A stretch of DNA of 64,000 nt. Origin: Loxodes magnus (lineage: Eukaryota > Ciliophora > Karyorelictea > Loxodida > Loxodidae). Location of the stretch: NCBI GenBank assembly GCA_946699065.1, contig CAMPDV010000040.1:1-64000 (forward strand), in the 5' to 3' direction. The position numbers were made by a program, and so were the translations under genes. Under the pieces are notes generated by a model, which was not told the origin of the DNA, ran no database searches, and saw nothing but the letters and a program-made list of their open reading frames with translations. Of the stretch, positions 1 through 64,000 are shown piece by piece. Numbering within the stretch: position 1 is the stretch's first letter; every line of letters starts with the position of its first letter.

Positions 1-372
1 ACATGTCTTAGTCTGAATCATTTTCAAACTGAGATAATTCTTCTTTCTCTTTTATAATCTATAGAATTATTCTTCCATCTTCTTGTAATTTTTCACCAGC
101 TTCTCTAAATAAATTCTAAGGTCATCATTATTCTTTTGAAGTTGAATATTTTTTAACTATTATCCAAGATCCTATTTGAGTAATGTCACACTTGAGTCTT
201 CTAATACCTGCTTCTTTCTATAAATACCTCCAAAGCAGTTTCAATATGTCTCCTTGATGTTCCAAATTCTTTTAGGTGCTGCTCAAGCACTCTTCTTCAC
301 TTTAGACATTATCTCCGTTAATTTCATTCTTTTGACAGCAATAGCAAAGTTTTATTAAGGGTTTTAAGCAAA
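1..372 (-). CDS. Unrecognised open frame, gag-like, runs off the window start
   Basis: Not a family I recognise. One minus-strand frame gives about 120 residues of mixed, charged sequence with helical segments, for example GDILKLLWRYLQKEAGIRR and GEKLQEDGRIILQIIKEKEE, ending at the window edge in an acidic ENDSDQ stretch. G+C is higher than in the flanks and only one adjacent TGA pair is in frame. The EDGRII...ENDSDQ part resembles a second minus-strand frame near 9.0-9.2 kb (YQDRII...ENDSDQ), and the EAxExLxED pattern recurs in the frame at 2.8-3.6 kb. This suggests a dispersed element, perhaps a retroelement gag/ORF1. The start is uncertain, because ATG codons near 310-330 lie in another frame. 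The 3' end lies outside the window. Confidence 0.35.
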
Positions 373-403
373 GTTTTATTAAGGGTTTTAAGCAAAGTTT
401 TTA
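343..403. repeat. 24-bp tandem repeat, about 2.5 copies
   Basis: The unit beginning agcaaagttttattaagg repeats with period 24, starting at 343, 367 and 391; the last copy is partial. It lies just upstream of the minus-strand open frame at the window start. No function is evident. Confidence 0.85.
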
Positions 404-1476
404 ATGTTTTTAAAGTTTTTATTCTATTTCCATCTTATCTGTTTGCGGTTAGTGATTTTTTATTTGCAATTGGACTTCTTCTTAAATTTTCTATGATTTT
501 CTGCTAGGTTTTTTTCTATCAATACAAATTTGGAAGTTAAGGCTTCAATTTAAAACAAAAACTTAACTTACCTAGCCGTCATATTCTTTCTTTTATCTTA
601 CAAAAGAAGCTTAAGATTCTAGTTTTCTATTTTTAGGGTTTAAATTTCTGTATTCATTTTCTCAATTAAGGAATAAAGCAAAATAATGTCTTGCATATGG
701 GGTTTCTCAAGCTTTTTAAGTTTATAGGAAATTCAGTATTTTCCAATCCTTAACAGAAGTAGATTTATCTTTTTTGAATTCTTGGTTCTTTTTACTGAAG
801 ATTAATCTATTAGGTTAGAATTTAAGGTTTAGATTCCCCGGTTTTTCTCCATTTTTTAATTATCAAAATTAAATAATATAATCGATTTAGTTAAAATGTA
901 AAAATTAATAAATTAAAATTTATTTAATTTTAGAAATATTAAAAGATAAATTTTGAGATTATCTTATTTTAAATTTACTATTTTTAAAATTTAAAGTTTA
1001 TGATATTCAATAATTTACAATTAATATTTATAAAATTTAATAAAAGAGAAGTTAATATAATCAAAGAATTATAGGATTCAAATTTTTATTTATTTCATCG
1101 AGGCACTAAAATTAAAATGGTATCTTGTCAGATAAAAATCTTTAAGGCATTGCTTCAGAAAGATTATTCAGCCTCGCTCAGGGTTTGAAGCTTATATAAA
1201 TAGAAATTTCATTCATTACTCATGATGATTCTTGGCTTCAAAATTATCATATTGAAATCACCAATATAACCATTAATAGCTGTCTAGAGTAAACATAATG
1301 GTGAAAACAAAGATATTTAAAAGATTTGATATTGTCGCTATAATTATTAAGAGTAGTTAAAGTATTAATCTTAAATAAAATATTAACTTAAGCAAAAATT
1401 AAATAATTAACATATTTATTTTTATTTTATGAAAGAATGCATTAGTTATTTATTAAAAGAAGTCATATAGTATAAA
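404..1476. other. AT-rich spacer, no gene recognised
   Basis: Low-complexity AT-rich DNA with short islands of higher G+C, for example near 1,130-1,180. Nothing in it is recognisable as a gene or RNA. Confidence 0.5.
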
Positions 1477-2420
1477 ATGGCTAGCTTCAAAAAGGGTGTA
1501 CTAGCCACCTTCTCAGAACAGGAGAGGAAACCAGAATCACTTTCTCTTACCACGTCTAAACTTCAACAAGATCAACCTTCTTTAGACCAACACTTAGCTA
1601 GCAAGAAGAACTAAAGAAAAATTAAGAAAAAAAAAGTTAGTACAACTCTTAAAACCTCCTTTAAAACTGGAAAAAGAGACTACTCAACGGAATCATTAAA
1701 GTTAATATAAAAGAAATAAAATAAATATAAACCAAGAATGCAAAGTACGAAAATTCGTAGTAGATCTTTGATTTAGATGATATCGAAATAGAATAAATGG
1801 ACTCTTAATACATTAAACAGCTAATTTATACACTATCAAAAAATAAAAAATTTGAAGAGGACTTAAACTCATAGAATGAAGAAAAATTCGAAATAAGTAA
1901 AGATCTAATAAATCATTAAGAGGATTAGAAGTCCATATGGTAGACAGAAGAGCTAAAACCGGAGTCTAATGAACGAATAACAGAGTTAGAGAATCATATT
2001 TGAATAATGAGAGAGTAAGATGAGAAAAATTGAGTGGAAGTAGATTCAAGGCTCCAATTAATAGAAGAAAATTGCAGAAAATCTCAAAGGAACATGAGTA
2101 GAAATAGAAAGATAAGAAAGAAAATTTCATAGACCATGAGAAAAGTTTTACTTTTTCAAAAATATGTAGCATTGCAATACAAATGCCCAAGACAAAAAAG
2201 AAAAAGAAGTAATATCTGACGTAATATTAACTTTTAGAAAAAACTACTGAATTTTATCTCTCATGAACTGAAAAAATCTGGAGAAAGAAAATAGATTTTT
2301 GATTTAATGGAAGAAAGGGAGAAGTTAGGAGAAAAACTAATTATACTAACAAATCAATTTTTACTTTTAAGCCAAATAGCGAACTAATATAATGATTAAG
2401 GATTCGTTTTAATAAATTTC
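1477..2420 (+). CDS. Lys/Gln-rich open frame, possible retroelement ORF1 remnant
   Basis: From the ATG at 1477 a plus-strand frame reads about 310 residues rich in Lys, Gln, Ser and Glu, beginning MASFKKGVLATFSEQERKPE, with coiled-coil-like composition. Several in-frame TGA codons occur after about residue 150, so the true end is unclear. It has no domain I recognise. Its composition and position near the zinc-knuckle frame at 4.0-4.7 kb would suit the N-terminal part of a gag-like ORF1, but this is inference. An equally open minus-strand frame (1966-2190) runs opposite it. Confidence 0.25.
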
Positions 2421-2759
2421 TATTTTTATTTAAAATGATATAAAAATTATGATATATATAATCTATAATTTAGATATTTATAAAATAAAAGAAGATTATG
2501 CAAAAATATGATTTTTGTTTTAAAATATAATTCAAAAATAATTATTATTCCTTAAATTAGATAAGTTGTAATTTCTCTAATATTACATTTTATAATTTAT
2601 ATTACTCCTAAGAGTGTATAAATAAAGTTGATTTATTTTTTTAATTATATTTTTTTATAAAGAATATTAAATTTTTATATATCTTATTTTACATTTCGAT
2701 TTTTTTAATTAAATTATATCAATCTAGGAAAGAATATTCATTTATTAACTCTAAAATTA

Positions 2760-3570
2760 TCTTTATTTATATATAATCACTTATAAAAATTAGGGTAGTT
2801 TTTATTGGAAGTCCTTTTAAGCCCATACCCATGTCGGAAGGCTTTTTTGTAAAGATTTTTCCTCTGTTTCTATTAGTCTGGATATTCCTGTTAGTTGCTG
2901 AAACTTTATTCCTAAGACAGTATCAATCCCATTCTTTGAACTAAAAAGCTATTTTCTATCTTCATATTCAAGTTCAAGAGCTTCCCATAAATCATCCCAG
3001 AAAGATTGCAGAAGAAATGCTAACTTCCGCATAATTTCTAATTTATTTTTTTTTTCTATTTCCCGCGACGTACCATCTCAGCCTCGAATTACCACAAGTA
3101 ATCTCTTTATTAAGGGAGGAATCCATTACAGTTTAAGAAGAGTTTCCATCCACTACAGCGTTCGAAGAATTGAATCGTAAATGGCTTTACTAGCTCATAG
3201 GAGGAAAACCTAACTACAAAGAAGTGCACTCTCCTTCAAACTCCATAAATTTTCATGTTAGAGTTGGTTGGAGGTTACCATTGTGTTTTTTTGTTCAGCA
3301 AGAATGCCAATTTCTATCTCTAGATTGACTCTCTATGATTATATAGTTTTCTTGGCCAAAATGAGTTCCCAACTATCTCTAGACTTCTCTTTAGGTCAAT
3401 TTTAACAAATTAGAGTTCCAAATTTGAATTGGTAAAAATCCTTGAGTTCTAGAAGTCAGGATCCCATATTACTTGGATTGGAAGATGAGAATTTACTCTA
3501 TTTTATTTTCCATATTCCTTCGTTTTTTCGTCGATTTGGTAAATAAAAATAATTTTTGTAAGTCTGACAT
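2760..3570 (-). CDS. Unrecognised open frame in a G+C-richer block
   Basis: The block at 2.8-3.5 kb has clearly higher G+C than its flanks. A minus-strand frame across it gives well-mixed protein sequence, for example SRDSWELILAKKTIQSQR, FLLQSFWDDLWEALELEYED and ISRLIETEEKSLQKSLPTW, with only two in-frame TGA. A likely start (MSDLQKLFLFTKSTKK) at 3570 is in a different frame. The frames would be joined by removing a 25-base segment beginning gtaaattctcatc; this could be an intron or a mutation. No family is recognised. The WDDLWEALELEYEDR segment is weakly like the LFREAGEKLQEDGR segment of the minus-strand frame at the window start, so both may belong to one element family. The C-terminal end is not defined. 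Confidence 0.35.
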
Positions 3571-4026
3571 TTTTTATGCTTTGATCAATAAATTAAAAGA
3601 AAAATAATTTAAAATTAAACTTAAAGATTGTCATAATATTAATAAAAATTAAGCTAGCTTAATTTAAGATGCTATACATTCAAAGATTTAGTTAATTTAT
3701 ATTTTTGACTAAGACAAGTATTATACAACAGAACTACTTTAGATGCTCAAATAAAGTATTTATCTTAAAACAATTTAAAGTTTCTAATTAATAATTGAAA
3801 AAATCTTAATTTAAGTCTAAAAACTCTATTAAAGTAAAATTAATTAAGAATAAAATTAAAATATAAATAATATAATTAGATAAAAGCAAAAGAGATTTAA
3901 ATTAAAGATATTAAAACTGAGTATAGAAGAATGAAGAATTTATTTACTTTATTATAAAAATTTAGGAAAAAATTGAAAATTTCTTGCAATAAGTCTCTTC
4001 TTAAAAGGATTCATCTTAGTTAAAAT
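3571..4026. other. AT-rich spacer, no gene recognised
   Basis: AT-rich sequence between the minus-strand frame and the zinc-knuckle frame. It may hold a common upstream region, but no promoter element can be identified by eye. Confidence 0.5.
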
Positions 4027-4690
4027 ATGACTAAAAAAAGTAGTTTAAGAACTTAAAGTTATGTAATTAGAAAATTTTAAACTCCATATAACAGTATAAG
4101 AACTAGAAGAAAAATAGAATATCTGATGACTAACTAACAAGAGAAAAAAATTGAAAATAAACAGTCAGGAAATATCAGAATAGAAAAATTAGAAGAAAAA
4201 TCCAACCAATTCGCAAAGTTAACTGAAAGCATATTCTTATAAAAAATATAAGTGAATGATCCGATGGATGTTGATCAACAGCCCACAACAACTTTCATTC
4301 CAAATCCGAAAATAATGAGATGCTGGTACTGCAAGCAACCAGGGCACAAAATAAGAAACTGCTTCCAATTTTAATAAAAATAAAAGAAAATAATAAAAAA
4401 CTAATGGGAAAATATTTTCAGGATCTATTGCAATTAAGAAGGTAAACTGTATAGAAAAAAATACTACAACTAAAGAGTGAAGCTCCTTATATCTAATAGG
4501 CGGTTAACGAATTCAATAAAAAGTGACTAGGATTCGACCAGTCTGAAAAGATTAGAAATAACAACCTAAAAATCACCAAGACTTATGATAGACAAAATCC
4601 AAACAGATTTGAAGTTTATACTTATATCTAACTTTAAACTTAAAAGTGGTTAGCCTAAAAATGGCAGACCACTATAATCTATTATTAATT
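4027..4690 (+). CDS. Gag-like protein with CCHC zinc knuckle (element relic)
   Basis: From the ATG at 4027 the plus frame encodes a basic, coiled-coil-like stretch (residues 1-85). A short linker with MDVDQQP follows, then at residues 99-112 a CCHC knuckle, CWYCKQPGHKIRNC, which fits C-x2-C-x4-H-x4-C. Such knuckles bind nucleic acid and are typical of retroelement gag/ORF1 proteins. A second copy of the same C-W-Y-C knuckle with similar following residues lies at about 10.99 kb. Downstream the frame becomes basic and AT-biased with no clear stop. It is probably an ORF1 relic rather than a cellular gene; no reverse transcriptase follows it directly. Confidence 0.5.
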
Positions 4691-5279
4691 TGTTTATTAT
4701 TTAATATTCTTTAAAAAAGACTTTTTAACTTAAAATAAAAATATTACATTTTTAAATGAATGCATCCTAAGATTGCAAAGCATTTTTTCTGATTTTATTT
4801 CTAGGAAAATACTTAATTCAGATATAAATAATTCTGACAAAAAAAAATTGAAAATTTTAAGCTGAAAATTATTTAAAAAGCATTAAATTTTTATATATTA
4901 ACAAAGGGAGAATTAATTTTTAAATGTTTTAAATAAAAAAAATCGTTTATACATTAAATGAAGTTAACAAAAATTAGATAGTATAAGAATGTCTACCTTT
5001 AAAATAAAATTAAAAAAAACATACTGAGTTCTCAATTTTACATCAGGACTTATCTGGATTTATTAAAAGTAAATTTAATTATTTTACAAGTAAGAAAGAG
5101 AAAATCAGCAAAAACATTAGTCTTTTCAATTATCTTTATTAAAATTAAAAGTTCAGAAGTAATAATATCATTTTTACATTAAATCCATCAGTTATCTGAA
5201 AAAATATTTAAAATTATTATTTATTTTTATTTAAATAAGTTTAAATAAAAATATTTGATTAATAAATTAATAAAATAAA
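4691..5279. other. AT-rich spacer, no gene recognised
   Basis: AT-rich DNA leading to the pseudogene-like copy downstream. Nothing specific is seen. Confidence 0.5.
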
Positions 5280-7473
5280 ATGAATAGTCCTTATTAATTT
5301 CTTTGATATTTATCCAATGCTTATTAATTTCTCATACAAAAGATAAAAAGGATTTCATTCACTCTTAGGAATTATTTTGTCCATTTGTACTTATATTCTC
5401 TTTATACTATCTTTCATAAATATGGGATAAGATATGATTCTCAAAACTAATCCAAGTATCATTACTTAAACGATTAAATAAGAAAAACGCCCTTAACAAT
5501 GAATTGGAATAAACAATTACACCTTCGCTATTTTATTTAATAATGGAAGTAATAATATTAAAGTTCCTCCTTCCTTTTTACGATATAAGCTGGATATACC
5601 CTAGTTAATAGTTCGGGCACTTTTAGTGATATAATTCCAACAACTTAATGTAACGAAAGTTTTTACAAAGGTTTCGAAGATGAATTCAGTAAACCTTTTC
5701 CGGATTATAAACTATCCACATGCTTCGATTTAAAATCTTTTGAATTAGGAGGATGATGAACTGAAACCAACATGAGAAGCATGTGAATACAAATTTCAAT
5801 GTGTAAAAACGAAACAAATTCAGAAATATAGTGTGCTCCAATAGAATAAATTGAGGAGTTTATTGCAAACTAACTAATTTTGAATATAATATTTTCTGAT
5901 AAAATAGTTGATGCCACTAACTATGAAAATCCAATAAAAAATATACTTAATGCTTATTATTGATATCTAGATTTGTATCAGCCTAAATATACTTCTATTT
6001 TATTCAAACCTATTGAAATAATAACAGATGATGGATTTTTACTAGAGAATTAATAAACGATTAAAGATATATTAATTGAAAATACATAAGTAGATGCTAC
6101 AATAAATAAAAATTTACAAACTTCTTTCGTTTTTTTTCTTGAATTATTTTCTGCTGATAGCATACTTTAATATAAGAGAAGATATAAAAAGGTTTAAGAT
6201 GTAGCTTCTTAAATAGGAGGTGTTCTTAACATAATATTACTTTTAAGTCAAGTTCTCGTAATAATATACTCTAAATATGCTTTCACATATAACTTTGCAA
6301 ATGACATTTTTGAATTTGAAGATCTCTAAGAAAATATAGATTAAACCTTAAAAGTAAAAATTCCTTTGAATAAAAATACTAAAAAACACCAAAATTAAAT
6401 TAATAACAGTGAGAAAGAATCTAAGAGTTATTCTTAAGTTTAAATCTCTTAAAAAGAGTAAGATTGGAAAAAAGAACGCAAAAAGAAAGTTAAAAGTAAG
6501 TTATCTTAAATTACTCCTGAAAATAATTAAAATTAAATTATAAGAGAAGAATAAAATGACAATTAAGAATAAGAAATTGGAATTCGTGATTTCATTAATA
6601 ATTATTTGAGAAATAAATAAATCTAGATTATTGAGTCTAAGAGTGACTTATTTGACAAGACATAGATTGTTTAAAATTTGAAAGGTTAAAATTAAAATTC
6701 AATTGATGAAGAAAATACGAAAAAACTAAAATAAATCAAATTAAATATCTATTTAGTGCTAAAATGTTATTTCTTAACAAGAAATGGAAAATCTTTCAAC
6801 TACTTTAAGGGAAAATAACACTTAAGATAAAGAAGAACAAATTTAAGAATCTTAAGATAAAGAAAATTTTAATTCTTCTAAGAATTTTGAACCTTTATAA
6901 GCATCTAAAAGCTAAATAAATCTTCATATGTCTAACAAATAAAAGAGTTAATACTTTTAATAAAAAGTAAAAAAGGAAGATCATTTTAAAATTAACTTTT
7001 TCTAGTTCTACTTTTACAAATTTCTTAGTCTCTTCAAAAAGAACTTACCATTATTTTTAAATAAAAACCAGAAAAATTTTTTACTCTTAGAAAAAGCTAA
7101 TGATACAATTCAAGATTATTTATAGGCCGATTTTTTAGTAAAAAAGTTGATAGAACTTGAGAAACTGAAAACGATCATCTTCAATGAAGATTAGTTAACA
7201 GTTTTTAATTATATCTCTAAGCCTAAAATTAGATTAGGTGAGATAAATTAGTAAGATAACTTCGAGTTCACACTGACTCCTTCTTTAGAGACTAATAAAA
7301 ATTTTAAGTTCGAGAATAGTTAAGTTTACAAGGATCTAGATAAAGTAATAGAGTTTTGTAGTTAAGTACTTAATAATGAAAGAGACGATCCGAGAGATTT
7401 GAAGTTATTTAATTTAATAGACGAATAGATTCTGAAATGTGTGGAAAATAGGGAAAAGAGAATGATTTTATGA
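5280..7473 (+). pseudogene. Frameshifted copy of a ciliate two-helix membrane protein
   Basis: This is a paralogue of the intact gene at 29,900-32,104. Shared features are an N-terminal hydrophobic helix (FHSLLGIILSICTYILFILS) ending in INMGQDM, an extracytoplasmic-type region with conserved C, GFED, CFDL, ENPIKN and TDDGFLLEN, then RRYKKVQDVASQIGGVLNII and a second helix followed by YSKYAF and a long charged Gln/Asn-rich tail. The family is abundant in ciliates; its function is unknown to me. Three breaks interrupt the copy relative to its paralogue: near 5,305, in a T5 run near 5,575, and in an A6 run near 6,725. The last two are one-base shifts in homopolymers, so sequencing error is possible. 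The tail again matches the paralogue (VKKLIELEKLKTIIF, FNYISKPKI) and ends at TGA. Confidence 0.7.
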
Positions 7474-8319
7474 AAATTTTATTTTAAAGTAAATTCTCTA
7501 AACTTCTATTTATTATTTTCAAAGGATATTTAAAAGATTAAACGAAAATAAATTTTTTGTATTCTTAAATTTAATTTTTATTACAATTTATTTATAAAGT
7601 TATATTCTAGACTAATTAAATATTGCTGTATAATTATTTATTAACCTATAAGCTTATTTTAGAATTATATTTATTTTTTATTTAAATTTTACATTAATAA
7701 TCTACTTTGTGTGTTAGAAAAACTTAGAGCCATAGAGCTATTGAGCATTCTATTGATAGAAGCAACAAGAATGTTCAAGTTGTTTTTTGAACAAGTAGGA
7801 ACTACTATTTATAATTAATTTGTATTACGTAATCATAAGCTTCAAATCCATATATGAACTGGATAATATTCAAACTGTGCTCACTTAAAGATTTTGGATT
7901 AAAAAAATGAATTTTTCAAAGATAAAGAGATAACTTAATATTATAATTTTATGTCATATTCCCTAACGAAATACTCAAAATATAACTATATTATATTTTT
8001 GATGCCAAAAAAATGGAAAAAATAAATCGGAAATAATTTTACTACGAGAAACGTAGAAAACAGATTGATTCATATTACAATATTAATTTCAGAATTTTAC
8101 AGCTGAATAAATAAAATAAGAGCAACTGATTAAATAATATTTAGTTTACATAAAGAAGCCAAGAGATTTAAGAATAATAAGTATAATCTAATGTAAATCT
8201 ATTATAAATATGAAGATTTAAAAAAAAATTATTAAATTAGCCAAGAAAATATTTATTTTCCAAGATCAGCATCATTTCTTTTCATTTGCAATCAATAAAT
8301 AAAATTTCAAAGCTTAGAT
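7474..8319. other. AT-rich spacer, possibly further LINE remnants
   Basis: AT-rich sequence between the pseudogene and the recognisable LINE fragment. The fragment could extend upstream into it, but I cannot align it by eye. Confidence 0.4.
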
Positions 8320-8960
8320 TAAATTTAGCAACTATAAGATAGCTATAATATATATTAGAGAACTCCTAGAACAATATCACCCTAAAAACGTTTACTAAAC
8401 ATATAAGAGTAAAAAGCTACATTATTTCTATAATGTAGCTACTCTAAAATTTAAAACAATTAAATCAGTTAGAACATATGCTGGGTAATTTGTTAATCTT
8501 TAACAATTTCCACAAATTACTTAATGAAGTTAAACAAATAATATAAGACAAGAATTTATCATTATATATAAACTTAGAATATAGATCTATAATTTTTGGA
8601 AGGATCTTCAAGATCGTCATTATCATATTGATAATTCCTTTTTTACATAATTATTGCATGATTTTTTTAAGAAAATCTAAAAACATATACACTATTCTAA
8701 TATAAGAGAATGTCTATCAAAAAAGATTGAGAATTAAGACTTAAGGCCTTTTACTATATGATCAAGGAAATATCGGATCATTTTCAAATCTTAATTGGAT
8801 TAGCTTTAAATAAAAAAATTTCTCAGAAAGCTAATGTCAAGAAAAAAAATTATTGGAAAGAGATAAAGCTTAAAAGAAAGAAGAAATGGAAATTAAAAAA
8901 AGTAATTGAAAGATGATTAAAAAAATGATTTTAAAAAATTTAAAAAAAGATTAATAAAAA
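8320..8960 (+). mobile_element. Decayed 3' fragment of a LINE retrotransposon
   Basis: At nucleotide level this stretch matches the 3' part of ORF2 of the intact LINE at 14.7-18.4 kb, in the opposite orientation. Shared blocks include gtttactaaacat, atctttaacaatttccacaa, aggatcttcaagatcgtcat and cttaaggcc...tatacgatcaag-like sequence. The reading frame is broken and the C-terminal zinc motif is not intact (only one cysteine of its C-x2-C pair survives), so the copy is dead. It does not end in an (AAT)n tail; a G+C-richer block follows directly. Both the 5' truncation and the divergence fit an old insertion. Confidence 0.7.
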
Positions 8961-9260
8961 TTTTAAGAATAATTGAAAAGATGGTGGGAGCTGAGAGAAT
9001 GACCTTCGTGACGACACTTTCTGATTTTTTGGCTAGGAACAAGTTCCTTTCCTGTCGCTGAGAAAGTCCCTGGTCAGAGTCATTTTCTGAAGGGAACACT
9101 GTCTTTGAGATTATCCGATCTTGGTAGGGGTTTGAAACCTAGCTGCTCATAGCGATGGAGCTCCCTAGCAGCTGAATCTGGAGCACAACAGGATATCCCC
9201 GTTATTCCATAAAAAGAGAGCGTCGGGTCGTGCAATCGTAAAGGAGTTTCCGGTCCAAAA
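8961..9260 (-). CDS. G+C-rich island with a minus-strand open frame (element relic)
   Basis: This island of roughly 45-50% G+C stands out from flanks that are about 80% AT. On the minus strand one frame is fully open and reads MEQRGYPVVLQIQLLGSS, then PYQDRIISKTVFPSENDSDQ, then GLSQRQERNLFLAKKSES. The QDRII...ENDSDQ portion resembles the end of the minus-strand frame at the window start, suggesting a shared element family. A 7-bp perfect hairpin (agctgct/agcagct, about 9,140-9,175) lies inside. I considered a structured RNA but found no family signature. Function is unknown. Confidence 0.3.
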
Positions 9261-10458
9261 ACTTGTTTAGTTGAAATTAATTAATTAATTAAAAATTTTA
9301 AGAATAAAAAAGCTAATTAATTAAGGAATTTTTAAATAATATTTTTAGATTTTATTTAATTTAAATCTTAATTAAAACTTAAAAGATTTATGGTTTTGTA
9401 GTTTTTCTTACTAAAAATTGCAAAAAAGGAATAATAATTTTTAAATATAATTAACAATAAAATTTTATTTTATCTTTTAATTAAATAAATTGATTTTACT
9501 GTATAATAAAAATAAGTAATAAGAGTATTACTTAATTTTGCTAATATTAATATTTAAAAAATAAATAATTAATTATTCTTACTTTTATTATTTAAATCTC
9601 ATTGATAAAATAAATATTCTTAGAATGTTTCAAAGAGTATTTTAGGATTAGGTAAAAGTTTAAAAATAAACATTAAATATAGCTATTAATATATTATAAG
9701 TAACTTTATTCTTTATTTTATCAAAATAAATAAAAAATAAGTATTTTTAATATGATTAATCTGAGAAAATTAAGATATATATATCAATGAATATCTATTT
9801 TTATTTATACTTATAAAAAAATTATGATATATATTATCTAAACATAGAGAATTATCGAATAAAATTATATTATATAAATAAGTTTTTTGAACAAAAAATT
9901 TCGATAATAAATTTAATTAGATAAAAGTTAATATTTTTATATTAAGTTTTATAATTTAATAAGATACAAATAAAAGAAACAATTTTTATTTTACTTATCT
10001 TAGTAATAAAAATAATAATTTTAAATGATAAATATCATAATTAAGTAAAGTGTATATATTAACTTTCTCCCTATTTATTAAAATAATACCTTTTTATATA
10101 TAAAATATTAAATATAGCATCATCAGCATCTCTCTAATAAGAATTCGAGTAAGATAATTAATCCAATCTCAATTTATTTATGAAAAATATTTAAATATAA
10201 GTTCTTAAATTTGCTTTTATTAATAAAATAAAAGAAAAATTATAAAAATAAAAATAAAAAAATTAAAAATATTAATAAATATCAAATATCTTAATTTTTT
10301 AAATGGTATAAATTTTTGGATTTAATTAATTTCATATTTTTTAACAAAAATAAACCTTTTGAAAAGAACAACTATAAATGCTCGAAAAATGTTTTTATTA
10401 AGTTTAACTTACTTAAAATAATTTAAAATTTAAAAAAATATAATTTAAAAAGAAAAAA
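9261..10458. other. Extremely AT-rich spacer
   Basis: About 1.2 kb of nearly pure A/T sequence without recognisable genes. It shows short palindromic TTAATTAATTAA stretches at its left end. Confidence 0.6.
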
Positions 10459-11274
10459 ATGGATTAATCTCTTCGACTCTCAAAGAATTAACTTAAAAAC
10501 TTAAAGAGAAAAGCGGCAAAAGAAATTTAAAAAAAAAAATAGCAATGAGAGGAGTCAAATTCGTCATCAGAAGGTAAAGTGATGGTAGGACCTATAGAAA
10601 TAAGATAACCTAAGAACGAAGTTAATCAAAAACTTTAAATTTAATTAGATCAAATGTAAAAATTAATTAAAAATATGAAGAAGCAGCTTATAACTAAGGA
10701 GAAAAAATAAGGGAATTAATGAATAGATTAGAAGATTAAAACAACGAATTATTAATACTCAGAAGAAAGCTCATTCAAAGCAATTTGATAACGGAAGAAC
10801 AACTCTGAATTTAGTCAAAATAAAATTTTAGATATAATAAGAAAATGGAAATAGAAAAAGCACCAATATACTCAAAAGTAGAATAAAATCCAGGAAAAAA
10901 ATGAATCGTTATGAACTTCATTTAAAGATTAGAAAAAAAAGAAAATAAACTATCGATAAAAAGAACGAAATAAAAACGTTAAATAATCTGTGCTGATATT
11001 GCAAATCAAATAATCATTTAAAAGGAAACTGCTGATAATGAAAAGAATAAACGAATAAGAGAAGAAAAGAACATGAAAAATATTTAAAAAAACTATGGAT
11101 AACGCAAACTGGGATTTATAAATAAAAAATCGTCACTAGACCAAATTGAAATCTAATGTGGTAACCTCCCAATTTCAAAAAAAATCGTGGAACACACCCT
11201 CGTTTAAAAAAATGTCTGCAGGAACTGATTGAAATTCCAATAATGCAAAATCTTAATTACTTTAAGTATATTAC
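10459..11274 (+). pseudogene. Second gag-like ORF with CCHC zinc knuckle, runs into the (ATT)n tract
   Basis: From the ATG at 10459 a plus-strand frame gives a basic Gln/Lys/Asn-rich protein (MDQSLRLSKNQLKNLKRKAA...). After about 530 bases the knuckle CWYCKSNNHLKGNC appears in a different frame at 10,991, so the copy is frameshifted or spliced. The knuckle and the following residues (NCWQWK...TWKIFKK) resemble the copy at 4.3 kb (NCFQFQ...QWENIFR). Its frame continues without a stop directly into the (ATT)n tract at 11,275, where it would encode poly-Tyr. This is probably a disrupted retroelement ORF1. Confidence 0.5.
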
Positions 11275-14660
<3,386 letters not shown>

Positions 14661-14765
14661 AAACTAAAAGAGTTTTTTGACGTCTTTAATTGCAAGAATT
14701 GCTTCTTTCAATTATAGACGTTAGTAAATGTTTTTAAATAGTTTTTTAATCTTGTTTACATCTCA

Positions 14766-17700
14766 TCATTTTTCTTTAATTAGTTCTTCTTTCTATTCAT
14801 CTTTAGCTTCTTTCTTTTTTGCTTTCTCCATTTCTAGAATCTCAAGTCTCCTTGTCATTAGCTTCTTATGAAATATTTTGATCTATAAGTCTAAATACTC
14901 CAATTTAGACCTTGAAAATGAGTTTAGATATTCTTGATCGTATAGTATAAGGCGCCTTAAGTCATAATTTCCGATATTTTCCGATAATCAATTCATTATA
15001 TTAGAATAGTACACACATTTAAAGATATGCTCGAAAGTTTCATACTCTCCACACATACAATAGGGATTATCAATGGGGTAATGACGATCTTAAAGATCCT
15101 TACGGAAATTATAAGTTTAGGTTCTAAGTTTATATATACTGATAATTTCTCGTCTATACTATTTGTTTAATTTAGTATAAGTAATTTGTGGAAATTGTTA
15201 AAGATTACCAAATTATTCAGTATATACTCTAGCTGTTTTCATCCTCATAAATTTTTTAGTAGCTACTTTGTAGAAATATTGTTGTATTTTTTCTCTTACA
15301 TGTTTAGTAAAAGTTTTAAGATTGGTATTATTCTATTAATTCTGCAGATCGATATTATAAAGGTCTGATAATTGCTACACTTAATCGTAGTATTGAAATC
15401 CTTTTTTCCATATATTAATGAAAAGAGAGCCTATTGTTGATCTTGGAAAATCAGTACTTTCTTATTTAATTTTATGGTAGAATCTGAAGAATTTTATAGC
15501 CATAATGTGCTTAAAGGGTAATCAATTCAGGTCTATATAACATGATTCATTAAATGTTGAAGTTGCTACTTAAAAAGCTTTTCTTGAAATTAATCTCATG
15601 CTTGATTCTATTCTGTTCAGAACTCCAGTTACTCCTTTTTGAATACTTCATGGTACTAAGTCTCCTCCATATTCTGCTTTAGGTAATGTAAAAAGTCTAC
15701 ATAAAGTTTTAAAATGTCAAGGAGTTACATTCTTATATCTCATCAGTTAAAAAACAGCTTTCTTCATTGCAGCTATATACTTGAATGCAGTTTCTTTGCA
15801 ATGGGGATTTAAGTTCTTCTTCTAATGTAGAATAACTCCTAAATATGTTACTTGTTCTTTTTAAGCAATTGGCTAATTTTCTAATCATAAATTTAAAATT
15901 TATTATTTCTGATTCTTCTTTAGAAATTAGATGCATTCGGATTTGGTAACATTAATCTTTAAATGTATTCATGCAAAAACTTTATTTGCTTCATTTATTA
16001 AATTCTACATCTACTTTGCAGATTTGGAAAGAAGAATAAGATCATCTGCCCATCCTCTACAAGCGAAGCTAATACTTGAATCCTGGCATTTAAATCCCAA
16101 TTAGTTACTTTTACTTTCCAGATATCTAATTACTATGTCATAATACAATAATGCTAAAACTGGTCCATGAGAACTTCCTTACATAACTCCATTGTTGAAT
16201 TATAAAGTTCTGGTGCTCTTACCATCTATGATAAATGAAGAATTTAGGTTTTTATAAAACGATTCTAAGGCTATTATTATTCCAAGTGGTAGTTTAACTC
16301 TCTTAAGTTAATCAAACAAGAGTCTTCTTTCTATTGAGTCAAACATTTTTTCAACGTCTATCAGTGTTGCTATCAATTTAGTCTTACCTTTAGCACATTT
16401 CCGATAGTTATCAATTATTTGTTATATTATTCAAATTTATTAAGTTGTTTATCTGTTTTTCATAAATCCCATTTATGAAGGGTGAATCAAATTTCTCTAA
16501 TAAATCAGATTGTATAATCTTTTTGTTAAAGCTTTATCATATAGTTTTAGAATAGTATTAATAAGAGAAATAGGTCGTCAGTTTTTCCAATCATCTTTAT
16601 TTCCTTTTTTAAATATTGGAATTATCACCGATATATTTAATTCCTAAGGGATTCTTCCAAGTCTTAGCATATTATTCAGAAAAGAATGAAGAATTATTAA
16701 TAAATATTATCCACCATATTTCAGAAGTTCGCCTTTTATTCCATCTGGACCAGCTGCTTTTCCATTCGGAATTTCTTTTATAATTTCTTAGATTTCTTTT
16801 ATGGTAAAAAGATCAAATCCTTACAAATACGAGAGTGGATAATCTTTAATTTCTTAAATATTATCGTATATTTTATCTATTTTTTAATTACTAAGATTTA
16901 TCTATTCTTGAGTTAGATTATAATGCTTGTTAAAAACACAATTTTCCCATGATTCAATTAATTTATTTTTGATTTCTTAATTAAAGTTCATAGTATTTCT
17001 CTTCAAAGGATTTAAAATTTTCTTAGCCTGTGAAAAAATTTCCCTAGAATCTCCATTAAGAAGTAGAAATTTCTTTTTTGCTTTGTTTTTTTTAAATTTT
17101 CATAGATTATACTTGAAGTCTTTCCAAAGTCGTTTTGCTTCCTCATGAAGATTAGTTACTTGCTAGTTTATTCTTCCAAATCTTACGTGAGCTTCCTTAT
17201 ATTCTGAGTTAGTTCTTTTTGCCTCTATATATTTCTTTGTGAGAGCTCGAGGAAGTTTGTTATAATTTGAATCTGGAATAAACGAACCTAATGTTTGATC
17301 AGCATTGTCTTAAATATTACTTTTGATGCATTCATATTAATCTTCAAGATTATCTTAATCTATTTAAAAGAATTCTAGATAAGTTTGTAGGAAAGATTCT
17401 TAATATTTTTATCTATCTATTGCATCTTATAACCTATTTATTTTATATTTTCTCTGAGTTATCTTTTCCCAATATACTATAGAATTATTGATAAAGTCGA
17501 CAGTGATTGGAATATGATCAGAAAATAAACTATTATTATGAGCAGTGAAATTTGCAAACTAATTAACGTTCAAATGGTTGTTTATAATGATATAATCATT
17601 ACAATACGTTTTTCCTGTTCCTTTGTGAATACATGTATTAATGTTGCTATCATTCACTATCTCAAGATCGTTTTATAGTAAGAATTCTTATAGTCTAATG

Positions 17701-18443
17701 TTATTATCATAAGCATTTTCAGGATTATCACCGAAGCCTTATAAAAGAGCATTGAAATCTCCCATTAGTATATGTGGATTATCATTATATAAATTCAGCA
17801 ATGTATTTAGTTGTTCATAAGCTAAATCTTTAACATCTTAACTTTTTCCATTATCAGGCATGTAACAAGACGTGATTAAAATATTATCCAGTTTAATTGC
17901 TATGAATCTATTTATTTCTTTTTCAACTTATATATGTATTTCTGTACTATTAAATTCTTCTCCTACAATTAAGCATACACCTCCTCCTTTTCCTGAGTTC
18001 TTAAAATATGTTTTAAATCCATTTATCAATATTGGAGGAAAGTCATCTTTTTATCAGGTTTCGTTTATTGATAAAATATCTATACTGTTATCTCTGATAA
18101 ATTCTTCAATATTCAAGCACTTGCTCGCTATTCCATTAATATTTATATGTCCCATCTTTATTTTTTAAATTTATTAGTCCTTTCTAATTTTTTCCGAGCC
18201 TGCAGATAGACCACTTTCGTAAATGCAAATGCTTTTCTATCCTTATTGGTTAATCTAAATATGTACTAATCTTTTTCCATACTCAGGATGTTAATGAAAA
18301 TATTGTATCAAAATATATATTACTTACGTCGTATATTTTTTAAGTAGCTTTCTATCTATATCAATTTTACTTTTCACACTATCACATGTACCTTATTCTA
18401 AATCTTAAGTAACTGTGACATATCTACCTTATATATTGTGCAT
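14766..18443 (-). CDS. LINE ORF2: endonuclease / reverse transcriptase
   Basis: A 1225-residue frame from the ATG at 18443 to tandem TGA TGA. It would nick target DNA and copy the element RNA by target-primed reverse transcription. The endonuclease begins near residue 97 (MGHININGIASK) with NETW near 125, GDFN at 229-232 and SDH at 308-310. In the reverse transcriptase, GKAAGPDGI precedes NWRPISLIN; motif A LIDVEKMFDSIE has its Asp at 696, then motif B is GVMQGSSHGPVL and motif C is WADDLILLS at 798. The usual Y of YADD is replaced by W. The C-terminal zinc motif is CMCGEYETFEHIFKC from 1129. Trp in ETW and in NWRP is encoded by TGA, yet the end is TGA. I chose the ATG 15 bases after an in-frame TGA that may stop ORF1; reading through that TGA as Trp is an alternative. 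Confidence 0.88.
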
Positions 18444-18461
18444 TTCGTACTATGGACGTCT

Positions 18462-20406
18462 TCAAGTTTCGGATTTAATAAACTTTTAAAGTTATAGACT
18501 AGTCAGATTGAAATAACATATTATTTAATCGCACTCTTTTTTATTATTATGTTTACTCATACGTTTTGCTGGCGGAATTGTTTTATCTTCTTCTTCATGT
18601 TTCCTTTTAAGAATATTAAGATTAATATTGGAAGATAAGGTTTAATTCTGATAAATAGCATCGATCGAATCTGTTTAGTTTTATTAATCTTTTTTCATCT
18701 TTTAGTAGAATAATTAAATATATCTTTTTTCAAATTTTAATTAAGTTTTTAAAACTCTTCTATTTTTATATCAAGTGTCTACTATATTTTGGGTATTTTA
18801 AATGAATTTTAAGTTGAGTTAGTGATATTAATGCTATAGTAAAACAAAATCTTCATCTGACAATTTAATTTGACAGTATTAGTTATTATGTTATGTTATA
18901 ATAGTATTAGTTGATGATTCCTATTAATTATTTTAAGTTTACATTAACTTGTCTTGCTTGATTATATTTGTTTGAGTAAATTTTTGACACAAAAAAGCTG
19001 TTTATTATTTATTTATATTATCTGTTTAGATAATACTATCTTTTGTTTAAATATTTCCATATAATGTCTAAGCTTATGCATCTACAAATTACTTCTTCTA
19101 AAATTACTATTAATTACTAATTTCTTTTTGTATGTTAGATTTAATTCTAAAATAATTCTTTATACATTTGAATTTCCTTATTTTTTAATAGAATTTAATT
19201 TTGAAAAGCTATATTTATTTCATATTTTTATTATCTTTACTTATCTAATTCGATTTTAAAAGTTAAAATTTCCATTTAATCTTTCTATTCTTAATCTATA
19301 AATTACTTATTTTAGTTTTATAATTTTTAATATTAAGAATATAACTCTTGGAGTTAAATTTCGGTTATTATTTTTTATTAGGTAATTTGTTGAAGTAAAT
19401 ATTAGTTCTATTCTAATATAGTCTATTGATATCCTTGCTAAGTTTTATTTAGAAAGTTATCTATTTCAATTTAAGTAAAATTTTTAATTTTATTAAAGTT
19501 TTGGCATAGTGAATTATTTGCTCCTATCATTTAAGCTTAAGTAAAGCTTTAATTAGCATTGGCTTCAATTTGAATCTCTTAATTAGATTATATTTCATCT
19601 TTTGAATTGACTTAATTCTCATAGTTTTTCTATTATATCTAAATTTCTTGAACTATACTAATTATTTCATCTGTTTAAACTATTTAGTTACTGTAATAAG
19701 TGGAGAAGTTTGTTTAAGTAATTTTATGAACTAGTTATTTTGATAGCATTTTTTTGTGATATTGCTATATATCAGATTTGATTGACTAAAAATAGTTCTA
19801 TAATAGTTTATATTTCTAATAAATTTTATTTATATAAGTTTTATAATATATTTTGGATATTTCTTAGTTACTTATCAATTTTTCAATATCTCGTTTATAT
19901 TTTGCTTTTATATTAATTAGCATTTCATTTAATTATTGGTTCTTATCTATAATTCTTTATATATTATGTTTAAATTCTTTTATTTCTAAGGTAAATAAAT
20001 TCTCATTAGACTAATTAATTATTTGATTTTATATTACATTTCTTAAATCAGCAGTTTAATTTTAAGGTTGTTTTCTCTGAAGATCAGGTAAATAATGATT
20101 ATTTGAATTATCAGGATTAGTAATATTATTTTATTTCTGATTAATTTCGTTATTTGAAATTTAATAGAATTGTTAATTAGTATTATTCAAAAATGAATCT
20201 TAAGTTTATGTTATTTTTGACTACCATAAAAGGATATCTTTATTTGAATTTTAATTAGGATTTGAAGGTATTTCTTTTGAATTCTAACTATCTAAGATAA
20301 TATCTTATTTTTGGAAAGATTTCTTAGGTAATCGTTTCGTATCTTTCGCGGTATTATTTTAGGCGGTTAATCTGTTCATCTATTTATAGGTTGATTTCAC
20401 TTTCAT
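18462..20406 (-). CDS. LINE ORF1: Gln/Asn-rich nucleic-acid-binding-type protein
   Basis: The frame starts MKVKSTYKQMNRLTAQ at 20406 and encodes a strongly Gln/Asn-rich protein with coiled-coil-like segments, for example NLFTLEIKEFKHNIQRIIDK, and a basic patch IPPAKRMSKHNNKK near its end. The position, 5' of ORF2 in the same element, and the composition suit an RNA-binding ORF1. I see no zinc knuckle in it, unlike the gag-like relics at 4.3 and 11.0 kb. The frame changes once between about 19,170 and 19,110. Downstream reading (QKEISNQQQFQKKQFVDAQA) is in frame with ORF2, so a one-base shift or error separates the halves. It probably ends at the TGA at 18,464-18,462, which could instead be read as Trp to give an ORF1-ORF2 fusion. 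Confidence 0.65.
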
Positions 20407-20556
20407 AATACGCTACAATTAATATCCACGTTGAAGAGAGTTCCTAAGTAGTTTTAATGGGACGCGTATGAATTTGTTTTCCGGTTTTTGACTACAATTT
20501 TTAAGTAGTTGTCTTAATAAATTCATTATTAGATTTACTTATTTAATTTGTAGTAA

Positions 20557-20577
20557 CTCCAAATCTTTCGTTTGGAG
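20557..20577. other. 7-bp hairpin in the LINE 5' leader
   Basis: Perfect inverted repeat ctccaaa / tttggag with a 7-base loop, about 150 bases upstream of ORF1. It could fold in the element RNA. Role unknown. Confidence 0.5.
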
Positions 20578-20679
20578 GTTTTAATGCACCTGCCTATGCT
20601 TTTCCTATTATTTTGCAGCTTCTTTGAAATTAATTAAAGAAGAGTCACTATTAAAAACTAGTGAATTCTATATTTCGTA

Positions 20680-27398
<6,719 letters not shown>

Positions 27399-28040
27399 TA
27401 ATTTAAAATTTTTAAATAATTAATTAAGTTTAAGAATCTATTAATTTTAAATTAAATAAAAAAAAATTAATTAAAACATCAATAAATATCACTTAGGTTA
27501 AATAAAGTATATTTTTAGAAAAAATTCGAAAATATAATTTAAATCTTAATAAAATAAAGAAAAAAAATTATTTTATTAAGTATTATTATTTTTAAAAGGG
27601 TATTTATATTTTAATAAAAATAATTAAGAATTTTTTAATAGATGCATCCTAATTAATGACTAACAATTTTTCGTGTTAAATTTCTAAGAAAGTATCTAAA
27701 GGCATGAAAAAGTTTAAACTTATTAATTAGCATTTTTATATTTTTACCATAAATAATTTATTTAAATATACATAATTCTAATAAAAAATGTATTTATTTA
27801 AAATATCTAAATATTTCTAATTTTCATACCAACAAATAAATTTGGTTTTGATTATTTAAATTATTTAGAATAAAAACTAAATTATTTTTATCTTTTATGA
27901 AGTTAATAAAGATGTATTTATAAATAATCTTCTTTCATAAAAATGGAAACACTAGAAACTTCTAATTTTGCATTCAAACTAATCATTTTCAAATTAAAAA
28001 ATGAACTTTTTCATTACATTTTAGCCATGAAAAATCATTA
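27399..28040. other. AT-rich spacer after the (ATT)n tract
   Basis: Nearly pure A/T. On the minus strand it does not resemble the 3' end of the LINE, so the 6.7-kb tract is not the tail of a second LINE copy lying here. Confidence 0.5.
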
Positions 28041-28044
28041 AAAA

Positions 28045-29659
28045 TAATAATAATAATAAATTAACGTTAAAATATTTGCTTCCCTGACTTTCAACCAGAT
28101 ATTTGCTACCATTTTGTTCGCTTAGATGAAATAACGGTTTTTTTATGTTCAAGGTTATCTCTAATAATATTTTACTCTTCTTGCATTTATTTTCTATTTT
28201 TATACTATGACTTCAGTTTTTACAGTATATTAACCATCTTTCATGTTTTTTATTGTTCTTTTATCTAGATTTATTCTTAAGCTCAATATTGTTTTAAAAT
28301 GTAACTATTGGTCTTATAATATTGGAATTTTTTCTAAAATAATGTTTTCCAATTATTCTATTCTCTTTTGTAAATTTACTCAATTTTTTCTTTTTATTCT
28401 TTTCTTCATCAAACAATTTAACTTAGCCTTTTTCTTTAACAATGTTTTATTATAGTCTAAAGATCAATTGTGATTACTCATAAAGTTAGCGTTACTAAGT
28501 AATTTGCATTAGCTGATGATGTAGTTATTTAAAATAATTACTTTTATCATAAAGATTATTCACTTAGTTCTTTAATATTTTTTCTTAATTGGAAATTGTT
28601 TCTTCATACTTTTAGATTAATTTTTATATTTGGTCCAGTTTATTTTAGAGTTTTCGATCATTTTTATTTTTAATTATCTTATCTCTAAAGATTCGACCTT
28701 GACATTACCTTTTGATTAAGGACTTAGCAGGTTTTATTGAAGAAGCTTTATTTCTTTTTAATAAGATAATTAATCTATAATTAATTAAAAAAGCATTAAT
28801 AAATTTAAGAGAGTAAGACAAATACTAAAACAATAAATCAGAATAAATAAACCATTTTTGATTTTTTTGATTTTTTTGAGGATTTATTAATTTCTCTTTG
28901 CCAACCTTCAATACCTAGAAATTTAACATAGTTAGATATTTTTAGTCGAAATTTTATATTTATTAGAGCATTTTGATGTTTTATTTCTCTTAAAATATTT
29001 TTCTTAAATTCCTCTTAGTTCTTACACTAGAACTTTCTTAATTTCTTCTGATGAATCTTCACTTAATATGTATTTATTTTTATTAATTTTACTGTTGCTT
29101 TTAAATATTTTTTACGATAAAATCTTTTAACATCTATTACAAAAGTATATCGTCAAATTGCGATAATAGTAAGTATCTTGGACTTTTTTATTTGCATCTG
29201 ATTATATTCTAATTTCAATAAACTTTTTTACTATTTTATAATTATTTTGCACATTTTTATTTAATTACAATTTGCTCTATTCATATATTTTGGTATTACA
29301 CTTTCTGAGAATTTATGTTATTAATTTAAGTGAGGTGATTTTACTACAAGCTTCAGCAAACATTTGAATCACTTTATTAAGTAAAAGTTTTTAGTTTATT
29401 TTTCATATTCACGTGAATATTCCATAAATATTTCGCTTTCATTTTTTAAGCTTTCTAACTTATCTATAAATTTATTATTATTAAAATCAGATGTACAGTA
29501 CTCAATTATTCAGGTATATAAGGACCAGATATATGTTAGATCCAAATTGATTAGTTCTATTTTCTAAATTTTTCTCTCAATGTATAAATTGTATGTGCTT
29601 GAATGTTTTTCTTGTGATGTTTTCTATTTCAATTGTTTCACTGAGCTTACAAATTCCAT
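28045..29659 (-). CDS. Possible unrecognised gene
   Basis: From an ATG at 29659 a minus-strand frame reads MEFVSSVKQLKQKTSQEKHS and continues about 440 codons with charged sequence and one hydrophobic stretch (about 20 residues, NGLFILIYCFSICLTLL). A frame change near 28,340 would lead into a second plausible stretch (HERWLIYCKNWSHSIKIENK). In-frame TGA is not depleted (about six), so this may be chance openness under this code. If real, it is divergently arranged with the membrane-protein gene at 29,900. No family recognised. Confidence 0.22.
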
Positions 29660-29680
29660 TAAGAATAAATTCTTAAATTT

Positions 29681-29727
29681 TTAAATAAAGAAAATAATTT
29701 TTAAATAAAGAAAATAATTTTTAAATA
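29681..29727. repeat. 20-bp tandem repeat, about 2.3 copies
   Basis: The unit ttaaataaagaaaataattt is repeated head to tail from 29,681 and again from 29,701, then partially. It lies between the possible minus-strand gene and the start of the next gene. Confidence 0.8.
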
Positions 29728-29899
29728 AATAGAAAAAATCTAAATGATATACACTTACAAAATGAAGTTTCACAATATAGTTAGAAAAATACTTTATTCC
29801 ATCAATATTTAATATCAATGCTTTAGTTTATTTCATAAACTTAAATTTAAAGAATTATTAATTTAATCTTTAACTTTTAGATTAAATCTATAAAATAAA

Positions 29900-32104
29900 A
29901 TGTCATAGCGCCTTATAAGTTGAATAGATTTTTATCCTACATAAATCTGTTTTTAATACAAAGGAGCAAGAGGATTTTATACATTGTTAGGAGCTATTTT
30001 TTCTATCTTTACATGAATTCTCTTTGTGCTAGCTTTTATTAACATGGGTTAGGATATGATGCAAAAGAAAAATCCAGAAAATTTTTCTTAAATTGTAAAA
30101 CTGGATCATCGTCCTTGGTAATATATTGGAACAAATAATTATAGCTTTTCTTTTGGATTTTAAAATTCCACAAATCTTATTAAAATTAATCCTTCTTACT
30201 TCACCTTTGAAGCTGGATATTATTTATAAAGTGAGGAGAACCAATCATAGATACCAATTCCAATAAAGTAGTGTGATATAAAATTCTTTAAAGGATTTGA
30301 AGATTATTACAATAATAGTTATCTAAATTTTTAATTTAATTAATGTTTTGATCTGGACACTTTCGATTTGGGAGGATATTGAAATGAAGAAATAATGAAA
30401 GCTTTGTTTATAAAAGTAAAAATATGCTAGAACTCAACAGAATCCGACATAATATGTGCTCCACTAAGTGATATTGAAAATTTGATAGCTAATTAACTCT
30501 ATTTTACTGTCTTTTTCACTGATAAATCTATAGATATTTCTGATTATGAGAATCCAATAAAGAATAAACTAAATTAATTTTATTGAATGCTTGATACTTA
30601 ATCTTTAAAATATGTTAATGTATTATTCTAGCCTATTGAAATAGAGACTGACGATGGCTTTTTATTAGAAAATTCTAAAACTATTCGTGATGTTACTCTA
30701 GTCGAAGAAAAGATAGACTTTATCTCTAAAAATAAATTTTCTAATTCTGATTCTTTTATACTTTCTATCCAATCCTCTGACAGTACTCTCTACTACTAGA
30801 GAAAATATAAAAAGATTTAAAACGTGGTTTCTTAAATAGGTGGAGTACTTAATATAATATTTTTAGTATTTAAGATTCTTATCAGAATATATTCTAAATA
30901 TGCTTTCGCTTATAGCTTTGTAAATGATATTTTTGATATAGAAGATCTCTAGGAAAACTAAAATAAGAATAAGATAAAAGATATTTCGCAACATGATTCT
31001 TATTAAAGCCAGAAATTAGGAGATTCTAGTTAGAACTTAAAGTATAAATCTGAAGCTGAGGAATTAGAAAAATTTTTTGAATAAAATGAGAACTAAAAAA
31101 ATACTCACTAGAAATTGAGTAAATAAGCTCATGTATTTCCTTATTAAGAAGATATATAAAACTAATCTTTCTAAGAAACTTAAAATAAAAACAAAATAAC
31201 TGAAATTGTAGATTTAGTTAATAAATAACTAAGCAACTAAGATCGAAAAGTTATTGACATTTACTCCGAGGACAATTTTAATTAATAAAAGAAAATTGAA
31301 GATAATTCTGGAGATTAATATTAGATGACATTACTTGAAGGAGAAAATCCAGATAGATATCGAAAATCCAAGGAAACTGAAAATTTAAATTGTTCGAACT
31401 TCCTTTAGTTAGAAGAAAATAAATAATTTTAAAAGTAAAAGCAAGAAAACGATAAGACAAATAGCTAAGAAGAGAATAAAAGGCAAATTATAAATATCAC
31501 TTAAGAAATTCCTAATTCTTAAATAGAAACGAAGAAAAAAGATAGCATAATAAAGTTTAAAATGTCATAAGAATAGAAGTAGAAATATATTAAATCAAAT
31601 TTACGAACTGAAGATCCTTTAAAAATAAATTTTTTTAAATATTATTTTTTTAAACTTTTAGGTATTTGTAGAAATAAGGGGAATAAGCATAAAAGTAAAA
31701 AAGCATTTTAGAAAAAAATAGAAATTTTTGATAAAGCTAAGGAAACCTTTTACAGCTATTTGGAAACGGATTTTCTGGTTAAAAAAATGATAGAACTTGA
31801 AAAATTAAAAGCAATTATATTCGACGAAGAATAACTGGCAGTTTTTAATTATATATCCAAACCAAAAATTAAAATTGATGAAGAAGCATTATAATAAGGA
31901 TATGAAATTGCTTTACCTCCTATTGTTAAACTATAAAGAGAAAGCTAAGTAACAAATTCAAGGAATTATAAAGAATTGGAAAAAGTTCTTGAATTTTGCA
32001 ATTAAATAAATAATAAAGTAAAAGATAATGAGATAGACATAAAATTATTTAACTTGATAGATAAAAAGATTCTAAAGTATGTAGAAGTAGAAAAAGCCAA
32101 ATGA
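29900..32104 (+). CDS. Ciliate two-helix membrane protein, intact paralogue
   Basis: 734-residue frame, ATG at 29900 to TGA. The N-terminal segment MSQRLISWIDFYPTQICFQY is followed by a hydrophobic helix (about residues 31-50) ending in INMGQDMM. A roughly 250-residue extracytoplasmic-type region follows with several Asn-x-Ser/Thr sites and conserved blocks (GFEDYY, CFDL, ENPIKN, TDDGFLLEN). Next come RKYKKIQNVVSQIGG, a second helix (about 315-335), YSKYAFAYSFVNDIF and a 400-residue hydrophilic Gln-rich cytoplasmic-type tail containing VKKMIELEKLKAIIF. This architecture occurs in large families of ciliate membrane proteins; the function is unknown to me. TGA codes Trp at positions aligned with Trp in the broken copy at 5.3-7.5 kb, and both copies end at TGA. 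Confidence 0.8.
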
Positions 32105-33221
32105 ACTAATTTAAAATATTTATTTAAAAATAATTAATTTACTATATTGAATATTACGAAGATATCTATTTTAAGTATCACTTCAAAAAAATATGCATAT
32201 TATAATTTAAAAATTATTATAATTTTCTACTCTTTTAAAATATAAATAAATTTGAAATTTTCTATATTTAAGAATGCCATTAATTTTGCATAAAGAAATA
32301 ATCAGAAGATTCAAAAAAAGAAAATAAACTAGTTTTAAAGAATAAAATTTTAAAAATCTAAATCAAATCATAAATTATTATTCCAATAATTTTGTTTACA
32401 TTTTAAATCTTACATTACTTTATTAATTAAATATTAAATTATTATTTTCATAAATTTAAATTTTATTCATCTTTAATAATTTTAGATAATGGCATTATTT
32501 ATAAAAAATCACTAACTTTAAAAGTGTTTTTATATTTACAAAATTTAATTATTTTCTTACATTTTTATATCTTTTTAATTTAAATATTTATTTTAATTTT
32601 TTATATATTTCATTATTTTAGAAAATTTAAAAACTAAAACGAAAAAGAAGTTTAATTATTACACTAATTAGACATATAAAAAACACAATTTTCATTAAAT
32701 CTTAATTATTATATTTGCTAAGATTGACTAAAAAGTTAAGTATATATTTTTGATTTAAAAAAGAAATTAATAAATATTAATAAAAAAAGCCTAGTTATTG
32801 ATTTAAATTTAAATAAAATTTGGTAATTATAATTTTTAATTTAATGATTTTGTTTTTTTTATATTTATAATTTTAAACTAAATAAAAATAAATTTTGGTT
32901 TCACTAAGTATCTTTACTAAATTATTTTATTTTAAAGCTTTTATTTTTATTTTTAATTTTTCGAATAAAAATTTACTTTTTTTTATTTGTTTAATGCAAT
33001 TTACTCTTTATAAATATTGTAATTAAGCGAAAGTTTATCTTCTTTTAATTTCCAAAAATATTTCATTCAATTTCCTTCTCGAATTTGCTTTATCCTTGCT
33101 TATTTTCTTTATTTTGTTTAAATCTGGAAAATTTCGTATTATTATTTCTTCTTAATTTTTGTTATATATCTAATTATCAAAAAGCTTATCTGAAATTTGA
33201 AAGGCTCTATAGCTTTTGTAT
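32105..33221. other. AT-rich intergenic region
   Basis: Low-complexity AT-rich sequence with no recognised gene. It becomes less AT-biased after about 33,000. Confidence 0.5.
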
Positions 33222-33371
33222 ATGAAGTTTGATAAGAGATTTAAAGAAATCTAATAACTTAGATTAATAAATCCTATTCCTCATACTAGAATTAATCCAG
33301 CTATGTTTTAACTTTTTTTGCTTATTACTTTGGTTCTAATTTTCAGTATATTTCAGAGAACAATTTTGTGA
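33222..33371 (+). CDS. Possible small single-pass membrane protein
   Basis: A short frame, about 49 residues if the first TGA is a stop. It begins MKFDKRFKEIQQLRLI, contains NPIPHTRINPAMF and then one hydrophobic helix (QLFLLITLVLIFSIF). If TGA is read as Trp the frame continues. No homologue recognised. Support is only the plausible start and the membrane segment. Confidence 0.25.
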
Positions 33372-34042
33372 TATAAATTAGAAGATTAAGAAAGAAATAG
33401 CAATAATTAGAAGGGTTAATAAATATATCAGAAATTTAATTAATCTAATAAACATTTCCCATTAAATAATAGTTATTTTAGTCTTTATTTATTATAAATA
33501 TCCAAAATACTTTTTAAACTGCCTTTAGAAGATTAATATTTTTAAATAATTAAAATATCAGACTAATAGTATAAAACGATAAGGTTGGTCAATATACTTT
33601 ATATGAATAATAAACGCTTAAAAAGTTGTCAATTTTGCAAGAAAGCAAAGCAAGAGATTAAACTAGTTACAGTAAAATAAAAGAATTTTCTTCTTTAGTT
33701 AAAATTAGAATTTTATGGCTATAACATTAATAACTATACTAATCTATTCGCTTAATAAAGGATATATAAGAATGCTATGCATAGGATGAAAATAGATTTT
33801 AGAATAATAACTAACTATATGTAAAGAAAGATTATATCTCTGCTATAATAGCATAAAGTGTCTAACTAAAAGAAAAGTTTAAAATTTATCTAGTTCGAGG
33901 TATTTTCTGCTGTCAGATATATACTAAAATAGAAAATTTAACAGTAAATGTTTAAACAGTTAATCTATAAAAAGAGTAAAAATGAAGCATCTAGCAAGTT
34001 TAAAGTACTTATTGATGTTTTAATCTGTATAAGGTAAATAAA
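33372..34042. other. Intergenic region upstream of the decarboxylase gene
   Basis: No recognisable gene. Open in some frames, as expected when only TGA can stop translation. Confidence 0.4.
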
Positions 34043-35773
34043 ATGTTGGCATTTGCAAAATAATTTAATAGAAACTTTGGGATAAAAAAATAAGTTTTAT
34101 AAAGGTATGCAAGTCAAAGGAAGGAAGTTTTAAAGGAATTAGAGTAGTTTGACACTTGATTCTAACTTTTAATTCCTGTTTTGAGGTAATATCTTGAATA
34201 GAATGCATGTCCTGATTAGACAAAAGTAATAGAATATAGAGATCCAAGAGCTTTAACAAAGGATTTCTAGCTTTAACTAAGGGAGAAACCTGCAACCTAA
34301 TAGGAATTTTTTTAAGATATTGAGAAACTTCTGAAATTTTCAGTGAGAACTGGACATTCTCACTACTTCAATAAATTCTATGTTGGATCAGATCCAATCG
34401 GCTGAATATCTGAATTATTAAACACTGCTTTGAACACAAATGCGCATGTATATTCGGATGCTCCTGTTATTACATTAATGGAGAGAGAATGTGTGCGAAA
34501 TATAGGATAGATTATGAATTTCAAAAACGCAGATGGAATTTTATTTCCTGGAGGTACTTATTGCAATTTTACTGCATTGCTTTTGGCTAGAAATTATCAT
34601 TTTCCAGAGATTAGAAAATAAGGAATCACTACGTAGAAATTAGTATGCTTTGTATCTGAATAAGCTCACTTTAGTATAGCAAGAAGTTGTGCAGCTGCTG
34701 GTATAGGTATCGATAATTGCATATCAATACCTGCTAATATCAAGGGAGAGATAAATGTAAATGAGCTTGAAAAGCAAATTGTATCTGCTAAAAAAGCTGG
34801 AAAGCAACCATTTTTTGTTAATACTACAGCTGGTACAACAGTTCTTGGAGGTTTTGATGATTTTAGCGCAGTCGCAGACGTGTGTAAAGAACATAATATA
34901 TGAATGCATGTTGATGGAGCATGGGGTGGCTCAGCCATTCTAACGCATCCTCAACTCATGAAAGGAACTGAACGTTGTGATTCTTTTGCCTGGAATATGC
35001 ATAAACATTTAGGTGTTCCTTTATAATGCTCTATTACAATGACAAATAATCATCCAGGTGAATTGGAGAGAACTTTCTTGATAAAAGGAGAGTATATTTT
35101 TCATGAGTAAGAAGCTGACTATGACTAAGCTAAGAAAACTTTCTAGTGTGGCAGAAAGAGTGATGCTGTAAAACTCTGGCTTATGTGGAAATATTATGGA
35201 ACAGAAGGATTTAGATAAAGAATACAGTATGCTGTTTAAAACTCATAAAAATTGACTTCTATGCTCAAAAGTTTTGATAGAGGAGAAATAAAACAGAAAA
35301 GAACTTCTGGAGGTATTGATTTTAAACAGTGTGTTATAAATTAGAAATTTATTCTTGTGGTTGATCCAACTTGGTGTAACGTTTGTTTCTGGTACGTTCC
35401 TAGTTTTCTTCATGGAAATAAATTCTCTGATATAAGCAAAAAAATAGATAGAGTTACTAATCTAATAAAAGCCAAAATGCAATAAAGAGGAAATCTTTTG
35501 ATAGACTTTAGTTCTCTATCATCTCTAAACTTACCTAGTTTCTTTAGAGTCATCGTAAATTCAACAAGAGTTGTCTAAGAAGATTTAGACTTTATTATAG
35601 ATGAAATCGAAAATATTGGAGAAAGCATTAACCCAAGTGAAATCAATTAAGCTTCTTAACTATAAACATTTAATCTTTTAAGTAAATTTAGCATTTATTT
35701 TACAATCAGAATCTTTTTATTCAACTATGTTAATTTACGCTAAACTTTCTCAAAATATATATGCAATTATTGA
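34043..35773 (+). CDS. PLP-dependent decarboxylase, glutamate / cysteine-sulfinate decarboxylase-like
   Basis: 576 residues, group II PLP decarboxylase. Such enzymes remove CO2 from glutamate, cysteine sulfinate or aspartate in the cytosol. The N-terminal third carries KVIEYRDP, LQLREKPATQQEF and VRTGHSHYFNKFYVGSDPIG, matching the RTGHPRFFNQ block of the GAD/CSAD group. NTTAGTTVLGGFDD and IWMHVDGAWGG follow, with the PLP-contacting Asp at 291. DSFAWNMHKHLGVPLQCS holds the Schiff-base Lys at 321. Later blocks are QCGRKSDAVKLWLMWKYYGTEGF and, near the C-terminus, RVIVNSTRV. The Trp at 287 before MHVD is a TGA codon. The start gives the usual family length of roughly 500-590 residues, and the last 30-40 residues before the TGA are not conserved. 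Substrate cannot be decided: GAD, CSAD and ADC share these motifs. Confidence 0.9.
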
Positions 35774-35930
35774 TTGATGTAGCAGCTACTTTGAATTTAT
35801 TAAGTATAATTATATAAATGTTTTTTCTATTATGTGTAGAAATATTAATATTCTTGCAAAAATTAATAGTTAGTAGAGCTGATATATACTTGAAGTATAA
35901 TGGTCTTTTCTTTAGGAAAGAAACACTATT

Positions 35931-36101
35931 TCATTTTTTGTTTATTAATTATATATTATTATTAAAATACTCTTATTCTAATTTTTTGTAAGCTTTTCTC
36001 TATATTTCCTTCGTTCTAGCAGCTATTCTTTTTGGTTTTTGCTTTTATTAATTTTCTCAGTATTGTAAGTTTATGCATAGTAATTTCGTAGTTTCGTCCA
36101 T
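35931..36101 (-). CDS. Possible 56-residue basic protein
   Basis: Minus-strand frame, convergent with the decarboxylase gene, starting MDETTKLLCINLQYWENQQK and containing KPKRIAARTKEIQRKAYKKL before a TGA. The sequence is helical and basic and its composition looks protein-like, but I recognise no family and it is short. One Trp is read from TGA. Confidence 0.4.
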
Positions 36102-36743
36102 ACTAGAAATAGAAATAATCTTCCTAGCGACTTACAATTAAAAAAGAAGTAAAGCAATTTTTATTAATAATTAAGAAATTGATATCCAAGGATCTACATA
36201 GTAATAGGAACAGTTAACTTCCTTATGCAAATCTTTTTAGGTATATTTACATCCAATGATGTGTTCATAATACCTTACTATAAAAATGATTTTTAATCTA
36301 TTTCTTTAATTATAACTTTAAGATGCTTAAACACTATTTAAGAACAAAAGATTTAGCTTGACTTTAGTAAAAATTATATTAATACACTAAATTAACTATT
36401 CAGTTTCATAGAAATAATATTATATTTAAGTAACTACATCACAATCAACATAGTCAAGGCTATATTCTTCAAATGAAGATTATTCCTTCTAAATTATATA
36501 AATAACAACAGAAATATCAAATTGGCACTAATATTTATATTAGTCTTATTCTAAAATGCCATACACTGTATAAGTGTATACTCATTCTTGTTAGTTGCCA
36601 TATAGTTATTTAGAAAATTACGTATATCATATAGCTAATGATTAATAGCAGAAGTAGAATCATAATATAACACTATTTACTTACTTTCTGCTTTACTATT
36701 TTTAATGCTTATCTTACCTTTAAACAAACTCTGCCTTTTTGAT
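36102..36743. other. Intergenic region
   Basis: No recognised gene or RNA. It separates a minus-strand small frame from the next plus-strand gene, so it would contain both upstream regions. Confidence 0.5.
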
Positions 36744-38063
36744 ATGAGCAATTATAATAAAAGTATTAGTGCATTAAGCCATGCTCAAACGTAGTGTATG
36801 GAGATTAAATAAGTTTTCTATAGTGAATTCGATTAAGTAGTTTAGGCATATTTTATATAAATTATGCTAGAATTAAAAACTGAAGCTAATGAGATAGCAC
36901 TAGCAAAGCGAACTCCTCTGAGCACTAGAGGCAAAGTAACTAATCAGCCAATTTAGTTGTATAAAATGAGTTAAATAGGACTGTAAGAAGAAAATACGTT
37001 TGGTGAAAAACTTAGAAACTAATTGATTGATACAATATAAACTTATTAGAAGATACTAGATGCTAAAATAGGGGAAGGTGCTGATTTAAAAGAGATTGAA
37101 AACCTTAAAAATTTGATTTTAACACTAAAAGGTAACTTGAAAAAGAATGAAAGACAGATATCGAAGATTTAGTAGGCTTAGATGCCTTGAAATATTGAAA
37201 AAGGAATTCAAGAAATTTTCTTTCAATTCGCAAAATAATTTTAATAGAGAGGGCCTTTTCCTACGTTTGAAAGAATTGAAAATGAAAGTAATACATGAAA
37301 TATGGGAAATTTTACAAAGTTTGCAGCTGAATTTGATCTAAAACAATATTTTACTTAGGAAGAGATATTTACATGCTATAAGTCCTACTGCAATATATCT
37401 TTTACACGCATGAACTTCAATCAATTCTTACAAGCTTTGGACTATTTAGCCATTCTCTACTACCAAAAATTTGAAGAGAATCAAAATGTTCCAATTTAGC
37501 AAAAGAGAGCAGTGTTTTTTAACAAGATTCGCTTGGGTGATGGAAACTATAGAAAAGATAGGATATTTAAGAAACAAGTCAGTAAATCAGTATTCAAGAT
37601 TAGAAAATTGCCTTTAAGCAAAAAACTAGAAGTATTGCAATTTAGAAGTGCTAGGAATCTATAAAATGAGCAAGTAAAGTAAGAAAGGAAGAAAAAAATT
37701 AAGGAGGAAGTAAGATAAGCAAGAGATCATGTTTTTAGAAACATTTTAAGCTAATAACCGAATGAACGACCTGATTGCTTCACAACTTTAGGCGAACTTA
37801 GCACTAAAAACTATTAGGACTACCTATAAATCAAAAAAGCTTTTGATCCTAAAGATGTCTTAGACTCAAGTGATTCGGAGAATGAAAATCTTAGTAAGTA
37901 TTAATATAGATAAGCAATATCCCTTACTATAATAGTTATGTTTAAATGTTTAATTTATCTTTTTAATAAATAAGTCTAAATTCAGCTTCCATATATCAAC
38001 TAAATAAAGCATACTAATATTGACAAGCTATACATATCGATTAATTTTACTTGCTCTAAATGA
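36744..38063 (+). CDS. Coiled-coil protein with an EF-hand-like helical region, function unknown
   Basis: 439 codons from the ATG at 36744 (MSNYNKSISALSHAQTQCME). I chose this ATG because conserved-looking sequence (VFYSEFDQVVQAYFIQIMLE) precedes the later in-frame ATGs. Residues about 75-150 form a coiled coil (TYQKILDAKIGEGADLKEIE). Residues about 170-240 (FAAEFDLKQYFTQEEIFTCY...RMNFNQFLQALDYLAILYY) look like a paired-helix EF-hand-type fold without a clear calcium loop. A basic coiled coil follows (QERKKKIKEEVRQARDH), then an acidic DSSDSENENL tail. Only two in-frame TGA occur, at Trp-like sites. The 3' end is uncertain: gtaagtattaatatag at 37,894-37,909 could be a 16-base intron that would change the last 50 residues. 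No family named. Confidence 0.65.
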
Positions 38064-40533
38064 AGAAATATATAGATATTTATATTAGAGTAATACAGCA
38101 AGATAATAATTTCGGGTCATGGACTTTGTTGCATTATTTTATTTTTAGCTTCACTTTTATCTAGTTATTATAAAGGCAATGTATATAAATTGATCTGCGA
38201 GAATTAAATTAGTACAGGAACAATTTCAATGAGATCATAAGATAATATAGAGCATCTCCAGTTACCAAAAATCAGTAAGATCTTAGAGATATTAATGATA
38301 TAATATTTAGGATTCTAATAAATTACAGGTTAAGCATCAAATTTGTTGGATAGCACAGAAAAAGCAATAAATGGAGAAGTTAGTATTAGACATTAAACGG
38401 GTAAATAATGATTCAACGTCCTTCGTGTTAATTGTTTAACATGAGTTACCTATTAAGATATAAATGTAAAAATAATTGCTAACGAGTTATCTCTAAAATG
38501 AATTGAATTTACCCTTCACAATAAAATAAATCCTTAGAAAGGAATTTTAGCTCTCTCTATCCATATTTCTTCTTTAAAAGTTAAATTAATTAAAGTAACT
38601 TAATTAGTTTTTTCATGACAAGATAAGTGTCATATAAAATCGCAGTCAATAAATATATATTCTATGTTTGGTAAATTTCTTTAATTAATTGTGAAAAGTG
38701 TAAATAATTAGTAATAATCCTAATAATTAATTATCCTTATAATTTTCTTAGAAAGATATAAAATGGAAAATCTTTTTAGAATTACAAGTCATATTAGATC
38801 CTATTTGTATTAGAATCCTTTTATCTATTTATGAACACTACATTAAACTATATTTTATTTATACTAGCTAGCCTTAATGTTATATCACTCTTAAGTTAAG
38901 CAATTTAAATACTTATCATTTAAGCAAATGCCACTAGTTAGATCTAATTTGGAAAAGTCATGCTAATTCTCAAATTATTATTAAAAAGAGTAACATAAGA
39001 AAATGATTTGAACCAATCAAATAAAATAAACTAGATTATATATTTAAGCCTTGTATGCTGATTCCAAATCTAGTTTAGATAACTAACGGAGAGCATAAAC
39101 AGAATTGCTAAAAAACTTTAAATCTGATCTTAATTAGTAAGAATTATCTACACTTCTACTATATAAATAGAGAAGGGTTTATTACTTTTTATACTGTTAC
39201 CTTTATTAAATACTTTAATATAATTAAATAAAATTCATCGTATAATCACATAGATTAGCATACAGAGAGATTATATGTTTTTAAGAAAGTTATAGCCTGT
39301 ATTTAAGATATTCTCTTTAATAAATCATTTTAATACCTACAATAAATTTTATAGTACTAATGAAAAGTAGTCGCTTAGCTCGATAAGTATTATGAACAAA
39401 TATTAGCTTTAATAAAAATTTAGCAAATGAATGTTAGATAATAGATAGCAATCACATTATATAGCAAGCTTATTAAAACGCTTTAGAATTAAAATGATTC
39501 TAATTATGCATTGTAGATATATAACTAGAAGCTTAATAACTTCCTTAGTACTTTTAATTGCTTTAAACCATTAATATATAAAAATACTTAGATATATAAG
39601 ACATAAACGATATAACATATGACACTATTATATAAACTTGAGAGTTCCCTGCATGATTAGCGAACTTTCTTTTTTAGCAATCATTTTACATTTTTATAGT
39701 TATGAATGATTTAGCTTTGATTGATTATTAAAATTAGCAAATAAGCGTGGTTATAAGAAAATAGTTATGAGAGGCTAATTAATTTTCTAAATATTTAATG
39801 AGGGTAGATGGGAATATTTCTCAAATGACTATCTAAATTTTGAATGCTTTGATACTTTTGAACCTAATAAATGTTATATCAGTACGTTGTTAATTATAGA
39901 TAGCAAAGTTACATTATTAAGATAAAAATCTTCTACAAGTATTCTAATTTTTTACCTTTTTTCCAATTTCTTTAGCATTGATATACACTTAAAGTAAATT
40001 CTAACATGGAATGAAAATTTTGAATCAAATAATCTCTATAAACGCCAAGTTACAAACTTTGAGTTATTTCATTGTAAGAAAATGAAAATTAATATCCTTA
40101 AGCTAATGGCTAGAAGTAGAAATATTCTACAGCATATAATTATAACTAATATTATTTTGCTATCAACCATTTAATCTTAAAAGCAGTATGAATTAATATC
40201 ATCCTAGTTGCATTTAGATAAAGTCTTATTCAAAATATTGTATAAGCTTCTTATCATCTCGCTTTTTACTTTTCTTCTGTTTATTACATCCGTGTTGGAA
40301 TATCATCTTCATCCTTTTTTAACTAATTATTACTCAACTGATTAGAAAATTATCTGCCTTTAAAGCTAAACATGAAAGGATAATAAAATGAGGTAATAGG
40401 AGTTAAATATATCTAAGCTTAAATTAGAGAGCAGTTTAATTTGTTTAGTAAAGAGAGGAAATAGACTAAATAGGCTTTACTAGCATTACTGTATATTTTT
40501 AAATAAGAATTTTATAAATAATAAAGTTTAGAA
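38064..40533. other. 2.5-kb intergenic region, no gene recognised
   Basis: AT-rich sequence rich in TAGC/AGCT words, unlike the pure-A/T spacers in the repeat region. No domain, tRNA-like T-loop or repeat array is seen on either strand. Confidence 0.45.
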
Positions 40534-42744
40534 ATGTCCTAAACTATCCGAAGAGTCAATTCAGCGAAAAATGTACGTGAGGTATTTCCAGGGTATGAAA
40601 AGAGAAAAGTAGATGCGAATTAAATTGAGTAGAAGTTTCAAGAATGAATCAGCAAGTAAATGTTAGGAAATTTCCATAATCAAGAAAACCTTTAAAATGC
40701 TGGAATATTCGGATTGTTAGGGTTTTTAATTATGAATTAAAATTCATTTGGGGAGTTCGCAGAACTCATACTTGATGCATTAATTGGAAGAATAGGAGTG
40801 AAAAAGCAGCATAGAAAGTATAGAAAATACTTAGATACATAACAATAGTATCTTCTTAGAATAACATGCTTGATGGTTTATGGTCAATAGTTAAGAAAGG
40901 AAAAAACGGTTAGCAATGATACTTACCTATAAGTACTAGAAAGACTTGTTACTGAATTCAATTTTGCTATTGAAAATAGGTAAAACAAGCCTTATACTAG
41001 CATGGTTAATTAGTTACGCAAACTTTTGAAGAAAGATAAGAGCTAAGCTGTTTTATTACAATCTATCTTAAACTTTAAAAATCAGATTTAGACATTTGTG
41101 GTATCAGAAGAATAGTGTAACGTGTAAGTTTTCATATATAGCCTCGCTAATAAAATTTGAACTTTTTATTTTCCTTTGATTTAGATTTTTGACTGGTCTA
41201 GATAGTCAAAATAGAAAAAATCAGAGCTATAATAAGGGTTAACTGAACTTCTTAATAGCTCTTAAACTTTATAAATTATTGCAAACCATCCTTGCCCTGC
41301 TTATAAGCCTATAACTGTTATAAGAATTTATGGGAATTAAACTTAACTGAAGAAGGAGAAACATGAGTTATAAATACTTGATGCTGAAATGAAATTCACT
41401 AACCTATTATAAAATAAAGTGATCAACTTCTAGTAATCAATAAAGGATAAAGGAATAGGCAGCGATCTGGTTAAATAGCGAGAGTTTCTTTTAAGAAGAT
41501 GCAATTCTCTCCCTTATGAAGATTCAGAAAACTTTGGATAAAAGATTTGCAGCTATAAGTTCAACTAACAAGTAGAAATAATCTAAAAGTTAGTGAAAAC
41601 CTAAGATTTTCAACTTAAGTACTAGAAAAATAAGAAGGATTTGAAGATAATATCTAAACAAAGATCTTCTGAAAATTAATAAAAATATGACGAAGAATAA
41701 AGCATTCTTACTTCTGTTAATAAAGAGTTGGGTATAAAGGAAAAATGGTGGAATACAAATGGATATTAATAGGATTAATTAATTGAACAATAAAAGCAAG
41801 TTCAATTGTAAAACTTTTATGATTTAAGCGATAATATAGAAGTATTAAAAACTACTCAGGCAGATGTTGAAACTGAAGTTTTACTAACTGAAAAGGACCA
41901 GTAAAAGAAATTTTTATTCGACTAAAATAAAGAAAGTAATTCCTCAAGGTTCACTCCTATTCAAGAGATAAAAAGTAACGAAAGTTTGTTTAATGATCAA
42001 TAAGGAGATAATTAAGCAATTAACGATATAAATTTAGAATTTGTGGAAGATAATAAAAGTGAAAACTAGGAATAGGAAAATTCTGAAAATAAATAAGAAG
42101 TTTAGGAGTAAAAACCAGACTGGAGACAAGAATTTTGAGATGAACTTTTAAGAATTGAAAGTGAACCACTAGAAAAGAACACATGGATTTTAATATCAAA
42201 TAAGCCTGAGTGTGTAGTTCATATGAGAAAATTCAAAAATCAACCTTTTAACATGATAAAAGCCTTTTGCAAGACCAATTTTTCCATTCCTGTAATTATA
42301 GAAGCTATTACTAATGAAAAAGTCAGAATGTAATGGGATTAAAATTTTAAGAATTTTGAAACTATTGAATCTACTCCTGATTATGATATAATCAAGTATG
42401 AAGTGAAGGCCCCAATTGGATGTACTAATAGAGATTTTCTTTAAAAACGTATCAAATTGTTAGATTATCCAGTTCCTGGAGGAGCTATAATGCATTTCAA
42501 ATCAGTAGAACATCATTTAGCTCCCGAGAAAAAGAAACCTGTTCGTGCTTATACTCATATCTGTGGATATATTATGAGACCAATAACAGCTAATGAAACT
42601 TCTATAACAATCATTAACTAAATAGATCCTAAAGGTCTTGTGCCTGCTAGCATAGTTAACTTTGTAGCTCAACGTGTTCCAGGCTAGTGGATGAGTAATC
42701 TTGCAAAGGGATGTAACATTGTTATTAAAAATGGACTAGTCTGA
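40534..42744 (+). CDS. START-domain lipid-binding protein
   Basis: 736 codons unspliced, from MSQTIRRVNSAKNVREVFPG to TGA; 730 residues if the 18-base intron at 41,124-41,141 is removed. The N-terminal half (about 1-330) is alpha-helical and unrecognised. A Gln/Glu-rich acidic linker follows. Residues about 525-735 form a START domain, the alpha/beta grip fold that binds a lipid or sterol in a hydrophobic pocket. Motifs seen are KNTWILISNKPECVVHMRKF, VRMQWDQNF, IIKYEVKAPIGCTNRDFLQK, THICGYIMRP, QIDPKGLVPASIVNFVAQRV and GQWMSNLAKGC, the last two being the typical C-terminal helix. It may move or sense a lipid at a membrane; the ligand is not predictable. No signal peptide or transmembrane helix is seen. 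Confidence 0.85.
41124..41141 (+). other. Candidate 18-base intron in the START gene
   Basis: gtaagttttcatatatag has the GTAAG donor and TATAG acceptor of the frame-verified tiny introns in neighbouring genes. Its length is a multiple of three, so frame does not prove removal. Spliced, it joins EEQCNV to LANKIWTFYFPL. Confidence 0.5.
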
Positions 42745-43122
42745 TAATAAATTCTTAGTTTATTTTTGATTAAATTGCTTGATTTTTATAATCTATCTGC
42801 TAACTTCCGAGACTAGAGCTTCTATCTTTTACTTAATTAAATAGAATTGTTTGATCTTTTTATAGTTTCTATCTTAATATTATTGATGAGACAACTCAAA
42901 TTACTTCAATTTTGGTATTATTTAGTTTTTATCTTTTATAATTCAAAGACTTATTTCAATTTAATCATTCGTCTAGTTTTTTGACTTTAATTACAATAAA
43001 TTTATTTAATTTTTACAATAGATATCAAAATATGCTAATGCAAACTCAATATAATATTAGAGCTATTTTATTTTTTATAACAAAAGCTTATTTAATCGTT
43101 TAATACACTTTATTTAAGATAT
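42745..43122. other. Intergenic region between convergent genes
   Basis: T-rich 3' flanks of the START gene (plus) and TXNDC9 (minus). No terminator-like structure is identifiable. Confidence 0.5.
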
Positions 43123-43737
43123 TCAGTTATCACTGCTGTCACTATCCTCACTATCCTCACTTTCCACGTTTTTCTTTCTTTTGCATTGTATCACGTTAAA
43201 TGACGCTAGTCTTTTCTCTAGTTTTAGGATATTTATATCGTCTTTATTTTACTATGATTAAATCCCTTCAAAACCTACTATTTTGCCAACTAGTTTTCCC
43301 TCTATGAAGCAAGTTATAGTTGGTAAAACTCTTATTTAAAGTTTAGATATAAAAAATGGAGCTTTTTCAGCGTTGAGATAAACAAACCTGGCTTCTGGAT
43401 GACTCTTAGCTAATACTTACAAGTATTTGTCTACAACTTTGCATCTTATAAATTCATTATGGTAAAAGTGACAAACTGCATAGTAGCTTTAAGTAACTGC
43501 AGGTAGAAACTCTTCTTCAATTATTTCTTAATACTCTCCATGTCCTGGCAATTTCGTTTAAGTTTTCAATCTTTCATTATTTTCTTTGAGCTCTTGCAAT
43601 CTCTTCATTCTTAAAGCTTCAAGTTCTTAATCTTCCGATTATTGCTATTGAATGTTAGTCATCTTTTCTTAAGTAGCCTATTGAATAGTTATTTCCTAGT
43701 TAAGTTTTTCCATAAGCTTGTTATTCTTTCCTTCCAT
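43123..43737 (-). CDS. TXNDC9: Thioredoxin domain-containing protein 9 (phosducin-like family)
   Basis: 204 residues, normal for the family. TXNDC9 (APACD) is a cytosolic phosducin-like protein that binds the CCT/TRiC chaperonin and affects actin and tubulin folding. An N-terminal Gln/Glu-rich helix (about 1-65) is followed by KLPGHGEYQEIIEEEFLP. The thioredoxin fold then has VCHFYHNEFIRCKVVDKYL, where the redox CxxC is absent as in the family, ARFVYLNAEKAPFFISKLQI, RVLPTITCFIEGKLVGKIVG and DINILKLEKRLA. The C-terminus is a Ser/Asp/Glu acidic tail ending ...SSDN before TGA. There is no in-frame TGA Trp inside. An open frame continues upstream of the chosen ATG, but family length and the absence of conservation there support this start. 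Confidence 0.93.
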
Positions 43738-46143
43738 TTTTATCAGAATATAGTAATTTTCTTTTAATTAATTAATCTCAAATTTATATAAAGGAATACT
43801 TATCACTATATCTATTGCTATATTATGAAATTCAATCTTCTAATAGATCTCTTTACTTCTTTATGCTTCTGCTATCCCTATACTTTCCAACTTAAACAGT
43901 TAAGTAATCAAATTTATTTTATTAAAGAAAGCAAATTTTAGATAAAATTACTTATAATCGCTTAAGCAACTTTTAGATAATCTTCAGGACTAACAATGAT
44001 CTTTATCTATTTAAGATATAGTAGAAATTATTTCTTTAGCGAGCTCAATATTTTCTAATTTAATAGCATATAGAAAGTGTAGAAGTAAGCATACAGTTAG
44101 AAGTATACAATGCTCTATTAGCAAATCAATAAATTTACTTTAAAAAGAATGTAATTTAAGATATTCAAAACAAGACTTAATGTTCTATATGAAAGCCTTT
44201 CAACTTTTTTAAGTTAATATGTTTGAGTCCTCCCTTTATATCACTTTAGTTATTATTTAACGTGCTAAAAATACTAGTTTCCTTTATTGAAATGTTAGAT
44301 TTATATTATAATGCTAACTTATAAATACTATCCTTTATATATTCATCTCAAATGAATACTAGTCATTAATCCTTTAATTAATGCTATCTATTTAAATTCA
44401 TAGTACCTTTGCTTAAATTATAGCTATCCTATTGGGGGTCTATACTTAAATTACCTTTTATATAAATGCTTTTGTTTCTTAGAATATTAACAGATTAGCA
44501 TTAAAATAAGTAATGTTGATAAATAAATTTATATTATAGCAGCTTATAGTGATGCATTTAGTCAGTCTATAGTCTAAATGAATACTAGCCCTTTAACTCC
44601 TAATCAGCCATATAGTTACTTATAGGTTTAATATTAATTTGATATAAAATCATACAAGTTTAATTATGCCAAACTATCAAAGTATTATAGTTTAAGTATT
44701 TTAATCTTATTTTAGACTAAAGCCACATAAAAATATACTAGAAGCTTATTTAACTGTTTTTACTAACTTTAAAGCAAATAAATTTCATCTCTATCTCTTT
44801 TTCTTTAGTCGTTTATATAAAATTTCCTTCTAACAAAGTTAATTCCATGATAGTGCGCAAATGATTGTAAAGCTATATAGCACTCTTTTAATAATATAGC
44901 AAAAGTGTTTTGGCTTTATTAGCTAGATAAATGATTAATATCAAATACCAAATATAAGCAGCCTATATTTAGCTAGGCATTACTATAAACTATCTTAATT
45001 ACATATTTCATAAGCTTCTTGGTTTATTTCTTCACACTGTGTTACACTTAACCTCACTTCATCGTATCTTTTAGACTGATATATTCTATGAAATATAAAA
45101 AGTTATAAATTAAATAGAAAATAAGCTAATTAGAGCGCAGAACTATATATCAGCTTATTATTAAAATCATTTTTACCTTTAGTCTTAAAAGCGAGGCTGA
45201 ATGCTTTTTTAATATCAAAGTGAACTTATCATTTAAGAAATGATAGGAAATAAGTATTACTTTTATAAGCTACAAAGAAGGAAAAAGATCAAATACATTT
45301 TCAATAATCAATAATAATAAGCTTATCTTTTCATTTTACTAGTATAGCTACATCCAATGCTATCCCAATTTAAAAATAAAAAGAGAGAAATGAATAATAA
45401 ATATGTAAATAAAGATTGGTAGTCAAGTATTCCATTAGATAAAATTAATTATTAACTATTAATGAACATTTAAACTTGCTAGCTAATTTTGTTTTTAATT
45501 ATAACTTTCAAATAAAAAGACATTTTAAATTCTAAACTAAGCAAAGATAATACCACTAAAAATTTTTCATATGCAACGCTTTTTTCAAGTTGCTCATAGC
45601 CATAAATTTAAAAGGAAGAAATAAAAAAAATAGATTAAGTGTTAATGATGGTATATTTGGCTGAATTTATACTTATGTATATTTTTAGATTAAACTATCA
45701 ATCATAAAATTCCATAGTATCAGTAGATTTTGTGAATATCAACTTGATGCTAGTTACTAATTAGTAAAACTTTATATATTTATTGTTTTAATCCGAAGAC
45801 CAAGATTCAGGAGTTCTTATGGACTATATTGCCATCTAATCTTTGGCCATATAAGATCTAGTGAATATTAAGTATAAATATTAACCAGTTTAGTTAGGAT
45901 TTAACTAGATAATTTTAGTTTAGTACCTTCAGAAAGCAAGTAAATACTTCTAAGAATATCAATGCAATGCAAACTAAGTTAACAAACTTAACTCTATTCT
46001 AATACAATAATTAAGCAAAAAAGGGAGATATGAAGCATGTTGGAGTATAAAGATTGAAAGCAACAAGGTTAGTGGAAAGAATAAGAAGCTATAATTATAA
46101 TGGATAGTAATATTTAGCAATTTTTTAAATTAACTATAACATA
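43738..46143. other. 2.4-kb region without a recognised gene
   Basis: The first 600 bases on the minus strand are open in frame with TXNDC9 and read as helical sequence (for example AIKLENIELAKEIISTISQI), which could be part of an unrecognised gene. In-frame TGA is only mildly depleted, so I do not call it. The rest shows nothing. Confidence 0.35.
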
Positions 46144-48694
46144 ATGGGTAAAAAATCCTATATAACTGCAACTCAGTTAGAATTTCCTCTTAAGTCTATT
46201 TCTACTTTAAATGATCTTGCTGCTATTGCAAGTCCTAAGGGACTGTTCACTGTTGATCTTAACAAAATTTAGAATGTCCTTAATATCAGCAAAACTTCTT
46301 ACTCTTTAGTAAAATTTTGGGTAAAAACGGAAAATGCTTAGATTATTAGAAATAGCTTTAATTTCGGGAATTAAGGGAATGAGATACCTCACCTTGCTTG
46401 TGTAGATAATAAGATTTGCGATATTTATCAGAACGCTTAAAAGACTAATTCTTTAGAGATTCATAGAAGAACTATTACAGACGTTGACTGGCAGAGTAGC
46501 CATATTTTGGCAACAAGTAGTGCGGATACAACTATTTAGATCTGAGATTTAAGAGAGCCCAATTGTCCTAATGGAATTCAAGGAACTAAAGGTTTAAGTG
46601 TTAATTGCGTTAAATGGAGCAGTAATGACGAAAATATAATAGCAGCTGCTTAGGGTAAAACGTTAGTTTTATATGATATAAGAAAAACTTTGAAATCACT
46701 TTCTCGTGCTAGAGAACATAGCGGAGTTATTACTTCAATTGATTTTTCTCCTTCTAACAAAATTCTTACATCTGGTGATGATGGTTACCTTAAGTTATGG
46801 AATGCATCTAACATGCTACAGAAGATTTCTGAAACTAAAATAGATAACGGCATTGTAAAATCCCTTTTTATACCTAATTCTGATTACCTAGTTTTTATTT
46901 GTAAAAACGATATGAAAGTGATAAGATGCTCATTTTCTTAAGATTAGCAAATTTAGTTTAGCAAAACATTTGAAGGACATACTGGAAATCCAATTGACAT
47001 TTGCTTGAGGCATAAAATGGATTAGCATATAGAATTAGTAAGCATCAGCGATAACCAAGAAATTAGACTTTGGAACAATGATAAAGAATAGCAATCTAAC
47101 TAGACACGAAAAGGAGAAAGTCCTAGAAGTGCTATTAAACCAAGTCCTTATGATAGTTCAACGGATCTTGAAAACTAATTTAACATCTTAGAGTAACTTT
47201 TTTACGGAAAAGTTTAGTTTGAGAAGGACTGCTAAGGAAGAAAATTGACAGCAATATTCCAAAACCAGAATATAAGCTACAGAATCCTTCTCTCTTTCCC
47301 TACAATGTATCCTTATAAAGAATCTGCCAAATTTACCACTATATCCCATAATTCTTTTTCAGAGATAGATTTGAACGAGATTCACAGCAAAGTTAACAAT
47401 TTATTATAATAAGATAGAACATAATCAGTCAAATAAGTAATAGAGTTCATTTTAGAAAAAATTGAGAAAAAGATTTAAAGTGTTTTTTTACCAGATCCAG
47501 AACCACCATTTAGAATTGATGATCCTGATGATCCACCAAATCCGGATAATACCTCAAAGAAGAAATACACACCAGTTCCAAGAACAACGCTATTCTGCTG
47601 AAGTCCTCAAGGTACTTTATTATGAATAAATGCGGCAGAAAAGAATAAGCATTAAACCAGTGAATAGTTTGAATTAGAACTAGAAAATGAATTATAATTA
47701 GAATTTTTCTTTTCGGATTTTTACCAAAAGTAATGTTTCATTATAGAGAAAATGATTTTGAGACTATAAATAGTAGAAGCTACAATCCTGAAAAAACAAA
47801 AGTTGCTTTGCCAATGTATAAAATAATAAAGGTAAGATATAAATAGTAGACATATGATTTAAGTGAAGAGCAGTTGATTAATTTCAAATTAGCTTAGCTA
47901 CTAAAAGTTTCTAGCTCTTTTATGAAATCTTGCAAAGTAAGGACTAACTTTAGAGCAACCAAAAGAATTGTTTCAAAGTGTCTCAATATCATACCTCAGC
48001 CATTTATCAAATTTTGAGTTATGCCTTACCGTTGCTAGGATATTCTTAAGACTGAAGTCAGCATCCTAGCAAAAAAATTATTGATAGAATTCAAAGCGAA
48101 CTAATAGAAAAAAAAGATTTATAGAATTTAGCAGTTCTAAGTGCCTTCTTGTGCTAATTAGGTTTACCTTTATGCTAGGAAAATATCAAAAATAAAGAGT
48201 CAAAAGAAAACTCATAAAGTAGTAAGAAGTTTAAAAGCATATATCATTTGTGCGTTAAAACAGGCAAAAACTCTTAACCACAATAAAAGCTAATGCTAAG
48301 CGATAGTAACACCATAGTCTATTAAGATTTCATTAGTAGATTGTTTTGGATAAAGTAATATAGCGAAATTCTTTTCAGAATAGGACTTAATAATCAAGCA
48401 GTTTAACTTCTTTCAAGTTTAAACCAGAATTTAAATAAACTATAACCTTCTATATGTTAAGTATTGCTAAAATGCTTACCCAACTGTAATTTATACTATT
48501 CAGATTAATAAAATGCTTTATAAGAAAACGAAGGATACTTTGACTGTTCTTTATGCAACTAAACAGTTAAAGGAATTGTAATTTAGTGTAAAATCTGTAA
48601 ACATGGAGGCCATTTTTAACATATTTACAATTGGTTTAGTACTTAGAATGAATGTCCAAACGGATGTGGTTGCAAATGTATACCTAACTTATGA
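46144..48694 (+). CDS. WDR59: WDR59 orthologue, GATOR2 subunit, with three tiny introns
   Basis: 833 residues after removing introns at 47,730-47,746, 47,832-47,846 and 47,937-47,953. GATOR2 (yeast SEACAT; WDR59 is Sea3/Mtc5) relieves GATOR1 inhibition of TORC1 on lysosomes or vacuoles in response to amino acids. Residues 1-330 form a WD40 propeller (TDVDWQSSHILATSSADTTI, DFSPSNKILTSGDDGYLKLW). Residues about 345-445 form an RWD domain (NILEQLFYGKVQFEKD, PTMYPYKESAKF). A block matching the WDR59 middle follows (DWSQHPSKKIIDRIQSELIE, KDLQNLAVLSAFL). The C-terminus is a zinc RING-like module with CSLCNQTV, CKICKHGGH and NECPNGCGCKCIPNL before TGA. One WD-repeat Trp is a TGA codon. Human WDR59 is longer, 974 residues. 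Introns 1 and 3 are needed for the frame. Confidence 0.93.
47730..47746 (+). other. 17-base intron 1 of WDR59
   Basis: gtaatgtttcattatag. Its removal changes frame by two and joins SDFYQK to ENDFETINSRSYNP, giving a continuous protein. GT...AG ends are present. Confidence 0.8.
47832..47846 (+). other. 15-base candidate intron 2 of WDR59
   Basis: gtaagatataaatag is in frame (15 = 3 x 5), so removal is inferred from its likeness to introns 1 and 3. It joins MYKIIK to QTYDLSEEQL. Confidence 0.6.
47937..47953 (+). other. 17-base intron 3 of WDR59
   Basis: gtaaggactaactttag has a GTAAG donor, an internal CTAAC like a branch point, and a TTTAG acceptor. Removal restores the frame and joins SSFMKSCK to SNQKNCFKVSQYHTSAIYQI, the position of the conserved Cys-Asn helix of WDR59. 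Confidence 0.85.
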
Positions 48695-50399
48695 TTAACT
48701 TTTAATGATTTTTAATTTTAATTACGAAGATTAATAAAACTGATATAAGCATCATTATATCTAATCCCCACTCTATCAATCTCCTCTTAACTAATTCCTT
48801 TTGCTAAATAGAAAGTCTAGGATTATTCTCAAGCTTATAAATCATTAAGAGAAGAGGAATAAATTTTAGTTTTCTTATTTAGTTAAAGAATGTTCTCTTA
48901 ATAATTTTGAATTGGTTAGCTTATGAAATGTCAAAATATAAATTCTAACTAGCTAAACTATGCTAAATATCATCTATTTATAGTAATACAAGCAGCCAGT
49001 TTCATTAAGTATATTCATTTCTCTCTTCCTTCATACATTAATACGAAAAAGGTTAAATATAAAGTATAAGAGAAAATGAAGTTACTTCAGTTATTAAAGG
49101 TTAGTAACATCTAGTTAAAGTTAGGAATTAAAGGTGAGATATTAGAACTAAATTATCAATTAACTATACTCTTGACAAGTAAAATCTAAAATTAATTTGG
49201 AAAGAAAAGGTTTAAATGTATTAACTGCTTATAATTAATTTAATTCAATTCTGGTATCAAACTTTCAATATAAAAAAGGCTTCTTATAGATTATTTCTAG
49301 TAGTATTTTCAATTAAAGTCTAGACGATGATTATTTGTATTATCTAGTATATAGAGTAGAATAAGAGAGAGATGTATAAATTGCTTGTAAACTCCTATTC
49401 TTCTAAACTACTAAATCACACTTTATCCTAAAACTCTATCTCATTACTTTTTACTATAGTGCTTTTAACTTAGATAATACTACAACCAGGCTTATTTATA
49501 ATTGCATAATCTGGGGATTATAAAGTGATCAGAGATTTACAAAAGAAAATTGCTTGTTTTTAAGAAACTAAGGCCAGAAAAGAAAAATGCAATAGTGGAA
49601 TTAAAAGTTGAATGCCTATATTACTGCATACTAAACTGAAAGATAAGCTATAAATAATATTTAAAACAATTAAATAGGTAAAAAATAAGCAAATCATAAA
49701 ACCTTAACTTACAAAGTCTATTCTTTGGTATGAAGAACACTAGAAAGAAAATATCTAAGACTTGTTAATGATGTATTATAAGCTAGCTAAGTGTATTTAG
49801 TATTTAGCTTAGTAGTTATACTAACTAATTTATACATATTTGAATAAATCCATTACTGTGGATAGGACTTATAATCTTTTATTAACAACTATCTTAGAAG
49901 TGTAAGTTATTTTAATATGCTTATAATCCAAATTGCATTCAAATAGCCAAAATCTTATCTTTATTAAACTTATAGAATTAAAATTTCCTCTGTAGGATAA
50001 ATACGAACAGCTATAGTAGAGATGGAAGCTTACAAAAAAGATTGTAAACTGAGGACATATTGTAGGGTAATTTGAAAGGCTAGATTATATAATTAAAGTT
50101 ATCTAATTTATCAGGAAAATGTCAACGTTAAGTATTGAAATTAATTAATTGAAAAGCTAACTTTAGTAAATAATAAAGCAAATTATACTCACTTCTGATA
50201 TACTTAATATCTCATCTTCCTCACTAAATATCACAAAACTATTCCTGCTTTGCAATCTTAGACTACATAAATAATAGAAAAGTTGAATAAAGGCTTGTAT
50301 AGGGTAGTGATTGATAAAGAGAGTATTTTAACAATTAGAATAAAAGTAATATAAACAGTAGAAAAAGAATTGGATGAAATAAATAATTTAAGTAGCTTA
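48695..50399. other. 1.7-kb intergenic region
   Basis: No recognised gene. The stretch just before 50,400 is open in frame with the SNARE gene but lacks family similarity. Confidence 0.45.
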
Positions 50400-51045
50400 A
50401 TGTCTGAATTTGATCTTTATGTTGAAGATTTCAATAAGTTAAAGGCCTCTATTAAAAGATAGCTCCAAGGTATGAAAGGCCTCAACTGAGAACGTAAAGA
50501 AAGCATGATCAATGAAGTTACTCATAGTCTTAACGAGGCTGATAAGTGTCTGAGGAATATGGAGAAAGAAATAGGAAATATGGACCCATAATCGCGATAA
50601 ATCAAGCAGAATAAGTTGAGGCAATTCAGAACTGAGCTTGATTAGCTGAAAACTGAATATTAGAAAGAACAGGTGGAGTAGAACTAGCAAAAACCAGTTA
50701 AGCAAACTGGAGGAAGGGATCAACTTATTTCTAATACGAATACTTTATCTAAGCAAGGAGATAAGCTTGAGAGTATTCACTAAATAGCTTTAGAAGCTGA
50801 AAGTTCTGGAGTGAATACTATGAATACTCTAAAACAGCAAAGAGAATAAATCTAAAGAATAGATTAAAAGGTAAGGATTTTTAATTCAGGTCACTGACAC
50901 TTCTTAAAATGCCTAAAAAGCGAATGTCATGCTAAATCAAATGACACGAAGAGAAATGTGCATTAAAGCTGGACTTTGTTGTGCTATCTTTTGCTTGATT
51001 ATTGCTAACATAGCAGCACTAGCTATTAAGGTTGGTGGAAAATGA
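50400..51045 (+). CDS. VTI1: VTI1-type Qb-SNARE
   Basis: 208 residues after removing a 19-base intron at 50,871-50,889. VTI1 proteins are tail-anchored Qb-SNAREs that drive fusion in Golgi, endosome and vacuole traffic. The N-terminal part (1-95) is a helical bundle (LYVEDFNKLKASIKRQLQG, INEVTHSLNEADKCLRNME). The SNARE motif spans about 122-182 (KLESIHQIALEAESSGVNTM, NTLKQQREQIQRIDQK, VTDTSQNAQKANVMLNQMTR) with Gln at the zero-layer region. It is followed by RREMCIK and one C-terminal transmembrane helix (AGLCCAIFCLIIANIAALAI), then a few residues and TGA. Without the intron the SNARE motif and the anchor are in different frames. The length matches the usual 210-230. Confidence 0.88.
50871..50889 (+). 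other. 19-base intron of the VTI1 gene
   Basis: gtaaggatttttaattcag. Removal (19 = 1 mod 3) fuses ...QRIDQK with VTDTSQNAQKAN, rejoining the SNARE helix and its membrane anchor in one frame. Confidence 0.85.
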
Positions 51046-51236
51046 ACTTCTTTATTCATTATTCTTATAAGCAAACAATTTTTGCAATCTCTGGTATAAA
51101 TTATTAATCTCCTTCATTCAATAAAAAAAGCATCAAATCTCTTCATAGCATTGCTAATATAAAAATATATCTTATAGTAATGATATATATAACACTCACA
51201 CTCTTTTATAAAGTAAACAAAATTAAAAGGTGTAAA

Positions 51237-52319
51237 ATGAATAAAGAATATAGATGGTACTAGGAGTATTTTGCTTTATTTAATTTGATAATAATTCCAC
51301 GTTTTTAATTATATAATATAATTAAATTAATGCAAGAAAGAAAGTAGAATTAATAGTCTAGTGATCTTTAAAAAAAGCAATAAATCTAATTCGCTGAAAA
51401 CAAAGTAGAGCCTTAATGGATATAAGACTCCTAAACTCAGGAATAATCAACTTCTACTGAATAAAAAGCTGAAGAAAAAACAGATGATTAAACTTAGTAG
51501 AAGCCAACATTTTTCGTAAGAAATAACAAAAAAAAGAATTCGATTCTCGCACAGATAGAAGGATATGAACTGCTATTAAAATAGAAATCTTTTAATCCAA
51601 CTCCAATCAAAACTCATAGCAGATTATTAAAGTACATATTTTTTATTATTGATATTTCCTTCTTGCTAACCTCATCAGCTAATGCAATTTACAGAATATA
51701 CCAGTTCATTTATAAATAATGTGATGAATCGAGTTCCATTAATCAAGATAGTAAATGAGATGGATGACTCCTTGTAGGACTTATATTCTCATGCTGATTC
51801 GCCTTTCTGATAAAATCTTGCATTTTGCTTTTTAGATGAAAATCGCATTTACTAATAAAACTTAAGCGTCATATATGGGAATTTTGCAAATGTATATTCT
51901 CATATTGCTATAGTTCACATCTATTACCAATCGTAATGATGGACTATGAAAAATGTCACTATAAAGATACTTTTTCATTCGACAACCTGGATTTGTTATA
52001 CATTTGCATTTTGGTATTGATTGCTGCTTGGATGTTATTTGTGTTTGTAATGGTTATTTTGTACATTGTAGGAATGAACTAAAGTAATTTTGCGGATCAG
52101 GTAAAATATAAGGAAATAATGTTGATATATTTCAGAATACAAATGACCTTAATTACCTTATGGAGTCTACTAGTCCTCGCTTCTATTTTGTAAATTTTTT
52201 TCCAAAATGACGCTCCTGCTCTCATCTATACTGAAATTATTGCTTCTACGTATTATGCTCTACTTTGCATCATTTTTTATATTTACTATAAAAAGCATGG
52301 ATCGAGTTATGTTGATTGA
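51237..52319 (+). CDS. Multispanning membrane protein of unknown function
   Basis: 360 residues, ATG at 51237 to TGA. The first 110 residues are hydrophilic and Gln/Glu-rich. At least five hydrophobic segments follow: about 133-155 (YIFFIIDISFLLTSSANAIY), 180-203 (WLLVGLIFSCWFAFLIKSCI), 258-285 (LYICILVLIAAWMLFVFVMV), 305-325 (TLITLWSLLVLASILQIFF) and 338-352 (YYALLCIIFYIYY). Four Trp codons are TGA, all in hydrophobic or aromatic contexts. No family recognised; no signal peptide is evident. It follows the VTI1 gene by 190 bases on the same strand, but no functional link is implied. Confidence 0.7.
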
Positions 52320-52783
52320 GTACTAACTTAAACATTAATTAGATTCATTACTTATCTTTAATATTTTCAATATATATCAATATTATTATCAATCATGCTG
52401 ACATATCTTTATACCATCACCTTTAAAGTACGCTATTGTATCAGTTAAGCATACCAAATTATAGAAATAGAAGTCATATATTTCCTTTCTCTCATGGGTT
52501 TAATATATCACCCAAAATAAGCAATGATAAGCTTTATCGCCTATAATGAAGCATCAACAAGCACGTAGTTATGAAAAAGGAAACCTATATTTTGTAACTT
52601 CTTAATTACTTTAAATTTAGTAGTTTAAAGCAAGTTTATATTTGATTAAACTTAGCAAAATAGCAAAGCTATGATATTAAAGAATTGATTAATTGAAATA
52701 AGGATAGTATAAGTTGAATTGCTTGGTAGAATAAAATAAAGGCTGTTTATAATAATTAAGTTTAGTAAAAGTTAGATTTAAAT
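52320..52783. other. Intergenic region
   Basis: Short spacer between two plus-strand genes. Nothing recognisable. Confidence 0.5.
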
Positions 52784-54574
52784 ATGCATAGAGCTCCTAA
52801 AGTTATGAATCGTTTTCTTGATTAGAAGTAAAAAGAGAAAGACTACGAAAGACATCGCATGAGAATGGTTAATATGAGGTCAGTTGTAGATGCTTCATGT
52901 CCCTCAACTCATAAACGAAGTTAATCAACAATTAGACATTCTAAACGTGAGGCGTTACAAGAGTAGAGATTCATTAACATAGAGAAAGAAAACAGACTTC
53001 TCTTGTAAAAAATGACTGAAATTATGATAAAAGAACCCACAAAATCCCTTCAAGGTAAACGAAAAAGCCTTAACAAGGATAAAAGAAAAAGAGATCTTGT
53101 AAGAATCACTTTAGAAAATCAAGCAATTCTTAATAGAATCGTTTCTTAGAAAGCTTAATATAGCAATGCAAAATGGGAAGAACAAAGAATAAAGGAAGAA
53201 AATCTTTTACATGGTCTTTGCTAGTACCCATATTAGCTAGGTAACACTAAAACCACCCATTAGCGCTCTTCTTATAAGTATATAAAGCCTTTGACTACAA
53301 GAAATGCAATATATCCAGGACCTTAGAACAAAACATTTGATTAGTTAGAGCCTGATAGAATAATAGTCTATAAAAAGACAAAGTAACTTTAAAATAATGA
53401 GTATTACCTAGTTGAAATAAGTAAATCGGAAACAACTATGCACTTTGTAGTTCATGATGTATAGAGGGGTAATTCTTATGTGCTAGAAGTACCAATAAAA
53501 CAAGCTGTCAGACTGCTAAATGATTTTGATCAATAATATGACGTTTTAGCTTCAAGACTTAAACTAGTAAATGGGCATCTTATTTTGATAGATAAAGATA
53601 AAGAAAAGCAAAAAGTATTCAGAACAACAGACTTTTAAAAGACCAAGAATTATTAATTAAGCAAAGATAAGTAAAAGTAAAATGAATAAGAACCTTAATC
53701 TACTACCTAAGAAGCGAAGACAAATAGTAATGGACTGAAATAATAAAATGAAGAGAACTAAGTTGATTATAAAAAGATTGACCAGTAATAAAGCTTGAAA
53801 GATAAGAATAAAAGTTAGTAAAAGGAAAGATTTAAGCAAAATGTCTTGGAATTTAACTCTGAGTCAAAGCAAGAAGGCTAAAAAGAAAGAAATATGAATA
53901 AAATAGAAGGATCAAATAAGGTTTAAGAAAATAAGATGAAACAAGAGAAAAAAAATGTATAGTAAAATAGTAATGAAAAAGATGCAGAGTAAAAAAATTA
54001 AAGAAATGGTTAGCTAGACACTGAAAATCAGCAAAGTGAGGAAAAATTAAATAATATAAAATAAAATGAAATGATATAAGATAAGGCAAAAGAAGAGTAG
54101 AAAAGTACAAATCTAATAATAATGGATGATAATGATGTTAGTAAATGTGTAATTAGATTGTGTAAAATGAATGATATTCAATATTCAGTACATTAAAGTC
54201 CTAATTTCGGAATTTAATTCAAAACCTTCCAACTTGATTAATGTGAAGCAGCACTTATCTATATTTCTTCAGTTCTTAACATAAAAAGTCATTTTTATCC
54301 GACTGATATTAAAATAAGAGCAGAAATTGACCAATTTTTTTCATGAAGCAATTCTCTAAAATAAAACCTAGAAAATAAAGAAAAACTGAGTGTATTCTTA
54401 AAATAACTAGATGATAGACTCAAGATAAATTCACTGTTCATAACAAGTCAAAATAGTTCAACAATAAGTGATATTTACGCGTTCTATCTAGTAGAAAAGA
54501 TAGGAGACATTTCTTCATATGAAAACATTGAAAAGTGGTTCGGTTCTATGAGAAGCGAATTTATGTAAAAATGA
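52784..54574 (+). CDS. CFAP97-family ciliary protein with a C-terminal GST-like domain
   Basis: 596 residues, ATG (MHRAPKVMNRFLDQKQKEKD) to TGA. Residues 1-125 match the CFAP97/hemingway domain: SKREALQEQRFINIEKENRL, LLQKMTEIM, RDLVRITLENQAILNRI. CFAP97-type proteins act in cilia and flagella. Residues about 135-290 contain an unrecognised conserved-looking block (YYLVEISKSETTMHFVVHDV, VPIKQAVRLLNDFDQQYDVL). Residues about 290-440 are a low-complexity Gln/Lys/Asn linker. Residues about 445-590 resemble a GST C-terminal fold of the EF1-gamma/AIMP type (CEAALIYISSVLNIKSHFYP, IRAEIDQFFSW, SDIYAFYLVEKIGDISSYEN, WFGSMRSEF). Trp 521, at the usual conserved Trp, is TGA. There is no in-frame TGA between the two domains, which supports a single fused gene. 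The GST-like assignment is less certain than CFAP97. Confidence 0.75.
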
Positions 54575-55004
54575 TTAAATTAAATTGAGTTTATATATAA
54601 CAGCTTATAAAATCATTTCACTTGATCTCACTGTAAATAAAATCAGGTTTTCGTCTAATTTATTAAAATCCTTCATACTCTAACATTATATTTGGTGCTA
54701 ATATTATTTTTTAGTTCAAGGCTAATATAATATATTTGAAAGTATTTAGAAATTCTATTTGTTGATTCATATCATATTCATTATATATGCTCTATTAAAT
54801 CTACTTCTTACAAAATTTTAGAAGTGAAATTTAAGAGGCTAGAGCAATAATACGTAACTTTTAAATTTTTATATTTTACTCTTTTTAGATGTAAGAAATG
54901 ACAAGTGAAAGGAAAAGGAAGGTTTAAATGCAAAAGATAGAAAGAGTTGATAGTACTTAAGTTCTAGAAAGGAAATATAACAATTATTAATTTGATATCA
55001 AAAT
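54575..55004. other. Intergenic region
   Basis: No gene recognised. Confidence 0.5.
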
Positions 55005-55807
55005 ATGGAAGAAGCATTTTAATGCTATTTTTGTAAAAACCGATATGATCAAGATGTACATGCCCCTATGACGCTTAATTGTGGACATTCCTTTTGTAAT
55101 TCTTGCATTTTTAGCAAAAAGTTTCAAGATACAAACTTAAGGTGTCCGATGTGTAGTAAAAATGACAGTTAGACTTATAGTTAAATGAGTAAAAATTTCA
55201 GTCTAATGCAAATTCTTCAAAACTTTAGCATTAATTCTTAGAATGGAGTGATTAATTAAAATTTAGAAACTTCAGAGTAGAATCCTTAGTAATAAAATTA
55301 ATAAATTGATAGCAATCAGAATTAGTAAGGCTTTATTGATATAGACTTTAATAAAATGAATAGAATGCTTAATAGTAGGAAGATAATGAAGAAATATTGT
55401 TCGAGGAAGAAAAGTTTGAGCGTCCAATTCCTCCTCAAACTATTTAAGCGTAATAACATCCTGTTTTTGACAACTAGGATCTATCCCCTCGATCATAATA
55501 ATTAATTACAGATGGTCATACAATGGAAGAAGTTTTACTATTCAAATAATAATTGGAAGACTCTAGCAGAGTAAAGGAACTAAAAAGACAAGAAGAATCT
55601 TAATAATAACATAGTTGATTGAGTCCTTAATCATTTTTTGGATAAAACTATGTAACTCCTAAATTTGGGATAACAGATAACCATTAAAAAGGTAATTTAT
55701 AAAATAATTAATCATTTGGTACTTAGGCTGTAGTAATCGAACTTCCTGAAGGATCTAGAAAATAAAATGTGAAAGACATGCATGGTTGTTGTTGCCTTAT
55801 ACAGTGA
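55005..55807 (+). CDS. RING-finger protein (probable E3 ubiquitin ligase) with a C-terminal CaaX-like motif
   Basis: 260 residues after removal of a 20-base intron at 55,325-55,344. The N-terminal RING-HC finger at residues 7-54 has all eight ligands in TRIM-like spacing: CYFC, TLNCGHSFCNSC and CPMC. The fold recruits E2 enzymes to transfer ubiquitin. The middle is Gln/Asn-rich, then acidic (EDNEEILFEEEKFERPIPPQ), with a short coiled coil (MEEVLLFKQQLEDSSRVKEL). The C-terminus reads ...KDMHGCCCLIQ then TGA. The last four residues CLIQ fit a CaaX prenylation box, and two more Cys directly upstream could be palmitoylated, suggesting membrane anchoring. Without the intron the second half is out of frame. 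Substrates unknown. Confidence 0.82.
55325..55344 (+). other. 20-base intron of the RING gene
   Basis: gtaaggctttattgatatag. Removal (2 mod 3) joins IDSNQN to QLQQNEQNAQQQEDNEEILF in one frame, continuing to the CaaX-like end. Confidence 0.8.
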
Positions 55808-58800
55808 TCTCTATCTTTATTTAATGTAATAATGGTACTCAAAACCTTCTATCTTTAAATATTTTAAATTTCCAACAAAGCATGTTTTTTTCTTAAAATA
55901 AATACATTTCTAAGCCCTTTTAACTTACTATTACTATTCAAGAAATTAAATCATCATAGGTAAATTTAGAATATATTATAAATAGAAAGAGAAATAAAGA
56001 CATTATTATCTTATAAAGGTACTTTTATTTAGGTAAGCTATCTACCTTCTTTCTTATTTCAATATAATTATAAAAAGAAGATTGAGCTTAATAATTAAGC
56101 TCCTTCTCATTCAAATAGCTTATAATAGTCCTTAGATCTATTTTTCCTTTTTAAGTTATTTTAAATCTAATTTATTACTTTTTATCTATATTTCTTAGAC
56201 TAATACACTGCTTCAGATATTTAGAAATTTAGTCTTTTATTAGATAATTATAATTAGCCTAATATTTAATAGTATCTATTTGTATATAACGAAGAAGGAA
56301 AGAAGTAGCTTATCATTTATTTAATTCAAAGCATTGAAAAATGACATTTTAGTAAGAACCATCACTTGCCCTACTACTAATAGTTTTGAAATACTACTTG
56401 TGAGATTTAAGCAACAATGATACAACCATTAACTATAAAATTAGAATAGTAAAGAGTATTATTAGCTATTTATCAATATACTATTATTAGCTTATAGAAG
56501 ATAATTCACTTAATTTACTAAAATACTATTACTGAGAAAGATATAAAGCGCTTGCAAAATATCATCATATTTTAGATTTATAACATCGTATGAAAACATT
56601 ATCAGTCTAGATTTATTTTGTTAGATCTAGTAAGAATTTTTTCATCCTAGTTTAATCGAAATGTCTTAATAGAGTTGAAACTTAAAGTGTAATAAATATA
56701 GAATAAAGTACTAATGCTTACTTAATAAATAAATACTTTTAGTTATCAATTAAACAAGCAATATTTATAAGAATGAATGTTGGAGAGTTTTATTTAATTT
56801 AACTTTAAAGGTATGTCTATCAATTTAAAATTCTAAAGCAATCGAAGCTTCAACCTGCTTGACTCATTAGTAAATAGATATACAATATTTAACTAAAAAA
56901 TAAATTTGATTCTTAATATTAACTAGCATTAGTTCAATATGCACTGCTATATTGAAAATTAAAATTAGCAAACTCCTTTCTAAATTTGAAGTTCTAGCAA
57001 GTTGGTATTTTGCATGTATTTATTAAAATAGTAAAAAATATCTAAATAGAAAGTATAATAAAGCTATAACTAATATTTAAATAAACTATTCTGTATACAT
57101 AATGAGATTTAATCTTACCATGCTTATATATAGTCTAGCTAGATAATAAAGCAGCATAGCTTTATACAGTTAAGTTAAAAATATAAATGAACTAGTTTAC
57201 TAGCTTTAAAATCAACTTAATGCCTTTTCTGCTTTAATTACCTTTTAAACACTCTACTAATTTCTGATGTATATATTAACCATTTTATAGTTTCAACTTA
57301 GATTTTATATATTTGTTCAGTTCATTGCAAAGTAAAAATTTTACCTGATACAATTTGAAAAAAAGATAAATAGATATAACATAAGAGTTTAAGATAATGA
57401 AACTAATAGAAATGATATAATATTAAGAGTAATCTAAAAGCTTAAGTACTAAGTATCTAATTATTCATATTATAATATTTCCTAATAACTTGGTTTAATT
57501 AGATAGTATGTCAGGTTCATATTCTTAGTGCCTTTATATACCTGCTGTATGATATATGATTTAAGAAAATATATAAAATAGGCTAGACAAACTAAACTAA
57601 TTATCGTATTTAACTTCAATCTAGATAAGTCGTAACCATATTATAATTCACCTCATATGATCAAAAATAAAATCAATCTTTTACCTTATTGAAATATAAA
57701 TTTTTGTGGCTAGGTTATTGGTTGCAAAGCTAGAAATCTATTTAGAAGGTTATAATTTGAAATTTTAGCGAGATAAAGATAAAGAATTGATTAGAACCTA
57801 GACAAGAAGTTACATAATTCTCAGTTCATAATTTAGAATCTTCTGTAAGTAATTTCTTGTCTGACCTACTAATTTTACTTAAAGACTACAAAATTTTTAT
57901 TTTCTCACAGTAAAATCGATTTAGAAACTTAATTTGAATAATATTAATCATGCAAGCATACTTATTATAGAAACAGTAAGCTACACAAATTGCTTAGGAT
58001 TTATGCTTTAAAGAAATACTCAATAACTATAATCTTAGCAAGCTTAAAATATTAAATTTGCAGATAAATAAGTAAATTGAATTATTATCTCATTAAGCAT
58101 AAATTTAATTTTATAACTAGAAGCAAAAGATTGTCTATATGATATTATTGCACTCTTTTTAAATAAAACAACTTTGCTATTTTATAAAAACAAGTAATTT
58201 TAGTTATAAATGGGAAGAAAAAGGTTTTATTATTAAATATTCTGGTTATTTAACCATCTTAATGAATAGGTATGATTTAAGAGGTTATAGAAGCTTTATT
58301 TATTAGGAATTTAGAGAATGGCATTGATATTTTTATTCTGTATCTAATATTATCAATAATTGATATTTGAGTTTAGTTTGTAAGCATTCTTAATTACATA
58401 ATTTGTTAAAGAATATTTAGATAAGAAGAACTTCTTCATATGAGAGCAGCAAGGAAGTTAATCCTTTTAACCTATCATTTGTTTTATTTTGCTTCAATAT
58501 GTTAATAAAATCTATCGTCTAAAAGTATTTCATTTTTTTTAAGTTCAATATTAAGGTTTCTATCAGTAATTTAAATATAAAATCCATCTAAACCATTAAT
58601 TTATCAGAATATCCTTTAAATTTTCTTATTGTATGTAACTCTTTTTAAGAGTTGGATATACAATAAACTTCCTAGATTTTATTACTCTTTTATCAACAAA
58701 TGTCTTATAGGTAACGAATCCTATTTAATGATTCTATAGATTCAAATATAAATGGGAAATAAAATTGTATTTTGATCTTATGCTGATTAAGTCAGAAGTA

Positions 58801-59346
58801 GAGCTATTAAATTGTAGATAGTTTAATGAAGGTTAAAGAAATAAAGATTTACTGAAGATTAGTAATCAAAGAAATAGTTTGATTATCTTTAAATACTTAA
58901 TCAAATATCTCAAATAAAAACACTTCATTCTTACACAAATTCTCTTACTCAGCTTTAAACATTACTAGCAAAGAAGCAATTCAATCTTTCAGCAAGAGAG
59001 AGAAACGAATTTATAACAGCTTGAAAAATACTGGGTTTATCATATTAAGATTCTATGATGTGTCTATTTATAATTAAATAAGATTCATTAATATAATCGT
59101 TAAAAAATGCAAGCTAAATTTAAATGGATACAAATGTAATAGAAAGAGATTAATGCTTAGCCTGATCTTTTAAAAATAAAGCAAAGTTATGGAAATCTGA
59201 CTGACATTATACTTAATGAGAATATCCTTAATTTAATAGCTTCTTTTCTCTTTACATTATGCTAGCCTTTTCTATTTTAGTTTTGATATAAAAACTTTAC
59301 TTTCTTTAAATTTAAATGCTCGTAGCATCGTATTTCAGTAATTAAA
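55808..59346. other. 3.5-kb region without a recognised gene
   Basis: AT-rich with frequent TAGC/AGCT words. The last kilobase (about 58.2-59.3 kb) is open in more than one plus frame and reads as protein-like sequence, but no domain is recognised and the frames are equally good, so chance openness is likely. No tRNA or other RNA seen. Confidence 0.4.
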
Positions 59347-61977
59347 ATGGAGTATAGAAGAATGGGATTATAGCAGAGATTAGATCAAGAAAGCGTTAAA
59401 TTTCTTTAGATATCCAAGGTTCTAATGAATGCTAATACTAATGATAAAAGTTAGTAGTTCTTGCAGTAGAATCCTGATAAATAATAGAGTATGCCTGATG
59501 GCTAGTTTCAAAGGAGAAAATTATAGGATTTAAAGTTAACAATTAATGCATCTAAGATATAATAAGCTAGAAAAAATCTGACAAAATATGCAGAATAGGA
59601 TGATACCGAATTATAAATCAAATCACATTCTGCGTTAATAAAACAAGAAGAAGAATATAGCTCTTTATGCATTAGTCCTTATCTTCCTAAACGGTAAATC
59701 ATTGGTAATGTACGGAACCCTTTGCAAAAGTCTGAAGCAATATAGAATAAAAATATCTCAACTTAGCAAAGTTAAAACTACCATAAGCATTAGTCCTTTC
59801 TTATTCTATCTTAGTCTAATTTAGAAAAAAAGAAGAAGATTATTTAAAAAGCCAAATGTAATAGTCTACTACTTTAACTTTAACCAACTCAAAGTCTATT
59901 GAACATGAAAGAAGAGCAGTAAGACTAAGAATTCTAAAGCCTAGATGCAGAGAAATAAAGTATACTAAAAATATTATGTTCAAAGGAAAAAAATAACAAA
60001 TAAAAAACTTCCAATACTCTAAATAAATCCTTCAGATTAAAAAATAAACATCTCTAAATTCCGAGAACTAATCAAAACTAAACTACTATAGAGTCAGAAG
60101 TTAGTGAAACGGTTAATCAGAAAAATGAATATTCGAATGAGAATCCACGAAATCAAAATAAAAGCTTTTCAGAAATTCAATGAAATTCATCGATTAAAAA
60201 TTAGCTTAACAATGAGTTTAATTCTTCTCATACAACGACCAATTTAAATAAGATTCGAAAGAATTAAATGAGGTCAATTAATCTGTAAAAAATATAAAAA
60301 TAAACCAAAATACTGGATTTAACATTATAAAACAATTAGCATTAAAAAGAAATTAAGTTTAATAAATAAAAAGAGCGAAAATAGACTAACTTTCATTAAA
60401 GTGAGTTTAAAAGAAAATAATAGGCTTAAAGTTTTACTAATCACGGTGAAAACTCACATGAGCAAAATTAAGACCAGTTAAAGGAGAAAGAAGATGATTA
60501 TGAAATTTCTCCTACAAAATAAGAAAATAGAGGACATTATATTAAAAGAAAATTCAAGAAGAACTCCATAAACCTAAGTAACATACCTGCGATTTAAAGA
60601 GAAGTATTACTTACACCTATTTTCGCTACTTAGCAAAGTAATAGTTCAAACTTTGACGAATTTCAAATTACGTAATAAAGCTTGGCATGTATGACGCAAT
60701 CAACTGACTTAGTAAGCTCATATTTAACCTAGGATAGTTTTACAAAACAATCTCAAGAATTTCAAAGAAGTTCTTAAACTTATGGCTACCTAGAGTCTTT
60801 AGCTGACTAGTAGTAATAGAACGTGAATAAATCAGTTGAATAAAAGGAGAAATAGTAATTAAAAAGAAGATTTGAATTGCATGATGTTTTAATACATAAG
60901 GTTGAGATATTAAGCTTAAATAAGAAACTATAGGATGTTATTATCTTATGTAATGGAAGTTAAGCATAAATTGCAAAAGCTTATTAAATAGCTTCTAAAT
61001 AAATCCTGAAATGGATTAATAAATGTGCCAAGTATCAAATAAACGAGATATTATTCTCAGAAATTTTGAACTTTAAACTACTTATAAAAAATAAAGTTTA
61101 ACCTCAGTAAAACGAGAAAGTTATATCATTAGACTAATAAACTAAGTTATAGCAATAGCAATATACCTTTTTATGCAGAACTATGGATTATTTCATCAAA
61201 GATTTAAGAAAAGGAATTAAAAAAATTCCTTTAGAGAGTTTGTATTTCATTTAGAATGTTTTACTGAAAGGAAATATGCAAGTTAATTGTAACTTTATAA
61301 CTCAATACGAAAAATGCAGAATATAAAGCTAGCCATTTTAGCCACTGAATAAGTAATAATTTCTAATTGTTTAGACAATAATAAAGCATGCTTATAATAT
61401 TCTTTATTATAACCAAACAATTCGTATAGAATGTTTGCTTGAAACCTTCTGCTAATTTAATAAGTAAAGAAAACGCTAATCTTAAAAATTTAATGGTTTT
61501 TGGAAGTGCTATTTAATATATTGTTCTATTCTGCTTTCTATTCGTTGGAAGGAAGAATAGTGAATAAAAGATAATTTTAAATGATTTTCTCTAAGAAAAT
61601 TACATTCAAAACTTCACTGTAAGTTCATCACTCTTTAGAACAACAACGATGAAGTTTCTTAAGACTTATATTCTCCTAGTCAATTTTATCTTTTCACTCA
61701 TAACCGCGAAGAATTTGAGAGTCTCATGAAGCAAACTGAAAAGCTATCAATTAAAATAATAAAGCTAAGCGAAAGTATCCAGCTTGATTAATTTAGCATT
61801 CAAGATGTAGAAAGTTTACATGTTAGTTAAAAAGATCTCTAATGCAACTAAAAACTTATCTCTTATACTAATCTTGTTAATATCAAAACACCTCATTCTC
61901 TAAATATTATCTATTTTACTATTTTAGATCTTAACCTCATAGTTTAATAGTCGCTTTACTAATCTATTTGTTCCTGA
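59347..61977 (+). CDS. Large Gln/Asn/Lys-rich protein, function unknown
   Basis: 876 codons from MEYRRMGLQQRLDQESVKFL to the first clearly 3' TGA. Only three in-frame TGA occur before that, against more than a dozen expected by chance at this base composition, so the frame is very probably coding. Residues 1-480 are low-complexity and polar (Gln, Asn, Ser, Lys). A coiled-coil-like region follows (FELHDVLIHKVEILSLNKKL). From about residue 600 it is more globular (RTMDYFIKDLRKGIKKIPLE, IIKHAYNILYYNQTIRIECL, FWKCYLIYCSILLSIRWKEE). The true stop could be earlier: TGA codons near 61,558 and 61,582 sit in Trp-like positions but cannot be excluded as stops. No family recognised. Confidence 0.65.
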
Positions 61978-63346
61978 ATATATAATTCTTCATTCTATAT
62001 TAAATAACTCTAAAAACCTTTAAAATTTTCCTTTATTTGGATGTATTTTTACTATAATTTCAAAAATATAAAAGTTCATAAATGTTTAAAATACAATACA
62101 TTATGAGCCTTATAATAATCTTTTATTCCTTAGTTTAACCGAATATACTAATTAGGACAAGCAAACATTTTAACTATCATTCACCTTTAATTGGTGATAT
62201 ATACCAGACATTTATTCACAAATAAATGTAATATATATCTGATATTTTGCTTCTAAATAATAACTATATTATATTCAATTACGCTTATTGATATTTATAT
62301 AATGAATAAGTAGCAAAAAATGTTGTCTATTCAAATTTGATGGACTAAAGTGCTAATATAGGTAATTACCTTGCATATATAAATTATACTATTAATATTT
62401 GAACCAAATGGTTAGATTTAACTTCTTATTACCTATCTAAACTTCTATAAAGGACTTTTTGCTATTAGATCCTTTTGATTTTTGACTCTTTATAATAATA
62501 ATTTTTACATTTTAAGTTGGTTTGAATTTTTATTCACTTTGAGAGATAAGGAGATTACATGACTTTAATATAGCAAAGATAGTATTCCAAATATTAGCCT
62601 AGGACTAAAGGAGAAAATCTTATATAAGTAACTTTAATCTATCATGTTCTAAAATTTTAATAAAGATAGAAATCAGAAGTTAATATAGTTACTAATTTCC
62701 CAGTTAAATATCAGTAATTTCTTACTAATTTATTACTATAGAGGTAGTTTAAGAGATATAAGATATAGCAATATATTATTAGGAGCTTTAATATATTTTA
62801 CTTTCCTTCTTCTAACCTTTTACTGAGTACTTTAATTAAAAGATGCATACTTCCATTCATTTTAAGATAGCTTTCTTAGCCATTTTCTTTGTTCTTTATT
62901 TAAAATTCTTAAAAGCACAATTTCTTAAGATACTATCCTGATAGTAATTTAAGGAATGAGATAATAATTTGCTCTTCTAAAGCTAATTTAAAATTTAAAT
63001 TTACATCAATATTTAGTTATAACAATAAATGCCAATGAGATTACTCATAAATATAGTGTCTCTTAAATTGTTTAATTAGGTATTTTTTCTATCTAGGTAC
63101 ATGGAATTAAGCAAGCTCTTAATTTAATTATTTTCCCTTTCTTGTAGTTTATTTAAAGTGTTTAATGTTTAATTTCATTGAGAAGAAAAATAATTCCTTT
63201 ATAGCTGGCCTTTTCATATATTTACTTGAGATTATTTAGGCTATTAAGGATAAAAATTGTAAATTAAGAGTTAAGGAATGGAGATAAGAAGCTTAATGGG
63301 TTTAAAGACTTAGCATATAATTAAAATAACTTCATAAAATTAATGA
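61978..63346. other. Intergenic region between convergent genes
   Basis: T-rich and A-rich spacer of 1.4 kb with no recognised gene. Confidence 0.5.
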
Positions 63347-64000
63347 TCATTGTCTCTTTGCAGCCTCTCCTAGCTTCTTTAGTTCGTTTAGAATTTTTTT
63401 AATTTCATTACAAAGCTCATTGCTAATGGCGCTACAAATGAAAAAATCTTACTTTATGACATTTTCGCTAATTGACTTTATCTGAGTATTTTAGAAATGC
63501 TAGCTATAAGATTAGTTGGATTAGTGTAAGTTCGAAATTTCCATTTGAATAGGCTGCAAGTTATCATTTGTCTTCTAGTAAGCTTTATAATTAAACTCTA
63601 TAAATTCCTTCTATCTAAATGTAGTCATAATTAGGAGCAAGGGCTCTTATCCTATGAAGAACTGCTAATTACTCTACTGAAATTTCTAAAAATTGTTATA
63701 GATTCAAAGATCCTTGAAACTGGGAAACGCTGGCATCATTTGTTTGGCAATAATCAATCCAATAATTTTAAACTCCTTACCACATTGCTAAAGCAAAGCT
63801 TCGTCAAATTATAAGCTGTTTAAGCAAAACGAACTTTATATGGAAATATGGATGTTCTCCTAAAAATTTTATCCTTAATCTTGCATTTGCTGCTCTATAT
63901 GCTCGTAAACTGAACCTAGCAGCACACCGTAGAAATTCTGCTGAGAAGTCGATAATTTAGCAAAAATTCTGCTAATTACAGGGCCTTTTATATATATCTT
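63347..64000 (-). CDS. MPN-like domain protein, possibly Abraxas-type (5' end outside window)
   Basis: 217 codons of the C-terminal part, entering at the right window edge and ending at TGA (63,349-63,347). The visible start KGPVISRIFAKLSTSQQNFY then GVLLGSVYEHIEQ resembles the first strand and helix of an MPN fold. ISIQSSFCLNSLQFDEALLQ, then GKEFKIIGLIIAKQMMPAFP and IGQEPLLLIMTTFRQKEF follow, as in catalytically dead MPN proteins such as Abraxas. No His-x-His zinc-binding motif is visible. The C-terminal 60 residues are a coiled coil (NELCNEIKKILNELKKLGEA), which Abraxas proteins also have. Abraxas scaffolds the BRCC36 deubiquitinase in BRCA1-A/BRISC complexes. The fit is suggestive only; an eIF3f/h- or CSN6-like MPN protein is an alternative. 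Confidence 0.45.

Follow-up and report, generated by a model that had tools for sequence, protein, structure and literature searches.

The short GT...AG segments that interrupt predicted coding regions of the karyorelict ciliate Loxodes magnus are in all probability ordinary U2-type spliceosomal mini-introns, an estimate in which published RNA-seq carries most weight, as genome-wide splicing of such introns has been reported for this species (Seah et al. 2024, PMC11441545). We list eight introns here, four in the window (positions 1 to 64000 of contig C40, which has 1,214,766 bases), three in an aspartic protease gene on contig C9, and one in a kinase gene on contig C1. Canonical ends, continuity of frame and domain upon removal, and lengths within the published range are found in the window and likewise on the two other contigs. 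All eight introns have GT...AG ends; because GT-AG was itself a criterion of site selection, it is the restoration of frame or domain that provides the real test. Their lengths are 16, 17, 17, 17, 19, 19, 19, and 20 bases, a small and chosen sample obtained by frame-based detection that is blind to lengths divisible by three, and they fit the published L. magnus range of 16 to 25 bases with a mode of 17. The RNA-seq introns of that study have a mean of 19.3 bp and a mode of 17 bp, with 93% at 25 bp or less, a negligible number below 16 bp, and a relative depletion of lengths divisible by three (PMC11441545).

The assembly totals 705,730,643 bases in 7,843 contigs, and the L. magnus macronuclear assembly is described as 706 Mbp, including 231 Mbp of low-complexity tandem repeats (PMC11441545). 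The window contains two nearly pure (99%) three-base arrays, at 11269-14658 and 20690-27397, and an Rfam scan of its 64 kb gave zero matches at the gathering score. Reading TAA and TAG as glutamine yields domain matches, and no departure from NCBI table 27 (the karyorelict ambiguous code) was seen in the window; an ambiguous code is also reported for L. magnus (PMC11441545). In the WDR59 gene, a signature tryptophan of a WD repeat is encoded by TGA, a second TGA lies at a tryptophan aligning with human WDR59, and the stop is the TGA at 48692-48694, past the zinc domain. TGA serves here as both tryptophan and stop, as in NCBI code 27.

The WDR59 (GATOR2) gene (45967..48694, plus strand; PF00400, PF17120) encodes WD40 repeats, an RWD-like part, and a C-terminal zinc-binding RING, and human WDR59 (7uhy_D) is matched in the same order along the gene, two of the stretches being significant. 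The zinc domain (zf-RING_16) is detected in the spliced reading only. Two candidate 17-nt introns lie on the plus strand of this gene. GTAATGTTTCATTATAG (47730..47746) is indicated by the reading frame and was picked by all three intron-aware codon fits. GTAAGGACTAACTTTAG (47937..47953) was picked by none of them, its evidence being the downstream frame, which carries zf-RING_16 and a selected segment matching human WDR59; it contains the branch-like motif CTAAC directly ahead of TTTAG, just as the initial annotation had described. The codon model favors a later frame switch by about 13 nats, and the first gene finder placed an intron at 48162-48178 instead of 47937-47953, but the selected human WDR59 segment argues against a switch that late. 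The 47730/47937 pair ranks 11th among 52 two-intron GT-AG solutions, and the best 8 of 16 one-intron GT/GC-AG solutions score 1.2 to 3.3 nats above the pair in the intron-free model and 1.1 to 2.4 nats below it in the retrained model. Among the two-intron combinations, only this pair has GTAA...YAG at both introns. When sequence surrounding the second exon (after 47730-47746) was searched against the PDB, no match was returned. WDR59 thus needs one or two introns; the pair is the most canonical choice, though not a unique one, and the identity of the introns in this gene is not fixed by sequence.

The VTI1-type SNARE gene (50400..51045, plus strand) matches PF05008 with 70.8 bits and contains a putative 19-nt intron, GTAAGGATTTTTAATTCAG (50871..50889, plus strand), inside the SNARE motif. 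The match to PF12352 (V-SNARE_C), which in the unspliced reading scores 32.4 bits and covers profile positions 3-46 of 66, extends upon its removal to positions 3-65 and reaches 42.2 bits, and this homology supports its assignment as a probable intron. Of the 1200 combinations of position and length near the site that belong to the needed frame class, this segment is the sole GT-AG one, and the joint codon score gains only 1.5 nats with its removal (59.05 to 60.52). In the gene for a RING-finger protein (55005..55807, plus strand; PF13445, 32.4 bits, residues 7-48), the candidate 20-nt intron GTAAGGCTTTATTGATATAG (55325..55344, plus strand) is indicated by frame and codon continuity only, the joint codon score increasing from 35.6 to 56.1 once it is removed; it was picked by the first gene finder and by neither of the two later fits, and Pfam found no domain spanning the junction. 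The same gene contains a look-alike, GTAATTCTTGCATTTTTAG (55096..55114, plus strand), a GTAA...TTTAG segment of 19 bases that encodes zinc-ligand cysteines of the RING within the PF13445 stretch. Although this segment shows the complete signature at a length typical of the introns, its removal breaks the RING domain, and the signature is therefore insufficient to call an intron; a locus that holds both likely mini-introns and a look-alike to be kept makes annotation by motif alone unusable.

The four segments of 17, 17, 19, and 20 bases were thus found where the initial annotation had placed them, and its statement that they must be removed to keep the frames is confirmed in part: by homology for VTI1, by the downstream frame for WDR59, and by frame and codon continuity for the RING gene, except that the WDR59 pair is not unique. 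That annotation also mentioned two in-frame segments of 15 and 18 bases with the same signature and gave no coordinates for them. A candidate GTAAG...TAG segment of 15 nt (to 47846) or 18 nt is located at 47832..47849 on the plus strand, where the frame is kept whether it is retained or removed, and an alternative 18-base candidate at 48486-48503 is likewise in frame either way. The 15-nt candidate would fall below the published range and is unsupported. Within the three spliced coding sequences, GTAA...YAG pairings of a length divisible by three number 8, and shuffling the codons yields 3.3 (SD, 1.8; P = 0.019, shared donors being counted repeatedly), a mild surplus that settles nothing about these candidates. 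It is doubtful that 47832-47849 is an optional mini-intron of 15 or 18 bases with one shared donor and two acceptors. If it were, its splicing would generate WDR59 isoforms without a change of frame, and karyorelict splicing would reach below the published 16-base floor.

Introns were also sought in 20 stretches, each 10 kb long and at a position set beforehand, on contigs C1 to C19 and on C40. An intron-free gene finder predicted 114 genes in these stretches, and 30 of them were scanned with Pfam (the next 30 by length, the longest gene, a repeat array, being left out), yielding a family in 15; inside the window, 5 of 19 further frames besides WDR59, VTI1, and RING gave one. For three genes whose domains might be interrupted, three reading frames were inspected. 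Four homology-supported introns (16, 17, 19, and 19 bases) were found outside the window, in one protease and one kinase. The aspartic protease (locus L018) has three on the minus strand, at 3463-3445 (19 bases), 3303-3287 (17 bases, ending in AAG), and 3058-3043 (16 bases), and removal of the 19, 17, and 16 nt raises its PF00026 match from 72.1 bits (1-59 of 315) to 229.9 bits (1-313). The second half of this protease on its own, in a separate predicted gene, reaches 87.5 bits. In the kinase (locus L010), the 19-base intron at 2926-2944 lies in the lysine codon of HRDLKPEN, and its removal increases the PF00069 match from 50.6 to 131.9 bits. A Kelch gene (L023) read in three frames showed no clear intron, a weak EF-hand match being the only Pfam result there, and Pfam found no family in a possible RING-type gene (L024); neither gene therefore decides an intron. 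The reading of the 16-nt protease segment as coding sequence with a one-base frameshift, turned into an intron, was dropped (229.9 bits spliced versus 227.1 bits); in PDB searches, the spliced and the frameshift readings were each best for some chains.

Codon statistics on their own back the motif only mildly and partly go against the reading as introns. With GT-AG introns allowed, the first gene finder placed 10 introns in the window, including 3 of the 4 initially annotated. The GT-AG dinucleotide pair is not enriched, standing 23rd of 90 pairs, and in a further GT-AG enrichment test it ranks 166th, its rate lying below the mean. The enriched donors did not include GTAA, and of 14 high-gain clusters, 2 have GTAA..YAG, whereas each of seven other motifs occurs in 0 or 1. 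In a comparison of 24 motif pairs, GTAA..TAG gains 30 nats per 1000 candidates versus 0 to 7 for four donor rearrangements, and on the same scale GTAAG..AG gains 5.0 versus 0 to 8.3 for its four rearrangements, and GTA..AG gains 5.8, compared with 1.7 to 4.3 for four rearranged donors if the acceptor is left unchanged and up to 5.3 if it is GA. In a wider sweep over 225 donors, GTAA comes 3rd when total gain is ranked and 13th when the gain is taken per candidate; of 60 acceptors, TAG has the largest total gain. Retrained fits give 14 introns versus 5 to 10 for eight scrambled motifs, though the total score is higher in 4 of the 8 scrambled fits. Three of the eight listed introns (47730, the 19-base kinase intron, and the 16-base protease intron) are among these 14. 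The final retrained fit used 19 of the 20 stretches together with the window, as the repeat array L011 had spoiled the preceding fit and was dropped; the eight loci returned with the genome search were left out of the enrichment tests, the sweeps, the intron-free gene finding, and the two later fits.

Two other explanations were weighed. If assembly indels or pseudogenes broke the frames, the GTAA...AG segments could be chance matches in AT-rich coding DNA, and such look-alikes are indeed common: GTAA..YAG pairings of 15 to 25 bases number 14 in the three spliced coding sequences versus 9.5 (SD, 3.3) expected from codon shuffles, and GT-AG is not clearly singled out by codon statistics. However, domains are restored in four genes when short GT-AG segments are removed, three separate removals in the protease converge on one near full-length domain, and the L. 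magnus assembly was built from HiFi (CCS) reads with Racon polishing (PMC11441545), which makes chance matches a very improbable account. The segments could also be germline-type internally eliminated sequences (IESs) left in the assembly and removed at the DNA level, an idea suggested by the ciliate host and by the short IESs of Paramecium, with a peak around 26 to 28 bp (PMC9942806). Removal of this kind is unlikely in the extreme, because the L. magnus study reports having found no canonical IESs (PMC11441545); moreover, the segment ends are splice sites, introns of such length are RNA-mapped in L. magnus (PMC11441545), and the segments are still contained in a MAC-sized assembly. The segments are very likely real and ordinary for L. 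magnus.

As mini-introns, they would begin in the pre-mRNA with a GTAAG or GTAAT donor and end in TAG or CAG (one protease intron ends in AAG), with the branch adenosine lying a few bases upstream of the 3' end and all three elements packed into roughly 16 to 25 bases. Their removal by the spliceosome would keep a reading frame in which TAA and TAG specify glutamine and TGA specifies tryptophan or stop. We infer that these particular segments are spliced, that a branch adenosine is used, and that the machinery is of the U2 type. By eye, an A lies five to seven bases before the end in all eight listed introns, as is often expected in A-rich DNA. In introns of 16 to 17 bases there is hardly space for donor, branch, and acceptor to be recognized separately, a difficulty common to heterotrichs; for Stentor, conserved snRNAs and a tight loop of roughly 10 nt are described, and altered branching factors may avoid a clash with this loop, a conjecture described as needing experiments (PMC9505925). 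If the branch point of the 17-base intron with CTAAC were the second A of that motif, its loop would likewise be about 10 nt.

The initial annotation took these segments to suggest that miniature splicing extends to the karyorelict lineage. This interpretation is supported, and the published L. magnus RNA-seq introns bear it out, so that the class is already known, in print since 2024, and the implied novelty does not stand (PMC11441545); its length range of 15 to 20 agrees with published lengths from 16 upward and departs from them at 15, below the published start of 16. Among the literature matches listed for ciliate or short introns, no second study of karyorelict introns was recognized by title or abstract opening. 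Compared with L. magnus as published, the window agrees in the abundance of low-complexity repeats, the code, and intron lengths of 16 to 20 bases, with no differing feature among those compared. The introns of the heterotrichs Stentor and Blepharisma, members of the sister group, are alike in their GTAA...AG ends and very short lariat (PMC9505925, PMC9942806), and the commonest Stentor intron is GUAAUUUUUAUAUAG (PMC9505925, PMC9942806). About 95% of heterotrich introns are 15 bp and the remainder 16 bp (as cited in PMC11441545), whereas seven of the eight introns listed here have 17 to 20 bases and one has 16, and the published L. magnus range starts at 16 and extends to longer introns than the heterotrich 15/16-nt class (PMC11441545).

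On the minus strand of L013, a 10-kb stretch outside the window (G000:C4:100001-110000, where G000 is the genome assembly and C4 one of its contigs), a single open frame at L013:6179-9337 encodes two Pfam domains in succession, first phosphofructokinase (PFK; PF00365, 192 bits) and then phosphoglycerate kinase (PGK; PF00162, 477 bits), and TGA, which in this code is Trp or stop, is absent between the two. Judged from its sequence, the frame is an apparent PFK-PGK fusion; no such fusion was evident from titles among the literature matches listed.

A second outside stretch, L011 (G000:C2:100001-110000), is rich in repeats; it looks like a long gene packed with GTAA..AAG introns and led gene finding astray. 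Within the window, near-pure three-base arrays occupy 11269-14658 (~1,129 copies) and 20690-27397 (~2,233 copies), and the minus strand at 14766-18698 contains the frame of a LINE-type retrotransposon, encoding both an endonuclease and a reverse transcriptase domain. Elsewhere in the genome, among the matches listed, contigs C1503, C119, C9, C620, C272, C1832, and C6957 contain numerous closely spaced, near-alike WD40 repeats, the starts of which are often spaced by multiples of 126 bases (e.g., in C1503 and C119).
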